Below are positions 1 to 58,924 of a DNA stretch of 58,924 nucleotides, one piece after another (position 1 is the stretch's first letter; each line of letters begins with the position of its first letter). The notes under the pieces are model-generated. The model had not been told where the DNA came from and did not search any database. It saw only the letters and a list, made by a program, of their open reading frames with translations. The position numbers and the translations under genes were made by a program. The stretch is from Planctomycetaceae bacterium (GTDB lineage: Bacteria > Planctomycetota > Planctomycetia > Planctomycetales > Planctomycetaceae), in assembly GCA_021732415.1 (NCBI GenBank), contig JAKFVC010000143.1:1-58924 (forward strand). The letters are read 5' to 3'.

Positions 1-1
1 G

Positions 2-1078
2 GGGAATGCCCAACGCGGGGGTTTCGGGGGTGGCTTGTCATCCAAGAACGAGCCCGGTAAATCTTCGCCTGGAAATGCTGCGATGGGGCCCTTCAGTCAC
101 AGTGGAGCAGGTGCCAAAGCCGGCGGTGCTGGAGGAGCAGGCAGTGGTGTCGGTTTCCGACCTGGCGCGGGCGCTGGTACTGCCGGAACGCGCGGTGCCG
201 GTGGTCCAGCGAGCGGCGTCGGCTTCAGGCCGGGAGCAGGTGCCGGAAAGGCCGGTGTGGGTACAGCAGGAGTCGGAGGTCCCGCCAGTGGAGTCGGGTT
301 CCGACCGGGAGCAGGAGCCGGTGCGGCAGGCGTAGGAGGAGCGGGAAGCGGTGTCGGTTACCTTCCCGGAGCTGGTGCCGGTGCGGCCGGAACGCCCGCG
401 ACTCGCGCTGGAACTTACTACAATTCCTCAGCAGCATTGGCCGCGCAGTCGACTGCCGTCCGAGCAGCCACGACGTATCCTTCCTACAATGCAGGACTCT
501 ATGCCGGTTATCCCAATGCCTGGCCGGCGAATAATCTCGCCTACAATTCTGTCTACTATAATCCCGGATATCGGGCCGTCGCGGGTGCGGTGGGACTGCC
601 TGGCACACCCGTGCTCTATGACTACGGCGGTAACGTTGTCGCCCAGTCTGGTACAGTCTATGTGAACGGTGATGCATCCGGAACGTCTCAAGAATACGCG
701 GACCAGGCCAGCCAGCTCGCCAGCAACGGTACCGCCGATCCCGCGGGTGATTCCAAATGGATTCCCCTGGGAGTCTTCGCGGTTGTAGAAGGCGACCAAA
801 CCAGCTCGGACGATACCTTCGAACTGGCCGTCAATGCAGATGGTATTATTCGCGGGAACTACCACAATATCCGCAACGATCAGGTTTTGCCTCTGTCCGG
901 TGCGGTCGACAAGTCCACACAGCGTGCGGCTTGGACGATCGCTGGAGACAAGTTCCCGATCTACGACTCGGGCATCGCCAACCTGACTAAGGATTCAACT
1001 CCCGTCTATGTTCACACGGATGACGGACAATCCCGGCAACTCGCCCTGATTCGCCTCAATCAGCCGGCTCAACAGTAG
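2..1078 (+). CDS. Gly/Ala-rich repeat protein with conserved C-terminal domain (5' partial)
   Basis: The frame is open to the left edge, so the start lies outside the window; an in-frame TTG at 35 is possible but the reading frame continues upstream. The N-terminal part seen here is Gly/Ala-rich, with four imperfect copies of SGVGFRPGAGAG (the last reads SGVGYLPGAGAG) encoded near 144, 212, 286 and 348, about 62-74 nt apart. A Tyr/Asn/Ala-rich stretch follows. The last ~115 residues form a compact region opening WIPLGVFAVV and ending just before the stop. That C-terminal region resembles a domain I recall from many planctomycete exported proteins (memory, not checked). The Gly-rich part suggests a surface or structural protein, but no function can be assigned. 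Confidence 0.8.
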   Translation, partial: GNAQRGGFGGGLSSKNEPGKSSPGNAAMGPFSHSGAGAKAGGAGGAGSGVGFRPGAGAGTAGTRGAGGPASGVGFRPGAGAGKAGVGTAGVGGPASGVGFRPGAGAGAAGVGGAGSGVGYLPGAGAGAAGTPATRAGTYYNSSAALAAQSTAVRAATTYPSYNAGLYAGYPNAWPANNLAYNSVYYNPGYRAVAGAVGLPGTPVLYDYGGNVVAQSGTVYVNGDASGTSQEYADQASQLASNGTADPAGDSKWIPLGVFAVVEGDQTSSDDTFELAVNADGIIRGNYHNIRNDQVLPLSGAVDKSTQRAAWTIAGDKFPIYDSGIANLTKDSTPVYVHTDDGQSRQLALIRLNQPAQQ

Positions 1079-1158
1079 GTTGATGTGGGCCGAGGCCAGT
1101 CCCGAATGTGGCGTCACGCTGAATCCCTGCGGCGAACGACCTTGAAATCGTCGATCCT

Positions 1159-1560
1159 GTGAAAAAGACCCTGCTCATTGTGACGGCGGTGCTCGAAGCG
1201 GCGACCGGTGTCGTGCTGCTGGTATCGCCATCTGTCCCGGTCTCGCTGCTGCTTGGTGTTTCGCCGGAGTCGCCCGACGGAGGGACCGTGGCGCGGATCG
1301 CCGGAGCCGCGCTGATCTCATTTGGGATCGCCTGCTGGCAGGCGCGTCAGCTGCAGCAGAACGACGCTCTGCTCATCGCGATGTTGGCCTATAACATCAA
1401 TGTCGTCGCAGTTCTTACACATGCCCGACTGGCCCTGACTCTCTTCGGCAGCGGATTCTGGCCGGCCGTGGGTTTACACACGACATTGGCAGCGTGGTGC
1501 ATCGCCTGCCTCTGGCCAGTGGCCGACGCTACAAAAGACGTTGGTGGGCGCAGACGCTAG
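1159..1560 (+). CDS. Small multi-pass membrane protein
   Basis: A 133-residue protein from a GTG start, with about four hydrophobic segments (near residues 4-26, 45-58, 72-88 and 100-122) and few charged residues between them, so an inner-membrane protein is likely. I do not recognise the family. Its last codons and stop lie inside a palindromic repeat: the C-terminal VGGRRR and the TAG are encoded by the left half of the GCAGACGCT/AGCGTCTGC element at 1550-1570. The natural C-terminus may therefore have been replaced when the repeat arrived. It stands alone between the Gly-rich gene and a minus-strand operon. Confidence 0.7.
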   Translation: MKKTLLIVTAVLEAATGVVLLVSPSVPVSLLLGVSPESPDGGTVARIAGAALISFGIACWQARQLQQNDALLIAMLAYNINVVAVLTHARLALTLFGSGFWPAVGLHTTLAAWCIACLWPVADATKDVGGRRR

Positions 1561-1570
1561 CAGCGTCTGC
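1550..1570. repeat. Family A palindrome, single copy
   Basis: Stem GCAGACGCT, loop AGC, stem AGCGTCTGC, perfectly paired, followed by CACGG as in other copies. It carries the stop codon of the gene ending at 1560. The variable third stem pair is A-T here. Confidence 0.85.
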
Positions 1571-1575
1571 CACGG

Positions 1576-1617
1576 AGTCCCATTGGTCCTATAGGTCCCA
1601 TGATTTAAATGGGACTT
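1576..1617. repeat. GTCCCAT 9-nt periodic repeat with hairpin
   Basis: AGTCCCATTGGTCCTATAGG followed by TCCCAT, then ATGGGACT, so 9-nt units are iterated and the ends can pair. A similar run occurs at 40052-40100. It sits in the gap between the convergent genes ending at 1560 and 1775; the rest of that gap holds nothing recognisable. Confidence 0.5.
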
Positions 1618-1774
1618 TATGAAAAGCACCGCAATTGATGTGATCAATTCTGATTTTTGGCGGGCGACAACACGACCTTTAAAGCAGCCAATGTCCCGAA
1701 GCTAATGCCGCCGGGCTCGCCTGCTAATTTAGCAGTGCCCGAAGCGACTCCGAGATATCTCAACAGGACTTCTT

Positions 1775-2737
1775 CTAATCGGGCAACCCCACCAGATATA
1801 GATCGTGCTTGCCTTCAATCTCGCTAACTACGACTAATCGTTTCCCATCAGGATGCCACTCGGCATAGTCGTCTCGGCCTTCGTTCTGTGTGATTCGCTG
1901 CAGGTTGGAACCATCGCCGTTCATCACGTAGATCTCGGCATTGCCGTCGCGATGACTCGTGAAGGCGATGCGTTGACCATCGGGTGAGAACCGCGGCCGG
2001 ATGTCTTGCAGTGGATGGTCTGTCAGTCGTCGGACATCCGAACCATCGGGTTGCATGCGATAGATCTCAAAGTTCCCATCGCGGCTCGAGCCAAACACGA
2101 TCGAACGCCCATCGGGTGAGTAGGACGGCCAGTTATTGAGCCCGGTCGATTCGGCCAACGCCTTGCGGTCCTCGCCATTCAGTTGCGATGAGTAAATCTG
2201 CTGGGTGCCGCGCTCGGCGTAGGAGAAGATCAGCCGAGAGTGGTCCGGCGACAGCGCCGGGCTGCGGTAACCGCAGAATCCGCCCCCAGGGAGGATCTCG
2301 TTTAGGACGGCCCCTTGTCGGTCGCAGACAGTCATCCCGATACTCAGGACGCCGCGCAGTTTACAGAAGACATAACGCTCACCATCCGCTGACCAGGCCG
2401 GCTCGAATTCGGCGGAGGTCGATTTGGCGTGGAGCAGCTCATTGGTGCCATCGGCCAGGACGAGTCGGCGCAGTTGAAACAATGCCGCGTCCGTGAATTC
2501 TGCGTACACTAACTCCTTGCCTCCGTCTCGGAAGACGGGGCTCGACTTCTGCCGGCCGTCGCGCGTCAGTTGCTGGGGTTCCGCAGCGGTTGCCGTCGTG
2601 GCACCCAACATAAGGCAACACAAGGCAAGCGCAATGCTCGCCCCGTGGCCGACGCTGCCAGCGTTGGCGTCAGTTGCAAAAGCGCCGACGCTAACGCTGG
2701 CAGCGTCGGCCACGGGGGCATATTTAGAGGAGCGCAT
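1775..2737 (-). CDS. Exported TolB/PD40-type beta-propeller protein
   Basis: The C-terminal ~270 residues hold repeated blades with the motif pattern of WD40-like/PD40 repeats (YSPDGRSIVFGSSRDGNFEI, FSPDGQRIAFTSHRDGNAEI, WHPDGKRLVVVSE), as in the TolB propeller. A hydrophobic signal-like stretch (IALALCCLMLGATTATAA) precedes the first blade. The ATG at 2737 has a good GGAAGG ribosome site and overlaps the end of the upstream DUF1501 gene by 14 nt. That start makes about 26 N-terminal residues (VADAASVSV... to VGHG) the translation of a family A repeat pair. An ATG at 2611 would avoid the repeat but has no ribosome site and leaves a very short signal peptide. It is the third gene of a gntR-DUF1501-propeller operon. 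Role: probably periplasmic binding or scaffold, otherwise unknown. Confidence 0.8.
   Translation of the reverse strand: MRSSKYAPVADAASVSVGAFATDANAGSVGHGASIALALCCLMLGATTATAAEPQQLTRDGRQKSSPVFRDGGKELVYAEFTDAALFQLRRLVLADGTNELLHAKSTSAEFEPAWSADGERYVFCKLRGVLSIGMTVCDRQGAVLNEILPGGGFCGYRSPALSPDHSRLIFSYAERGTQQIYSSQLNGEDRKALAESTGLNNWPSYSPDGRSIVFGSSRDGNFEIYRMQPDGSDVRRLTDHPLQDIRPRFSPDGQRIAFTSHRDGNAEIYVMNGDGSNLQRITQNEGRDDYAEWHPDGKRLVVVSEIEGKHDLYLVGLPD
2641..2718. repeat. Family A inverted pair, inside coding sequence
   Basis: The left arm at 2641-2665 (CCCCGTGGCCGACGCT and on) is a perfect 25-bp inverted match to 2693-2717. Each arm contains its own GCCGACGCT/AGCGTCGGC-like hairpin. The element begins just after the stop of the DUF1501 gene and is in frame with the propeller gene. 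Confidence 0.9.
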
Positions 2738-4055
2738 CGATAACCTTCCCATTGGCAAGCACGTTCATCTCCGCGCGGGCCTGAGTATCGATACCAGCCA
2801 GGTGTGCGATGGTCGTCCCGACCATCAGTGGCGACACCACGTCTCCCAGCGGAGATTCCCCCAGCTTGTCGCTGGTCCCGATGACTCGGCCCGGTTGCAC
2901 GCCGCCGCCGGCCCAGATCGAGAAGTAGCAGGGAGGCCAATGGTCACGAGACGCATTCGGGGTGATCCTGGGAGTCCGCCCGAATTCGCCCATCATCACG
3001 ACCAGGGTGTCATCGATCAGACCGCGGTCATAAAGGTCGTCCAGTAACGCCGAGAATGCTCGATCGAGCGTCGGACAATGCTGGTCTTGAAGCAACTCGA
3101 AATTATAGACGTGGGTATCCCAACCGAGTTCAAATCCGGGATTGATGGCCTCGGGATGCCGGCTGTAGTTCAACTGCACGTAGGGCACGCCGGCCTCGAC
3201 CAGACGCCGTGCAAGCAGACTGCTTTGCCCGAATGTCGTGTAGCCGTAGCGGGCACGCGTCTCGGGAGTCTCACGCGTCATATCAAAGGCTTGTCGTGCC
3301 GCTGGATTCAGCAACAGGTCGTAGCCCGACTGCATATTACGAGTCCACGCCAGTTGCTGGTGCTGGTCGGCCCGACGGGCGGCCGTGTCGAGTAGCGCCA
3401 ACAATTGGCGGCGATCTTGAACGCGTAACGGATTGAGTTGATCCAGAAGTTGGAGGGCCGAAAGTTTAACTTCCCCGCCTGCCGAACATCCCACGAGGAA
3501 CGGGTCATGAGCCTGCGACAGAGTGCCTCCGCCATACCCTTCAATGCGACGACTCGCATCGGCCAGCATGCCGCTGGTTATCGAAAAGAACGGCGGCAGG
3601 GTCCCTTGATTGCCGCGGGCCTTTGCCACAATCGACCCGAAGTTCGGCTGCACGGGCGTGGGCACTTCCGCGAACCCCGTCAAGGCGACCGTGCCTCCGT
3701 CTGGATGTCCGGGTGCGGTCGTCGCATGGGTGCGGATCAACGAGTATCGGTGACTGCGGCTGGCAATCCTCGGCAACATTTCTGTGAAGTGGACTCCCGG
3801 GGTGCGTGTCGGGATCACTCCAAACGGACCGCGATATTCCACTGGTGCATTCGGTTTCGGGTCGCACGTGTCGAGATGACTCGGAGCTCCCCACAGGAAA
3901 ACAAATATCACCGACTTGGCGCGCGAGCCTTGCGACGCCTGGGCGAGACCACCAGTCAGCCCCAATCCCAACGGAACCGAAGCCCCCAGTTTCAAGAACG
4001 AACGACGACTGACGCCATCGCACGTTCTCGCTTGAAACGATCCGATGTCGAGCAT
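2724..4055 (-). CDS. DUF1501 family protein, Tat-exported
   Basis: A 443-residue protein with a twin-arginine signal (SRRSFLKLG at residues 16-24) and the body typical of DUF1501 proteins, an alkaline-phosphatase/sulfatase-fold family abundant in planctomycetes: FVFLWGAPSHLDTCDPKP early, PYVQLNYSRHPE in the middle, and VVMMGEFGRTPRI near the C-terminus. Its substrate is unknown; such genes commonly sit beside cytochrome-domain (DUF1549/DUF1553) proteins, which are absent here. Its ATG follows the TAA of gntR with no intervening base, and a GAGGAC ribosome site lies within gntR, so translation is probably coupled. A paralogue lies at 40104-41489. Confidence 0.92.
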   Translation of the reverse strand: MLDIGSFQARTCDGVSRRSFLKLGASVPLGLGLTGGLAQASQGSRAKSVIFVFLWGAPSHLDTCDPKPNAPVEYRGPFGVIPTRTPGVHFTEMLPRIASRSHRYSLIRTHATTAPGHPDGGTVALTGFAEVPTPVQPNFGSIVAKARGNQGTLPPFFSITSGMLADASRRIEGYGGGTLSQAHDPFLVGCSAGGEVKLSALQLLDQLNPLRVQDRRQLLALLDTAARRADQHQQLAWTRNMQSGYDLLLNPAARQAFDMTRETPETRARYGYTTFGQSSLLARRLVEAGVPYVQLNYSRHPEAINPGFELGWDTHVYNFELLQDQHCPTLDRAFSALLDDLYDRGLIDDTLVVMMGEFGRTPRITPNASRDHWPPCYFSIWAGGGVQPGRVIGTSDKLGESPLGDVVSPLMVGTTIAHLAGIDTQARAEMNVLANGKVIDALL

Positions 4056-4742
4056 TTACGATGTCCTCCCCACCAAGGGCAAGTCTTCTAAAACACACTG
4101 CAAGGCCGACGCGATATGGTCTGACATCTCCGTTTCCGCCCGCTGAGGATCACGCTCTTCGAGGGCCTTCAATATGCGAAGATGCTCCGCATGCCCCTGG
4201 GCCAGCCGCTGCGGACTGCGGGCCACTCGCGAACGGACAAACCGGACCAAGTTGTTGTACCGCTGAATCTCCCGCAGCAGCTTGCCATTCCCGCAGGACT
4301 CGGCCACCAGACGGTGCAGTTCTTCGTCGAACTTCCGCTCGCCGTTCCCCCACTGGTCATCGGTATGAGGAGTCGCCTTTGTCGCGAGCAACCGCAAGTC
4401 CCGCAGTTGACGTTCATCAATGAGAGTGGCCGCGAACCGCGCCGCCGAAGCCTCCAGAATCTGCCGCACCTGGTAGGTCTCGATGACATCGCTCCGCGAC
4501 ATCTCCACGACGGTCGCCTGCCGATTCCGCTGATTGACCACCAGCCCCTCAGCGGCCAGTCGTCGCAGAGCCTCGCGCACCGGAGTCCGGCTGACCTGAA
4601 ACTGAGTGGCCAGGCTCACCTCATTGAGCTCTTCCCCACCCTGGAACTGTCCCGAGACGAGTGCCTCGACAATCCGCTGGTGGACCAGATCCCCCAAAGA
4701 AACATTGGGAGCGAGGCTCTTGAATTCAATAGTCTTCGACAT
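4056..4742 (-). CDS. GntR/FCD-family transcriptional regulator
   Basis: A 228-residue protein with an N-terminal winged helix (LATQFQVSRTPVREALRRL, about residues 44-62) and a C-terminal FCD ligand-binding domain. Asp139 and His143 (FDEELH), His187 and His209 match the Asp/three-His metal site known in FCD domains. I start at the ATG at 4742 (MSKTIEF; GGAAG upstream), not at the in-frame extension to 4829, because that extension would bury a perfect palindrome (4793-4806) that looks like its operator. It heads an operon with the DUF1501 and propeller genes and is divergent from the CoA-binding gene. FCD regulators usually respond to small carboxylates; the effector here is unknown. Confidence 0.93.
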   Translation of the reverse strand: MSKTIEFKSLAPNVSLGDLVHQRIVEALVSGQFQGGEELNEVSLATQFQVSRTPVREALRRLAAEGLVVNQRNRQATVVEMSRSDVIETYQVRQILEASAARFAATLIDERQLRDLRLLATKATPHTDDQWGNGERKFDEELHRLVAESCGNGKLLREIQRYNNLVRFVRSRVARSPQRLAQGHAEHLRILKALEERDPQRAETEMSDHIASALQCVLEDLPLVGRTS

Positions 4743-4792
4743 AAGCGGTGCTTCCAACAACTCCCATAAACCGACCAACGCGCCGGTCTGGA

Positions 4793-4806
4793 TACTGTAT
4801 ACAGTA
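4793..4806. promoter_or_regulatory. Palindromic candidate operator of the GntR regulator
   Basis: A perfect 14-bp palindrome TACTGTATACAGTA lies 51 bp upstream of the regulator's ATG, in the gap shared with the divergent gene at 4904. FadR/FCD-type regulators are known to bind short palindromes centred on GTATAC. Autoregulation and control of the operon is the simplest reading. Confidence 0.7.
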
Positions 4807-4864
4807 CGAGACACCCGCTGCTCCGGCAAGAGAAAACGGACTCACCCGCGAAATTTGTTCCTCG

Positions 4865-4870
4865 TATAAT
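4865..4870 (+). promoter_or_regulatory. Possible -10 box for the CoA-binding gene
   Basis: A perfect TATAAT lies 34 bp before the ATG at 4904, but no good -35 box is seen 16-18 bp upstream, so the call is tentative. Confidence 0.35.
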
Positions 4871-4903
4871 TCGATCGACAGTATCACTACCGGGGGAGAT
4901 CTC

Positions 4904-5305
4904 ATGACCGAACACCAGCAGATTCAGGCCTTTCTGGAGGGGACTCCTCACGCGGTTGTCGGGGCCTCGCGCGATCGAGCCAAATACGGGAACAAGGTCC
5001 TGCGAGTCTTCCTGCAGAACCACCGGTCCGTATTCCCCGTGAACCCCAATGCCACTGAAGTCGAAGGCCTCCCCGCATACCCGGATCTAGCTTCTCTCCC
5101 TCAGCCGGTTCACGGGGTGAGCATTATCACTCCCCCTTCCGTCACTGAGTCCATCATCGAACAGGCCGGGCAGCTTGGGATCAAGCACGTCTGGTTGCAG
5201 CCCGGAGCCGAAAGCGACCAGGCCGTCAGCCGAGCGGCCCACTGGGGTATTAACCTCATCTCCGGCGGACCATGCATTCTGGTCGCCCTGCGTTATCATG
5301 AATGA
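4904..5305 (+). CDS. CoA-binding domain protein (YccU type)
   Basis: A 133-residue single-domain Rossmann protein. VVGASRDRAKYGNKVLR near the N-terminus, FPVNPN, and GVSIITPP followed by KHVWLQPGAES are hallmarks of the CoA_binding_2/YccU family. The ATG at 4904 follows a strong GGGGGAGA ribosome site; the frame is open upstream to 4748 but would run through the regulator's promoter. The protein is cytoplasmic and the family's biochemical role is poorly defined. It is transcribed divergently from gntR with the palindrome in between, so co-regulation is possible. Confidence 0.9.
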   Translation: MTEHQQIQAFLEGTPHAVVGASRDRAKYGNKVLRVFLQNHRSVFPVNPNATEVEGLPAYPDLASLPQPVHGVSIITPPSVTESIIEQAGQLGIKHVWLQPGAESDQAVSRAAHWGINLISGGPCILVALRYHE

Positions 5306-5391
5306 TCGTCCGTGGCCTGCCTGCGCTTGACGACCTCCAGCTCTCGAAATTACTCTCCAGCTCACAACGATCGCCAACACCTGAAACTTTT

Positions 5392-5419
5392 CTATATTTC
5401 CATTCTTGTGGAAATATAG
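5392..5419. promoter_or_regulatory. AT-rich inverted repeat upstream of the phosphatase-like gene
   Basis: CTATATTTCC at 5392-5401 and GGAAATATAG at 5410-5419 form a perfect 10-bp inverted repeat around an 8-nt spacer. No T-tract follows on either strand, so an operator fits better than a terminator. It lies about 100 bp before the gene at 5520. Confidence 0.5.
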
Positions 5420-5519
5420 TGACCATTTAGGGGCTTATTCCGCAGTGTCGCCACTATTTCAAACCGGAATCGCCTCGCTGTGACTTTCGAACCGATCCCT
5501 CGTTTTGTCAGGAATGAAC

Positions 5520-6242
5520 ATGTCTGTGCTTGTAAGATCACTCGTCTTGCTCGTGGTCTTGACTGCGGCTGTACTGGCTGGCGAACCGAGCGCTGGGAAA
5601 GTCGAGATTTATCCGGAAGTACGAACTTACCTGCAGACGCGCGCGGGCGAATTCGACCAAATCTCGAATGAGCACAAAGTCCAGCTCAAAGCGGTCGCTC
5701 TCTATATCAAGGGCAGGGCAAAAGCCAATCAACCTGTCCGAGTGACGTTCATCTGCACGCACAATTCGCGCCGCAGTCATCTGTCGCAGGTCTGGTCCGC
5801 GACGGCGGCCAGTTACTATGGTGTCAACAATGTTGAGACCTTTTCAGGCGGAACCGAAGCGACGGCATTCAACCCTCGAGCCATCGAGGCCATCAAGCGT
5901 GCGGGACTGAAAGTCGAAAAGGCCGCCGACAAAAATGCGGAGGCCAAAGGGAATCCGCGCTACGCGGTACGATTCCAGGACACCCAGCAGCCATTGATCT
6001 GTTTCTCAAAGGTCTACAACGAGGCACCCAATCCGAAAGCAAACTTCTGCGCGGTGCTGACATGCTCCAAAGCTGACCAGGAATGCCCGCTCGTCAACGG
6101 GAGTTCATTGCGCGTTGCAATCCCGTTTGATGATCCGAAAGTGGCAGACAACACCCCGGAAGAGGCCGCTAAATACGACGAACGCTGCGCGCAAGTCTGC
6201 CGGGAAATGTTGTATCTCTTCTCGCAAGTCGTGAAAGAGTAA
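5520..6242 (+). CDS. Exported low-molecular-weight phosphatase / arsenate-reductase-like protein
   Basis: A 240-residue protein with an N-terminal signal peptide (SLVLLVVLTAAVLA, residues 7-20). It carries the LMW-PTP P-loop CTHNSRRS: nucleophile Cys79, Arg85, Ser86. A DDP motif (IPFDDPKV) near the C-terminus is a candidate for the general-acid aspartate. The fold is shared by LMW tyrosine phosphatases and ArsC arsenate reductases, both normally cytoplasmic; an export signal is unusual. Four or five other Cys (TFICT, LICFS, FCAVLTC, ECPL, RCAQVC) could serve as redox partners. I chose ATG 5520 because AGGA sits six bases upstream; ATG 5514 is the alternative. No ars genes adjoin it. Confidence 0.8.
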   Translation: MSVLVRSLVLLVVLTAAVLAGEPSAGKVEIYPEVRTYLQTRAGEFDQISNEHKVQLKAVALYIKGRAKANQPVRVTFICTHNSRRSHLSQVWSATAASYYGVNNVETFSGGTEATAFNPRAIEAIKRAGLKVEKAADKNAEAKGNPRYAVRFQDTQQPLICFSKVYNEAPNPKANFCAVLTCSKADQECPLVNGSSLRVAIPFDDPKVADNTPEEAAKYDERCAQVCREMLYLFSQVVKE

Positions 6243-6286
6243 ACGACCTCTAATCCACTTCAAAAGGAACGGGGATCGAACTCGTC

Positions 6287-6354
6287 GTAGCCGCATCTCG
6301 CCAGAGTGCGGGCCTCGCCAGTCACTCACCCGCGTTCTGGCGAAACGCGGCTAC
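6287..6354. repeat. Inverted pair, GTAGCCGC family
   Basis: GTAGCCGCATCTCGCCAGAG on the left is answered by TTCTGGCGAAACGCGGCTAC on the right, ending at 6354. It lies between the convergent genes ending at 6242 and 6374 and may serve both as terminator. Confidence 0.7.
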
Positions 6355-6373
6355 AACAGCGACTACGGGTCGC

Positions 6374-7744
6374 CTAATAAACCACGCCGCCCTCGTATTT
6401 AGGCGGTGGCTCATAGTCCCAGTAGTAGCGCGACAACCACGCCAGCCAGCCAAACGCCGCCAGCGCGACGATGAAGGCCACGGGGTCCAGACGCTGCTTC
6501 AAGAGGGTGTCGTAGAGGCCGTGCAGGACCATGGCGATCAGGATGTAGGTCATCCCGCCATACAGGAAGGTCAGCCACTCGTTGTCGCCGTCGATGTAGT
6601 CCTGGTTGCCGAACATCAGGAGGGCGACTCCGCCAGACAAGATCGCGTGGAACGCCACGCACGAGACGAACCGGACGACGTAAACTGTCGCGGGTTCGAT
6701 GCCGTTGTAGTAGCTGCTGGCGTACATGATGCCTTCGGAGATGCCGAAGCCGGCACCGCTCGCGAAGCCCAGCAGGCAGGTACCACGCCAGTCGGAACTG
6801 CGGGTGTTGCGCAGGTAGTAGAAGACGGGGATCGCTTTGCAAACCTCTTCACAGAGGCCGACGCCGCAGGTGAAGCCTACAAAACTCCACAGAAAACCGC
6901 TGTTGGGGTCAAGGGCCGCGCGGTAGGAGTAGCCAATGAACTTGATCGCGAGCATGATCAAGGCGAACACGCCGCCACCCAGCACACGAATATGCAGGGA
7001 AATCTCGGCCAGGACCTGGAATGTCAGCAGCATGAAGATGCCGACTGTTCCCGTTAATACGCCGGTCAGAAACAGTCCCGGGGCGGTGACCGTCGTCCGA
7101 TGCCGCATGGCGTTCATCAGGGCGAGAAAACCGGCGGCGGCGAAGAAGGCGTAGGCCCAGTGAAACAACGATTTGCGACTGAGATGGGCGCCGTCGAGGC
7201 TCAGGTCTTTGTTCATCGACAGGAAGTCCTGAGCGCCGTATTCTTCCAGTTCTTCTCGTAGCTCCTCGTTGTTTTCGACCATCTTCTGGACACGTTCGGC
7301 GATCGGTCTCTGCGGCAGCACTGAGATCACACCCAACGGCAAGATGCACACCAGGAAGACCCAGACCAGAATGTCGCCTCGGCCGCCCGGTGAGACGGGG
7401 GCGGACTCGGTCTTGCGCAGGAGCGACTTCTTTTTCTTTTTGCGTGCGGGAGGCAGTTTCAGGAGTGCTTCGTCGTCGGGCTCGAGGAATTCCAGTTCAT
7501 CTTCAACCTCGGCTGGGGCTTTCGCTGCGGCTTTGGTGGGGATGGGTTTTCGCTTTTGGACCGGGGCTGGCGCGAGCTCGGGTTCGAATTCCAGATCGTC
7601 GACTTCTTCCCCGGCAGCCTTTGGCGCCAGCTTGGGGATGGAGATGCCCATCTTGCACTTGGGGCAGCGCGCGAGGGTGCCGGCATATTGCTCTTTCACC
7701 TTGAGCTGGGCACCACAGGTTCGGCATTCCACAGGGATCGGCAC
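6374..7744 (-). CDS. PrsW-family intramembrane metalloprotease with N-terminal zinc ribbon
   Basis: A 456-residue protein from a GTG start. Residues 1-35 are a zinc ribbon with Cys7, Cys10, Cys27 and Cys30 (MJ0042/zinc-finger type). A charged linker (residues 40-118) is followed by about eight hydrophobic segments. The PrsW signature is clear: EExxK at 299-303 (CEEVCKA), Glu337 in GISEGI, and His366 in FHAIL, the expected metal-site residues of this CPBP-related family. In Bacillus PrsW cleaves the anti-sigma factor RsiW; here no substrate is adjacent. The next gene upstream on the same strand also opens with a zinc ribbon. Confidence 0.9.
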   Translation of the reverse strand: MPIPVECRTCGAQLKVKEQYAGTLARCPKCKMGISIPKLAPKAAGEEVDDLEFEPELAPAPVQKRKPIPTKAAAKAPAEVEDELEFLEPDDEALLKLPPARKKKKKSLLRKTESAPVSPGGRGDILVWVFLVCILPLGVISVLPQRPIAERVQKMVENNEELREELEEYGAQDFLSMNKDLSLDGAHLSRKSLFHWAYAFFAAAGFLALMNAMRHRTTVTAPGLFLTGVLTGTVGIFMLLTFQVLAEISLHIRVLGGGVFALIMLAIKFIGYSYRAALDPNSGFLWSFVGFTCGVGLCEEVCKAIPVFYYLRNTRSSDWRGTCLLGFASGAGFGISEGIMYASSYYNGIEPATVYVVRFVSCVAFHAILSGGVALLMFGNQDYIDGDNEWLTFLYGGMTYILIAMVLHGLYDTLLKQRLDPVAFIVALAAFGWLAWLSRYYWDYEPPPKYEGGVVY

Positions 7745-7806
7745 GACAGACTCCGGGTCGAGACACCAACGTCACAAGAGAAATTCTCCCGGCGAGCCTT
7801 TTGTTG

Positions 7807-7883
7807 TGAGCGGACTGGCGCTAGGCACCGGTTCTTTCAACGGTATCGATACGAAGAACCGGTGGCTAGCGCCAGTCCGCTCA
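7807..7883. repeat. Inverted pair, TGAGCGGACTGGCGCTAG family
   Basis: The 30-bp arms at 7807-7836 and 7854-7883 differ at one position. The pair forms a long hairpin between two co-directional minus-strand genes. Confidence 0.85.
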
Positions 7884-7912
7884 TAGAAGATTCGCCTGGT
7901 CTTTTCGCGCAA

Positions 7913-8902
7913 TCAAGTCCCGCGCGTACTCTCGAGGACCTTGCGGAAGACGGCTTGATAGTCTTTCCAGTCGTTGGCGGAACATTTACACATCACGGTC
8001 CATTGATTGTTGTTTCCCACCAAGGTGCAACGATAGCCGAAGGTTTTTGACAGCAACCCCTCACTGGCAGTGAACGCCGAGAGGCGGCCTTCGCCACCGC
8101 CGGTTTTGATCATCGTGGGGGCTCCCTGCTCTTCATACCCCGACATTTCCTGAACGTATCTTTCCTTCTGCATCTCGTGAATTTTGGAAACCGGTTTTTC
8201 GTCATCCGGGATCGGTTTGCCATCGTCACCATTCGGTTGCATGATGGTGGACATCATCGAACCAGAAGGACTCGAGCGGAACTGAATCTTGACACTGCCC
8301 TGCTCAAGACTCAAAAATGGCGGCGTGCCTCCCGACCCACCACCCGACTTGAGTTCCCACCCCTTAGGCCCTTCGCAAGTCAGCTCGCCGTTGGGAGAGG
8401 AATAGCTGACATACTCTTTGGGGACTTCCATTTTCGGTGCGCTGGCGACCGACCCCATGCTCGCGATGCCATAGCCAATCAGGCCCAGGAACGCGAGGCC
8501 GAAGACCACGCCGGTGCCGATCAGGATGTTCTTGTTTAATTCGGCGTCGGCAGCCTCTTTCTTCTTTTTCTTCTTGGGCGACTCTTCACCTTCGCCCCCC
8601 TTCGCTTTGGCACCTTTTCCCGTCGATTTCTTTTTCGAGCGGGGAAGTTCGGGGAGTTCCTCGCCGTCGTCCAATTCTTCATCGTCCCCCTGGTATTCGT
8701 CTTCCGAGGGAGTCCGCTTCTTGGTCGTTTTGACGGGGCCTGTGGCTGCCCCTTTGACCGCAGGCGCGGGGGACTTTCCGCCGGCCTTGCGCGGCGCGGG
8801 GATCTCGACGACCTCACCGCACTCCGGGCAACGGGCTTTCTTACCGGCATTGGCGTCGTTGGTCTTGATGACCCGGCCGCATTCACATTCGACTTCGATC
8901 AT
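7913..8902 (-). CDS. Zinc-ribbon, single-pass membrane protein
   Basis: A 329-residue protein. The N-terminus is a small zinc ribbon (Cys6, Cys8, Cys25, Cys28), followed by a Lys/Pro/acidic linker (residues 36-120), one membrane segment (about 126-150, GTGVVFGLAFLGLIGYGIA), and an extracytoplasmic domain of ~175 residues with no motif I recognise. ATG 8902 has a textbook GGAGG site, so the 29-residue upstream extension is rejected. It neighbours the zinc-ribbon PrsW gene on the same strand, so the pair may work together, for example a metal- or partner-sensing membrane module; that is inference. Confidence 0.8.
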   Translation of the reverse strand: MIEVECECGRVIKTNDANAGKKARCPECGEVVEIPAPRKAGGKSPAPAVKGAATGPVKTTKKRTPSEDEYQGDDEELDDGEELPELPRSKKKSTGKGAKAKGGEGEESPKKKKKKEAADAELNKNILIGTGVVFGLAFLGLIGYGIASMGSVASAPKMEVPKEYVSYSSPNGELTCEGPKGWELKSGGGSGGTPPFLSLEQGSVKIQFRSSPSGSMMSTIMQPNGDDGKPIPDDEKPVSKIHEMQKERYVQEMSGYEEQGAPTMIKTGGGEGRLSAFTASEGLLSKTFGYRCTLVGNNNQWTVMCKCSANDWKDYQAVFRKVLESTRGT

Positions 8903-9166
8903 GCTGCACCTCCAAACTGGTGGGTATGGGTAGGTTGAAGTGCATAAAGACGGATGTTGGCGGCCCCCAACCCCGGCATGTAAACGCACGGGTGCGTTGA
9001 ATTCAATGATGAGGTAATGACTTCACCAAGAATTCGCAATCAAAACTTATAGTGATCAGAACGTTCGAGCGCGGCAAGTGTAAATTGCCTCAAAAATGCC
9101 GTTACGCTTCGGTGTGCCTTGGGGCTGGCGCCTCGCACTCGCGACCGACGGTACCAGCATCGGAAC

Positions 9167-9187
9167 GCAGACGCTAGCAGCGTCTGC
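9167..9187. repeat. Family A palindrome, single copy
   Basis: GCAGACGCT, AGC loop, AGCGTCTGC, followed by CACGAG. It is the only structure I see in the 450-bp gene-free stretch between the zinc-ribbon gene and the TauE gene. Confidence 0.85.
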
Positions 9188-9357
9188 CACGAGACCGGCC
9201 CCGGGGCTTGCCTGCGGCATCGCAATTGAAGACACTCTTTGGAGACTGCATTGCGGCCCCTGAGGCGTCGTCATTTTCGCGGCGCCGGCCGGTGCGGCAC
9301 GTTTTCTTTGGATAGCGGGATCTCAAAATCACTATCGATACGACGCAACTCGCGATC

Positions 9358-10122
9358 TTGTGCCTGTCGGCCGTCCTGGCGGGGATCGTCAACTCAGTCG
9401 CGGGTGGCGGGACGCTGTTGACGTTTCCCGCGCTGACATTTGTGCTGGGGCCGAGTGCCGCCGCCACGGTCATTGCCAATGGGACGAGTACCGTCGCCCT
9501 GTGTCCGGGATCGATTGCCTCGATCTGGGGCTATCGGCGTGAGCTGACTGGCATGGGGCCGTGGATCAAGTTGCTGATCTTGCCCTCGCTGGTCGGCGGG
9601 TACATCGGAACGCGGTTGGTGGCCGAGCGTGATCCCGAAGAGTTCCGGCAACTGGTCCCCTGGTTGATTCTGACCGCGACGACCCTGTTCCTGCTGCAAC
9701 CGACGATCTCCAAATGGACGGGGATCGGTTTACCGCACGCCGCTCCTTCGCTGGGATTGAAATGTGGGCTGATTGTCTTTCAATTTCTCGTCGCGTTGTA
9801 CGGCGGTTATTTTGGAGCCGGCATCGGCATTTTGATGCTCAGTTCGCTGGCGCTGATGGGGATCTCGGATATTCATCGGATGAACGGCGTGAAAACCATA
9901 CTCGCTTCGGCGATCAATGGGGTGTCGGTCATCTTGTTTATCAAGCTGGGCAAAGTGAATTGGGAGATGGCAGTGCCGATGATTGTTTCGGCCATCATTG
10001 GCGGCTACGTTGGAGCGAGTGTCGCTCGCCGGTTGGATAAGAAGCTCGTGCGATATGCCGTCGTGGTGATCGGACTGGTGCTGTCGGCGTTTTACTTCTT
10101 GAAGATTTACCGCAACTCGTGA
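9358..10122 (+). CDS. TauE/SafE-family sulfite/anion exporter
   Basis: A protein of about 254 residues with roughly eight membrane segments and two internally repeated halves. The N-terminal GIVNSVAGGGTLLTFPAL and the later GGYFGAGIGILMLSSLALMG are diagnostic of the TauE/SafE (DUF81) permeases. The substrate cannot be told from sequence. The start is uncertain: a TTG at 9358 has no ribosome site. The frame stays open to a TAG at 9313, and the translation IDTTQLAILCLSAVLAG just upstream looks like genuine protein. An ATC at 9328, seven bases after GCGGGA, is a possible rare start. Confidence 0.9.
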   Translation: MCLSAVLAGIVNSVAGGGTLLTFPALTFVLGPSAAATVIANGTSTVALCPGSIASIWGYRRELTGMGPWIKLLILPSLVGGYIGTRLVAERDPEEFRQLVPWLILTATTLFLLQPTISKWTGIGLPHAAPSLGLKCGLIVFQFLVALYGGYFGAGIGILMLSSLALMGISDIHRMNGVKTILASAINGVSVILFIKLGKVNWEMAVPMIVSAIIGGYVGASVARRLDKKLVRYAVVVIGLVLSAFYFLKIYRNS

Positions 10123-10138
10123 GTGTGGTTCTTCGTAG

Positions 10139-10174
10139 ATTTGGACTGCGGTGATTCATCACCGCAGTCCAAAT
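10139..10174. repeat. Family D perfect palindrome, probable bidirectional terminator
   Basis: A 36-bp perfect palindrome, ATTTGGACTGCGGTGAT, TC, ATCACCGCAGTCCAAAT. It lies between the convergent genes ending at 10122 and 10187 and looks like a solo form of the element that occurs as a pair at 42986-43216. Confidence 0.85.
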
Positions 10175-10186
10175 TGGCGCCGCTCC

Positions 10187-11683
10187 CTAACCCGCTCCAG
10201 GCAAGACTACAAAGGCCCCAAAGTGTGGCTCGGTGATGGGCAGCTTTTCGTCTGGCATGCCGATCGGTGGTGTCCCGGCGATGGGCTTCATGGGGATTGA
10301 GACGTCATCACCGCGATAGACGCCGCTCACCAGAGCGGGGCCGTAGTAGTCCTTCACGCTGACGATGCGGAACGCCTGGCCGTTTTCGAGTACCGACGAC
10401 AATGAGACGGGCACTGCGGGCGACCCGGCGGGGTTCAGAATCACAATGTTGGCACGCCCCTTTTCATGAGCGTTCGGTCGGATGATGATCCTGCCGCTGG
10501 TCGGCAAGCCCTTGGTGAACTTGCTGTTGGCATCGAATCCCGTATCCTTCTGCCACTGTGCGAAGGTCGCTCCCCGACTCTTGCCGTGCTCCACGATCGA
10601 GCACTCACCCCAGCGACCGTCGGTCATATAGTAGTCATTCTCGGCCCAGCGCTGGCCACTCACCAGGGCGGCTTCCGCTCCTTCCAGACTGACGACGGTC
10701 GACGAGGCGATGACGGTATTCTTACTGACCGTCGCTTTGCGAAAATCGCGCACGACCAGGCCACCGTCACTGTAGTTCCCCGTGCAGATCATGTCAGCAT
10801 TCGTTGTGCCCCACGGATACCCCAGCCGAATTCCGCCCCCGACGACGACGTTATCTTGGACCGCAATTCGCTCGGCGGGAGATTCGCCCCCCAACATGAT
10901 TCCGTTCGAGGGGGCCGATCCCTGCTTCATACAACCATTCATAAAAGCGATATTGCCGACAACTTCAAATCCCTTAATCGACGCTTTCGTCGAGCCGTAA
11001 ATTTGCATCCCATAACCGAACTGATGGAAGACGACGTTATTCGAGATGAGTTTCGTTCCGCGGGCATTCTGAGCATAGATGCCATGCCCATGCTCGCGAT
11101 CGGGTCCACTCCAGCCGTTGTTGTAGATCAGGCAGCCGCTGATCTCGCCCCCTTCGCCTTCGCTCCAGAACCCAACCCCGCAATCCAGATCATGCAGCAC
11201 TAAGTTGACGAGTGAGACCCGGTCGGCTCGGACGTTGACGTTGCCGCGACGAATGTCCGCCGGCCACGGGCCGGGAATCTTTGTCTTGCGCAGCGGGTCG
11301 CTGCACATGACTTCGAAGTCGCGATAGATCGTGTCAGCACCTACGATGGCAAAAAGGCTGTTGTCGCGTTCATCGCGAGGCAGCGTGTCGATGGTGACGC
11401 GCTCGCCTTCTACTCCGCGGACAACGACCGGTTTTTCAGCGGTGCCGGCCAGACGCGATGTAAAACCACCGCGATAGGTGCCGGCATGAATCCAGACCGT
11501 GTCACCAGGCTTGACGACATCTGCGGCATTCAGTCCAGTGGCGAGATCCCAGGGCTCGGTCCGAGACCCTTGGCCTTTCGGCGTGCCGTCAGGTGTGATA
11601 TGGAATTGGGCGGCTTCAATCGGCAGGGCCAACAACAACATGGCCAACCAGCCGGCCAGCCGCAGCATTCGGTTCGCTCGCAT
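10187..11683 (-). CDS. Exported right-handed beta-helix protein
   Basis: A 498-residue protein. ATG 11683 follows an AAGGAG site; the signal peptide is at residues 1-24 (LAGWLAMLLLALPIEAA). The body opens with a segment typical of polysaccharide-active beta-helix proteins (FHITPDG, EPWDLATGLNAADVVKPGDT, GTYRGGF) and continues with repeated strand-turn units (ISGCLIYNNGWSG, ISNNVVFHQFGYGMQIYG, KTVIASSTVVS). This is the fold of pectate lyases and other polysaccharide lyases or epimerases, but no catalytic residues can be assigned by eye. A PL10 pectate lyase lies 1.5 kb away on the other strand, so plant or algal polysaccharide use is a plausible theme. Confidence 0.82.
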   Translation of the reverse strand: MRANRMLRLAGWLAMLLLALPIEAAQFHITPDGTPKGQGSRTEPWDLATGLNAADVVKPGDTVWIHAGTYRGGFTSRLAGTAEKPVVVRGVEGERVTIDTLPRDERDNSLFAIVGADTIYRDFEVMCSDPLRKTKIPGPWPADIRRGNVNVRADRVSLVNLVLHDLDCGVGFWSEGEGGEISGCLIYNNGWSGPDREHGHGIYAQNARGTKLISNNVVFHQFGYGMQIYGSTKASIKGFEVVGNIAFMNGCMKQGSAPSNGIMLGGESPAERIAVQDNVVVGGGIRLGYPWGTTNADMICTGNYSDGGLVVRDFRKATVSKNTVIASSTVVSLEGAEAALVSGQRWAENDYYMTDGRWGECSIVEHGKSRGATFAQWQKDTGFDANSKFTKGLPTSGRIIIRPNAHEKGRANIVILNPAGSPAVPVSLSSVLENGQAFRIVSVKDYYGPALVSGVYRGDDVSIPMKPIAGTPPIGMPDEKLPITEPHFGAFVVLPGAG

Positions 11684-11805
11684 CACGTTCTCCTTGGTCA
11701 GATCGTGGATGAACCTGGAAGGCAGAGACAACTGGGAAACCAGTCCGCATCCAGGATTCGTATCTGGTAACACAGATATTCAATGCTGAACATGCCGACT
11801 ATACT

Positions 11806-11872
11806 AGCCCGAAGCGCCAGCGAGTGCATCTCCGTCGGACAATTCGTGGAATGCGTTCGCTGGCGCTCCTGG
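11806..11872. repeat. Inverted pair, family F (GAAGCGCCAGCGAGTG)
   Basis: CCCGAAGCGCCAGCGAGTGC on the left and GCGTTCGCTGGCGCTCCTGG on the right, imperfectly inverted. Family F recurs with perfect arms at 43066-43146. It lies between the divergent beta-helix and phosphodiesterase genes. Confidence 0.65.
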
Positions 11873-11911
11873 CAAAGAATTCAGCCTCCTCGCAACGCTG
11901 GCAAGGACCGT

Positions 11912-12400
11912 ATGCTCCTCGGAATTCTCTCAGACACGCATGATCAACTGGTGCGAACCGAGGCCGCGGTGGAAATACTCCGTACGCACGGTGCCGAGGT
12001 CCTGGTCCATTGCGGTGACTTGATCGAATCTCCGATAGTCGAGGCCTGTTCCGTTCTGCCGTCTTACTTCGTCTTCGGCAACAACGATTGCGATAACGTC
12101 TCATTTCTGAAGCAGGCTGCGGCGGAATCCGGGGCCGTTTGCCTGGGTTGGGGTGGCGTGTTCGAGTTGGCCGGAAAACGTATCGGAGTCGTGCATGGGC
12201 ACCTGACGTCGGATTTGCGTCGAGTCTTGAATGACCGGCCCGACTATCTGCTGTCTGGGCATTCGCACCTGACCCACGACTTTCGCGAAGGGCCAGTTCG
12301 CCGGATCAATCCGGGTGCGTTGTACCGTGCTCGCGAGTTCTCGGTGGCGTTGCTCGATCTGGAAACTGACAGCCTGCAGTTTCTGCCTGTGCCACGCTGA
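11912..12400 (+). CDS. YfcE/MJ0936-family metallophosphodiesterase
   Basis: A 162-residue protein with every calcineurin-like metal motif in order: SDTHD near the N-terminus, HCGDL, FGNNDCD, VVHGH, and SGHSH near residue 115. It should be a Mn-dependent cytoplasmic phosphodiesterase; the physiological substrate is unknown for most of this family. Start ATG 11912, with AAGGA upstream; the frame is open back to 11783 but there it reads through a family F repeat, so the longer form is rejected. A solo family C palindrome follows the stop codon. Confidence 0.93.
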   Translation: MLLGILSDTHDQLVRTEAAVEILRTHGAEVLVHCGDLIESPIVEACSVLPSYFVFGNNDCDNVSFLKQAAAESGAVCLGWGGVFELAGKRIGVVHGHLTSDLRRVLNDRPDYLLSGHSHLTHDFREGPVRRINPGALYRAREFSVALLDLETDSLQFLPVPR

Positions 12401-12408
12401 ACGTGTTT

Positions 12409-12435
12409 GTAGCCTGACTTTCCGAGTCGGATGCC
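12409..12435. repeat. Family C palindrome, single copy
   Basis: GTAGCCTGACTTTCCGAGTC and GGATGCC. The inner stem CTGACTT/GAGTCGG relies on G-T wobbles, as an intermediate between other family C copies would. It is just downstream of the phosphodiesterase gene. Confidence 0.6.
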
Positions 12436-12555
12436 TATCCTACGAGGGAAATTCGCAACGGCTATTGGTCGCGAAGCCTGCGTTAATTAAGATGCGGCGC
12501 GATGGAATCGACTGCACACATCCCTTTTACGAAGCATTTGCGAGCTGACTGACTT

Positions 12556-13059
12556 ATGGAACTTCAACTCGAATATCCCCCGACCCCGGAAGGTGCCCCG
12601 GATCACGCCAAGATGGCGGTCGAAGCGGCCCGGAATATTTCTCAACTGGATTTGGACTACACTCCGCAAAGCCTGGCCAAGGTCGACCAGATCATTGAAG
12701 GTCTGCGCACCGACGGGGCCGGCCCGGAGCAAGTGGGCGAGTCTCTGTTTGCGTTTGGCTGCTACGTGGGCGAAGTGTTTGTCCGCAATGCGAACGGCAA
12801 GTGGAGGCTGGCGGAGGAGACCCCGATGAAGGAAATCTCGGGGTTTCCAATCGTCGTGGAAGTCGCCAACGGCAAGTTCTGCAACCCGATCGGCAAGGTC
12901 TTCAAACGTTTGCTGGACGGCAACGTCGACGAGCTGGAATTCTTCTATCAGTCTTTCACGAAAGCTGACGCATCCGGTGAAGCCGAGGCAACTCCCGATC
13001 CAGAAGTTGCTCAGCCGGAACCGAAGAAGGGATTTTGGAAGCGGATGTTCGGAGGATAG
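12556..13059 (+). CDS. Conserved hypothetical protein
   Basis: A 167-residue soluble, acidic protein; I do not recognise the family. The core (residues ~15-130) alternates helical and strand-like segments (AKVDQIIEGLRTDG, SLFAFGCYVGEVFVR, GFPIVVEVANGKFCNPIGKV). A Pro/Glu-rich linker leads to a basic tail, KKGFWKRMFGG, which could be a membrane-surface or partner-binding tip. There is no signal peptide. It stands alone between the phosphodiesterase and the pectate lyase, followed by a family A palindrome. Confidence 0.75.
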   Translation: MELQLEYPPTPEGAPDHAKMAVEAARNISQLDLDYTPQSLAKVDQIIEGLRTDGAGPEQVGESLFAFGCYVGEVFVRNANGKWRLAEETPMKEISGFPIVVEVANGKFCNPIGKVFKRLLDGNVDELEFFYQSFTKADASGEAEATPDPEVAQPEPKKGFWKRMFGG

Positions 13060-13084
13060 GGCACGGCTGTCGCAAACAGCATCG

Positions 13085-13115
13085 CCCCCCGTGGCAGACG
13101 CTGCCAGCGTCTGCG
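13085..13115. repeat. Family A palindrome, single copy
   Basis: A run of Cs and GTG leads into GCAGACGCT, GCC loop, AGCGTCTGC (13094-13114), in the gap between 13059 and 13193. Confidence 0.85.
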
Positions 13116-13192
13116 TTCCCAGGCGAGCGTGATCGACCATCGCTGAAATCAACAGCTAAGACCCACAAGAGTGCGATAGATCAGGAGAATCG

Positions 13193-14626
13193 ATGATGCG
13201 GTCCATCGCGGTGTGTGCGTGTCTGCTTATGAGTGTTTTGTTGGGAGCCGATCAGAAGGCCCGGCAGACTGCCCCCGATCAACGGCCTGATGCCTTGCGA
13301 GTTCTCAAACAAGCGGCCACCTTCTACCGGAACAAGGTCGCGAGTCACTCCGGGTACGTCTGCTACTACAGCGCCGATTTGACTCAGCGCTGGGGTGAAG
13401 GCAAGGCCTCCGCGGACACGATCTTCGTCCAGCCGCCGGGGACGCCGACAGTCGGAATGGCCTACCTGAAGGCCTACGCGGCGACAGACGATCCTTTCTT
13501 CCGAGAGGCCGCCCGCGAGACCGCTGGGGCTCTGATGTATGGGCAGTTGCAATCGGGGGGATGGGCGCAAGTGGTCCAGTTTTCGCCCGCCAAGAGGATC
13601 GGCCAATATCGCAATGGCAAAGGCGGGAGCATGAATAACTCCACGCTCGACGACAATCAGACCCAGTCGGCCCTCACCATGTTGATGCTGACGGACGAGG
13701 CTCTGAAGTTCAAGGATCCCGCCGTGCATGAAGCGGCGATGTATGGGCTGAATGCTCTGTTGAAGGCGCAGTTTCCGAACGGTGCGTTTCCTCAAGTCTG
13801 GACCGGTCCGGTCGAACCTCATCCCATCGTAAAGGCGAAGTATCCCGACTACAACTGGAAGACCGAAGGACGCATCAAGAACTATTGGGATTACTACACG
13901 CTCAATGACGGATTGGCCGGAACGGTATGCGACACGTTGCTTACGGCTCATCGCGTTTACAAGGACCAGCGGTATCTGGATGCGGTCCGCAAGTTGGGAG
14001 ATTTCTTGATTCTCGCCCAGATGCCCGAGCCGCAGCCTGCGTGGTGTCAGCAATACAATTACGACATGGTTCCGATCTGGGCCCGGAAATTCGAGCCGCC
14101 TGCGATTTCCACTTGGGAATCACAGGACGCAATCGAGACGCTCAGGAAAATCTTCCACGTCACCGGCGATGGTAAGTATCTCGACCCTCTGATGCCGGCC
14201 TTGACCTATTTACGAAAACGTCAGTTGCCGGATGGCCAGACGCCTCGGTTTATTGAGCTGAAAACGAACAAGCCGTTGTACATGGATGCCAACTATCAGC
14301 TGACTTACGACGACTCAGCAGCCCCGGCACATTACGGATGGAAGCAGCGTACCCGATTCTTAGAGATCCAGAAGGACCTGGTTGGCAATGGAAAGTGGCC
14401 TGCGCCGACGGAGCCGCAAGCCTTCGACTTGATCATGCCGGTGGAGGGAATCATCCGTGATCTGGATGCTGAGGGCCGCTGGGTTTCGACCTATGCTGGC
14501 GAACGTCTGGTTGGCCAGCCGAAGTTTCCCAACTCATTCCGCTACATTTCCAGCGAAGTCTTTAGCCACAATCTCGAAGTCTTGAGTGAATACCTGACGG
14601 CAACACGCCCGAAAGTTGCTAAGTGA
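13193..14626 (+). CDS. Pectate lyase, polysaccharide lyase family 10
   Basis: A 477-residue exported protein with signal peptide SIAVCACLLMSVLLGADQ (residues 3-20). The body shows the PL10 pattern: GGWAQVVQF near residue 120, the NNSTLDDNQTQ loop, NGAFPQVW, and the segment QYNYDMVPIWARKFEPPAIS. PL10 enzymes fold as an alpha/alpha toroid and cleave polygalacturonate by Ca-dependent beta-elimination, here presumably in the periplasm or outside the cell. The catalytic Asp and Arg cannot be assigned without an alignment. Two adjacent ATGs (13193, 13196) follow an AGGAG site. With the beta-helix gene at 10187 it suggests pectin use, though no transporter or other pectin gene adjoins it. Confidence 0.9.
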   Translation: MMRSIAVCACLLMSVLLGADQKARQTAPDQRPDALRVLKQAATFYRNKVASHSGYVCYYSADLTQRWGEGKASADTIFVQPPGTPTVGMAYLKAYAATDDPFFREAARETAGALMYGQLQSGGWAQVVQFSPAKRIGQYRNGKGGSMNNSTLDDNQTQSALTMLMLTDEALKFKDPAVHEAAMYGLNALLKAQFPNGAFPQVWTGPVEPHPIVKAKYPDYNWKTEGRIKNYWDYYTLNDGLAGTVCDTLLTAHRVYKDQRYLDAVRKLGDFLILAQMPEPQPAWCQQYNYDMVPIWARKFEPPAISTWESQDAIETLRKIFHVTGDGKYLDPLMPALTYLRKRQLPDGQTPRFIELKTNKPLYMDANYQLTYDDSAAPAHYGWKQRTRFLEIQKDLVGNGKWPAPTEPQAFDLIMPVEGIIRDLDAEGRWVSTYAGERLVGQPKFPNSFRYISSEVFSHNLEVLSEYLTATRPKVAK

Positions 14627-14731
14627 CGCGGTCCATAGCTGCGGCTCATTTCTTCGAAGCGCCCTGCGCAGCTGCTGGCATTGTGTGTTACGCTGACTGC
14701 TGCCTCGAATCACTTGCCCGCAGGTGCGACC

Positions 14732-15133
14732 ATGATTATCCCGGTGCCCATGATGATCCCAGTCCCCGATCACTCGAACGACAAGCGCATCCGCCAGCTC
14801 GAGCAGGCGTTGATCTTGTCCCTCGATATGACGCAGGCCTTGATGGAGCGACTGGAAGCGAAATTCGGTCCAGGATTCCTCGGTGCGGATTTGAAACGTT
14901 TGCTGCCAGCAGGGACGCAAGCCGAACTGGAACGAGAAGCGACCGAGATTGATCGCTTAATCGCCGAAGGTCAAAAGCCGACGGCGGTGAAACATTTTCG
15001 CGAGAAATTCGGCGTGACTTGGGACGAAGCCCAAGAGGCGATCAGTTCATGGACCAGCCACTCGAAGCCAGACAAGCTGCGTTCATTGAGGCTGGCTCGA
15101 TTTATCAAGTCGACCGAAGCGGTTCAATTATAG
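14732..15133 (+). CDS. Small protein with L7/L12-like C-terminal segment
   Basis: A 133-residue protein. After a hydrophobic, Pro/Met-rich start (IIPVPMMIPVPD) comes a helical region (IRQLEQALILSLDMTQALMERL) and then PTAVKHFREKFGVTWDEAQE. That last pattern resembles the ribosomal protein L7/L12 C-terminal domain, which mediates protein contacts. Start ATG 14732, with CAGGTG before it; the frame is also open to 14681. Function unknown; the resemblance is by eye and covers only about 25 residues. It is convergent with thrS, with an inverted repeat between them. Confidence 0.65.
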   Translation: MIIPVPMMIPVPDHSNDKRIRQLEQALILSLDMTQALMERLEAKFGPGFLGADLKRLLPAGTQAELEREATEIDRLIAEGQKPTAVKHFREKFGVTWDEAQEAISSWTSHSKPDKLRSLRLARFIKSTEAVQL

Positions 15134-15158
15134 ACTCAACATACCTGAGGTAAGATTT

Positions 15159-15228
15159 GCACCACGGAGCCACGGAGAACACGGAGTAATTTCAATCAAT
15201 CTCCGTGCACTCCGTGACTCCGTGGTGC
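15159..15228. repeat. Inverted pair, family E (CACGGAG)
   Basis: GCACCACGGAGCCACGGAGA to 15186 is answered by CACTCCGTGACTCCGTGGTG to 15228. It sits between the convergent genes ending at 15133 and 15267. CACGGAG-type repeats recur at 48123-48195. Confidence 0.85.
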
Positions 15229-15266
15229 ATCCTAATCCTGCATTCAAGGCTCTGGCTCAGAATCGA

Positions 15267-17447
15267 TCAATAATCGCTGGCTTCTTCTTCCTTGCCGCTG
15301 TCGAATCCTGAGAAGCTCGCCTCGGCGACCTTGCGAATCCGCCGTTCGTCGACTTCAGCCTTCAGACGTGCGATGGCCTCGGCGACTGGGATGGCACCCA
15401 GGTCTCCGTCCAGACGATCGCGTACGGCGACTGTGCCCGCTTCGGCATCGCGGCCGCCGACGACCATCATGTAGGGGATCAACTCCAACTGCGCGTCGCG
15501 GATCTTGGCGTTGACCTTGGCACTCCGCAGATCGGTGGTCACACGGAAACCCGCGTCACGGAATTGCTGAGCAACCTGTTTTGCGTAGTCGTCGAACTTC
15601 TCGCCGATCGGCATGACTCGGACTTGCTCGGGAGCCAGCCACAGCGGGAAGGCACCGGCGAAATGTTCGATCAACATGCCGACAAATCGTTCCATCGAAC
15701 CGAACGGAGCACGATGGATCATCACCGGACGATGGGCCTTGTTGTCCGCGCCAACGTATTCCAGCTTGAACCGCTCCGGCAGATTAAAATCGAGCTGCAC
15801 GGTCCCCAACTGCCATTCGCGGCCGATGCAGTCACGGACCATAAAGTCGGTCTTCGGACCGTAGAAGGCTGCTTCGCCCTCCATCGCGGTGAACGGCAGG
15901 CCCATGTCGGTTAGCACATTGCGCAGAGTGTCTTCGGCCTTCTGCCAGTTCTCTTCGCTGCCCACGTACTTCGACTTGTTCTTCGAATCCCGCAACGACA
16001 ACTGCACGCGGTAGTTGGTCAGCCCGACGCTGCCCAACACGAACCGCACAAGGTTCAACGTCTGACGGAATTCCTCTTCGACTTGTTCCGCAGTGCAGAA
16101 CAAGTGGGCGTCATCCTGGGTCAATCCGCGCACACGCAGCAGGCCGTTCAACTCACCGGATTGTTCATGGCGATAGACTGTACCAAATTCAGCCAGGCGA
16201 ACCGGCAGATCACGGTAACTGCGGGGCTGAGCCGCGTACATCTGCACGTGATGCGGACAGTTCATCGGCTTGAGTAGATAGCGTTCTTGCGAATGTTCCC
16301 ATTCCCGCAGCAAGTCAATCTTGGCGTCGACGGTAGGCAGCGCTTTATAGGTGGCAAACTTCGCCCCCATCAACGCGGCCGCTTCGAGCAACTTCGCTTC
16401 TTCGGCCTCTGGCAGATTGTTTTCGCGCAACCGACGAATCCAGAAGTCGACCAGCGCCCCCGCATCGTGGCCGAAAATCGGAGCAAACTGCGATTCACGG
16501 TAATACGGGAAGTGGCCGCTGGTTTCGTACATCTCGACCCGGCCGATGTGGGGCGAGTAAACCGGGGTGTACCCCAATCGCAGCAGTTCCTTCTTGATAA
16601 AATCTTCCAGAGTCGCCCGGATGGTGGCTCCCTTGGGCAGCCACAGACTCAGGCCCGGGCCGACTTCAGTGCTGATGGCAAACAGTCCGAGTTGCTTGCC
16701 CAGGACGCGATGATCGCGACGCTTGGCCTCTTCGATCTGAGTCAGATAGGCGTCCATGTCGGCCTTGCTGAACCAGGCGGTGCCGTACAGACGCTGCAAC
16801 TGCTTGTTGCTGGCGTCACCCTTCCAGTACGAACCGGCCACTGACAGCAGTTTGAACGCCTTGATCCGTCCGGCGTCGGGAATGTGCGGACCGCGGCAGA
16901 GATCGACAAACTCACCTTGACGATAGAAACTCATCGAAGCATGGTCGGCGAGACCGGTCTGGATATGCTCAACTTTGAGACCTTGCTTCAGACCATCGCA
17001 GAACGCGACCGATTCATCACGCCCCAGCGAGAAGCGCTCAAACGGTTCCGCTGCTTTCACGATCTCGGCCATCTCGGCTTCGATCTTGGGAAAATCTTCT
17101 TCGCTGATTTTGTGTGAGAGGTCGAAGTCGTAGTAGTAGCCGTGCCCGGTGGTCGGACCGAACGCCAGATTGACATCGGGCCACAGTCGCATGACCGCAC
17201 GGGCCATGACGTGGGCGGTCGAGTGCCGCAGGACGGCCAGCGCCGCGGCGTCTTTTTCGGTCAGCAACTTCAACTTGACGGGGCCTTCAGCCGGCAATGG
17301 CAGCTTCAAGTCGACGACTTTGCCATTCACTTCCGCCGCGATACAGGCATTTGCCAAACGCTGACCGATACTTGAGGCCACGTCCCAGGCGCTGCTGCCG
17401 TCGGCGTACTCTTTCACAGAACCATCGGGGAGTTCAACAGAAATCAT
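15267..17447 (-). CDS. thrS: Threonine-tRNA ligase
   Basis: Charges tRNA-Thr in the cytoplasm. Order seen: TGS domain from residue 1 ([10 protein letters not shown]), the editing-domain motif [21 protein letters not shown], then the class II core with [41 protein letters not shown], and a C-terminal anticodon-binding domain ([12 protein letters not shown]). The protein is about 726 residues, longer than the ~640 of E. coli ThrRS. An extra segment of roughly 60 residues lies between [13 protein letters not shown] and KPMNCP, rich in Leu, Ala and Glu. ATG 17447 is chosen because ThrRS proteins begin at the TGS domain; ATG 17456 lies closer to the AAGGA site and is possible. No T-box leader is apparent upstream. 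Confidence 0.97.
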
Positions 17448-17592
17448 GGAGCACATTGTCCTTACGTAAACCGGACGGGCCACTTTCCCGGAGAGCCACC
17501 CGAACCAAGGGCGAAGTTCTCTCGCGGCCAAGCATCGGCCCGCACGTGTGATACCGAACAGAAGGTCAAGTCGTCAAGAAGGTTCGGACTTC

Positions 17593-17679
17593 CCCCCCGT
17601 GGCAGACGCTGCCAGCGTCCGCGTCCCCCAAATTAACATGACCTTATGAAACCGACGCTAGCAGCGTCGGCCACGGGGG
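17593..17679. repeat. Family A inverted pair
   Basis: GTGGCAGACGCTGCCAGCGT at the left (17593-17623) and CCGACGCTAGCAGCGTCGG at the right (17652-17679), bounded by runs of C and G. The left copy has the only mismatched (A/C) variable pair seen in the family. The rest of the 440-bp gap between thrS and 17891 shows no gene. Confidence 0.85.
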
Positions 17680-17890
17680 CGATTTCATTGCCGATCCCTA
17701 TCGATCGTTCCGGTTCTGCATGGCAGTCCTGCTTTTCCGGCCCCCGAATTCCGATTTGAATGAGAAACTAAAGCCCGCACGCATTCGCACGCCTTGATTC
17801 CACTCGGCGGGCTCAACAAAATGGAGGAATAAGCCTACGAGCGCGACGAACTGCCCACGCCGCTGAGAAAATCCCCTTGGAGCTTCCCCG

Positions 17891-18139
17891 ATGTCGAGTC
17901 CCCAGACCGCCCGCCAAATCCTGGACCGGCACTATCTCGAAATCCGCAGCAAGATTCTCGACCTGGCTGCCAGCCTGGACCGGGTCGAACGCGCCGCGGA
18001 AGACAGCGTTAAAGATGACCCGCGCCTCGCCAAGTTGCGGAGCGGTATCGAACTACTGCTGACTCCCGGAACCGATCGCGCTGAGCGAGTACAGATGCTG
18101 TTTAGCGATGCCTATGTTGAGAATTGGATGAAGAAGTGA
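17891..18139 (+). CDS. Small helical hypothetical protein
   Basis: An 82-residue protein, almost wholly helical by eye ([20 protein letters not shown], then [19 protein letters not shown]), with heptad-like spacing suggesting a coiled coil, and ending in YVENWMKK. No signal peptide or metal motif. I do not recognise the family. It lies 103 bp upstream of the EboC-like gene on the same strand and could be co-transcribed with it, but it does not resemble any Ebo protein I know. Confidence 0.65.
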
Positions 18140-18242
18140 CCTCCCGCTCGGCGTCCTCTCACTTGAAGACTCACTCGCGGCATGCCCAACAGCCGAGATA
18201 GACTCACCACCATCCAAGACGATCACACCTTCGAGGTTGACG

Positions 18243-19079
18243 ATGTACTTTATCGATCCCCACGTTCACATGATCTCCCGCACGACCGACGACTACGAGC
18301 GTATGACTCGGATGGGGTGCGTCGCAATCAGCGAGCCGGCGTTCTGGGCGGGCTACGATCGGGGCAGCGCGGCGAGTTTCCATGACTACTTCCGGCAACT
18401 GACCGAATTCGAACCGATGCGCGCCGGGTGGTCCGGAATCCAGCACTATACGTGGCTCTGCATCAACGCCAAAGAGGCTGAAAATGTCTCGCTGGCCCGC
18501 GAAGTCATCAAGCTGATTCCCGAGTTTCTTGACCGCCCCAACGTCCTGGGGATCGGTGAGATCGGTCTCAACAAGAACACGCTGAACGAGTCGACGATTT
18601 TTCAAGAACACGTGGATCTGGCGGTGCGGATGAACCAGCAGATCCTGATTCATACCCCGCACTTGCAGGACAAGTTCAAAGGGACGCACATGATCGTCGA
18701 CATGCTGCGTGCTGACTCGCGAGTCCAGCCGCAGCGCGTCCTGATTGACCATGTCGAAGAGCACACCGTTCGTCTGGCGAAAGACCACGGCTTCTGGTGT
18801 GCAATGACGCTGTATCCCACTACCAAGTGTACTCCCGCCCGCGCCGCCGACATCATCGAACAGTACGGCGACGAGCAAATCATGGTGAATTCGGCTGGCG
18901 ACTGGGGGCCGTCAAATCCTCTCGCGGTGCCTGATTTCATCCAGGAAATGCGGAAACGCGGACATTCGGAAACGAAGATCAAGAAGATCGTTTACGATAA
19001 CCCGTTGCAATTCTTCAGTCAGAGCAAGAATTTCCAATTCAAGTCGCCCGATATCACCTATGGGGCAGGCAAGCCGTAA
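18243..19079 (+). CDS. EboC-like TatD-family metal-dependent hydrolase
   Basis: A 278-residue protein. Metal-site motifs of the TatD amidohydrolase fold are all present: DPHVH (His7, His9), [24 protein letters not shown], and NSAGDWG. The opening [17 protein letters not shown] and the later [14 protein letters not shown] match what I recall of EboC, one of the proteins of the ebo cluster linked to export or assembly of secondary metabolites in cyanobacteria and other bacteria. The other ebo genes (EboA, UbiA-type EboB, dehydroquinate-synthase-like EboD, EboE, EboF) are not here. Start ATG 18243, with GAGGT upstream. Confidence 0.85.
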
Positions 19080-19084
19080 GCCGC

Positions 19085-19160
19085 GTAGCCTGACTCTCCA
19101 GAGTCAGGCGATTCTCCCCAGCTATTCGAATTCGCCCGACTCTGGAGAGTCAGGCTACGG
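19085..19160. repeat. Family C inverted pair
   Basis: GTAGCCTGACTCTCCAGAGT at 19085 and onward, answered by CTCTGGAGAGTCAGGCTAC ending at 19158. The inner stem is CTGACTCT/AGAGTCAG, with a T-A pair where other copies have C-G. It ends 16 bp before the Uma2 gene. Confidence 0.9.
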
Positions 19161-19175
19161 ATCGAGTACCGCACC

Positions 19176-19628
19176 ATGAGTCTCCCGAGTGCCCCGCATT
19201 GCTCGATCCTGACCCGCTTGACTAAGTGGAGTCACACCGGTCTCGCGCAGAAACGCGTGGGCATTCGCGTTCAATGTCCCATCGAAAGTCCCGATTGGGA
19301 CACACCGATGGTGCCCGACATCGCCTGGGTGCAGGACAAGAATTACTATCGAGCCCACCCGACTGCGAGCGAAGTCCAACTGATCATCGAAGTGGCCGAC
19401 CAGTCGACGTTAGTCGAAGATTGCGAAGTCAAGATGGAGATCCTGGCGCGGGCCAAGGTCCCCGAATACTGGGTCGTCAATCTGCACGATTGCCTGGTCT
19501 ATGTGTTCCGCAAGCCGGGCGCGATGGCCTATCAAGAGATCCGCACGCTGTCATTCAAGGACGAACTCAGCCCGGCCGCGTTTCCGGAGCTCAAACTGCC
19601 GGTGCTGTCGTTGCTAGCGGTACCGTAG
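19176..19628 (+). pseudogene. Uma2-family (DUF820) PD-(D/E)XK protein, probably 5'-truncated
   Basis: A 150-residue protein whose body matches the Uma2/DUF820 family: PDIAWV, then LIIEVADQS and the helix with CEVKMEILARAKVPEYWVVN, giving the D...ExV...K layout of the restriction-endonuclease fold. Family members are usually about 190 residues and begin with a helix plus a YELIDGE-like strand. Here the sequence starts at what is normally residue ~40 (SLPSAPHCSILTRL). Upstream lies a family C pair, not coding sequence. The gene is framed by family C pairs on both sides (16 bp before, 4 bp after), so it may be a remnant or a repeat-bounded cassette. Function of the family is unknown. Confidence 0.6.
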
Positions 19629-19632
19629 GCGT

Positions 19633-19702
19633 CCGTAGCCCGACTCTCCGAGTCGGGTGCTTTTCAACGTCGAACTACCCGACTCGGAGAGTCGGGCTAC
19701 GG
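19633..19702. repeat. Family C inverted pair
   Basis: CCGTAGCCCGACTCTCCGAG at 19633 pairs with CTCGGAGAGTCGGGCTACGG ending at 19702; the 26-bp arms are perfect. It separates the convergent Uma2 and nuclease-like genes and abuts the latter's stop codon. Confidence 0.92.
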
Positions 19703-20389
19703 CTACGCGGCCCGCCGCTTGCGTTTTGGAATCTCATACAGCCAAGCATGCCCGAGCTTCCCCGCCGTCCGTATGGCCTCAGTCTTCCTCAGGCAATAGG
19801 CCACCTTCTGAGCCAACCAGCGAGGGATCTTCGCGCACTTGGCGAGGTCTTCGGTCGTAAACGCCGCAGGCAAAGTGGCAGGCAGCAGCTTTTGCAGATC
19901 CTTGATGGTCCGCAATTCATGACGATGTTCCACCGACCGCAGCGACCGATCAGAAACCCGGTACGTCTTCCCCTTCCACCGCTTTGCCGGCTTGGAAATC
20001 CGCTGCTCTTCCTGAATCGTCAGCAAGACTTCCAAAGTCAACTGCGGATGCGGGAAGACTCCAACAAAGTGCACGAGTTCATGGAACAGCGTAAACAGTG
20101 TCTCGCGAGTCGGACTCCAGCGCTGTGAGATGATCTCAACTCCGGCTTTATCGCGCGTGATGAGATACTTCCGGGCCGCGAGGGGCTTGACGATCCATAC
20201 ATGGTGGCCGTCATCCAGCAGTTGTCGCGTTTTGCTGCGCAGGGCAGCCAACGCCGCAGACTGGATTTCAATCAGCCGAGGATGCTCGTGATCCACGACA
20301 TCGATCCGATATTCGCCAACCCAGGCTTCCGTTTCGGAAGTGGCGTTCTCGTAGAGTGCTTTTAACTGGCGATGCAGAGACGTTTCCAT
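19703..20389 (-). CDS. Conserved protein, possible PD-(D/E)XK nuclease with C-terminal winged helix
   Basis: A 228-residue soluble protein. Near the N-terminus GEYRIDVVDHEHPRLIEIQ has the spacing of a PD-(D/E)XK nuclease core (Asp...Glu-X-Gln in place of Lys), followed by a helix (RSKTRQLLDDG) and HHVWIVKPLAARKYL. The C-terminal ~70 residues (TTEDLAKCAKIPRWLAQKVA and on to LYEIP) look like a winged helix. I recall similar planctomycete proteins without a known function. The nuclease assignment is inference and the motif lacks the usual catalytic Lys. It is separated from its neighbours by repeats on both sides. Confidence 0.7.
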   Translation of the reverse strand: METSLHRQLKALYENATSETEAWVGEYRIDVVDHEHPRLIEIQSAALAALRSKTRQLLDDGHHVWIVKPLAARKYLITRDKAGVEIISQRWSPTRETLFTLFHELVHFVGVFPHPQLTLEVLLTIQEEQRISKPAKRWKGKTYRVSDRSLRSVEHRHELRTIKDLQKLLPATLPAAFTTEDLAKCAKIPRWLAQKVAYCLRKTEAIRTAGKLGHAWLYEIPKRKRRAA

Positions 20390-20416
20390 GCGAGAACCAT
20401 CCGTGGCAGCGCGCGT

Positions 20417-20500
20417 GTCCGTGGCCGACGCTGCCAGCGTCGGTACGTTCGGTCGTAATTTTCAAGGGGATTCGCAGACGCTAGCAGCGTCTGCCACGAG
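20417..20500. repeat. Family A inverted pair
   Basis: The left copy GTGGCCGACGCTGCCAGCGT has a C-G variable pair; the right copy GCAGACGCTAGCAGCGTCTG has an A-T pair. They are in opposite orientation. Confidence 0.88.
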
Positions 20501-20565
20501 GGCGGGATGGTAGGACAACCCGCTTGATGTGTCGAGAGGGGTTGTGTGGGGCCAACTCGGCGACT

Positions 20566-20617
20566 CAGCGCCGCTGCGTGAGGTTTCTCAATTCACACGC
20601 AGAGGCGCTGAGGCGCG
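20566..20617. repeat. Inverted pair with CAGCGCC/GGCGCTG arms
   Basis: CAGCGCCGCTGCGTGAG on the left, CACACGCAGAGGCGCTGAGG on the right, around a TTTCTCAA loop. It sits just downstream of the pilin-like gene and could end its transcript. Confidence 0.55.
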
Positions 20618-20632
20618 GATCAAGCAGGCAAA

Positions 20633-21124
20633 TCAGGCGTCAGGAGCCGCTTCGATGGTGGTCTCGACTTGCGAGGCATCATCATCGGCTTCAACGCGAT
20701 TGAGGTCACCCAGGGAAGATTCGTCGGGTTGCAAGAAGGCGGCTTCATCCTGAATGTTATCCGCTTCGCCATCCCGGCGTTCGTTCTTTTGAGGTCGTTT
20801 CTCCGGCTGTGGTTTTTCACGCGATGGCACGGCTTGGTCGCCAACGAAGTCAGCATCCAGATCGGCAATCGACAGCCGGACGTCGCGCTGGGTGAACCAG
20901 GAACTCGCAGTCCACGCGCGGCATCCAGTATGCCCGGCAACATAGTACGACTGATTCAAACTGCGAACAGCATGACTGACGTCTCGATATTCGCGTTCGA
21001 CCGAAGTCGACAGCATGTTCATCCCAACAGTCCCACCCAACACACCGAGCGTGGACACCGCGATCAATTCCGCCGACACAATCGCACCGGCTTCATCTCT
21101 CCAAAAGCTGCGCCAAAGGGGCAT
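20633..21124 (-). CDS. Flp/Tad-type pilin-like protein with acidic C-terminal extension
   Basis: A 163-residue protein. The N-terminus FWRDEAGAIVSAELIAVSTL has the class IV Flp pilin layout: a basic leader, Gly before a cleavage site, a Glu five to six residues in, then a hydrophobic helix (to ~residue 40). REYRDVSHAVRSLNQSYYV continues the helix as in planctomycete Flp-like proteins I recall. The C-terminal ~85 residues are hydrophilic and acidic (EKPQPEKRPQKNERRD and on), unusual for Flp pilins of ~60 residues. No tad or prepilin-peptidase gene adjoins it. ATG 21124 has an AAGGAG site, so the longer frame is rejected. Confidence 0.72.
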   Translation of the reverse strand: MPLWRSFWRDEAGAIVSAELIAVSTLGVLGGTVGMNMLSTSVEREYRDVSHAVRSLNQSYYVAGHTGCRAWTASSWFTQRDVRLSIADLDADFVGDQAVPSREKPQPEKRPQKNERRDGEADNIQDEAAFLQPDESSLGDLNRVEADDDASQVETTIEAAPDA

Positions 21125-21320
21125 GGTTTCACTCCTTGGAACGGCCGGAAACCGCAGCAAATGCCAAATCTGCCCCAGCGTCCGGTGTATCAAATGATTA
21201 ACACATCGTTCCGATTGTAGGGATTATAACGATTACTCACAATACCCACTCTACGCAGTCTTTTCATTTTGTAAACCTTTCGAAGCACGAGACATGGAGT
21301 CATTACTCCCGCCAATTCAA

Positions 21321-21407
21321 TTAAAGGACAGGCATATATTGATCACACCAAGATCAACGTTGGTGAGCGACCTTCGCCCGCCAGTCAGCAATATGCCTGT
21401 CCTTTAG
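21321..21407. repeat. Inverted pair, family G (AGGACAGGCAT)
   Basis: TTAAAGGACAGGCATAT (21321-21337) and ATATGCCTGTCCTTTAG (21391-21407). The same core occurs at 37198-37243. With the terminator next to it this accounts for the 380-bp gap before 21505. Confidence 0.8.
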
Positions 21408-21422
21408 TTGGGAACTGGGCTT

Positions 21423-21465
21423 GAAATAAAAAGGCTCTGCCGTCGTTAAAGAGAGCAGAGCCTTT
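21423..21465 (-). terminator. Rho-independent terminator of the DUF1559-fusion gene
   Basis: On the minus strand AAAGGCTCTGC (21465-21455) pairs with GCAGAGCCTTT (21440-21430) across a 14-nt loop, followed by TTTATTT. It begins 40 bp after the stop codon at 21505. Confidence 0.85.
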
Positions 21466-21504
21466 GTGTTGCGTCGAAATTGTAACTGCGAGTGGAGACG
21501 AAGA

Positions 21505-24111
21505 CTAGAATTCACCCATGTCTTCGCCGCCGTGGATTGTGGAAAGCGCTTCGAAGACTTTGGGATCGATGTTCTGACTGACTGCTCGGACCGATCCGTC
21601 TCCCAGCAGGACGTTGATCATTCCGACATGCGGACTTCCAATTCCGTCAGGACCGTTGATGTAGGGTTTGGTCGTGAGAGCTCGAATCGTTGCTGTGCCT
21701 CCCTGGGCCCATGGACCGAAATCCTTGGATGCATCGGTAATCATCATCGTATTTGACAGACCGTCAGTCACATCTCGGAACCGGACAACTCGATCATAGC
21801 CGAACATTCCGACCTTGTTGTCGGTGATCGGTAGAGTCGCCGCATCTTTGCCGAGGCCCGCGATTCCCACATAATTTGTCACTCCATATCCGTCCCGAAC
21901 TGACGGACTGGATTGCGACGGATTCAACAGAATGGCGAGCGGCGTTTTCACGGTTTCATTGGATTTGTCTTTCCAGCCGGCTTTCATATCCACTTTGTTG
22001 AAGAGGGGGGCTTGGTCAAGATAGGGCAGGATGTCGACAATCCAACTTAACCGTTCTTCGGGCTTCAATTTGGGATTGGGCCGAGTTCCCGGTGGTAACT
22101 GATTATTAGTGTCGTGGTAATTGTGTAACGACAGCGCCAATTGCTTGAGATTGTTCTTGGACTGTGACCGCCTCGCCGCTTCACGAGCTTGCTGGACTGC
22201 TGGCAGCAACAATGCGATCATCACCGCAACCACTCCGACAGATTCGACCCCGCCTCCACCACCGGCCCCGGGAATGGGCAATGCCGGTAGTGAATTGCGG
22301 CTGTACCATTTGATGCCTTCGTCGTCGACCGTGCTCATGCTGAGGTTCGGAAACAGCGGGCTGATGACCTCTTCGACCGGAGGAATGTCATCACCTGAGA
22401 TCGGGAATTCCGCCGATTCATCGATCTTCTTCCCCGCTTGCTCTCGCAACTTACGCCATTCGACCATGCCCAGTTCGGCAAATGAGATTCCCGTCGGGGC
22501 GAGGTTCAGCACGGAACGAATCCCGGAGCGCGGATCGCTGTAACCGAACGACGAGAATTTCGCTGGGAACTCGGTGAGAGCCTCGGTGATGTCTGCCGCA
22601 GCTTCCCAGTGCGGCAGTTTTCCATCGATGCGCTTCAGGTGGGCTTCGACGGTCTGCGAAGTCGAGCCGATGATCAACCATTCCTTATCGACGACCCACG
22701 ATGGGCTGAAGAATGCGACGGGGCCGGCGAATTGAATGGTATGCACGCTACGGCCATTGACGTCTTTCGTACGAAACTTGGCGTTCTCGCCCGCGAGTTT
22801 CATCCCGAGTGCTTCCACTTTTTGCAATGCGCTCAGCAGCTTCTTGGCATCGTCGACTTCGATCAGCAGGGCTCCGGCGGGGATCATGCCACTCGCGGCC
22901 GGGTCGACGAATCCCGCAAACGTCTCTCCCAATGGATCGAGAACATCATCGACGAGATCAAATCCGAGTTCTGCCTGGAATTTCTCGCGCAGTTCGTCCG
23001 CCGTGGGAGTGCCCGGCGGTGCAAACGCGTCATGTCCCTGCTTGGCCCAATTGAGCATCGCCTTGGTAAATTTCGAGACATCAAATTGGAAGACGGAGAA
23101 ATACTCGCACCCTTTGGGAAATGGCGGCAGGTCCTTCATCGTCATCTGTTGCTGATCGAACAAGGCCGGAATCCCAGTGCGCGGGGCCGGCGCCTGCAAC
23201 GAGGTTTCGGACCAGATGGCAGCCCCCTTGAAACCCCAGCGCCCCTGCAGCAGTCCGACTTTGTTGAGTCCAGTTTCCTGCAGGACGTCTGCCACTCGCA
23301 CCGGATGCTTGTCTGAACCCGGGATGGGCGGAATGTCCAGGTTTTCCACAATCGCCAGCAGCGATTTGATATCCAGCAGGCCCACCGAAGCGACATCGAA
23401 ATCCTTCGAAGTCCGCAGTTTCTTGACATCCGGATTGGTCGTCAGGTTGGGCGACTTACCGTCAGCGATCTTGATCGCTGCCTCAATCGCCTGTTGGCCG
23501 CCAGCAATCACGAGATGATCGCCGTCGGTCCACCAGCCGATTTCGTAACCGACCGCCCCTGGAATCGCGACGCGTGTCACTTTGCGTCCGCTGATCGTTT
23601 CAGCCTTGGGATTGGCAGCCTGCAAGGGTTCGACGACCAAAGCCGCCAGCTTCGGGGCGAGGTCGGCGGACCCATGCAGTACCAGCGTGACCTGCGGTGC
23701 AGGTCGGCTGGAGATCGTTTCGACGGCCACGGAAATTGAGAAACCCCGTTCGAACAAGCGGGCCACCAATTTCTGGGCAATGACAGCCCCTTCTTCGCCT
23801 GACTCGGAGACGACGAAGTCGAGGAGTCGGTTGACCGTTTTTGTCAGCCCAGACTCGACCAGAGATTTTTGGGCTGCGGTCGCATCCCACGTTTTCTGAT
23901 GAACTTGGAAACCGTCCCAAACATAGAGTGCGACGGGTTTCGCGGGCAGCAATTTCTCGGGGGCGATGTTGGGCGTCGTTTGCCAGCCCAGAATGGACCA
24001 GGTCAGACCACCAATCAGTACGAGGACACAGACGAGTCCCGTGGACACGGCAGCTCGACGAGTTCTGTTTGGCATTCGAGTGAGATCGACCGACGACTGG
24101 GGACGCGACAT
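21505..24111 (-). CDS. Large membrane-anchored protein ending in a DUF1559 domain
   Basis: An 868-residue protein from ATG 24111 (AAGGA upstream). A basic start and one membrane helix (residues ~24-42) lead into ~550 residues of extracytoplasmic sequence with repeated strand-helix units, similar to a planctomycete-specific domain I cannot name securely. From about residue 590 comes a DUF1559 module: a pilin-type helix (VMIALLLPAVQQAREAARRS), NNLKQLALSLHNYHD, and near the end an H-X9-DG motif (HVGMINVLLGDGS). DUF1559 normally follows a prepilin signal at the N-terminus; here the pilin helix is embedded mid-protein, so this is a fusion. Role unknown; probably cell-surface or periplasmic. Confidence 0.85.
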   Translation of the reverse strand: MSRPQSSVDLTRMPNRTRRAAVSTGLVCVLVLIGGLTWSILGWQTTPNIAPEKLLPAKPVALYVWDGFQVHQKTWDATAAQKSLVESGLTKTVNRLLDFVVSESGEEGAVIAQKLVARLFERGFSISVAVETISSRPAPQVTLVLHGSADLAPKLAALVVEPLQAANPKAETISGRKVTRVAIPGAVGYEIGWWTDGDHLVIAGGQQAIEAAIKIADGKSPNLTTNPDVKKLRTSKDFDVASVGLLDIKSLLAIVENLDIPPIPGSDKHPVRVADVLQETGLNKVGLLQGRWGFKGAAIWSETSLQAPAPRTGIPALFDQQQMTMKDLPPFPKGCEYFSVFQFDVSKFTKAMLNWAKQGHDAFAPPGTPTADELREKFQAELGFDLVDDVLDPLGETFAGFVDPAASGMIPAGALLIEVDDAKKLLSALQKVEALGMKLAGENAKFRTKDVNGRSVHTIQFAGPVAFFSPSWVVDKEWLIIGSTSQTVEAHLKRIDGKLPHWEAAADITEALTEFPAKFSSFGYSDPRSGIRSVLNLAPTGISFAELGMVEWRKLREQAGKKIDESAEFPISGDDIPPVEEVISPLFPNLSMSTVDDEGIKWYSRNSLPALPIPGAGGGGGVESVGVVAVMIALLLPAVQQAREAARRSQSKNNLKQLALSLHNYHDTNNQLPPGTRPNPKLKPEERLSWIVDILPYLDQAPLFNKVDMKAGWKDKSNETVKTPLAILLNPSQSSPSVRDGYGVTNYVGIAGLGKDAATLPITDNKVGMFGYDRVVRFRDVTDGLSNTMMITDASKDFGPWAQGGTATIRALTTKPYINGPDGIGSPHVGMINVLLGDGSVRAVSQNIDPKVFEALSTIHGGEDMGEF

Positions 24112-24224
24112 GATGACATCCTTGAATGGGGGAGAAGTCTCTGTGTCGAGCCAACTAAGCCGCAGTGGGACTCGCCGATGAAACGGTCCCACTGCGGTCG
24201 TCGGTCTCTTGTACGTATCTACGA

Positions 24225-25085
24225 CTAGGCCTTGGCCTTCTCGGCTTTCGCCTTCTCTTCTTCCTTTGCGGACAAATCGGGATTCGGAGCGGACTCGCCG
24301 GATTCCAGTCCCATGACCCAGCGGATGCCTCCCTCGAGGTGCTTGACGAACAGCTTGTTCGTCCAGGTCTCGGGGTTGTGGCCGAGGTTGGTGTAGAAGA
24401 TCTTGCCGTCGCCGTAGGACTTCACCCAGGAAACGGGAACGTGCCGGTCGCCCTTGGGCTGGCACTTGGCCATGTTGAGGCTCATCAGAACGCGGACTTT
24501 TTCGGGCTGCCAATGTTTGTATTGGTAGATTTCATCCTTGATCTGGAATTCTTCCCCAAACATGCTGACGGCCGGATGTTTCGGTTCATGGACGGTGATG
24601 GTGACTGTCGTGCCTGAGCCCCACGGGTGACCGTCGAACGTGCCGCCGATCATGTCCCAGTAAGGTTGATAGTCGCCGTAGGTGTCGGTTGCCGAGTGCG
24701 CACCGATGAACCCATGCCCCCTGGCTGGCAGCCACTCTTTGAAGAAGTAATCCAGATCGGCATCCTTAATGGGGAGCTTGCCGGTCGTGTAGAAGAAGAC
24801 CAGATCGTAATTCTGCAGATTCTCTTTGGTGAAGTCGGCAGCAGCATCTTGAGTGCAGTGCACATCGAACAACTCGCTTTGCTGCCCGAGTTGCGTGACG
24901 GCGATTTCGGCGGGTGACAATTTATCGGCTGGGCGATTCACCGAACCATGTTTGAAACCGACACTCTGCGTGAGCATCAGCATCTTGAGTTTTTTGGACT
25001 TGTCCTGTCCGAACGCAAAAGTCGGCAGCACCGCAGCGGCACCGGTCGCGAGCGAGACCTGCAAGAAATCACGACGTTGTAGCAT
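24225..25085 (-). CDS. ThuA-like domain protein, exported
   Basis: A 286-residue protein opening with a Tat-like signal (LQRRDFLQVSLATGAAAVLP). The ThuA-type glutamine-amidotransferase-like fold is seen in KMLMLTQSVGFKHGS, LQNYDLVFFYTTGKLP, GHGFIGAHSATDTY, PAVSMFGEEFQIKDEIYQ and GDGKIFYTNLGHNPETW. ThuA domains are linked to sugar metabolism, for example trehalose utilisation, but the reaction is unproven. The C-terminus is a Lys/Glu/Ala tail (KEEEKAKAEKAKA). ATG 25085 follows an AGGA site. It is downstream of nothing obvious and 113 bp ahead of the DUF1559 fusion on the same strand, possibly one transcript. Confidence 0.9.
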   Translation of the reverse strand: MLQRRDFLQVSLATGAAAVLPTFAFGQDKSKKLKMLMLTQSVGFKHGSVNRPADKLSPAEIAVTQLGQQSELFDVHCTQDAAADFTKENLQNYDLVFFYTTGKLPIKDADLDYFFKEWLPARGHGFIGAHSATDTYGDYQPYWDMIGGTFDGHPWGSGTTVTITVHEPKHPAVSMFGEEFQIKDEIYQYKHWQPEKVRVLMSLNMAKCQPKGDRHVPVSWVKSYGDGKIFYTNLGHNPETWTNKLFVKHLEGGIRWVMGLESGESAPNPDLSAKEEEKAKAEKAKA

Positions 25086-25167
25086 GTTGAATATCCTGGA
25101 GAGCAAGGAGATGACTTGATCCGCGTATGATATGCACGCGTTTGCCGGGATGCCAGCGGCGAGTAAT

Positions 25168-25697
25168 GTGGGATGGGTCTCTGACCCGTCTGAGGCCCGC
25201 TACCTTCGAATTGGCATTCCATTCACTCCTCGCGAACTTCGCGGAGCGCTCGGCTGTCTTTTCTGAGTTGGACCAGATCACGTTATGTGGCTGAAGGCAC
25301 CCGCAGAGTAGGAAATCTTCATGGCCAAAATCTTCGCAGGTCACATTGTCACGGTCCGCGGCAAGTTCACCGGGTTCTCAGGGATGCACGCACAATCGGC
25401 GGACAAACTTCACACTTGGGCTGACCGTATGACGCCCCCCCGTTGCTCTGCCCCAGAAGACGATCCTCGATGGCTCACGCGGAGGGCGAGACGACTCCGG
25501 CTACTGGCGGAGCAGAAGGAACGCGCGCTCGAACACAAGGCAAATCAACGCAAGACCGAACTGCGGCACACGCGGATTCACTTGGCCGATGGGTTGCAAT
25601 GAGCTAGCAGGCGTGCGCTGCGCGAAATTCGCGAGGGGGTGAATCTCTATCAATTTCGAAGGTGACGGGCCTCAGACGGGTCGGAGACCCGTCCCAC
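25168..25697. repeat. Extended family B element: inverted ends around a ~350-bp interior
   Basis: Left end 25168-25197 (GTGGGATGGGTCTCTGACCC and on) is inverted at 25667-25697. The similarity goes beyond the palindrome: both ends continue inward with ACCTTCGAA and then CTCGCGAA and TTCGCG, about 90 bp in all. The interior holds the doubtful frame 25321-25602. A shorter relative is at 38886-39115. Confidence 0.75.
25321..25602 (+). CDS. Doubtful small hypothetical protein inside a repeat-bounded segment
   Basis: A 93-residue frame with TAGGA before its ATG. The sequence is basic, with a Trp-rich, Arg-rich middle (DDPRWLTRRARRLRLLAEQK) that could be a helix. I see no family. It lies wholly between the inverted ends of the extended family B element, so it may be a passenger of that element or chance coding potential in GC-rich DNA. 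Confidence 0.3.
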   Translation: MAKIFAGHIVTVRGKFTGFSGMHAQSADKLHTWADRMTPPRCSAPEDDPRWLTRRARRLRLLAEQKERALEHKANQRKTELRHTRIHLADGLQ

Positions 25698-25983
25698 CTA
25701 GTTTCAATTGTCCAGTTCAGATCCCCTGGATTCCGCAGAATTTGCGAGCGTTCTGAAACCCCTCTTTACTTGAATCGCGCAGACATGATAATAATAACAT
25801 GCTCTGACAAAGCTTGGTCATCTAACCATGATCGCTGAGAGAGAAGTCTCTACCATATAGATGGAGAGGCGTCTCGCCCGACGGTGAGCGTTAGTGCGGC
25901 CCGTCACTGGGACGTGGCCTCGTGCTCGCATTAATCTCATCTTGCCGGTGAACAATCCCGCTGTTTCACAAGCCGGTGTCTGA

Positions 25984-26062
25984 CCACGGAGGGTCGATTC
26001 ATCTCCACCGTGGACTTGTTGGCGGGCTCCCACGACTACTTCGTGCCCCCCGCAGACAGGCC
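25984..26062 (+). promoter_or_regulatory. Hairpins in the prkA leader
   Basis: Two potential stem-loops lie upstream of prkA: CCACGGAGG with CCACCGTGG (25984-26012), and CACGA with TCGTG flanked by GCGGG and CCCGC (about 26023-26056). They fall in a 500-bp gene-free leader whose remaining sequence shows no recognisable promoter or riboswitch. Confidence 0.35.
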
Positions 26063-26203
26063 CCTCTGGGCGTAAATGCGCATATGGCGGTGATGGAGAG
26101 ACCCCGGTTAATTTTGGCTTCAGGGCCGTTTTGCCCCGAGGGTGGCGAGTGCCTCCCCGAGATTCGCAAGACCTGCCGGGCCGAGTCTTACAGGAGGTGT
26201 GCC

Positions 26204-28255
26204 ATGGGTACAGGCAGCTCATTACTGGATCAAATCTCAAAGCAACATCGTCCCGATGTCTTCCGCCAGGAGCATTGGGAAGGAACGTTCGAAGAGTATC
26301 TCGAAATCGTCCGCGCAACGCCCCGGGTGACTCGTTCGTCCTACGAACGATTGTTCGACATGGTGACGTCGTACGGGAATTATCCCGTCGATTCCAGCAA
26401 AGAAAGCATGATCCGTTATCGCTTTTTCGATGACCCGGATGGCGATGGTCGCGATGCCATTTTCGGTCTATCTAAAGCGTTGATGGAACTGGTCAACGTC
26501 TTCAAGAGTGCAGCGTTGAAGTACGGCAGCGAACGCCGTGTGCTGCTGTTGCACGGACCAGTCGGTTCCTCAAAGAGCACCATCGCTCGGTTGTTGAAAC
26601 GAGGGTTGGAACGTTACAGCCAGACCGACGCAGGTGCAATTTATTCCTACGGCTGGAAGAACGAAGACGGTACCGTCACGTGGTGCCCGATGCGCGAGGA
26701 ACCGTTGCATCTGGTACCGGTCGGTGATCGGGAAGCGGTCCTCAATTTCCTCAACGAGGGACAGGCTGACCGTCCGGATCCGTATCAGGTTGAGATCACG
26801 GGCGACCTCTGCCCGCTGTGCCGGTTCATGTTCAATGAACGGCTGAAGACCGCAGACGGCGACTGGACGAAGGTCGTCAAGGATGTGGTCGTCAAGCGAT
26901 TGATCCTGTCCGAACAAGATCGGTTGGGAATCGGTACGTTCCAACCCAAGGATGAAAAGAACCAGGATTCGACCGAACTGACTGGCGACATCAACTATCG
27001 CAAGATTGCCGAATACGGCAGCGATAGTGATCCGCGAGCGTTCAACTTCGATGGTGAATTTAATGTCGCCAATCGCGGGTTGATCGAATTCATCGAAGTC
27101 TTGAAGCTGGATGTGGCATTCCTGTACGACCTGCTGGGTGCGTCGCAGGAACACAAGATCAAGCCGAAGAAGTTCGCGCAGACCGATATCGATACGGTCA
27201 TCATTGGGCACACCAATGAGCCGGAATATCGGAAACTGCAGTCGAACGAGTTCATGGAAGCTTTACGAGATCGTACCGTAAAAATCGACGTCCCGTACGT
27301 CACGCGGTTGAACGATGAAATCGGGATCTATGAGAAGGACTACAACGCTCGCCGCGTGCGTGGGAAGCATATTGCCCCGCATACGATTGAGATTGCGGCC
27401 ATGTGGGCGGTGCTCACTCGACTCGAGGAGCCGAAGCACGCGGGGCTGTCACTGTTGCAGAAATTGAAGCTCTACAACGGCAAGAGTCTGCCCGGTTTTA
27501 CGCTCGATAATATTGAGCAACTTCGGAATGAGGCCAAAACTGAAGGGCTGCGCGGGATTTCTCCGCGTTATGTGCAGGACAAGATTTCGAATGCTTTGGT
27601 CAGCAATACGGCCGCGACGAGTCTCAATCCGTTCATGATTTTGAATGAGCTGGAAAACGGCCTGAAGCATCATTCGCTGATTGCCAGCGAAGAGTTACGT
27701 GAGCAATATCGGCATCTGATCGCGGTCGTGAAGGAAGAGTACACCGACATCGTCAAGAACGAAGTCCAGCGAGCGATCGCGGCGGACGAAGAAGCGTTGA
27801 CGCGGCTGTGCGGCAATTACATCGACAACGTGAAGGCCTATACGCAACGCGAGAAGGTCCGCAACAAGTTCACCGGCCAGCAGGAAGAGCCGGACGAACG
27901 CCTGATGCGGTCGATCGAAGAGCGGATCGACATCCCCGACACGCGGAAGGATGACTTCCGCCGTGAGATCATGAACTACATCGGTGCGTTGTCGCTGGAT
28001 GGTAAGAGCTTCAACTACAAGACGAACGAACGCCTGCAGAAGGCGATCGAATTGAAGTTGTTCGAGGACCAGAAGGACACGATCAAGTTGACCAGTCTGG
28101 TCTCCAAGGTTGTGGACGCCGACACGCAGATGAAGATCGACATCGTGAAGGGCCGTCTGATCCGCGACTACGGCTACAACGACGAATCGGCCACGGACGT
28201 GCTGCAATACGTGGCGAGTATTTTTGCTCGCGGCGATGCGAAGCATTCCAAGTAA
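26204..28255 (+). CDS. prkA: PrkA serine protein kinase / AAA protein
   Basis: A 683-residue cytoplasmic protein, the usual length for PrkA (YeaG). An AAA-like N-terminal half carries the Walker A variant GPVGSSKST (residues 118-126); the C-terminal part is the PrkA kinase domain. PrkA acts in starvation and sporulation signalling in other bacteria, and in E. coli YeaG with YeaH helps adaptation to nitrogen starvation. ATG 26204 sits four bases after a perfect AGGAGGTG site; the frame is open 228 bp further upstream but that part does not look like protein. It is the first gene of a prkA-yeaH-spoVR operon, conserved widely; here the genes are separated by palindromic repeats rather than packed tightly. 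Confidence 0.96.
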
Positions 28256-28261
28256 GGAACC

Positions 28262-28400
28262 GTGGGACGGGTCTCCAGGCCCGTCAGTGTCGATCGTGTG
28301 TGACGCCGACGCTATGCAGCGTCGGCCCCGTGGCGGACGCTGCCAGCGTCCGTGCAATGTGCAAATTATGGGCATGGACGGGCCTGGAGACCCGTCCTAC
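28262..28400. repeat. Nested repeats: family B pair enclosing two family A copies
   Basis: Family B ends: GTGGGACGGGTCTCCAGGCC at 28262 and GGCCTGGAGACCCGTCCTAC ending at 28400. Inside are two family A hairpins, GCCGACGCT/AGCGTCGGC (28305-28326, C-G variable pair) and GCGGACGCT/AGCGTCCGT (28333-28353, the only G-C pair). This fills the prkA-yeaH gap. Confidence 0.9.
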
Positions 28401-28423
28401 CGCGCACCGAGGAGGGCCAAATC

Positions 28424-29533
28424 ATGTCCCGCAGTATTGACCAGGATCTCGGTCGATTCAAAGAAATCGTGCGGGGCAAGGTGCGCCAACAGCTTCGCAA
28501 ATATATTTCCAATGGCGAAATGATCGGTCGCAAAGGCCGCGAGTTCGTCAGCATCCCAGTCCCCAACATCGAGATCCCTCACTTTCGACACGGCGAGAAA
28601 AACTCCGGCGGTGCAGGCCAGGGCGAAGGTGATGTCGGTCAGCCCATCGGCAAAGGGCAGGGGGCGGACCAGGATGGCAACGGCCAGGCGGGAGATCAAC
28701 CGGGCGGCCATGTTCGAGAGGTGGAAGTCAGCCTGGATGAACTGGCCGAGATGCTCGGTCAGGAACTCGAACTGCCGCGGATTGTGCCCAAGGGTAAGGA
28801 CACGATTTCTGCTGAAAAGGACAAATACAACAGCATCAATCAGAAGGGCCCGGAATCGCTGCGGCATTTTAAACGCACGTACAAAAATGCTTTGCGGCGC
28901 ATGATTGCCTCCAACGATTACAACGTCGAGAAGCCGGTCATCATTCCGATGAAGGAAGACCAGTTATATCGCGGTTCAAAGTCGATCTTTGTGCCTCAGG
29001 CCAATGCCGCCATCATCTACATGATGGATGTTTCCGGGTCGATGACGGACGACCAGAAGGAGATTGTGCGGACGGAATCGTTCTGGATCGATACGTGGTT
29101 GCAGAGTCAGTACGACGGCATCCAGACGCGGTACATCATTCACGACGCGGCGGCGAAGGAAGTCGACGAAGACACCTTTTATCACACGCGGGAGAGTGGC
29201 GGCACGAAGATTTCCGCGGCGTATGAGGTGGCTCGAAATATCATCTCGACGGAATATCCGTCGGCCGATTGGAACATCTACTGCTTCCAGTTCTCGGACG
29301 GGGATAACTGGGGTGAGGACAACAAAGCCTGCATCAAGATGCTGACCGAAGACCTGATCCCGCATTGCAACCTGTTCTGTTACGGGCAGGTGGAAAGCCC
29401 GTATGGATCGGGCGACTACATGCGGGAACTCAACAAGATCGCCAATCAGCACGAGAATCTGGTGCTCAGTGAAATCCCCAATAAGGACGCCATCTATAAT
29501 TCAATAAAGACGTTCTTGGGCAAGGGTAAATGA
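28424..29533 (+). CDS. yeaH: YeaH/YhbH family vWA protein (DUF444)
   Basis: A 369-residue protein. The N-terminal helical part is followed by a Gly/Gln/Asp-rich linker (residues 61-96) and a vWA-like domain with the metal-site motif DVSGS at 202-206. It matches YeaH/YhbH throughout, including ESGGTKISAAYEVA and FQFSDGDNWGED. It partners PrkA; the biochemical role is unclear. ATG 28424 follows GAGGAGG. The upstream repeat lies only 23 bp away. Confidence 0.95.
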   Translation: MSRSIDQDLGRFKEIVRGKVRQQLRKYISNGEMIGRKGREFVSIPVPNIEIPHFRHGEKNSGGAGQGEGDVGQPIGKGQGADQDGNGQAGDQPGGHVREVEVSLDELAEMLGQELELPRIVPKGKDTISAEKDKYNSINQKGPESLRHFKRTYKNALRRMIASNDYNVEKPVIIPMKEDQLYRGSKSIFVPQANAAIIYMMDVSGSMTDDQKEIVRTESFWIDTWLQSQYDGIQTRYIIHDAAAKEVDEDTFYHTRESGGTKISAAYEVARNIISTEYPSADWNIYCFQFSDGDNWGEDNKACIKMLTEDLIPHCNLFCYGQVESPYGSGDYMRELNKIANQHENLVLSEIPNKDAIYNSIKTFLGKGK

Positions 29534-29600
29534 CGTAGCCCGACTCTCTGAGTCGGGTGCTCAGCACTTCAAGACACCCGACTCAGAGAGTCGGGCTACG
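29534..29600. repeat. Family C inverted pair inside the prkA operon
   Basis: CGTAGCCCGACTCTCTGAGT to 29559 and ACTCAGAGAGTCGGGCTACG from 29581 to 29600; 26-bp perfect arms. The first base follows the yeaH stop codon, and the right end is immediately followed by the AGGA of the spoVR ribosome site. Confidence 0.92.
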
Positions 29601-29608
29601 AGGATCTC

Positions 29609-31177
29609 ATGGCCATCTCAACCTATCGTCCGCTCCCTTCCGAACTGGCTGATATTCAAGCCGAGATGGAAGGTCACGCCGCCGACTACGGCCTCGATTT
29701 CTATCGCACCATTTTTGAGATGCTCGACTATGAAGAGTTGAGCATGTTCGCTGCGTACGGTGGATTTCCGACTCGATATCCTCACTGGCGATTCGGGGCT
29801 CAATATGACGAGTTGATGAAGGGCTATTCGTACGGTCTGCAGAAGATCTACGAAATGGTCATCAATACCGATCCCTGCTATGCCTATCTGTTGTCGTGCA
29901 ATTCCTTGACTGATCAGAAACTGGTGATCGCGCATGTCTATGGACACTGCGATTTCTTTAAGAACAACGCGTGGTTTTCCCATACGAATCGCAAGATGCT
30001 CGATCAGATGGCCAATCATGGGGCTCGCGCACGGCGCTACATTGATCGGATCGGTCACGAGAAAGTTGAAGAGTTCATCGACGCCTGCCTGTCGCTGGAA
30101 GACCTCATTGATATGTACTCGCCGCATATCCAGAGGACCCCTTCCCGCAACAAGACCCTCATGCCGAACGAACTGAAACCACGTCGCGACGACAAGCATC
30201 TGGAGGGCACGACGGACGAGATCGAGGAGGAGGAAGGCGACGGCGAACAACACGCCGCCCGATTCGCGACTAAGGGGTATCTTGATCCATTCGTGAACCC
30301 GCGGACGGCCATTGACGCCGAGGAAGAGGAAATCAAGAAGCGAGCGGAAGAATCGCGGGCGCGACGGTCATTTCCTGAAGAGCCGCAACGGGATGTCCTG
30401 TTGTTTCTGCTCGAGCATGCCCCGCTGCAACCGTGGCAACATGACATTCTTTCAATCATCCGGGACGAAGCCTATTATTTTGCGCCGCAAGGTCAGACGA
30501 AGATCATGAATGAAGGTTGGGCCAGCTTCTGGCACTCGACCATCATGACTCATCACGGAGTCACCGACGCCGACTTCATTGACTACGCCGATCATCACAG
30601 CGGGACGATGGCCACCAGCCGCAACCGCCTGAATCCCTATAAGTTAGGAATCGAACTGCTGCGGGATATCGAAGACCGCTGGAACAAAGGCAAGTTCGGT
30701 CCCGAATGGGAAAACTGCGATGACATGGAAACGAAAATGAAGTGGGATCGACAACTGGGGCTGGGGCGCGAGAAAATCTTTGAGGTACGACGTGTCCACA
30801 ACGATGTGACCTTTATTGACAATTTTCTGACGCCGGAATTCTGCATTCAACAGAACCTGTTTCAGTATCGATTTAACGAAGAGAACGACTATTACGAGAT
30901 CGCTTCTCGCGAATTCGCTGCAATTAAGCGGCAATTGCTCGACAACCTGACGAACCACGGCCGACCATTTATTTATGTGCAGGATGGAAACTACAAAAAT
31001 CGAGGCGAACTCTACCTGGCACATCGGTATCAAGGCATAGAATTAAAGCAGGACTACGCACAGGACACGCTGGTGAATCTGCAAAAACTCTGGAGGCGAC
31101 CGGTGCATATCGAGACGATTGTGGATGACAAACCCCGTGTGCTCTCGTTTGATGGGCATACGCACGAATCGAAGTAA
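29609..31177 (+). CDS. spoVR: SpoVR family protein
   Basis: A 522-residue cytoplasmic protein matching SpoVR/YcgB along its length: YELSM-type start region (DYEELSMFAAYGGFPTRYPH), LIAHVYGHCDFFKNN, and NEGWASFWHSTIMTH, where the HxxxH-like arrangement may bind metal. In Bacillus SpoVR is needed for spore cortex formation; planctomycetes do not make such spores, so the wider role is probably stress-related. It is the last gene of prkA-yeaH-spoVR. An acidic insert (EIEEEEGDGEQ) lies near residue 210. Its ribosome site (GAGGA) abuts the family C repeat. Confidence 0.95.
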   Translation: MAISTYRPLPSELADIQAEMEGHAADYGLDFYRTIFEMLDYEELSMFAAYGGFPTRYPHWRFGAQYDELMKGYSYGLQKIYEMVINTDPCYAYLLSCNSLTDQKLVIAHVYGHCDFFKNNAWFSHTNRKMLDQMANHGARARRYIDRIGHEKVEEFIDACLSLEDLIDMYSPHIQRTPSRNKTLMPNELKPRRDDKHLEGTTDEIEEEEGDGEQHAARFATKGYLDPFVNPRTAIDAEEEEIKKRAEESRARRSFPEEPQRDVLLFLLEHAPLQPWQHDILSIIRDEAYYFAPQGQTKIMNEGWASFWHSTIMTHHGVTDADFIDYADHHSGTMATSRNRLNPYKLGIELLRDIEDRWNKGKFGPEWENCDDMETKMKWDRQLGLGREKIFEVRRVHNDVTFIDNFLTPEFCIQQNLFQYRFNEENDYYEIASREFAAIKRQLLDNLTNHGRPFIYVQDGNYKNRGELYLAHRYQGIELKQDYAQDTLVNLQKLWRRPVHIETIVDDKPRVLSFDGHTHESK

Positions 31178-31489
31178 CTCGAACTGCATCAATCAGATAA
31201 GTGTTTTGTGAGGAGGTGGATCAGGAGGCAGTCGTGTGGCTGCTCCCGCCCCTCGTTCCGAAATGGGAACATGACGAACAGGATGTGCGCCATACAATTT
31301 GGACGATAGGAGTAGAAAGGTCTCAGGCTTAGAAAAATTGACCAGCAACTAGACGATGGCCTTGAAATTCGTCGGGCACCTGAGAGCCAGCATCACAGCC
31401 TTGAATGGCATAGTACAGCCCCCCGAACAAACACCGAGGGCAGCACCACCACAGGCACCGAATTTTGACGCCCTCGCGAGGAGGCTATC
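31178..31489. other. Gene-free 312-bp gap
   Basis: No frame, palindrome pair or terminator that I can support between spoVR and the gene at 31490. A GC-rich GGCTGCTCCCGCCCC stretch lies near 31240; nothing follows from it. Confidence 0.5.
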
Positions 31490-31984
31490 ATGTCACTCAT
31501 AACTCAGTTGCTGCAAACCTTGCAGGGGATGGCCGGTTTTGCCGGCCCAGGCGTGCAAACCGTCAACGTCACCGAACCTGCCGATGTCCATCTCGAGTTG
31601 GATGTCACCACGGCCGAACGCTACAGTTGCGGCTTCCGTGAACTGCGTCTCAACGTGCCACCGTTCTCGCACACGGCTCCGGGGCAATTGAAACAGTGGG
31701 CCGATGATGTCTGCCAGCGCGTGACCTACTTGCTGGAACAACTCGACACGATCGAGTTCGATCCGCAGACGGGGCAGGCCCAGATTCGTTCTACCCGACC
31801 CGACGTGCAGGCGGACCAGACTCGCTATTACGAAATCGTCCTACAGATGCCGGGGCAGTTGCGGTTGAACCGCTATCAGGTGATTCCCGGAATGCCGCGT
31901 GAGCAGATCGATGTGCAGGCCACGCACGAGGTACTGCAGAAGCTGGTTCCCGATTTGGTGCAGACAGCGCTGACAGGGAAATAA
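31490..31984 (+). CDS. Conserved hypothetical protein
   Basis: A 164-residue soluble protein with no signal peptide and no motif I recognise. The middle alternates strands (VHLELDVTTAERYSCGFREL, YYEIVLQMPGQLRLNRYQV) and helices (QLKQWADDVCQRVTYLLEQL). GAGGAGG precedes the ATG, so translation is likely strong. It stands alone between the spoVR operon and the lipase gene, followed by a family D repeat pair. Confidence 0.75.
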   Translation: MSLITQLLQTLQGMAGFAGPGVQTVNVTEPADVHLELDVTTAERYSCGFRELRLNVPPFSHTAPGQLKQWADDVCQRVTYLLEQLDTIEFDPQTGQAQIRSTRPDVQADQTRYYEIVLQMPGQLRLNRYQVIPGMPREQIDVQATHEVLQKLVPDLVQTALTGK

Positions 31985-32110
31985 TTGGGACTGCGGTGGT
32001 TCAATCACCGCTTTCTAATTGGAAACGACGTGCTGTTTTGTTGGGACCTGACATTCTCCGTGAGGTTTCCCTCAGCAAAAGCGGCGATGAATCGCCGCAG
32101 TCCCAATTAG
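31982..32110. repeat. Family D inverted pair with compensatory change
   Basis: Left copy contains GCGGTGGTTCAATCACCGC; right copy contains GCGGCGATGAATCGCCGC. Compared with GCGGTGAT/ATCACCGC at 10147, the right copy has changed T-A to C-G on both sides of the stem. It overlaps the stop codons of both convergent neighbours. Confidence 0.85.
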
Positions 32111-33132
32111 GGTGCTTCCTCTTTTTCCGGCGGCCCTTCTGGGGCCTCCAGTGGGATCGGCTCGGGATCACGATCCTGCTGGAAATGACCGTTCTCCAGG
32201 AAATGCTGCGTCGCAGCGAAGACGCTGGGAGTGTGCAGCAAAGCCACGTGCAAGGCGTGCACCGTGATGAAGTCCGACGCTCCCGGTAGTCGTGTACTTT
32301 CCAGGCTGACCATTCCGTCGTCATCTCCCGGAATCAAGGGATTGTAGCCACCATCGGCCCCGCGGCAGCCCGCAATAATGCCGAACTCACAACTGGGAGC
32401 CGGCAGCTTGGGCGCGAGACCATGGGGGGCCGTCGCTAAATCCTGGCCGGCGGGGCCGACAATTGTCTTGAATGCCCACCAATCCTTCAGCAAGGTCGCC
32501 AGCTCGGCGCCTTGATTCGGTGAGCCGATGAATACCACTCGCCCCAGCCGAGGTTCGGTGTGTTCGGCGAGACATTGCCGAGTCACGATGCCCCCCATGC
32601 TGAAACCGACCAGATGGACCTTGTCGATCCCCTCCAGCGATTCAATGACTTGATGCAAGTACTCGGCGTTTTCCTGGACACTGGCCCGCATGCTCGGGTA
32701 GTTCATCGCGATGGCATAATAACCGGCCTTCTCAAAATGCCGCTTGAGCTTCGATACAGACTTGTCCGAGCGTCCCAGTCCGTGCAGCAGAATCACTGCC
32801 GAACCGCTCATCAAGGGCAGTTTTTCCTCAACCCGAATCTGTTTTAGCTTAACGTCGCATTCTTCACGAGTACCCCAGGCATGGCGGATGTCATTGGCAT
32901 CCAGCAGCCGGTGGTGTCCGCTGAAGACGTTCCGCTGAATGTGCCAGCCGCGGAAGTAGGCCACATCGCCCCAGAACTGCACGCCCCCCAGGGTATGCGC
33001 TTTGATATTGGGTCGTGACACGGGCATGGGTGGTTCCTCAGGCGGCACGGGTGGTTGGGGGTCTGCTCCATGAACCCAACCACTGCACCCAAGAATCAAG
33101 CTCAGAGAAAGGCTTCGTCTCCAACGAAACAT
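32107..33132 (-). CDS. Exported alpha/beta-hydrolase (lipase/esterase type)
   Basis: A 341-residue protein from ATG 33132 (GGAA upstream; a GTG at 33150 is possible). A signal peptide (SLSLSLILGCSGWVHGA) and a Pro-rich spacer precede the catalytic domain. VILLHGLGRSDKSV has the oxyanion-loop HG, and VGFSMGG is the GxSxG nucleophile elbow near residue 190. Candidate acid and His residues lie in PGDDDGMVSLES and VHALHVALL. It resembles the PGAP1/lipase-class group that acts on lipids; the substrate is unknown. The C-terminus is Pro/Glu-rich. Confidence 0.88.
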   Translation of the reverse strand: MFRWRRSLSLSLILGCSGWVHGADPQPPVPPEEPPMPVSRPNIKAHTLGGVQFWGDVAYFRGWHIQRNVFSGHHRLLDANDIRHAWGTREECDVKLKQIRVEEKLPLMSGSAVILLHGLGRSDKSVSKLKRHFEKAGYYAIAMNYPSMRASVQENAEYLHQVIESLEGIDKVHLVGFSMGGIVTRQCLAEHTEPRLGRVVFIGSPNQGAELATLLKDWWAFKTIVGPAGQDLATAPHGLAPKLPAPSCEFGIIAGCRGADGGYNPLIPGDDDGMVSLESTRLPGASDFITVHALHVALLHTPSVFAATQHFLENGHFQQDRDPEPIPLEAPEGPPEKEEAP

Positions 33133-33368
33133 GATTCGATTCCAGTGCACCTTTCGTACATCAGGCCATTCATCAGGCGATTTTTGCCGCGGAATATCAC
33201 GGATGAAACACGAATTAATTTAAGTGCGTCTTATTTTAAGGTCTTCATATACCCAGTCTGAAAATGCTCGAATTCGGTTGCCAAGCTCGACAAGGCGACT
33301 TTCGCCTGTCTTAATCCGTGTTCAATCTATGTCCATCCGTGGCAAAAAAAGTCTTCGAAAAAACGCTA

Positions 33369-35723
33369 CTAGAACTTCGGCAGCTTCGGCGGCGGGGCCG
33401 GTTTTTCGTATTGTTCGATGACTTTGATACCAAACGGATACTGAAGTTCACGAGCCGCCAAGATCGCCCAAGGCGTGCCCGGTGCCTCATTGATGCAGCG
33501 TTTCAACAGGCTCTCGGCCAGATCCTTGGGCTTCTTCATACCGGCGGCATAATTGAGATTCACATCCGGCCGGAAGATCCAGTGGTTGCTCTTCGAGGCG
33601 ATGTCCTGGGCACCCAGCAACTTCAACTGCGCCAACGCCGAATTGTATTCATAGTTCCTCAAGCGTTGAGCCAGCAGCCGTCCGTAACAGAGGTTGTACG
33701 ACATTCGCCAGCGGAGCGAAGTCTCCTTGGCATAGTCCTGCTCCAGTTTCGGACTGAAGGCCATCAAGACATTTTCGATCATGGCCGTGCTGATCGCGAC
33801 CTGCTGTTGCGATGTTGCCAGAACTTGCAGATAGTTGCCCGGATTGACCCGCATCTCGAGGTTGGGAGTTCCCAGGGCTTTGTACTTCAAGCTGAGCTGT
33901 CCGGCATTGAAGACCGCCTGCCGCAACGGATGCTTATTCAAGGCACGCATGTATTCTTCAGGCGTGCCGAATTTGTAGTCGGGCGTGAACATCTTCATGG
34001 TTTGAGAACCATAAGATCCCGTCGCCGCCAGGCCGGCCGAGGTCGTCATGTTGGTCATGAAATAGGCGCCGCCCGTTTCGCTCACCAACCGAGCGAGAGC
34101 GTATGGCCCCAGTCCCGACGACAGGTTGTCGTATTGCGGACCGTTGAACCAGAAGGGCAACTGCACGTTTTCTGCCATCGCCGATTCCGGGCCGATGTCG
34201 ACGGGAATCTGATAGGTCTTACCATCCTCGGGGGCCAGGTAAGGAATGAATCCCTGACGCTTGCCGAAGATCGCCGGTGGCCCAATGACATAGGCCTTGC
34301 CGCCCAGGCGGTTCAGCATCGAAATCGAAGTATTCAAACTGGCACCGTAGTCGTCACCCGCTTCATCGGTGATCGTCATGATCAGAATACGACGGCCTTG
34401 TTGGGTCCGCATTCCCTGCCATTTGTCGAGGACTTGCTTCACGGCACCAAACACATTCTCGACCCCCGACTCATCAATCGGAGCCTTTTCCAGCGCGCTG
34501 ATTATGTCGTCCACCTTGGGAGTGGGATTCGCCGTCATGAACGTCGTTTTTAAGCCAAATGACACGACCGCACTTAATACCGGCTGATCTTGATTGGGAA
34601 TTTGCCCGGCCGTTTCCAGCGCCTGCAATTCACCGTAGATGCGCCGCATGCGTTTCGTGACATCTTTGCGTTGCTCAATCAGACTGCCGGAGGCATCCAG
34701 CAACCAGACGATCAACACCTTGCGTTCTTTCAAATTGGCCGCGATTTCCCAGGTGACTCGGTCCAGAGCCGCGTCAAGTTGAATGATGCCCTCGCCGTTG
34801 GTTCCCTGGACGACGATCGATTCATCGACTTCAGTCCCTTCGGGAATGTCATAGGCGGGCGCGACGTCGCGCATTTCGACCGAAGCCACCTCGAGCAATT
34901 GCGGGGCGGCCTCTTGAACCGGCTTCTCCGACAAGACCAGCCCGACGCTTTTCGCGTTGAGCGCGGTCAGTTGCTCTTTCTCCAAATCATGGGGATTCGC
35001 GAGCTCGTATTCGACGATCTGTTCGTCCTCTTCCGGAACCGGCTCGAGATGCGCGATCCGGGACTCAATCGGAATGGCACCCTCGTATTCGCGATCTTCA
35101 ATCATGACCGACGATAATGTTGACCCCATCCACGCATGCAGCACCAGGCTGACGACAATCGCCGCCAACCAGCGCGTCGGCAGGCGATATGGCTCATCGT
35201 CCTGCTCGGGCTCGATGATGACATCGTACGAACCATCGTCTTCAATCAAATCGCCATCCATTTCGGACGGCGTTTCAGCAGTCGCCGGTTCGTATTCCGT
35301 TTCGGCGTCGTCGTAATCCGAATGGGCGTTGTCCTGATCGGGATCGTATTCGGCACCCGAGTCTGATTCGACTTCGTCTGTATAGACCTCTTCGGGATAT
35401 CCCTCTGGGGTGTCAGGCACCGCGTCCTGCCACTCGTCTGAAGCCAAATTCTCAGCCTCGTGGTCGCTCGTCTGATCGTCAGACACCGGTTGAGCAAAAC
35501 CTGGCAGAGGATGCAGGCGACGGTCCAAAGTCTTATTAGTGAGGCGGCGATCCAGCCGACGAGCCGCAGCAGGCCGCATATCGAGCCGACGATCACGATG
35601 CGGCGTTTCCGACTCATTTTCTGCAGCGTTGGGAGGCGGGGAAGAGTCGGCCTGAGGCGCCTTCCGTGAGAGATCCGCCAGTTCAACTGGTTCGACGTCG
35701 TCCCAATTTTCATCAGTGCTCAT
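33369..35723 (-). CDS. Large single-pass membrane protein with vWA domain and charged cytoplasmic tail
   Basis: A 784-residue protein. Residues 1-190 are cytoplasmic and strongly charged, first with a cluster of RRLD-type repeats (RRLDMRP, RRLDRRL, LDRRLHP at about 44-71), then a long acidic stretch rich in Asp, Glu and Tyr. A membrane segment (RWLAAIVVSLVLHAWMG, about 185-202) is followed by an extracytoplasmic part with a vWA domain whose MIDAS motif is DASGS (in LIVWLLDASGSLIEQ) near residue 345. ATG 35723 has GAGGG upstream. Similar tail-plus-vWA proteins in planctomycetes are mostly uncharacterised. A smaller vWA membrane protein lies at 56284. Confidence 0.8.
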   Translation of the reverse strand: MSTDENWDDVEPVELADLSRKAPQADSSPPPNAAENESETPHRDRRLDMRPAAARRLDRRLTNKTLDRRLHPLPGFAQPVSDDQTSDHEAENLASDEWQDAVPDTPEGYPEEVYTDEVESDSGAEYDPDQDNAHSDYDDAETEYEPATAETPSEMDGDLIEDDGSYDVIIEPEQDDEPYRLPTRWLAAIVVSLVLHAWMGSTLSSVMIEDREYEGAIPIESRIAHLEPVPEEDEQIVEYELANPHDLEKEQLTALNAKSVGLVLSEKPVQEAAPQLLEVASVEMRDVAPAYDIPEGTEVDESIVVQGTNGEGIIQLDAALDRVTWEIAANLKERKVLIVWLLDASGSLIEQRKDVTKRMRRIYGELQALETAGQIPNQDQPVLSAVVSFGLKTTFMTANPTPKVDDIISALEKAPIDESGVENVFGAVKQVLDKWQGMRTQQGRRILIMTITDEAGDDYGASLNTSISMLNRLGGKAYVIGPPAIFGKRQGFIPYLAPEDGKTYQIPVDIGPESAMAENVQLPFWFNGPQYDNLSSGLGPYALARLVSETGGAYFMTNMTTSAGLAATGSYGSQTMKMFTPDYKFGTPEEYMRALNKHPLRQAVFNAGQLSLKYKALGTPNLEMRVNPGNYLQVLATSQQQVAISTAMIENVLMAFSPKLEQDYAKETSLRWRMSYNLCYGRLLAQRLRNYEYNSALAQLKLLGAQDIASKSNHWIFRPDVNLNYAAGMKKPKDLAESLLKRCINEAPGTPWAILAARELQYPFGIKVIEQYEKPAPPPKLPKF

Positions 35724-35951
35724 GGCCGGCCCTCAAGACAGTCGCCTTGGCAGTGAACCCCGGCGACTTAACGGTGTCCAGACTGCTTCATCATTCAGTG
35801 TATCGAATCACAGGCCGGCCTCAAAGCAGAATCCGTGTTTTCCAGCGTGGCCAGGCACTTGCATACAAACTCCCGACCAGCGACCGCTTGACTATTCAGT
35901 CCCCATTCACGTTACACTTCCCAGCACACTTGGAGTAGAAGCCTTTTTTTG

Positions 35952-37064
35952 ATGAGTTTAGAGAACATGACGCATCCTAATCCCTGGCGGCGAAGTCACG
36001 CCGATCATCCGTCGCCGCTGGCTCGCCGCCAGTTTGCCAGCGACAACTATTCGGGTATCTGTCCTGAAGCCTGGCAGGCAATGGCCGATGCGAATTGCGG
36101 TCACGCCCCCGGCTACGGTGACGATGCCTGGACCGCTCGGGCGACCGATTTGTTGCGACAACTCTTCGAAGTCGACTGTGAAGTGTTCTTCACCTTCAAC
36201 GGCACGTCGGCCAATGCGCTGTCTCTGGCGGCAATTTGCCAGTCGTATCACAGCATCGTCTGCCATCAACTGGCACATGTGGAAACCGACGAATGCGGGG
36301 CCCCCGAGTTCTTCTCGAACGGCACAAAACTGCTGCCCCTGCCAGGTGCTCAGGGACGGGTTGAGCCCGATGCCGTGGCCGAAACGGTCTTGAAGCGAAC
36401 TGACATTCATTACCCCAAGCCGCGGGTCCTCAGTGTGACGCAATCGACCGAAATGGGGACGGTCTATACTCTTCCGCAATTGCAGGAATTGCACGAAGTG
36501 ACCCGGCGTTATGACCTGCGATTCCACATGGATGGGGCCCGTTTCGCCAACGCCGTGGCAACATTGGGAGTGGCTCCGAAGGAAATCACCTGGAAGGCCG
36601 GAGTCGACGTTCTGTGTTTCGGCGGCACGAAGAACGGCATGGCGGTCGGCGAAGCGATCGTCTTCTTCAAGCACGATCTCGCCCATGAATTCGCCTATCG
36701 CTGCAAACAGTCCGGCCAACTGGCTTCCAAGATGCGATTCCTCGCAGCTCCGTGGGTGGGCCTCCTGCAGAGTGGCGCATGGCTCAAGAATGCCCAGCAT
36801 GCCAATCGAGCTGCCGCTCGTATGGAGACCGGTCTACTGGCGATCCCCGGCGTGGAATTCCTCGCCCCACGCGAAGCCAACGCCTGTTTCGTGCGGCTAC
36901 CGGTAGAAACCTGTGAAGCGCTAAAGGCCCGCGGCTGGCGATTTTATACGTTCATCGGTGCCGGCGGGTGCCGCCTGATGACGTCGTGGGATACGAGCGA
37001 CGAAGACGTCGATGCGCTGCTGAAGGATATTCGTGAATTGATGGCGACACCGGCAGTGGTTTGA
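35952..37064 (+). CDS. Low-specificity L-threonine aldolase / beta-eliminating lyase family
   Basis: A 370-residue cytoplasmic PLP enzyme of fold type I. Matches: NYSGICPEAWQAM, TFNGTSANALSL, LRFHMDGARFANA, and GGTKNG, where the Lys should bind PLP. The family cleaves L-threonine or L-allo-threonine to glycine and acetaldehyde; substrate specificity cannot be read from the sequence. The start is ambiguous: ATG 35952 (MSLENM) lacks a clear ribosome site, and ATG 35967 lies eight bases after AGAGA. It is divergent from the large vWA gene. Confidence 0.9.
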   Translation: MSLENMTHPNPWRRSHADHPSPLARRQFASDNYSGICPEAWQAMADANCGHAPGYGDDAWTARATDLLRQLFEVDCEVFFTFNGTSANALSLAAICQSYHSIVCHQLAHVETDECGAPEFFSNGTKLLPLPGAQGRVEPDAVAETVLKRTDIHYPKPRVLSVTQSTEMGTVYTLPQLQELHEVTRRYDLRFHMDGARFANAVATLGVAPKEITWKAGVDVLCFGGTKNGMAVGEAIVFFKHDLAHEFAYRCKQSGQLASKMRFLAAPWVGLLQSGAWLKNAQHANRAAARMETGLLAIPGVEFLAPREANACFVRLPVETCEALKARGWRFYTFIGAGGCRLMTSWDTSDEDVDALLKDIRELMATPAVV

Positions 37065-37113
37065 TTTCAAGCTCCAAAGCGAGCCCAGTGCGATCATTTG
37101 ATTCAGGCGAGCC

Positions 37114-37180
37114 GGGTACCGTAAGGCCCTGGACCGAGAGTTGACTCAAGAAGCGAATTGTCCGGGGCTTTACGGCACCC
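37114..37180. repeat. Inverted pair, GTACCGTAAGGCCC family
   Basis: GGGTACCGTAAGGCCCTGG (37114-37132) and CCGGGGCTTTACGGCACCC (37162-37180), with two or three mismatches. A small GACTCGCCGAGTC hairpin follows at 37181. Confidence 0.6.
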
Positions 37181-37197
37181 GACTCGCCGAGTCCAAA

Positions 37198-37243
37198 ATT
37201 GAGGACAGGCATCCCGATTGCGACGGATGCCTGTCCTTTATTT
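37198..37243 (+). terminator. Family G palindrome acting as probable terminator
   Basis: AGGACAGGCATCC and GGATGCCTGTCCT form a 13-bp stem around a 10-nt loop, followed by TTATTT on the plus strand, 130 bp after the aldolase stop. The stem core is the same as the family G pair at 21321-21407. Confidence 0.7.
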
Positions 37244-37260
37244 ATCCGTACCCTATCCGC

Positions 37261-37623
37261 CTATTTCCGTCTGCCGTGCATTGCGTCTAGATATCGAGCG
37301 TTAGCTAGAGCAACCTGAAACTCAGCCCATTTCTTCGTGTCTTTGGAAATTTGTTCATCCAAACGAAGCTCTGAGAGTTTGTCTAGAACTGGAAGATAGT
37401 CGTCAGAGTATTGGTCCATAATTCTCTTAATGACAGGTAATCGATCGTAAGTCCGAAGTTGATTCGCAGCCCTAAACTCTTGGACCTTCTGATCAACTTT
37501 GCGTTGAAATTCGTTCAACATGGAACTGAAGTTTCGTACTCGTTCTTCTGCCGTTCGCTGAGCCTCAGTCTTGCATCCTATCATCCCTAAGCACAGGAAT
37601 AACACTAGTAAAATGGATCGCAT
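37261..37623 (-). CDS. Small lipoprotein
   Basis: A 120-residue protein with a lipoprotein signal: SILLVLFLCLGMIGC, lipobox MIGC, modified Cys at residue 17. The mature part is helical and charged (RVRNFSSMLNEFQRKVDQKV and on). I do not recognise the family. ATG 37623 has TAGGAA upstream; the frame is open further but lacks a ribosome site. The coding region and the 300 bp upstream are visibly richer in A and T than the neighbours, which may mark recent acquisition. Confidence 0.75.
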   Translation of the reverse strand: MRSILLVLFLCLGMIGCKTEAQRTAEERVRNFSSMLNEFQRKVDQKVQEFRAANQLRTYDRLPVIKRIMDQYSDDYLPVLDKLSELRLDEQISKDTKKWAEFQVALANARYLDAMHGRRK

Positions 37624-37778
37624 CGCAATTCCTACAGATATCAGCCTTGAGGCATGAAGCTCGTGACTCAGACGGCATCTTATGTCAAATGGATACAGCA
37701 CAAACAGCGGAAACAAAATAGAGGAGGCATCTCACCCACTTAGGATGCCTTCGATTCTTAGTTTTTCCCTCTTGTCGA

Positions 37779-37808
37779 TTGACCTAACCCAAACTCCGCC
37801 CGTATTTA
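37779..37808 (+). promoter_or_regulatory. Candidate promoter of the metal-binding lipoprotein gene
   Basis: TTGACC (37779-37784) and TATTTA (37803-37808) with an 18-bp spacer. A palindromic operator candidate begins 12 bp downstream. Match to sigma-70 boxes is partial. Confidence 0.4.
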
Positions 37809-37820
37809 GATTTTGATATT

Positions 37821-37838
37821 GCAAAATTTTAATTTTGC
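37821..37838. promoter_or_regulatory. Perfect palindrome, candidate metal-regulator operator
   Basis: GCAAAATT, TT, AATTTTGC: an 18-bp inverted repeat 92 bp before the ATG of the Mn/Zn-binding protein. DtxR/MntR and Fur/Zur regulators bind AT-rich palindromes of this size near metal-uptake genes. No regulator gene is adjacent. Confidence 0.55.
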
Positions 37839-37930
37839 CCTATCATCGGTGCTTTCGCATCAATGTATTTCGATCTGGCTGCCTTGCCGCTGGTGCCGCC
37901 TGAGATCTTTTCGGCAGAAACGTGTGTCGT

Positions 37931-38875
37931 ATGAGTTCGGGGCGTCGAGCGTGTTTGATCGCGCTGGGTTTGTGTTGTCTGATTGTGATCGGCTGTGAGT
38001 CTTCCAGTTCCTCGGCAACTGCCACTCCGGCGGGTCAGTCGAAGTGGAAGGTCGCCTGCACCACCGGGATGGTGGCCGATGTCGTCCGCGAGGTTGGTGG
38101 CCCCCACGTTGAGATTCTCCAGTTGATGGGCGAAGGGGTTGATCCCCATCTCTATAAGGCGTCCCCCGGCGATGTTCGCATCCTGGAGACCGCCGATCTG
38201 ATCTGCTATTCCGGGCTCCATCTGGAAGGGAAGCTGGCGGATACCCTGTCACGGTTGTCGCGACGTAAGCTGACCTGTGCTCTCGCCGAACATTTGCCAA
38301 AAGACCGTCTGCTGCAGTCCGATGCGGAAGGCAGCTTTCCCGATCCGCACGTGTGGTTTGATGTTTCCCTGTGGTCGGAGACGATTGAACCAGTGAGGGC
38401 AACCCTGGAAAAACTTGATCCAGCCCACGCGGCTGAGTTCGCTGAGCGGGCTACGAAGTATCGTGAGGAGCTTTCGAAGCTCCATGCGGAGTGCATTGAA
38501 AAGCTGGCTGCCATTCCCAAGGCACGTCGCGTTCTGGTCACCGCACATGATGCGTTTCGGTACTTTGGCCGGGCGTATGACATCGAAGTCAAAGCCATCC
38601 AGGGGATCAGCACCGAAGGCGAAGCGGGGGTCAAGCAGATCAACGAACTGGTGACATTCATCAGCGAACACGAGATCAAATCGGTCTTCACCGAATCCAG
38701 CATCAGCGAACGCAACATGCAATCATTGATCGAAGGCTGCGGTCAACGAGGCCACCAGGTCGCTCGTGGCGGCGAGCTGTTTTCAGACGCGATGGGGAAA
38801 GCTGGCACACCCGAGGGGACGTATATCGGGATGGTGCGGCACAACGTCGAGAAGATAGCGGCCGGGCTGAAGTAG
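37931..38875 (+). CDS. Manganese/zinc ABC-transporter substrate-binding lipoprotein (TroA/ZnuA family)
   Basis: A 314-residue lipoprotein (lipobox VIGC, Cys22). The cluster A-I metal-binding fold is plain: HLYKASPGD and DPHVWFDV supply His73 and His140, TAHDAFRYFG supplies His206, and LFSDAMG supplies Asp286. Three His plus one Asp is the TroA-type set, which binds Zn and Mn, so the metal is not decided; no His-rich loop typical of ZnuA is present. It delivers metal to an ABC permease in the periplasm, but no permease or ATPase gene adjoins it. ATG 37931 lacks a clear ribosome site; a GTG at 37922 is the alternative. Confidence 0.92.
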   Translation: MSSGRRACLIALGLCCLIVIGCESSSSSATATPAGQSKWKVACTTGMVADVVREVGGPHVEILQLMGEGVDPHLYKASPGDVRILETADLICYSGLHLEGKLADTLSRLSRRKLTCALAEHLPKDRLLQSDAEGSFPDPHVWFDVSLWSETIEPVRATLEKLDPAHAAEFAERATKYREELSKLHAECIEKLAAIPKARRVLVTAHDAFRYFGRAYDIEVKAIQGISTEGEAGVKQINELVTFISEHEIKSVFTESSISERNMQSLIEGCGQRGHQVARGGELFSDAMGKAGTPEGTYIGMVRHNVEKIAAGLK

Positions 38876-38885
38876 CGGTGAATCC

Positions 38886-39115
38886 GTGGGACGGGTCTCC
38901 AGGCCCGTCAGTGCCCGTATCAATCCGCTTAACCCGCTTAACAGACTTGAACGCCTCGCGAATTCGCAGAGCGCCAGCTTCCGATTCGTTCGATAGATTC
39001 TGCACCAACCAGCGTTCTAACAGAACTCACGCTGGCGCTGCGCGAAGCTCGGGAGAGACGATCCTATATCTCGTCCAAGGTTACGGGCTCGGACGGGCCT
39101 GGAGACCCATCCCAC
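38886..39115. repeat. Extended family B element
   Basis: GTGGGACGGGTCTCCAGGCC at 38886 is inverted at 39090-39115. Beyond the palindrome both ends share CTCGCGAATTC or CTCCCGAGCTTCGCG leading to AGCGCCAGC, as in the element at 25168. It fills the gap between two convergent genes. Confidence 0.78.
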
Positions 39116-39127
39116 GGCGATCATGAT

Positions 39128-39931
39128 CTAAATCGTCATCGCCGTGAAGCCACCATCGACCACGAGATTGGCACCGGTCAAAAAGCTCCCAGCGGTCGGT
39201 GAAGCCATCAGCAACACGGCCCCCGCGAGTTCATCCGGCGTGCCAAAACGCTTCATCGGCGTATGACGCATGACGCTGTCGATCCGGTCTGCAGTCAGCA
39301 CTTTGCGATTCTGCTCGGCAGGGAAAAAACCCGGCGACAACGCATTCACGCGGATCTTCTGCGGAGCCCATTCCCGCGCCAGATTCTGAGTGAGATTCAG
39401 CACTGCAGCCTTGCTGGCCGAGTAAGTAAAGACGCGGGAAAGAGGCGTGATCGCGCTCAGTGAGGCGATGTTAATGATCGACCCCGGAGCCTGCTTCGCC
39501 AGCAACTGCGCTCCGAAAACCTGGCATGCCAGTCGAACGCCGCGCAGGTTCACATTCATGATGCGATCCCACTCGTCGTCGGTGATTTCGAGAAACGGAG
39601 TCGGTGAATTGACCCCCGCTCCATTCACCAGAATATCGGGCAGCCGTTGTTGATCTGCGAGATGTTTCGCAATGGCTTCTAAGTCCGAACGGCTGGTGAC
39701 ATTGGCCGGAACGAATTCGGCGGTGGCTCCGAACCCCTTAAGTCGCGCTACAGCTGCAGGGCCAGCGGGAGTATCAGAACCGACAACGACAACATGAGCA
39801 CCCGCGCGACCGAGCGTATCCGCAATCGATCCGCCTAAGGTTCCAGTCCCACCAATCACGACGGCCGTCAATCCGTCCAGTCCAAACAATTGACGCAAGT
39901 ACGCTGCAGACGGATCAACGGGGGAACTCAT
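39128..39931 (-). CDS. Short-chain dehydrogenase/reductase
   Basis: A 267-residue classical SDR, cytoplasmic. Cofactor motif IGGTGTLGGS (residues ~27-36), NGAGVN, catalytic Ser in NIASLSA and YSASK (Tyr and Lys of the active site), and NALSPGFF. Overall similarity is to the D-mannonate oxidoreductase / gluconate dehydrogenase group by my recollection, which would be uronate catabolism and would fit the pectate lyase, but the substrate cannot be proved. The start ATG 39931 has a weak ribosome site. It is followed on the same strand by nothing close. Confidence 0.88.
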   Translation of the reverse strand: MSSPVDPSAAYLRQLFGLDGLTAVVIGGTGTLGGSIADTLGRAGAHVVVVGSDTPAGPAAVARLKGFGATAEFVPANVTSRSDLEAIAKHLADQQRLPDILVNGAGVNSPTPFLEITDDEWDRIMNVNLRGVRLACQVFGAQLLAKQAPGSIINIASLSAITPLSRVFTYSASKAAVLNLTQNLAREWAPQKIRVNALSPGFFPAEQNRKVLTADRIDSVMRHTPMKRFGTPDELAGAVLLMASPTAGSFLTGANLVVDGGFTAMTI

Positions 39932-40051
39932 GCGGCGGGAACTTTCAAGTGGCAAAGTAAGTACGTCAAGTCGCGAAGTCAGCCGTTCGTGTGGCCAGCA
40001 CCAAGAACAGGGCAACTAGAAAAAATGGGGCCCACGGGATTGATGCTTGCA

Positions 40052-40100
40052 ATCCCATTAGTCCCGTACGTCCCATCAGTCCTATAAGTCCCATTCCCAC
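40052..40100. repeat. GTCCCAT 9-nt periodic repeat
   Basis: CCCATTAGTCCCGTACGTCC, CATCAGTCCTATAAGTCCCA: about five units of a 9-mer close to TAGTCCCAT. A shorter form is at 1576-1602. It ends next to the stop of the DUF1501 gene. Confidence 0.6.
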
Positions 40101-40103
40101 CCC

Positions 40104-41489
40104 TTACGCCAGCAATTCATCGATTGCCGTGGGGTCTTCCAGAACGGGAGTCGGGCGTCCGGCATGATCCATGATGTGAATCGTCGGATCAATTCCCAAC
40201 ACCTTATAGATCGTGGCGTGGATGTTGGCCGGAGTCACCGGCCGGGACGCCGGCGCTGTCCCCAGACGATCGGTTGACCCGATAATCTGGCCACCCTTCA
40301 CCCCACCGCCGCCCATCAGGCAGAACATCGAATTCCCCCAGTGATCGCGGCCGGGTGTGCCCTGGCTCATGGGGGCTCCGCCGTTACCACCATCGTTCAT
40401 CCGCGGAGTACGGCTGAATTCGCCACACAGCACGACCAGCGTGGTCTCCAGCAGCCCGCGTTGATCCAGGTCCTGGAACAAGCTGGCGACGGCACTATCG
40501 ACCATCGGGAGCACTCGCTCGTAACCCCCCTTGAGATCCCAGTGATGATCCCAACCGCTGTATTGCACTGTCACAAACGTCGCACCAGCTTCCACCAGGC
40601 GCCGCGCCAGCAGCGTGCTCTGGCCCCAGCTATTGCGGCCGTATTGATCACGCAAACGGGGATCTTCATGATCGATGAAGAAGGCCTTCCGAGCCGCGGG
40701 ACCCGACACGAATTCGTAGGCGTCTTGATCGAAGCGATCCAACGAGTCGAATGTGCCCTTGCGATCGATGGAACGCGGAATGCGATCGAGTTGAGCATTC
40801 AACGTCCGACGATCTCCCAGCCGATCGATGCTCAGTCCTGAAGCCAGATTCAAGTTAGGAATCGTGAAATTCGGGGCACTCGGGTCGGCATGCGTCATGA
40901 ACGGGTCATACTGCACGCCCAGGAAATGGCCGCCGAAGTAACCAGGAACCAGTCCGATGCTGCTCGCGTGCGGGACGCTCAGATAGGCCGGCATCCCTTG
41001 CTTCCGCGCACCCAATTCGCGGGCCACGATGGCACCGATGCCGGGGAATTTCTGGCCATTATTCGCACCACTGACGCCCATATTCTTGGTCGTCAGCATC
41101 CGATGGCCACCCGCAAAGTGGTCGCCGGTGTCATGATGCAGCGAACGCACCATCGAGAACTTGTCGGCGACTTGGGCCTGTTTCGGATAGAGCTCCGTCA
41201 TATCGAAGCCAGAGACATTCGTCCGAATCGGCGACCACAGGCCGCGGTATTCGGCCGGCGCCTCAGGCTTCATGTCATACATGTCCATGTGGCCGGGACC
41301 GCCGTCCAACCAGATCAGGATGACCGACGTGTTCTTTTTCTGCCCGGACTTTTCTGCCGTATTCTCTTTCGCACGAGCGAATTGCGGCAAACCAATGGCA
41401 CCCATTCCCGCCATGCCCAATTGGACAAAGCTGCGGCGCGACACGCCATCGCAATAGGTAGGGGCCGGACCAGCGTCGACTCGAAACAT
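40104..41489 (-). CDS. DUF1501 family protein, Tat-exported (second copy)
   Basis: A 461-residue protein with a twin-arginine signal (SRRSFVQLGMAGMGAIGLP, about residues 17-35) and the DUF1501 hallmarks: VILIWLDGGPGHMDMYDMKP, FDMTELYPKQAQVADKFSMV, LVVLCGEFSRTPRM and GRDHWGN near the C-terminus. It differs clearly from the paralogue at 2724 and contains the longer DHWGNSMFCLMGGGG ending typical of the larger DUF1501 group. The substrate is unknown. ATG 41489 follows AGGAGA. There is no cytochrome-domain partner gene beside it. Confidence 0.93.
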   Translation of the reverse strand: MFRVDAGPAPTYCDGVSRRSFVQLGMAGMGAIGLPQFARAKENTAEKSGQKKNTSVILIWLDGGPGHMDMYDMKPEAPAEYRGLWSPIRTNVSGFDMTELYPKQAQVADKFSMVRSLHHDTGDHFAGGHRMLTTKNMGVSGANNGQKFPGIGAIVARELGARKQGMPAYLSVPHASSIGLVPGYFGGHFLGVQYDPFMTHADPSAPNFTIPNLNLASGLSIDRLGDRRTLNAQLDRIPRSIDRKGTFDSLDRFDQDAYEFVSGPAARKAFFIDHEDPRLRDQYGRNSWGQSTLLARRLVEAGATFVTVQYSGWDHHWDLKGGYERVLPMVDSAVASLFQDLDQRGLLETTLVVLCGEFSRTPRMNDGGNGGAPMSQGTPGRDHWGNSMFCLMGGGGVKGGQIIGSTDRLGTAPASRPVTPANIHATIYKVLGIDPTIHIMDHAGRPTPVLEDPTAIDELLA

Positions 41490-41646
41490 GGAATCTCTCC
41501 TGCCGTGCGAACTCACACAAACGGTTTCTTATCTGTTCATAATTGTTTTTCGGCTTCAGAGCAAGGGAAAAGTCAATTTCGTTGATCTAGAAGTCAAAAT
41601 CGGACGCGGCAAACGTTACGATTGATTGTGGAAAAATCCCGTCGCC

Positions 41647-42885
41647 TCACGCGTTACGCTCCGTCCCCCACGCCTGGGCCAACTCGACGAGCACCTTCGC
41701 ACAATTCTCCATTTCCTCCACACAGGTCCATTCCAGCGGCGAGTGCGGGTTGTGTTCGCCCGTGGAGAGATTCGGTGTCGGCAAACCCAGTTCCGTCAAC
41801 CGCGAACCGTCTGTCCCCCCGCGGATAATGGCGAGATTCGGCTCCAACCCCGCGGCTTCCGTCGCTTCTACGGCCTTCGGCAAGGCTCGCGGTTCCCGTT
41901 CCAGACCGTCCCGCATATTGCGATATTGTTTGCGAATTTCGATCTGGATCGTCGCGCGAGGATGTTTCAACCGTAGTTTCGCAGCAATGGCTTCCAGCGA
42001 TGCCGCATAGTCCGCCAGCGCCGCCGTTTCGAAATCGCGCAGGATCATGCGGGCCGACGCCAGTGCGACTCCGCCTTCGATCTGATAGGGATGAATGAAG
42101 CCTTCCCGGTCGGCGGTCGTTTCCGGGGACAGTCGGTCGGACGGCAACTGGGCGAGGAACTCGCTCAGAATCCGGATCGCGTTGACCATCTTTCCCTTGC
42201 CGATCGAGGGATGAATATTGATCCCGGTCACCGTCACGACAGCCTGATCCGCCGAGAACGTTTCAGAATCAATCCCACCCTCGCCGTCACCGTCGAGTGT
42301 GTATGCACACACGGCCCCGAGCTTCTGCAGATTGAGATGATCGACGCCGCGCCCAATTTCTTCGTCGCACGTGAAGCAGACACGAATTGGCCCATGCGGC
42401 AACTCGGGATGCTCCATCAAGTAGGCGGCGGCCGTCATGATCACCGCGACACCCGACTTGTCGTCTGCTCCCAGTAACGTCGTCCCATCGGTCGTCACCA
42501 GTGTCTTGCCGATCAGGCCGAGCAAGTCGGGATTGTCCTCGACCCGGATCACCTTGGTGGGATCAGCAGGCAGGACGATGTCACCGCCGCGATAGTTGGT
42601 GATGACCTGCGGATCGACATTGGTCCCCGTCGTTTCCGGAGACGTATCGACATGGGCCAGCCAGGCAATTACCGGCACCGGGGCCCCCAGTGTCGCCGGA
42701 ATGGTGGCCATCACGATGCCATGTTCATCCAGGCTGACGTCGTGCAAACCCAGCTCATCGCATTCATGCTCGAGCAACCGGCACAGATCCAACTGCTTGG
42801 CAGTACTGGGGACAGCCTGGCTGGTTTCGTCGGACTGAGTATCGATGCGCACATAGCGGAGGAAGCGTTCCAGTAACAACGACAT
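41647..42885 (-). CDS. pepT: Peptidase T (tripeptide aminopeptidase)
   Basis: A 412-residue cytoplasmic M20-family zinc peptidase. Metal and catalytic motifs in order: AWLAHVDTSPE (His and Asp), LLGADDKSG (bridging Asp), CFTCDEEIGRGVDH (Glu-Glu), HPSIGKG, and the C-terminal IRGGTDGSRLTELGLPTPNL. It removes N-terminal residues from tripeptides. Length and motifs match E. coli PepT. ATG 42885 has AAGGA upstream. Confidence 0.95.
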   Translation of the reverse strand: MSLLLERFLRYVRIDTQSDETSQAVPSTAKQLDLCRLLEHECDELGLHDVSLDEHGIVMATIPATLGAPVPVIAWLAHVDTSPETTGTNVDPQVITNYRGGDIVLPADPTKVIRVEDNPDLLGLIGKTLVTTDGTTLLGADDKSGVAVIMTAAAYLMEHPELPHGPIRVCFTCDEEIGRGVDHLNLQKLGAVCAYTLDGDGEGGIDSETFSADQAVVTVTGINIHPSIGKGKMVNAIRILSEFLAQLPSDRLSPETTADREGFIHPYQIEGGVALASARMILRDFETAALADYAASLEAIAAKLRLKHPRATIQIEIRKQYRNMRDGLEREPRALPKAVEATEAAGLEPNLAIIRGGTDGSRLTELGLPTPNLSTGEHNPHSPLEWTCVEEMENCAKVLVELAQAWGTERNA

Positions 42886-42985
42886 GAGCGATCCTTCACA
42901 AGGAGTTTTTCTAAGAGGTTCAGACTGCCATAATTATGATAGCAATGACCGGGTGTCGAGGGATAACGTCGGCAGACTCGTCCAG

Positions 42986-43216
42986 ATTTGGACTGCGGTG
43001 ATTCATCACCGCTTTCCAATTGGGGTAATGCTGAAAAAATGGCAACCGTAAGCTTGGTCTGACGAATACAAGCTCGAAGCGCAAGCGAGTGCATTGCGGG
43101 CTTTCATTAAGGGGAAAATGCACTCGCTTGCGCTTCGAGCTTGTATCTTCGGTTCATCCGTTACCGGCAAGTCGAACGTGAATAGGAAAGCGGTGATGAA
43201 TCACCGCAGTCCAAAT
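42986..43216. repeat. Nested repeats: family D pair enclosing a family F pair
   Basis: Outer arms (32 bp, perfect) at 42986-43017 and 43185-43216, each holding the palindrome GCGGTGAT/ATCACCGC. Inner arms (30 bp, perfect) at 43066-43095 and 43117-43146, core CGAAGCGCAAGCGAGTGCA. This is the main content of the 400-bp gap between pepT and the gene ending at 43288. Confidence 0.93.
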
Positions 43217-43287
43217 TACGGAAACAGCCCGGCTGCAAGTGGCAACCGGGCTGCGGGTATCATCTCAAATATTGAACAGATTCGACC

Positions 43288-44661
43288 TTAGTATTCCTTG
43301 GTCTTGTTCAGACCAGGCTGCGGCACGGGATACTTGCCATCCGCACTGGCCAGGATCGGCGCGGGGCCGTCCAGGGTCAGCTTGTCGACGTCCGGGGCAA
43401 ACTCGTGTTCGCTGTTGAGGATGTCGTCGTACTTGATGATCTGGCCGGTATGGGCAGCCATACGACCCATCGACGTCACCAGGCTCGCTTCGGCGCCGCG
43501 CTTGGCTTCGTTGTACGGCTTGTTCTCGCGAATCGCCGCAATGAGGTGATCCCATTCCAATTGGTAGGGATTCGGTTCTGGGGGCGGGTAAGCCCACAGC
43601 AGGTTTTCTTTGGTCATCTGCTGGTTCTTGTAGAGCCGGCACTTCGACGGGGCATGGCCCGCTTGCGAGATGACCCCTGAGCCCTTCGAACCGTGGATGT
43701 AGCTGGCGAATTCCTGATGACAACCTTCCATCAGGCGGCCGTCCATGTACATCTTCGTGCCGTCGGCGAACGTATATTCCGTCGAATAGCTGTCGAAGTT
43801 CTGGTCGATATTGTCGCCGCGGAAATGACGTCCACCTGAAGACTTGGCTTCGACCGGCCAGGCATCCTTCATCCAGCACATTTCGTCAATGTTGTGAATG
43901 AGGAAGTCGCTGTATGCTCCGCCGCTCGCCCACAGGAAAGCGTGGAATTCCTGAATCTGGTACATCAACTCGCTCATTTCCTTGGGCTTCGGACCGCAGA
44001 AGGCATGAGCGGTGGGACCAGCCATCCGGTAGCCGCGGAGCAACAGGATATCGCCGATTTCGCCATTGCGAATGCGATCAAACATCTCACCGCGAGCCTT
44101 ACAGTGCCGGCACATCAGACCGACGCCGACCTTGAGGTTCTTCTTGACCGATTCTTCAGCCAGGGCCAGCATCTTGCGAGTGGTCGGGCCGTCGACTGTG
44201 GTCGGCTTCTCCATGAAGACGTTCAAGTCCTTCTGGATCGCATAGGTGAAATGGACCCAGCGGAAGGCCACCGGTGTGGTGAGAATGACGATATCACCGG
44301 GACTCAGGCAATCCATGGCCTTCTTGTAGCCATCGAATCCGATAAACCTGCGGTCTTCGGGAACGTCGACCTTGTCGCCGAACGCGTTCTTGATCGACTG
44401 GTGGCTACTCTTCAACTTGCTCTCGAAGACGTCGGCGATAGCGACCAACTTGATGGGGCCATTCTGGACCGAGAGAGCATTCTGTGCGGCACCGGTACCA
44501 CGACCACCGGCGCCGATGAGGGCCACCTTGATCGTGTTGTTTTCGGCGGCGTGGACATGTTGCGGAATCATCACCCCGGCCAAAGCAGACGCGGCGGCAA
44601 TTTTTCCAGACGTTTTCAGTAGTTCGCGACGTGACATGGAGTCGTTCATGGCTTCGCTCAT
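43288..44661 (-). CDS. Gfo/Idh/MocA-family oxidoreductase, Tat-exported
   Basis: A 457-residue protein. A Tat-type signal (SRRELLKTSGKIAAASALAG) precedes a nucleotide-binding fold, VALIGAGGRGTGAAQNAL at about residue 44-61, with KDLNVFMEKPTTVDGPTTRKM as the catalytic EKP motif of the family. These enzymes oxidise or reduce sugars and cyclitols with NAD(P); exported forms are common in planctomycetes. A possible partner is not adjacent. ATG 44661 has AAGGGA far upstream; the ATG at 44649 is also possible. Confidence 0.92.
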   Translation of the reverse strand: MSEAMNDSMSRRELLKTSGKIAAASALAGVMIPQHVHAAENNTIKVALIGAGGRGTGAAQNALSVQNGPIKLVAIADVFESKLKSSHQSIKNAFGDKVDVPEDRRFIGFDGYKKAMDCLSPGDIVILTTPVAFRWVHFTYAIQKDLNVFMEKPTTVDGPTTRKMLALAEESVKKNLKVGVGLMCRHCKARGEMFDRIRNGEIGDILLLRGYRMAGPTAHAFCGPKPKEMSELMYQIQEFHAFLWASGGAYSDFLIHNIDEMCWMKDAWPVEAKSSGGRHFRGDNIDQNFDSYSTEYTFADGTKMYMDGRLMEGCHQEFASYIHGSKGSGVISQAGHAPSKCRLYKNQQMTKENLLWAYPPPEPNPYQLEWDHLIAAIRENKPYNEAKRGAEASLVTSMGRMAAHTGQIIKYDDILNSEHEFAPDVDKLTLDGPAPILASADGKYPVPQPGLNKTKEY

Positions 44662-44835
44662 AGAGGGCTGTTCCCTTACTTCTGCTGGCTGTCAGGATCA
44701 AACGAAGAATTTCTCAATTGGGGTCGAACGAGTCAGGTGGGAATGACTCGGAACAAATCGCATCGACCTGCGTTGTTCGATTGTAGCCGCGAATCCGCGG
44801 ACTTTACAACGAGCGGGAGAAAAGCGAATCCGTGG

Positions 44836-44864
44836 CCCCGTGGCCGACGCTGCCTGCGTCGGTG
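44836..44864. repeat. Family A palindrome, single copy
   Basis: CCCCGTGGCCGACGCT, then GCC and TGCGTCGGTG. Stem pairing has drifted at the loop end. It lies in the 418-bp gap between the oxidoreductase and smpB. Confidence 0.75.
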
Positions 44865-44939
44865 TCTTATGTGATTCGTGAATGGAGCCAATACGCGATC
44901 TGGTGCCGATACATCATCCCAAATCAAATCAGACAAATT

Positions 44940-45004
44940 CTCACGCAAAGGCGCCAACAATTCACTCTTCGTGCTTTCTTTGCACCTTGGCGCCTTTGCG
45001 TGAG
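44940..45004. repeat. Inverted pair, CTCACGCAAAGGCGCCAA
   Basis: Perfect 18-bp arms at 44940-44957 and 44987-45004. It is a distinct family seen once here, and it lies 76 bp downstream of the smpB stop. Confidence 0.85.
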
Positions 45005-45079
45005 ATCATTCTTCTTGAAACTGCCGCCATGGCAGATCAAGAGTCCAAGCGATTTAGCAGCGTTGGCAACGGGAAGCAG

Positions 45080-45574
45080 TCAATCGCGATTTCGGGACTT
45101 GTGCGAGAGTGCCCGCTTCATTTCCATCTGATCCGCGTCTTTTTTCAGTTTTTCCCTCTTGTCGTGCAATTGGCGGCCTTTACCGACGCCAATTTCAACT
45201 TTGACGCGACCTTCGGAAAAGTACATCGCCAGGGGAATCAAAGTTTGCCCGCGTATCTCAGCGGCCGCAGCGAATTTCTTCAATTCGCGACGATGAATCA
45301 ACAATTTCCGCTCACGGCGCGGATCGTGGTTCATCAGATTGGCCTGCGGATACTCGGCGATATCACAGCCCAGTAACCACAGTTCATTCCCATGAATTTT
45401 GGCGTAAGCCTCTTCCAGAGAAACCTTTCCGTCGCGCAAGCTCTTCACTTCACTCCCGCGCAGCACGATACCGCATTCCAGTTCATCCAGGATCTCATAG
45501 TCGTGACGAGCCCGACGATTGCGGGCAATCACCTTCGAGTTGGGGTCGTTTGATTTGGAGGGCGTTTTGGCCAT
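45080..45574 (-). CDS. smpB: SsrA-binding protein SmpB
   Basis: A 164-residue cytoplasmic protein that binds tmRNA in trans-translation. Family marks: VIARNRRARHDYEI, GIVLRGSEVKSLRDGKVSLE, AYAKIHGNELWLLG, RKLLIHRREL, and the C-terminal KRALSHKSRNRD tail that reaches the ribosome decoding site. An unusual feature is a short Lys/Ser N-terminal extension (MAKTPSKSNDPNSK). The tmRNA gene itself is not in the window. Confidence 0.97.
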   Translation of the reverse strand: MAKTPSKSNDPNSKVIARNRRARHDYEILDELECGIVLRGSEVKSLRDGKVSLEEAYAKIHGNELWLLGCDIAEYPQANLMNHDPRRERKLLIHRRELKKFAAAAEIRGQTLIPLAMYFSEGRVKVEIGVGKGRQLHDKREKLKKDADQMEMKRALSHKSRNRD

Positions 45575-45649
45575 GACAGGTCGGGTTCCAGCGGCGCGAG
45601 TACGATGTGCCTATTCTAACATCGGATCGATGGGGAGGAATGACTAATG

Positions 45650-45785
45650 CCTAATGACTAATGTCTAAAAGGAGGAAAGGATTTGCCCGTTTGGCAGCCG
45701 AACGAAATCAAACCATCTCTTTCTGGCTGGTAAATGGACACCGCATAGGATCCGCGGTTCCTCCTTTTAGACATTAGTCATTAGG
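45650..45785. repeat. Inverted pair with 28-bp perfect arms, overlapping a gene end
   Basis: Arms at 45650-45677 (CCTAATGACTAATGTCTAAA and on) and 45758-45785, spacer 80 bp. The right arm contains the stop codon of the minus-strand gene ending at 45781. Confidence 0.93.
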
Positions 45786-46524
45786 ATTTAGTCATTTCCG
45801 CCTCCTGTTGCGGCCTCAGATGGAAGTCAATCACCAGCGGCAGATGGTCCGACGCCTGCCGCGTCAACGGGCTCCTGACGACTCCGGCGTGACGCACATC
45901 GATGTCGCCGTGAAAGAACGCTTTATCGAGCGATCCCAATGCCAGGTACGCCGGAAACGACCGGAAATGCGATGGTGGCGCCGTGATCTGGCGAAAGCCG
46001 TGTTCGTGAAAGGGGACCTTCCACAACTGATTCCGCCAGTCGTTGGTATCGCCGATAATCATGGTCGGATGATGAATGGCCTCGCGAAAGAGCCGATGGG
46101 CCAGCAGATGCTTCGACTGCCACAGTCGCATCCGCGCTGTCAGGCTGAGATGCCAGTTGACGATCTGCAGCGGCCCTTCCGGAGTATCCACCAACGCGAG
46201 CTGCGCGCCTCGCGGTTTTGCTTCCTGGTACCGCAACGAGATGTGATGGTGGGACAGGAACGGCCAGCGCGATAGCACCAGGTTGCCGTAGCCCCCCTCT
46301 TTCAGATGGACATTCAACTGATAGTCGTACGAGGCCACCCGAAATTGTTCAGCCAGCAAGCGGGGTTGATCATCGTGCCGGGAACGACGGACGTTGCGGT
46401 CGACCTCCTGCAGGCAGATCAGGTCCGGATTCTGGCTCTCGATGACCGAAATAATCCGTTCCAACGAGTATTGCCGGTCGGTACCGCCAATCCCCTTATG
46501 AATGTTCCAACTGAGGATACGCAT
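45781..46524 (-). CDS. Endonuclease/exonuclease/phosphatase (EEP) family protein
   Basis: A 247-residue protein with no signal peptide. EEP motifs in order: LSWNIHKG with LICLQEVDR (metal-binding Glu), IVNWHLSL, MIIGDTND (Asp-Asn), and RQASDHLPLVIDF (catalytic Asp-His). It is a Mg-dependent phosphodiesterase of the DNase I/ExoIII fold; the substrate could be nucleic acid, phosphoinositide or lipid. The last residues EMTKS and the stop are encoded by an inverted-repeat arm, so the C-terminus may be repeat-derived. Confidence 0.9.
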   Translation of the reverse strand: MRILSWNIHKGIGGTDRQYSLERIISVIESQNPDLICLQEVDRNVRRSRHDDQPRLLAEQFRVASYDYQLNVHLKEGGYGNLVLSRWPFLSHHHISLRYQEAKPRGAQLALVDTPEGPLQIVNWHLSLTARMRLWQSKHLLAHRLFREAIHHPTMIIGDTNDWRNQLWKVPFHEHGFRQITAPPSHFRSFPAYLALGSLDKAFFHGDIDVRHAGVVRSPLTRQASDHLPLVIDFHLRPQQEAEMTKS

Positions 46525-46868
46525 TGTCAGTTTCCAGCCTTGGACACCGGGTTAAATATTGCACTCGATAGGTTTGTGAAGACGCGAACGCCGTACCGAA
46601 GCAGCGGCTGGCTCCGCGAGTCTAGCAGCTTGTTGATGCCGCCGGAACCATCGCCAACACGATCCAGTGACGTGCGTCGGCCCGATCAGCTCGCTCCGAC
46701 ACAATTTCTTACGGGATAATGGTTAGAGTGAATTTAGCGAGCGAAACACGGACACCCGGCATGAATTGTCGGCTGCAGTGACGAAAACGCACGGCAGGCG
46801 ACTTGCCGCGCTGCGTTCAATCCCGTATCCTTATTTCATCAACGGCAGCAGCCAATGCTGACCGTCAC
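46525..46868. other. Gene-free 344-bp gap upstream of tRNA-Leu
   Basis: No coding frame or repeat pair that I can support. A GATAAT at 46715-46720 has no matching -35 box. Confidence 0.4.
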
Positions 46869-46954
46869 GCGGATGTGTTGAAATTGGCAGACAAGCTGGT
46901 CTCAGAAGCCAGTGGGCTTAACCGCCCGTGTGGGTTCAAGTCCCACCATCCGCA
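46869..46954 (+). tRNA. tRNA-Leu (anticodon CAG)
   Basis: A type II tRNA of 86 nt. Acceptor arms GCGGATG and CATCCGC with discriminator A; anticodon stem CTGGT/GCCAG with loop CTCAGAA, anticodon CAG at loop positions 3-5; long variable arm TGGGCTTAACCGCCCG; TPsiC loop GGTTCAAGTCC. CCA is not encoded. A hairpin follows at 46981. Confidence 0.95.
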
Positions 46955-46980
46955 CTGATCAAATTCCATTTGATTCACCG

Positions 46981-47021
46981 AGACTTCCCTGATCCTTGTG
47001 GTTCGGGAAGTCTTTGCGTTT
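46981..47021 (+). terminator. Probable terminator after tRNA-Leu
   Basis: AGACTTCCC pairs with GGGAAGTCT (9 bp, 15-nt loop), followed by TTGCGTTT, beginning 27 bp after the tRNA. Confidence 0.6.
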
Positions 47022-47031
47022 CCAGGGCATC

Positions 47032-47281
47032 GTGGGACGGGTCTCCATGCCCGTCCGTCAAACGCGAGCAATCGGGACGCGCGTTCTTTTGAAGAGCGCT
47101 ATCCACAGATTTCGCAGATTGACGCAGATGAATTCGAACAAAGCCGCAGTGAAGACGCTCAAGAGCGTTGACCAAATCTGCGTCAATCTGCGAAAGAAGA
47201 AATACGACGGCCGGGGCGGCCATCCTACCAGTCTGCTGCGCAGATTGACGATGGACGGACGGACCTGAAGACCCATCCCAC
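47032..47281. repeat. Nested repeats: family B pair around a CGCAGATTGACGCAGAT pair
   Basis: Outer family B at 47032-47057 and 47257-47281; inner 20-bp perfect arms at 47110-47129 and 47176-47195 (TTTCGCAGATTGACGCAGAT). It fills the gap between tRNA-Leu and the LutA-like gene. Confidence 0.85.
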
Positions 47282-47286
47282 GGCCA

Positions 47287-48039
47287 CTATTCCGGCATCC
47301 GGCCCGCAATAATCTCCGCGACGTGCATCACCTTCATTGGCTTCTTGTCGCGGCGTAACAATCCTTCGAGATGCATCAGGCACGACATGTCCATCGCCGT
47401 CATGACTTGAGTGCCGTTGCATTCGTGGTCGTGAATCCGATCTTTTCCCATCATGCAGGAAATGGCTTCCTCGGCGACCGCGAAGGTCCCACCGAATCCG
47501 CAGCATTCGTCTGGCCGGGTGAGCTGGGTAAATTTAATCCCTTCCAGAGATTGCAGCAACTGCCGGGCCTTGCTGTGTGACGGCCCGACCACTTCGCTGG
47601 AACTGCCCAGACGCAGCTCGCGCAGGCCGTGGCAGCTTTGATGTAACCCCACCTTGTAGGGGAAACTGCCTGTCAGTCCTTCAACCTTCAGAACGTCAAC
47701 GAGGAACTCGCAAAGCTCGAATGTCTTGTCCCGCACGGCGTGGTATTCGGCTTCACGGCCGTGGAAGTATTCCGCGTAGTGCTTCCGCACCATCGCGACG
47801 CAACTGCCTGACGGACAAACGACATAATCGTAGGGCTTAAAGAGCTGCACGAAGCGTTCGGCGAGCGATTTGGCGTCGGCGGTGCAACCGGTATTGGCCA
47901 TCGGCTGCCCGCAGCAGGTTTGCCCCTCGGGATATTCGATTTCCAGACCGTACTTTTCGAGAACTTCGACCGTTGCCATCCCGACTTGCGGATAGAACTG
48001 ATCGATGTAACACGGGATAAACAACCCCACGCGCGGCAT
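47287..48039 (-). CDS. LutA/YkgE-type (Fe-S)-binding protein
   Basis: A 250-residue protein with two CCG-type cysteine-rich motifs: TCCGQPMANTG near residue 41 and DECCGFGGTFAV near residue 180, plus HQSCHGLRELRLG between them. It matches LutA (YkgE), a subunit of the LutABC L-lactate oxidising complex, and the C-terminal part of glycolate oxidase subunit GlcF. LutB and LutC are not beside it. ATG 48039 has AAGGGG upstream. Confidence 0.9.
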   Translation of the reverse strand: MPRVGLFIPCYIDQFYPQVGMATVEVLEKYGLEIEYPEGQTCCGQPMANTGCTADAKSLAERFVQLFKPYDYVVCPSGSCVAMVRKHYAEYFHGREAEYHAVRDKTFELCEFLVDVLKVEGLTGSFPYKVGLHQSCHGLRELRLGSSSEVVGPSHSKARQLLQSLEGIKFTQLTRPDECCGFGGTFAVAEEAISCMMGKDRIHDHECNGTQVMTAMDMSCLMHLEGLLRRDKKPMKVMHVAEIIAGRMPE

Positions 48040-48122
48040 TCCAAACCCCTTCCACGTCAAATTCCCAATTGAACCACATCATTCTAAGTAGATGGCCAAT
48101 AGAAAGTCATTTGCTCCCTGAA

Positions 48123-48195
48123 TTTTCTCCGTGTCTCCGTGGTGAAAAATTTAATTCATTGCACCACGGAGACACGGAGAACACGGAGAGGAAAA
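48123..48195. repeat. Inverted pair, family E (CACGGAG)
   Basis: TTTTCTCCGTGTCTCCGTGG to 48144 and CACCACGGAGACACGGAGA to 48195. It lies in the 309-bp gap between divergent genes, otherwise without features. Confidence 0.88.
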
Positions 48196-48348
48196 TATGG
48201 CAGGGGTGTTATGACGCGACAACTTGGGGAAATATTCCACGGACCCTGTAACCAACTCGACTGATGACCGGTATGATTTCCTGGTGGCGTACTGTCCTAC
48301 AAAAATTTCTCAAATCAATAGACGCCTGTCGAAATCAAGGAACATTGC

Positions 48349-50022
48349 GTGATTCATCGATGCGTTCGCGCCACGCTGGTGGCCTGGTGTGCTGTGGCCC
48401 TGCTGTGCAGCGGTGCGGCCCTCAATCAACTTCAGGCTCAAGAGAAGAAGAAAGAGGCCAAGGGGCAACCCTTTCTGGTGGTCAGTGTCGCCAGCTTTGA
48501 ACGGCTGATGGAAGATGCCGACTTCATGTTCGCATCGGCGGGGCGGCCTGAACTGTCCGAAATGATCGGCGGAGCCCTGTCGAATGTCCGCGATCTGAAG
48601 GGACTCAATCGCGATTCCACGGCCGGCCTGCTGCTCTTTTTGGACGGGCTGACTCCGGTGCCGATCGGGTTCGTCCCGGTTAAAGACATCGACGAGATGA
48701 TGAAAACGATCACCGTCGGTCCGGTCACCACCAACAAGATCGAAGAGGGCCTCTACGAAATCCGCGGCGGGCGGCAGTCGCTCTTCGCCAAGATCAGCGG
48801 CGATTACGCCTTCGTGGCCCGGACGCAAGAAAACTTGGAGCGAGATCTTTCCGATCCCACCCAATACACGCGTCGCCTGTCGGCCAGCTATGACGTTGCG
48901 GTCTCGGTGAATCTGCGGGCCGTTCCGAAGGCCAGTCGCGACTTGCTGCTCGATTTTCTGCGAGCCAGCACCGAAGCCAGCCTGCAGCAGCGCGACGACG
49001 AACCTGATGCGGCCTTCCGCCTCCGCAAAGCCGCTGTGACGGTCAATCAGGAAAACACGGAGATGTTTTTGACGCAAGCCGAAGAAGCGACGCTCGGCTT
49101 CAATGTGTCGTCTACCGATAAAGTCGCTTTTCTGGAACTGGTCATTACAGCCGATCCGAAAAGCGAATATGCCAAGCTGTTGAACCAACTGGGCACGTCA
49201 CGCAGCCGGTTCACCCCGTTGTTCAAAACCTCTACCCCACTGACCGCTTCGGCCGCCTTGATGCTCGACAAGAATGGCCGCAAGTTCCTCAAGGAATTGC
49301 TGACGGTCGCGGAGCAGCGATTGATCGGTGAATTGGACAAGTCCGCATCGAAAGACGAAGCGAAAGTCAGTCCGATTTCGGAGCTGTTCAAATCGGTGCA
49401 GGCGTCTGTTGCGGATGGCAAACTGGACTTTGCGGCGCAGTTCGTGGGCGATCCCCCCGGTCCCTTTACGTTTGCCGGCGGTCTTAAGATTGAGGAATCC
49501 GACAAGTTCAACATCGGTCTGACCGAGATTTTCGAGCGTCTCAAGGGCAAATCGGAATTCGAAAGCGTCCAGACGAACATCCTGGACCATCGTGGCGTAA
49601 TCTTGCACCGGCTGCAGGGGAAAAACGTCCCAGACAATGCCAACCGGCTATTTGGTAAAGATCACGGCCTGTATGTCGGCGCAGGTAACGGCATCCTGTG
49701 GTTCGCGATTGGTGGCGAAAACGGCCTACCCGCGTTGAAGTCGATGATCGACACCGTGACCGATGCGCCTGCCGATGACAATCCCGTCATGCCGGCACAG
49801 TTTATCGTGCATCTGTCGAGCTGGCTGGGCCTGATGGAACGACCGGATGGTACCGCTGAGCCGATCGTGGAATTGATGCGGGAATCGTTTGCCCAAGGTG
49901 GCGGAACGATTCGCGCCGAGATCAAGCCGATTCAAGATGGTATGCAGTTGCGGTTGAATGCCGATGAAGGGTTTATTCGCCTGGTGGGTAAGGCGATCGG
50001 GAAGCGGATTGATCAGCGATAA
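48349..50022 (+). CDS. Exported hypothetical protein
   Basis: A 557-residue protein from a GTG start with AAGGAA seven bases upstream. A signal peptide (VAWCAVALLCSGAALNQLQA) is followed by repeating strand-helix units (FLVVSVASFERLMEDADFMF, VVTGPT-like stretches, VSVNLRAVPKASRDLLLDFL). The style resembles the N-terminal half of the DUF1559 fusion at 21505, which suggests a shared planctomycete-specific domain; I cannot name it. No catalytic motif is seen. Confidence 0.75.
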   Translation: MIHRCVRATLVAWCAVALLCSGAALNQLQAQEKKKEAKGQPFLVVSVASFERLMEDADFMFASAGRPELSEMIGGALSNVRDLKGLNRDSTAGLLLFLDGLTPVPIGFVPVKDIDEMMKTITVGPVTTNKIEEGLYEIRGGRQSLFAKISGDYAFVARTQENLERDLSDPTQYTRRLSASYDVAVSVNLRAVPKASRDLLLDFLRASTEASLQQRDDEPDAAFRLRKAAVTVNQENTEMFLTQAEEATLGFNVSSTDKVAFLELVITADPKSEYAKLLNQLGTSRSRFTPLFKTSTPLTASAALMLDKNGRKFLKELLTVAEQRLIGELDKSASKDEAKVSPISELFKSVQASVADGKLDFAAQFVGDPPGPFTFAGGLKIEESDKFNIGLTEIFERLKGKSEFESVQTNILDHRGVILHRLQGKNVPDNANRLFGKDHGLYVGAGNGILWFAIGGENGLPALKSMIDTVTDAPADDNPVMPAQFIVHLSSWLGLMERPDGTAEPIVELMRESFAQGGGTIRAEIKPIQDGMQLRLNADEGFIRLVGKAIGKRIDQR

Positions 50023-50046
50023 TGGCGTGCGTGTCGTAGTCGTATC

Positions 50047-50074
50047 GTAGGACGGGTCTCCAGGCCCGTCCCAC
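50047..50074. repeat. Family B palindrome, single copy
   Basis: GTAGGACGGGTCTCCAGG then CCCGTCCCAC: nearly a complete palindrome, with stem GACGGG/CCCGTC. It lies between two co-directional genes. Confidence 0.8.
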
Positions 50075-50150
50075 GACATCGTTCCACGGAACCTGTTATA
50101 CTCTCGCGATTCTGATTCCTTCGAACTTTTTGCCGTCGCGTGGTGTATTC

Positions 50151-51458
50151 ATGTTGTCCATCGAGGACCTGACTCAGCGGACTTGCCGGTTGGTAACTCT
50201 GGGCTGCAAAGTCAATCAATATGAAACCCAATTGGTGAAAGAGGCCCTCGAACAGAACGGCTTTCGCGAGGCCGCTGAAGACGAGGCCGCTGACCTGTGC
50301 GTGGTGAATACCTGCACGGTGACCGCTGAATCAGATGCCAAGGGACGCCAGCTCATCCGGCAATTGGCTCAGCGCAATCCCGGTACGCAAACGCTGGTGA
50401 TGGGGTGCTTTGCGACCCGCGATCCAGAAGCCGTGCGCAATTTGCCCGGCGTGTTCGAAGTCGTCACTGATAAGCGGGAACTCCCCGACGTTCTGCAACG
50501 GATCGGCCTGCAACACGTCCCGAGCGGCATCAGCCGGTTCGATGGGCATCGGCGGGCCTTCGTCAAAGTTCAAGACGGCTGCGTGTTGCGCTGTACCTAC
50601 TGCATCATTCCTTCGGTCCGGCCGGGGCTCCGCAGTCGTGCTCCGCAAGACATCGAAGAAGAAGTCCGGCGGCTGATTGATGGCGGCTATCAGGAAATCG
50701 TGCTGTGCGGCATCCATCTCGGGCATTACGGAGTCGATGCGACACGCGGCCGAACTGGGTCGCCGCCGTTTCGATTGCGGCATCTGATTCAACGCCTGGA
50801 CCAGATTCCCGGCACGTGGCGCTTGCGGTTATCGAGCATTGAAGCGGGTGAAGTGGGTGACGATTTCATTGCGGCTGCGGCCGATTGCGAACACCTTTGC
50901 CCTCATTTTCATCCGGCTTTGCAGAGTGGTTCGAATACCGTCCTGGCCCGCATGCGGCGGCGGTATCGGACGGAATCATTCCTGAGCAAAATCGACAATT
51001 TCCGCAATCGCTTCGATCAACCCGCATTTTCCACCGATGTTATTGTCGGTTTCCCGGGTGAAACTGAGGCGGAATTCCAGGAAACACTGGATACGTGTGA
51101 AGCCGCCGGATTTTCCAAGATTCACGCGTTTCCCTTCAGTGCACGCAAAGGGACGCCGGCGGCGGAATTTCCGGATCAGGTTGCTCCTGATGTGAAGAAA
51201 CAACGGATGGAAAGACTGGCGGAGCTAGAACGACGGCTCGCTGGTAGATATCATGGCAGTCTCCTGGGACGGACATTGTCAGTGATGATCGAAGGGGAAG
51301 TTCGTCCCGGAATCATGCGTGGAACAAGTTGCCGGTATGCGCCTGTGGAAGTTCCTGGAACGCCAGTTGATCTGGCGCGACTGGTGCCAGCCACGGTCAC
51401 CTCTGCCAGCTCCGATGGACTGATCGGCGTACGTCACGAGGCCAGCGTATGTTGTTGA
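50151..51458 (+). CDS. mtaB: MtaB-type tRNA methylthiotransferase
   Basis: A 435-residue radical-SAM protein that adds methylthio to t6A37 of ANN-reading tRNAs. The N-terminal UPF0004 domain has TLGCKVNQYE, VVNTCTVT and VMGCFA, ligands of the auxiliary 4Fe-4S cluster. The radical SAM motif is CVLRCTYC near residue 150, followed by VCGIHLGHYG-like and DVIVGFPGE segments. The C-terminal TRAM-like tail (RTLSVMIEGEVRPG) is typical. Start ATG 50151; no clear ribosome site. Confidence 0.94.
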   Translation: MLSIEDLTQRTCRLVTLGCKVNQYETQLVKEALEQNGFREAAEDEAADLCVVNTCTVTAESDAKGRQLIRQLAQRNPGTQTLVMGCFATRDPEAVRNLPGVFEVVTDKRELPDVLQRIGLQHVPSGISRFDGHRRAFVKVQDGCVLRCTYCIIPSVRPGLRSRAPQDIEEEVRRLIDGGYQEIVLCGIHLGHYGVDATRGRTGSPPFRLRHLIQRLDQIPGTWRLRLSSIEAGEVGDDFIAAAADCEHLCPHFHPALQSGSNTVLARMRRRYRTESFLSKIDNFRNRFDQPAFSTDVIVGFPGETEAEFQETLDTCEAAGFSKIHAFPFSARKGTPAAEFPDQVAPDVKKQRMERLAELERRLAGRYHGSLLGRTLSVMIEGEVRPGIMRGTSCRYAPVEVPGTPVDLARLVPATVTSASSDGLIGVRHEASVCC

Positions 51459-51886
51459 GTGAATTCAAACCTGCGTACTTCGAACTCAGCGAAGAGAGCG
51501 AGGTCGTGATCGGGCGCTTCAATGTGCCGCGACTCACCGAGGACCAGAATGTCGAACAACTGGGGCAAGATCTGTTTGCCCTCGTTGAGCAATTCGACAA
51601 GCGCAAGATCATTATCAGCCTGCAAAGCGTGGAATATTTGACGAGCTCGGTGCTCGGCAAATTGATTACGCTCCATCGCAAGCTGCATCGCAAGCAGGGG
51701 CGGTTGATCCTCACCGATTTACAGACGGAAGTGAAAGAGGTCATGCGGTTGAGCCGCTTGATTGATTACTTCACGACTGCTGATACCGTGGCCAACGCTC
51801 TGCACGAGTTGAAGTCCGATACATCCTCAAGGTCGGATAAGACGACGGTTTTTCCACAAGTCGACAAGAGCAAGCCGGCGGTGTAG
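51449..51886 (+). CDS. STAS-domain protein (anti-sigma factor antagonist-like)
   Basis: A 145-residue protein with the SpoIIAA-type STAS fold: VIGRFNVPRLTED, KRKIIISLQSVEYLTSSVLG (Ser in SSVLG is the usual phosphorylation site), and KQGRLILTDLQTEVKEVMRL. Such proteins release sigma factors when unphosphorylated; no sigma or anti-sigma gene is adjacent. The ATG overlaps the mtaB stop by 10 nt, so the two are translationally linked. The C-terminal 35 residues are disordered-looking. Confidence 0.85.
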   Translation: MLLSEFKPAYFELSEESEVVIGRFNVPRLTEDQNVEQLGQDLFALVEQFDKRKIIISLQSVEYLTSSVLGKLITLHRKLHRKQGRLILTDLQTEVKEVMRLSRLIDYFTTADTVANALHELKSDTSSRSDKTTVFPQVDKSKPAV

Positions 51887-51892
51887 ATTGGC

Positions 51893-51989
51893 GTAGGCCA
51901 GGCTGTGCCTGACGTCTTGTCGCGTCGCCACCGAACCAGTCCGCCATATTATCCAAGCTTGCCCGTGCGTCAGGCACAGCCTGACCTAC
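51893..51989. repeat. Inverted pair, GTAGGCCAGGCTGTGCCTGAC
   Basis: Arms at 51893-51914 and 51968-51989, with one mismatch or two, each with its own CAGGC/GCCTG hairpin. It lies between the STAS gene and tmk. Confidence 0.85.
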
Positions 51990-52011
51990 CATTCTGGAGT
52001 CAACGCGTCTC

Positions 52012-52695
52012 GTGACATTGCTGGTGAATATTGAAGGGATTGACGGCTCGGGCAAGGGAACTCAGGCTGCACGTCTACAGGCTCGATTGCTGGCTCAAGG
52101 TTGCCGCACCCAGCTCGTGAGTTTTCCGCGATATCGTGAGACTCATTTCGGCCATAAGGTGGCCGACTTTCTGAACGGCCGGTTCGGGCAACTGAACGAG
52201 GTTAATCCGTTTCTGGCTTCGTTGTTGTATGCCGGTGACCGGTTTGAATCGAAAGGCTGGCTGACCGAGGCGATCGCCAACCACGACGTCGTGATTTTCG
52301 ACCGCTACGTCCCGTCGAACATGGCTCATCAGGCCTCGAAACTCGACGGCGTCGAACGGACCGAGCTGATTACGTGGATCGAACAACTGGAGTTCGGTGT
52401 GTACGGTCTGCCGCGTCCGGATCTCTGCGTATTGCTCGATATTCCCCCGCAGGTGGCCCAGCAATTGATCGCTCGCAAGGCCCCCCGCGACTACACCCAA
52501 CAGGCCGCCGATCTGCAGGAATCCGATTCCACACATCTGGAGCGAACGCGCCAGGTTTATCTCGAACTGGCCCGGACTCAGCCCGGTTGGAACTCTGTGT
52601 CGTGTGTCCGCGGCGAGGAACTGCGAACCGCCGACGAGATCGAAGCCGAGATCTGGGGTTTGGTGCAACCGCTGCTGCCGGTGTATTCCGATTAA
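52012..52695 (+). CDS. tmk: Thymidylate kinase
   Basis: A 227-residue cytoplasmic enzyme that phosphorylates dTMP. P-loop GIDGSGKGT at residues 9-17, FDRYVPSNMAHQ (DRY motif region) and LCVLLDIPPQVAQQL. The LID region, ARKAPRDYTQ, lacks the dense Arg cluster of some bacterial forms. Start GTG 52012, with GGAG 14 bases upstream, is tentative. It is in the same orientation as the mtaB and STAS genes, separated by a repeat pair. Confidence 0.93.
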   Translation: MTLLVNIEGIDGSGKGTQAARLQARLLAQGCRTQLVSFPRYRETHFGHKVADFLNGRFGQLNEVNPFLASLLYAGDRFESKGWLTEAIANHDVVIFDRYVPSNMAHQASKLDGVERTELITWIEQLEFGVYGLPRPDLCVLLDIPPQVAQQLIARKAPRDYTQQAADLQESDSTHLERTRQVYLELARTQPGWNSVSCVRGEELRTADEIEAEIWGLVQPLLPVYSD

Positions 52696-52701
52696 GGTAT
52701 C

Positions 52702-52726
52702 GTGGGACGGGTCTCCAGGCCCGTCC
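52702..52726. repeat. Family B palindrome, single copy
   Basis: GTGGGACGGGTCTCCAGGCC followed by CGTCC, seven bases after the tmk stop codon. Confidence 0.8.
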
Positions 52727-52830
52727 GTCCCGCCGTTCATCCGTTTTGCCTCGTGGTGCGCTCAACGTCGATGCAAAAAAAGAAACGGCTCAGGCGAGCC
52801 GGGCGGCGCAAGCGCCGGATTCTTCTACTT

Positions 52831-52859
52831 GGCCGAGGCTGGCAGCGTCGGCCACGGGC
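52831..52859. repeat. Family A palindrome, degenerate single copy
   Basis: GGCCGAGGCTGGCAGCGTCG then GCCACGGGC; one mismatch in the stem. Lies 43 bp before the next gene. Confidence 0.75.
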
Positions 52860-52901
52860 ACTTGGTATCATGGCCTCCACGGCCCCCTTATCTGGAACAC
52901 C

Positions 52902-53804
52902 ATGAAATACGCACCGCTCGATCGTGAAGAATACATCGAACAGACCTATTTCTTCCGGGTCTACCGCGAACGCCTGGAACAGAACGTTGCCACGCAAGAT
53001 ATTCTGTTAGGCGTTCACGAAGAGATTCTGTCGACCACGCGGCTGCCGATGGCGATCGATTTTCTGCGTGGAGAAGTCCTGCTCAACGGGCGACTGAGCG
53101 AGGCGATGGAGCGTTTGCCACACTACTTCGCCCCGTTTCAGGCATTCGTGTTTAGTCGCGCGGAAGAGGACAAGTCGAAGTTCGATCAATACACGGCCCT
53201 GCTGATTCTGGAACGCGAGGCCGATTATCGCGCGAATGGTGCGACACGAGCTGGGCTGTTTATCTATCAGTTTGAATGTCTGAGCCGCAACCGACTGGGG
53301 TATGACAAAGGCCTGCAGGCGATGATGAATGATCCGCTCTATGATGACCCGTGGCGTGCCTGGATTCAAAGATGCCGGCGGCAGTTGGGAAGTGTGGATT
53401 TTGCAGATCTGATTTATTTTGCCTCGGAACAATGTCTAATTGACCAAAAACGTCAGTTGAATGAACCTGACTTGGAATACAAGTCGGCATTGTTATTCGG
53501 TGCCAAAGAGGGCCGGATCGCCCGGGCCAATCAGGGCAAAGATCCGCTCTACATGTTCGCGGCCTTTCAGCGTCAGTTGGGATACCCGGCTGTGCCCCGG
53601 CCCCCAAAATCGTCCAGAGACGATCAACTCAGTCCGGCGTCGCTCAATGCCCGGCTGATTCTGGTCGAAAAACGCCTCCAGATGCTGGAAGCTGAAGTCC
53701 GAGGTGACCTCAAGCTGGATCAGTTCTACGTCAAGAAAAACGAACTGCCGAGTTTTCCAGACGATCCCACGGACTTGGAGATCCCCCCGGATCCGAAGGA
53801 ATAG
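52902..53804 (+). CDS. Conserved hypothetical protein
   Basis: A 300-residue soluble protein; I do not recognise the family. The N-terminal half is helical with many aromatic and acidic residues (DREEYIEQTYFFRVYRERLE). The C-terminus is a helical region (ARLILVEKRLQMLEAEVRG) and a Pro/Asp-rich end. No signal peptide. ATG 52902 is preceded by GGAAC. The frame extends upstream through tmk in another frame, which I reject because it reads repeats and non-coding DNA. Confidence 0.75.
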   Translation: MKYAPLDREEYIEQTYFFRVYRERLEQNVATQDILLGVHEEILSTTRLPMAIDFLRGEVLLNGRLSEAMERLPHYFAPFQAFVFSRAEEDKSKFDQYTALLILEREADYRANGATRAGLFIYQFECLSRNRLGYDKGLQAMMNDPLYDDPWRAWIQRCRRQLGSVDFADLIYFASEQCLIDQKRQLNEPDLEYKSALLFGAKEGRIARANQGKDPLYMFAAFQRQLGYPAVPRPPKSSRDDQLSPASLNARLILVEKRLQMLEAEVRGDLKLDQFYVKKNELPSFPDDPTDLEIPPDPKE

Positions 53805-53824
53805 CAGAGAGTGGCAACGACTCT

Positions 53825-55306
53825 CTACGAAGAAATCGCACAGCTCAATACCGTCTCTTCGGTCCAGTCTTTCGCAGCCCGAACTTCACGCAACTGACCG
53901 CGTGCCATCACGCCAACCCGATCGCACACGGCCAGCAATTCGGTGACGTACGAGCTCACAAATAGAATGGTCTTGCCGTCGGCTGCCAATTCGCCCATCA
54001 GGCGATAGATCTCGGCCTTCGTGCCGACATCAATGCCGCGGGTCGGTTCATCCAGCAAGAAGATCTCGGCATCCTGGTGCATCACCCGTGCGATGGCGAC
54101 CTTTTGCTGATTGCCTCCCGACAGAGTCTGCACGGCCTGCTCGGGATCGCGCGCTTTAATCTGCAGCTTCCGCATCCAATCTCCCGCGGCCGCCCGCCGG
54201 AAACCTAGATTCAAGAATCCCCAGGTACTGTACGGTCCCAACCGGCTGTTTGTCAGGTTGTCGTTGATGCTGCAAGCCTGTGCGAGGCCTTCCCCCTTGC
54301 GATCCTCGGACACCAGGCCCATCCCGGCCTTGATCCGCGCATTAGGAGTCGCGTCCGGCAAGAGGGTGTGAACTCGAACCTGTCCTTGGCGTACCGGATC
54401 GAGCGCGAAGATGCACCGCAGCAATTCGGTGCGCCCTGCCCCGACCAGGCCAGCAATCCCGAAGATCTCGCCCCGACGCACCGACAAGTTGACATCAATG
54501 GGAAAACGCAGACCCGTCAATTGCTGCAGGGATAAAACTTCTACACCGGGTTTATGCGGCACACGCGGAAAGAGATCCTCGACGTTGCGTCCGACCATCA
54601 AGTTCACAATCTGTGATTCCGTCACTCCTTCCAGATTGCCGCTCCCCGCGACTTCGCCGTCTCGCAGGACAGTGTATCGAGTGCAGAGGTGCCGGAACTC
54701 TTCCAGAAAATGGCTGATATAGATGATCCCGATCCCCGATTGACTCAATCGACGAATGACCTCAAACAGCCGCTGAGAATCCGCCTGCGTCAACGAACTG
54801 GTGGGTTCGTCAAACACGATGACTTTAGCGTCACTGATCAGGGCCCGACCGATCTCGACCACTTGCTGAGCCCCCACCGACAGCTCACGCACCAGTGTTT
54901 CCGGGCGCAGTTCGGGATGTCCCAGTTGCTCAAGCACACTGCGGACACGTCGGCGTTGCGATCGGCGATTGAGGATCCCAATGATGTGCCGCTCCTGGCC
55001 CAGCAGCATGTTGTCTTCGATGCTGAGATCGGGGGCGAGGTTCAACTCCTGGTAGATCATCGCTACGCCAGCGACTCGCCCTTGATGAGGATTGGGTGGG
55101 GCATACGCCTTACCGGCCAGTTCCATGCGACCGGCGTCGGGACGATGAGCGCCGCTGAGCACCTTCATCAGGGTACTCTTGCCGGCCCCATTCTCACCGA
55201 TCAGGGCGAGGACCTCACCCGCATGGACCTCCAGCGAAACGTCCTTCAAGGCCAGCGTGGCCCCGAATCGCTTGCTGACGCCGTGCATCGAAAGCAGAGG
55301 TGGCAT
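53825..55306 (-). CDS. Sugar ABC-transporter ATP-binding protein (RbsA/XylG family)
   Basis: A 493-residue protein with two ABC domains, as in the carbohydrate-uptake-2 importers. The first has an intact Walker A (GENGAGKST, about residues 37-45), signature LSVGAQQ and FDEPTSS. The second has the degenerate Walker A GLVGAGRTE, signature LSGGNQQ and LDEPTRG, the normal asymmetry of RbsA/XylG. It drives uptake of a monosaccharide. The permease and the binding protein are not in the window. Confidence 0.95.
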   Translation of the reverse strand: MPPLLSMHGVSKRFGATLALKDVSLEVHAGEVLALIGENGAGKSTLMKVLSGAHRPDAGRMELAGKAYAPPNPHQGRVAGVAMIYQELNLAPDLSIEDNMLLGQERHIIGILNRRSQRRRVRSVLEQLGHPELRPETLVRELSVGAQQVVEIGRALISDAKVIVFDEPTSSLTQADSQRLFEVIRRLSQSGIGIIYISHFLEEFRHLCTRYTVLRDGEVAGSGNLEGVTESQIVNLMVGRNVEDLFPRVPHKPGVEVLSLQQLTGLRFPIDVNLSVRRGEIFGIAGLVGAGRTELLRCIFALDPVRQGQVRVHTLLPDATPNARIKAGMGLVSEDRKGEGLAQACSINDNLTNSRLGPYSTWGFLNLGFRRAAAGDWMRKLQIKARDPEQAVQTLSGGNQQKVAIARVMHQDAEIFLLDEPTRGIDVGTKAEIYRLMGELAADGKTILFVSSYVTELLAVCDRVGVMARGQLREVRAAKDWTEETVLSCAISS

Positions 55307-55405
55307 GGAACGGGTCTTCTTAGGCGAGCGTCCGGCGTAAGCCGGATGGTTGTTAGCGACCGGAAACTACTCAGCGGTAAATTGCACGAAATCACAAGAG
55401 TTTCA

Positions 55406-55487
55406 GCCACAGAAGGACACGGAAAAGCACAGAATAAAAGCAGAAAAATACTCCTTCTTTCTGTGTTTTTCTGTGTCCTTCTGTGGC
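55406..55487. repeat. Inverted pair, CCACAGAAGGACACGGAAA
   Basis: Left arm at 55406-55435 and right at 55458-55487, similar in wording to family E. It occupies the gap between the ABC gene and the gene ending at 55522. Confidence 0.85.
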
Positions 55488-55521
55488 AAAGAAAATGAAT
55501 TGACTGCCGGCGTCTGGCTTT

Positions 55522-55977
55522 CTACTTCTTCAACCGAATCTTCTCCTGCCGGTGCTTTTCTGCCATCTCCAAATTGAAATGCGGAGTCTCACCCGCCGGA
55601 TCAAACTTCAGGTAGTGTGCCGCACAACGATAACAGACCAGAACGTCGGGCATGAACAGATACAGCAGCATATCGACGGCTGCCGCAAACATCAGAATGC
55701 CAAACGACCAGAAGATTTCATAACGGGCCCAAGCGATGCTGCTCAAGATCGCCGCCAGGACAACCACCGCCACGCCAACCGTCTGCGACAAATTCTTCCG
55801 TCGCCACAGATCCTTGCAGCCGCAGACCAGGCACGCTTGAGGATGCGTTCGCTGTTGCTCGTCGGCCGGCAGCGGGCGAGTCCAACTGCACGCCGTGCAG
55901 CCCAGTTTCTCGGTCTTCTCCGAAATGGTAACCCCGTTGGAATGCTGGCAACTGGGGCAACAAAATTTGACATGCAT
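55522..55977 (-). CDS. Zinc-ribbon membrane protein
   Basis: A 151-residue protein with Cys pairs FCCPSC and GCTAC near the N-terminus and a second set, CLVCGC and VCYRC, flanking two hydrophobic segments (VGVAVVVLAAILSSIAWA and FGILMFAAAVDMLLYLFM). It looks like a small zinc-binding membrane protein. No family I recognise. Start ATG 55977; a ribosome site is not evident, and an upstream TTG in frame is possible. Confidence 0.7.
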   Translation of the reverse strand: MHVKFCCPSCQHSNGVTISEKTEKLGCTACSWTRPLPADEQQRTHPQACLVCGCKDLWRRKNLSQTVGVAVVVLAAILSSIAWARYEIFWSFGILMFAAAVDMLLYLFMPDVLVCYRCAAHYLKFDPAGETPHFNLEMAEKHRQEKIRLKK

Positions 55978-56283
55978 GAGGAAAACGTATCTCTGTAGCG
56001 AAAATGACGGACTTTGAATCCTAAATGGCAATGGGGATGAGACTTCTCATGTCCCAGTGGCAGTCGGCATTACGTTTATGATGCGAGCCGGGTCATTCGT
56101 TGATCCAGGTAGAACCAACTGTCCGATCTCAGTTTTGTCGCGTTTCACCGCACGCCCCGTTGGTTTCCAGGGAAACTTGTTGTCTTGGTGGCGACTTTGC
56201 CTATATGCTATATCCGGCGGCCTGCTCCGAAAACCCTCAGTTCATCAGGCTGCCACTGAAAGTCTCTTTGTCGAGTGGGTGTC
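55978..56283. other. Gene-free 306-bp gap
   Basis: No palindrome, terminator or coding frame that I can support between the divergent genes; a promoter region by position only. Confidence 0.4.
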
Positions 56284-57141
56284 ATGACTCCAACCTGGGC
56301 CGATCAGTGGCGAGCGTGGGGATCTTCATTGATCCTGCACATCGCCCTGTTATTGAGCCTGACGGCAGTCGCCTGGCAACACCACGAGGACGAATGGCTC
56401 CCTGTCATTCAAGCTCGCATTGATGACCCCCAGCCCGCTGTTGAACCGTTCACGCCGCCCGTCAATCTGGTGGAATTTCTCAGCCAAAGCGGCTCTCCCG
56501 CCGTGGGGCCAGTGACGGACGACCTGCTAGTCTCGGCACCGTTAGCGGCCGGAATCCAGATGAACGTTGCGGTGGGTGCGTCATCGGGTCAAGGGGGCGT
56601 GGGCGCCGGCGGTGAGGGGGGCAAAATCGGCTCGGAAAGTGGCGTCGGTTTCTTCGGAACACGCGGCTCGGCCAATTCGGTTGTTTTTGTCGTGGACATG
56701 TCGGGCAGCATGGAAAATGGCCGGTTTGTCAGAGCCCAGCAAGAATTGATCCGCTCGATTCACAAGCTGCACGTCACACAGAAGTTCTACGTGATCTTTT
56801 TCACAAGCAAAGCCGTGCCGATGTTCTTCCCGTCCACCGCGGCCGACCTGGTCGCCGCAACTCCCATGATGAAGCGGAAGGTCACTCGCTGGATCACCGA
56901 ACGCACAACCGGGCGGGGCACAGACCCCGAAGACGCCCTGGTGCTGGCCCTGTCTCTGAAGCCCGAAGTCATCTTTTTCCTGACCGACGGAGAATTCTCT
57001 GAACGTTGCCGTGAAATCGTCAAGGAGAAGAACACGTTCGGTGCCGTGGTCAACACGATTGCACTGCAGAGCCGCGAGGGCGTGCCGTTGCTGCAGGAGA
57101 TTGCCAGCGACAACAAGGGGACGTTCTTGTTCGTGAAGTAG
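56284..57141 (+). CDS. Membrane-anchored vWA domain protein
   Basis: A 285-residue protein with one N-terminal membrane segment (WGSSLILHIALLLSLTAVAW, residues 12-31) and a Gly-rich linker (GQGGVGAGGEGGKIGSESG), then a vWA domain with the MIDAS motif DMSGSMENG near residue 140. The later TDGEFSERC supplies the usual third MIDAS Asp. It is likely periplasmic and metal-binding. The start ATG 56284 is chosen over an upstream GTG. A second vWA protein lies at 33369. Confidence 0.87.
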   Translation: MTPTWADQWRAWGSSLILHIALLLSLTAVAWQHHEDEWLPVIQARIDDPQPAVEPFTPPVNLVEFLSQSGSPAVGPVTDDLLVSAPLAAGIQMNVAVGASSGQGGVGAGGEGGKIGSESGVGFFGTRGSANSVVFVVDMSGSMENGRFVRAQQELIRSIHKLHVTQKFYVIFFTSKAVPMFFPSTAADLVAATPMMKRKVTRWITERTTGRGTDPEDALVLALSLKPEVIFFLTDGEFSERCREIVKEKNTFGAVVNTIALQSREGVPLLQEIASDNKGTFLFVK

Positions 57142-57163
57142 AGTCGTTCGAGTGTGTGCCAGT

Positions 57164-58285
57164 CTACCACCATGTCCACGTGCTGGCTGTTCCTCGTTTC
57201 CTGTCTGGTAGCACGCATTTGAGTGGGACGCTGACACCGGGCAGGTGTTTGTGAACCGTCGCCTCAATGTCTTCGAGAGACGCGCGACTTGATAGGACAA
57301 GACACGTCTTTAGACTACGCATTTGTTTGAGCTGGATCAGGTCACCGGCTTCGATACAAGATTTATGGATATAGATACACTGGAGCACGGGCGATTTGGC
57401 CAACTCGGCCAGGTGAGTTCCCCCGATCGAGTCTGAAGACAGGACGACACTCTCCAAGGCGGGGCATAGGGCCAGGCTGCGACAACCCTCGGGGGTCAGT
57501 GCCACGCCGCGCAAGTTGATCACTTGCAGCGCCAGGCACTTCGGCAGTTCCGCGAGACAATCGTCCCGGATCTGAGTATCACTCAGGCTGAGATCCTTAA
57601 GCTTGGGAAACCCCGCCAGGCGGGCGAAACCGAAGTCTTCCGAATTCGGGCCGATTTGGCCAACTCGAGTCCGATCCAGGTTGAGCCTGACGAGTTCTGG
57701 CAACGATTCGAGCTGGAGGAGCCCCAAATCGGTGATGAGAGTGTGCTCCAAAAGCAGAGTTGAAAGGTGCGGCAATCCATTCAAGGCTGCCAAGCCCTCA
57801 TCCCCGAATTGCGACTCTTTCAAATTGAGCCACGTCAGTTTTTTGAGTTCCCCCAGAACCTTAAAATCCGCGCCGGGAAGGCCAGACTGACCGCAATTGA
57901 ACGTCAAACTTTGGAACGAGGGCAACTTGTTGAGGGATCTTAAGCCGACTTCGGTCACCGTCGGCGAGTACAGATCGATATTGCTCACGGACGGAACCTT
58001 GGTGAGCTCGGCCAGATCCTGATCCGTCGCGCGGAGATTGAACTCAATTGACCAAATCGATCCGGACGGTCCGCTACGACTGACGCGGGCGACCGATTCC
58101 TGGAGTCGTTCACTCAACTCAGGGGCAGGCCTTGGCACATTGCGCTTGATCTGCGAATTCTGTGAAATTGTGTCTACCAACAACACTACACCAAACGCGC
58201 AGCAGGAGCCGACGAGTACGATCACCGCAATCACCGACCACAGAGGAAGCTGGGGGGCATCCAGGTGGTTCTCTGAGGCACTCAT
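57164..58285 (-). CDS. Single-pass membrane protein with leucine-rich repeats
   Basis: A 373-residue protein. A short cytoplasmic N-terminus and one membrane helix (LWSVIAVIVLVGSCCAFGVV, about 15-34) precede about ten 24-residue LRR units (LKKLTWLNLKESQFGDEGLA, LPELVRLNLDRTRVGQIG, FPKLKDLSLSDTQIRDDCLA). The repeats resemble cysteine-containing LRRs of bacterial and F-box proteins. Such proteins bind other proteins; the partner is unknown. Start ATG 58285. Confidence 0.83.
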   Translation of the reverse strand: MSASENHLDAPQLPLWSVIAVIVLVGSCCAFGVVLLVDTISQNSQIKRNVPRPAPELSERLQESVARVSRSGPSGSIWSIEFNLRATDQDLAELTKVPSVSNIDLYSPTVTEVGLRSLNKLPSFQSLTFNCGQSGLPGADFKVLGELKKLTWLNLKESQFGDEGLAALNGLPHLSTLLLEHTLITDLGLLQLESLPELVRLNLDRTRVGQIGPNSEDFGFARLAGFPKLKDLSLSDTQIRDDCLAELPKCLALQVINLRGVALTPEGCRSLALCPALESVVLSSDSIGGTHLAELAKSPVLQCIYIHKSCIEAGDLIQLKQMRSLKTCLVLSSRASLEDIEATVHKHLPGVSVPLKCVLPDRKRGTASTWTWW

Positions 58286-58742
58286 CTCATACCGCCCGTT
58301 TCGAAGGCCGGGGAAGTTCAGCGGGAATTCGAACAGCCGCAATTTCCGCCCAGCGGTTCGGGAAACGGATCTATTGTACCATCACGCTCATTCCGGGAAT
58401 CACACAATTCCTGAAAAGATAGCCTTCTTCCAATCATCGCCCTTTTCTGCCTTCCAAGCAATTGCCTCGATGAGCTGCCGTGGCTCGTGAGAAACCGCAT
58501 TGATTGGCCATGGAATTCTGCATCAGTTCCGGGGCGCACATCGATTTCAACGACACCACAAGTGGCGGGACTGCAGCAGGTTGTGGTAATCGATGAGCTT
58601 CAAAAGACTAGAATCCGCGAATCCGGAATACTTGAAGCATTCGGACAGTCATTGGGTAATGATCAAAATGGCCGATAGGCTCCGATCGGCGAATTTTTGA
58701 GCGTCGAGAATGTTGTCGACACACCAATGTGCGCGCACCGCC
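58286..58742. other. Gene-free stretch before the tandem repeat
   Basis: A 63-codon frame at 58487-58678 (plus) is the only notable one; it has no ribosome site and looks non-coding. Nothing else is seen. Confidence 0.4.
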
Positions 58743-58924
58743 GATCAAAGGGGGCAAAGAAGTCATCCCTCACGCACAATCAAAGAGATCAAAGAAGTTC
58801 GAAGGGGTCGAAGAAGTTCGAAGGGATCAAAGAAGTCGAAGGGATCAAAGAAGTTCGAAGGGATCAAAGAAGTCGAAGGGATCAAAGAAGTCGAAGGGAT
58901 CAAAGAAGTTCGAAGGGATCAAAG
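58743..58924 (+). repeat. 18/19-bp tandem repeat running off the right edge
   Basis: Units GGGATCAAAGAAGTTCGAA (19) and GGGATCAAAGAAGTCGAA (18) alternate irregularly from 58823 onward: 18, 19, 18, 18, 19, then a partial unit. Degenerate units reach back to about 58743. The length variant is a single T in the TTC, so any frame would shift. It continues beyond the window. Confidence 0.92.

Follow-up and report, generated by a model that had tools for sequence, protein, structure and literature searches.

Two dispersed palindromic repeat families, one inserted in the other, in a Planctomycetaceae genome

How does one perfectly matched inverted repeat come to lie inside another, and what do the perfect arms say about the history of the structure? 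The window analyzed here, a contig (C39) of 58.9 kb (58,924 nt) within a 9.87-Mb genome of 350 contigs, raises this question at positions 42986-43216. With many small palindromic families in one genome and insertion turnover in a close relative, two questions become directly countable: (i) whether REP-like elements have a preference for hairpin loops when they insert, and (ii) whether inverted arms are kept perfect by conversion or by selection.

As the initial annotation had described, a D-family pair with 32-nt perfect arms (42986-43017/43185-43216) surrounds an F-family pair with 30-nt perfect arms (43066-43095/43117-43146). The description of F as lying "exactly inside" D holds for its placement in the D spacer but not for exact centering (relative position 0.56). 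The D arms extend to 36 nt if one mismatch is allowed, and measured from these the spacer contains 44 nt on the left of F and 34 nt on the right. The family names A, B, D, and F are those of the initial annotation; C, E, G, H, I, J, and the numbered families come from the present analysis. The features of the locus are as follows:

41647..42885, minus strand: M20 peptidase gene, flanking (PF01546 1.2e-13, PF07687 3.5e-10)
42986..43216, unstranded: D element with F inside; 231 nt in total and 150 nt after removal of F, compared with a family consensus of 146 nt
42986..43017, plus strand: D left arm, 32 nt, perfect; contains the palindrome GCGGTGAT-TC-ATCACCGC
43018..43065, unstranded: left part of the D interior, decayed, family-related; its first base is just inside the 32-nt perfect arm
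43066..43146, unstranded: F element within the D spacer; perfect arms of 30 nt around a 21-nt loop
43147..43184, unstranded: right part of the D interior, ending at the 32-nt perfect arm
43185..43216, minus strand: D right arm, 32 nt, perfect
43225..43253, unstranded: short hairpin with 8-nt arms (CAGCCCGG), starting 9 nt past the D edge
43288..44661, minus strand: Gfo/Idh/MocA-type oxidoreductase gene, flanking (PF22725 2e-5, PF01408 9.9e-5, both slightly below the curated cut-offs)

The nest is thus intergenic, between two co-directional minus-strand genes. The peptidase gene, which we take to be PepT, has its closest named relative in a MAG labelled Planctomicrobium piriforme (93% amino acid identity). 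Hairpins of this kind are not chance products, since six stretches contained 27 hairpins with arms of at least 18 nt and none after shuffling of their letters, and since the minus-strand RNA of 42980-43222 folds with -133 kcal/mol (z -18.3). A wrong assembly join at the nest is possible, given many-contig assemblies and repeats, though the arms are short. At the far end of the window, an 18/19-bp tandem repeat (TCGAAGGGATCAAAGAAG) occupies positions 58762-58924, up to the contig end.

Insertion of F into a copy of D

Both families are dispersed. The 21-nt core of D has 60 exact occurrences in the genome (27 forward, 33 reverse; none for the reversed control), and the 26-nt arm has 117 matches at no more than three mismatches, 100 of them listed. 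The 60 cores correspond to 46 loci; those read were 43 fetched loci and two in the window, with C192 left out and the decayed copy at 31982 added. Pairs were found in 31 of the 46 places, with a core spacing of 105-120 in 19 cases, 53-96 in four, 141 in one, and 190-309 in seven, and each of the seven enlarged pairs holds another hairpin element. The remaining 15 places, which lack a pair at four mismatches and a spacing under 330, include six solo palindromes and the decayed pair at 31982. Wider pairs exist outside the 31: one in C99 (L366; core spacing about 430) surrounds a family-0 hairpin, and two further ones are among the matches listed (C9:63228/63449 and C32:44779/45097). In the fetched DNA, a search for D ends 350-3000 apart, as a parent transposon would have them, gave three pairs, namely L228 and L213, which represent the same D-E-H nest, and L366.

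The 19 un-nested copies gave the 146-nt consensus, with a column identity of 0.946 and 0.923 across the outer 36 nt. The lower identity of the interior (0.593), still above the 0.40-0.43 of five shuffled-interior controls, marks it as homologous though decayed. Each D arm is a hairpin in itself. Stronger conservation of the arms than of the interior was considered as proof of upkeep and dropped, being equally expected if mobility needs the arms only.

F is an independent element of ~81 nt, found at 26 places in the genome at no more than one mismatch. Its arm spacing is 50-53 in 10 of 11 F pairs, and in L178 it is enlarged to 246 by an insert. Excision of F raises the profile score of the D copy in the window from 49.7 to 101.2, above the maximum of 96.3 for 200 shuffled-interior versions. 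The copy therefore fits the D profile once F is excised, and F was inserted into it, although the test does not single out the exact F boundary (rank 15 of 77 excision starts). Judged by sequence, F is the younger insertion in the D spacer.

The nest could alternatively be one composite element that spread as a unit, and composite families do exist in this genome (families 0 with 5, 15 with 16, and 17 with 24). However, at no more than five mismatches F occurs in none of 40 D loci (L020-L059) and D in none of 17 F loci (L170-L186), and the six other nested D pairs enclose elements of other families. A composite D-F unit is thus refuted within the fetched set, and we regard it as having almost no chance of being correct. 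The distributions of the two families differ. Among 101 sampled genomes of the bacterial family, including our own, D was found exactly in two (60 occurrences here and 15 in G003), and it is absent at no more than two mismatches from G001, G002, and G011. F at no more than one mismatch was found in 10 (237 in G002, 114 in G003, 63 in G060, and the 26 here), hence D is the more local family.

Turnover and matched arm changes in sister genomes

The orthologous site was sought through the oxidoreductase gene in four relatives (G001, G002, G003, and G011), two of which align into the intergenic space. In G003 (98% amino acid identity for the oxidoreductase; 92% nucleotide identity over 1662 nt), the alignment runs from the gene through the conserved short hairpin to position 43210, which falls within the last seven bases of D, and then diverges; an H-family pair (GTAGGATAGGCATCC...) occupies the site instead. 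In G002, which belongs to the same genus (83% nucleotide identity), yet another hairpin is found. Neither D nor F was detected at no more than five mismatches at the orthologous site of G003 or G002. Both informative relatives of the four tried thus lack the two elements, so that the outcome which the initial annotation had set against its own reading, namely the same nest at all orthologous loci with neutral divergence in the arms, did not occur here. The flanking peptidase was not found in G003; as the contig that holds the site there does not include its left flank, loss or replacement of D in that genome is also possible. The arms of the short hairpin at 43225..43253 are identical in G003 and differ by one base in G002 (alignment read by eye). 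The D edge (window 43210-43222) and the H pair of G003 (L218 275-290, G003:C551) have ends that differ by no more than about one base, both near this same hairpin, as if at a hot spot.

Turnover was scored across 11 syntenic blocks between the window and G003. The relevant features are:

28262..28400, unstranded: second nest, a B pair around A; B arms of 33 nt at 85%, with a perfect 21-nt core
29534..29600, unstranded: C element, also present in G003, where the two arms show matched changes
31982..32109, unstranded: decayed D copy, present in G003 at this site too, with a matched change in the two arms, TTTGGACT/AGTCCAAA vs TTGGGACT/AGTCCCAA
38884..39117, unstranded: B pair, missing at the orthologous G003 site
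47031..47282, unstranded: third nest, a B pair around a hairpin; B arms of 29 nt at 86%

In addition, the element at 48125-48181 is missing in G003, and position 50047 carries a solo B palindrome in the window and an H pair in G003. The two other nests noted initially (28262-28400 and 47032-47281) proved real, but their B arms are not perfect. The inner hairpin of the third nest (47110-47195) has 20-nt perfect arms; the A part of the second has arms too short for inclusion in the nest tallies. G003 keeps the A part and the right B arm of the second nest and lacks the left B arm. After the shared right arm (window 28400-28411), G003 has about 930 extra bases that look coding by eye.

One candidate for stepwise nesting at a single orthologous site, from D around E (L030) to D around E around H in G003 (L228), was not counted as proof: the D-E linkers align weakly (z 3.9 and 1.5, compared with 7.5-10.4 for two other shared D copies), and independent nests or an exchange of the interior are therefore possible. 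Within the D pair of L228 (414-640, G003:C229), the arms of E and H are continuous as one 65-nt stem (94%), H being placed on the symmetry axis of E.

Co-variation of the arms was analyzed in seven inverted pairs from G003 loci that align to our genome across the whole element. Among 191 paired arm columns (a few gapped), 18 changed on one side and seven on both. The two-sided changes, which make up seven of the 25 variable columns, are all complementary, whereas 0.45 would be expected if the arms changed independently (P 5e-7); when a tandem-heptamer element and a coding repeat that arose by chance are excluded, four are left against 0.17 expected (P 3e-5). Both are Poisson values, blind to alignment choice, and the sequences are related. 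In an inverted pair of heptamer-like units (AATGACT) at window positions 45639-45796, G003 has G for T at three arm positions and the opposite arm is changed to match, a concerted change.

Since arms common to the sister genome co-vary, perfect arms do not prove youth and are unusable as a clock for such elements. The initial annotation had taken them to imply recent formation or active homogenization; the latter, or some other form of upkeep, is favored, and recency does not follow. The co-variation comes from other elements, the D-F copy being without an ortholog, and it suggests that arms are kept matching after insertion rather than being merely new.

Template switching homogenizes inverted-repeat arms (PMC8794818; also PMC8604942) and would explain both the matched changes and the lasting perfect pairing, though it is not proven here; in this work, it is described for RNA genes and yeast coding DNA, not for bacterial mobile palindromes. 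Compensatory changes in REPINs are already published. A somewhat unlikely alternative is that selection on an RNA hairpin, such as a terminator or an mRNA-stability element, keeps the arms matched, rather than template switching in DNA. The site between co-directional genes and the strong fold would suit such a role, and three of the four matched changes in the conservative set are T-A to C-G, reachable stepwise via a wobble pair, so that conversion and selection are not separated by these changes. On the other hand, four of all seven matched changes are unreachable via wobble, though three of those four are in one tandem-repeat element; an Rfam scan of 42886-43290 gave no family at threshold; and several elements are present in one sister genome and absent from the other (B at 38884, that at 48125, and D-F), which is unlike the behavior of a conserved regulatory hairpin.

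Relation of D and F to REPINs, MITEs, and Y1 transposases

REPINs are inverted REP doublets with RAYTs (Bertels and Rainey 2011, PMC3116915), and they resemble D and F in having conserved inverted arms, a less conserved spacer of important length, an intergenic location, and many copies. As in a REPIN, the spacer between the conserved arms is variable and has a set length, seen in 19 of the 31 D pairs and in 10 of the 11 F pairs. D and F differ from REPINs by longer arms (30-36 nt), by having no cognate transposase found, and by the missing GTAG tag of classical REPs, which is not at the arm starts of D (AATTTGGACT) or F (ATACAAGCTC). Families A, B, C, H, and I start with or near GTRG.

Y1_Tnp matches were found 13 times in our genome and eight times in G003. 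Five of these 21 Y1 loci show the REPIN/REPtron arrangement of a Y1 gene bracketed or flanked by a repeat. Single B arms bracket a RAYT-like gene in L019 (1077-1894, G000:C40; span 818 bp), and single E arms bracket another in L374 (622-1274, G003:C557; span 653 bp); I pairs lie on both sides of the Y1 gene of L016, and C pairs on both sides of those of L018 and the G003 locus L376. By eye, the L019 and L374 proteins are unlike each other (PHWRQ.GAT type and WTTYGTWLPGD type). With the families tested, no such arrangement was seen at the other 16 loci. At no more than five mismatches, neither D nor F is near any of the 21 loci (up to 1.5 kb on each side, several cut by contig ends), and in this set neither family flanks a RAYT gene. 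Also in G003 (C557:7564-8354), two exact F arms in inverted orientation span 791 bp, a distance similar to that between the B arms and the E arms around their Y1 genes, and an F transposase may lie inside.

Terminal inverted repeats and a length of 70-300 bp are also features of MITEs, and both D and F have them. Their size of 81-146 nt, the long terminal inverted repeats, and the fact that no Y1 gene was found near either family would fit ordinary MITEs moved by DDE transposases, with no tie to RAYT/REP biology. We nevertheless consider this explanation improbable: in the 31 D and 11 F pairs, target-site duplications of 2-9 nt do not rise above shuffled pairing; like a REP, each arm of D forms a hairpin of its own; and other similarly built families bracket Y1 genes. 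The 48 B pairs likewise gave no significant excess over shuffled flanks; the nearest to significance was a 4-nt duplication (4 seen vs 1.5, P 0.06). Because neither family is near any of the 21 Y1 loci and no target duplication is significant, we describe D and F as working like REPINs and do not file them as GTAG REPINs. To our knowledge, HUH transposases of the IS200/IS605 kind leave no target duplication. These enzymes act on single strands (PMC8266576).

The reading that we prefer, with a probability of about 0.7, is that D and F are independent REPIN-like palindromic mobile families that land in each other's spacers. A D copy would have landed between the peptidase and oxidoreductase genes in the lineage of our genome, and an F copy would have landed later in the D spacer. 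Both families most likely spread as single-stranded hairpins via HUH (Y1/RAYT-type) transposases without target duplication. Insertion of the next element would be tolerated, and possibly favored, in the spacer or loop of an existing hairpin. Complementarity of the arms would be upheld either by template switching in replication, with one arm serving as the template of its partner, or by selection that preserves the hairpin.

Frequency and position of nests

The D-F nest is of a known kind, as REPs within palindromes are published, and nests in Planctomycetes are possibly published too. The study of Di Nocera and colleagues 2013 (PMC3733652) describes longer palindromes with REP dimers inserted in them (A. 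variabilis and H. neapolitanus), small palindromes that contain REPs (T. roseum), and DNA inserted between dimer partners; it also reports that Planctomycetes have GTAG repeats and that Y1 genes (TIRYT) have TIR families unrelated to REPs. In A. variabilis and H. neapolitanus, that study found no host palindromes without REPs, whereas in our genome host and guest each form a dispersed family, the nests are counted against expectation, and sister-genome states are compared. The insertion sequences ISPsy8 and ISRm22 insert at the symmetry axis of REP hairpins, according to Tobes and Pareja 2006 (PMC1525189). Our guest, unlike these, is a small palindromic element too short for a transposase gene, and the 3-bp target duplication of ISPsy8 is not seen here. 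Among the matches listed in a literature search on nested bacterial elements, none was on bacterial MITEs by title.

Nests were counted in a sampled fifth of the genome with a gene caller and a family clustering made for this analysis. The discovery set (61 stretches, 1.26 Mb, 265 kb intergenic by the home-made hexamer gene caller) contains 409 inverted pairs in intergenic DNA; 31 families have at least three members, there are 94 nested pairs, and the nests involve many family pairs. The fresh set (40 stretches, 800 kb, 162 kb intergenic) contains 243 pairs. For the expectation, each element was moved within its own intergenic region with gene margins of 0, 20, and 40 bp, and composite families were dropped. 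B around family 8 was dropped as composite in the discovery count and kept in the fresh-set and later center tests, as its linkers are unrelated. The numbers of nested inner elements, with margins of 0, 20, and 40 bp, are:

Discovery set: 44, 43, and 43 vs 23.5, 27.5, and 30.2 expected (P<=0.0001)
Discovery set, families of five or more: 24 vs 14.4, 17.1, and 18.9 (P 0.0004, 0.005, and 0.02)
Fresh set: 26, 26, and 25 vs 17.5, 20.5, and 21.6 (P 0.001, 0.02, and 0.10)
Fresh set, families of five or more: 21, 21, and 20 vs 14.5, 16.7, and 17.5 (P 0.005, 0.04, and 0.16)

Overall, nesting is 1.2-1.9 times the within-intergenic expectation. These counts bear on neutral accumulation, in which elements would insert anywhere in intergenic DNA with no hairpin preference, and nests would arise since spacers are spare, gene-distant bases. 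We hold this to be a serious possibility, although one short of even odds. Both sets exceed the expectation at 0 bp, and the discovery set keeps its excess at 40 bp (P 0.0001); among the 31 D pairs, hairpins were found in seven interiors and none was detected in the flanks (counted irrespective of coding content). Neutral accumulation is favored by the fresh set at the 40-bp margin, where significance is lost, by D as host alone, for which seven nested pairs of 31 vs 3.45 expected give P 0.06, and by F, for which one pair of 11, that of the window, lies inside another inverted pair and the other 10 are un-nested.

The position of the inner units is divided in the same way. In the fresh set, the mean distance of the inner unit from the loop center is about 0.135, compared with 0.25 for uniform placement (n=21, P from 4e-5 up to about 1e-4); nine of these 21 cases belong to families 11 and 20. 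Without these two families, the bias weakens to 0.191 in both sets together (n=35, P 0.007) and to 0.191 with P 0.08 in the fresh set alone (n=12), as neutral accumulation would allow. The proposal of the initial annotation that the spacer of one pair is a preferred target of the next finds partial support in the excess and the central bias, but loses ground as the excess shrinks with the 40-bp gene margin and with the D and F counts given above.

Our preferred reading of independent families landing in each other's spacers could be extended to a genus-wide ecosystem, in which the extruded or single-stranded hairpin apex would be the preferred landing site for the next family and the arms would be re-matched by template switching. 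We consider this extension rather doubtful. Such hairpin-apex targeting would build nested hairpins, of which the three-layered D-E-H nest of G003 would be an instance.

The strong central-targeting result was not retained, as it leans on family 11, copies of which are repeatedly central in long elements of B and E, in some cases with related linkers. Family 11 hairpins (GGGTGCCACTGGCTGTGCCAGTGC) are often near the exact center of these elements (L347, L348, L340, L300, L349, and others), where they are flanked by TCAATCAATA / GCTTCAATA motifs.
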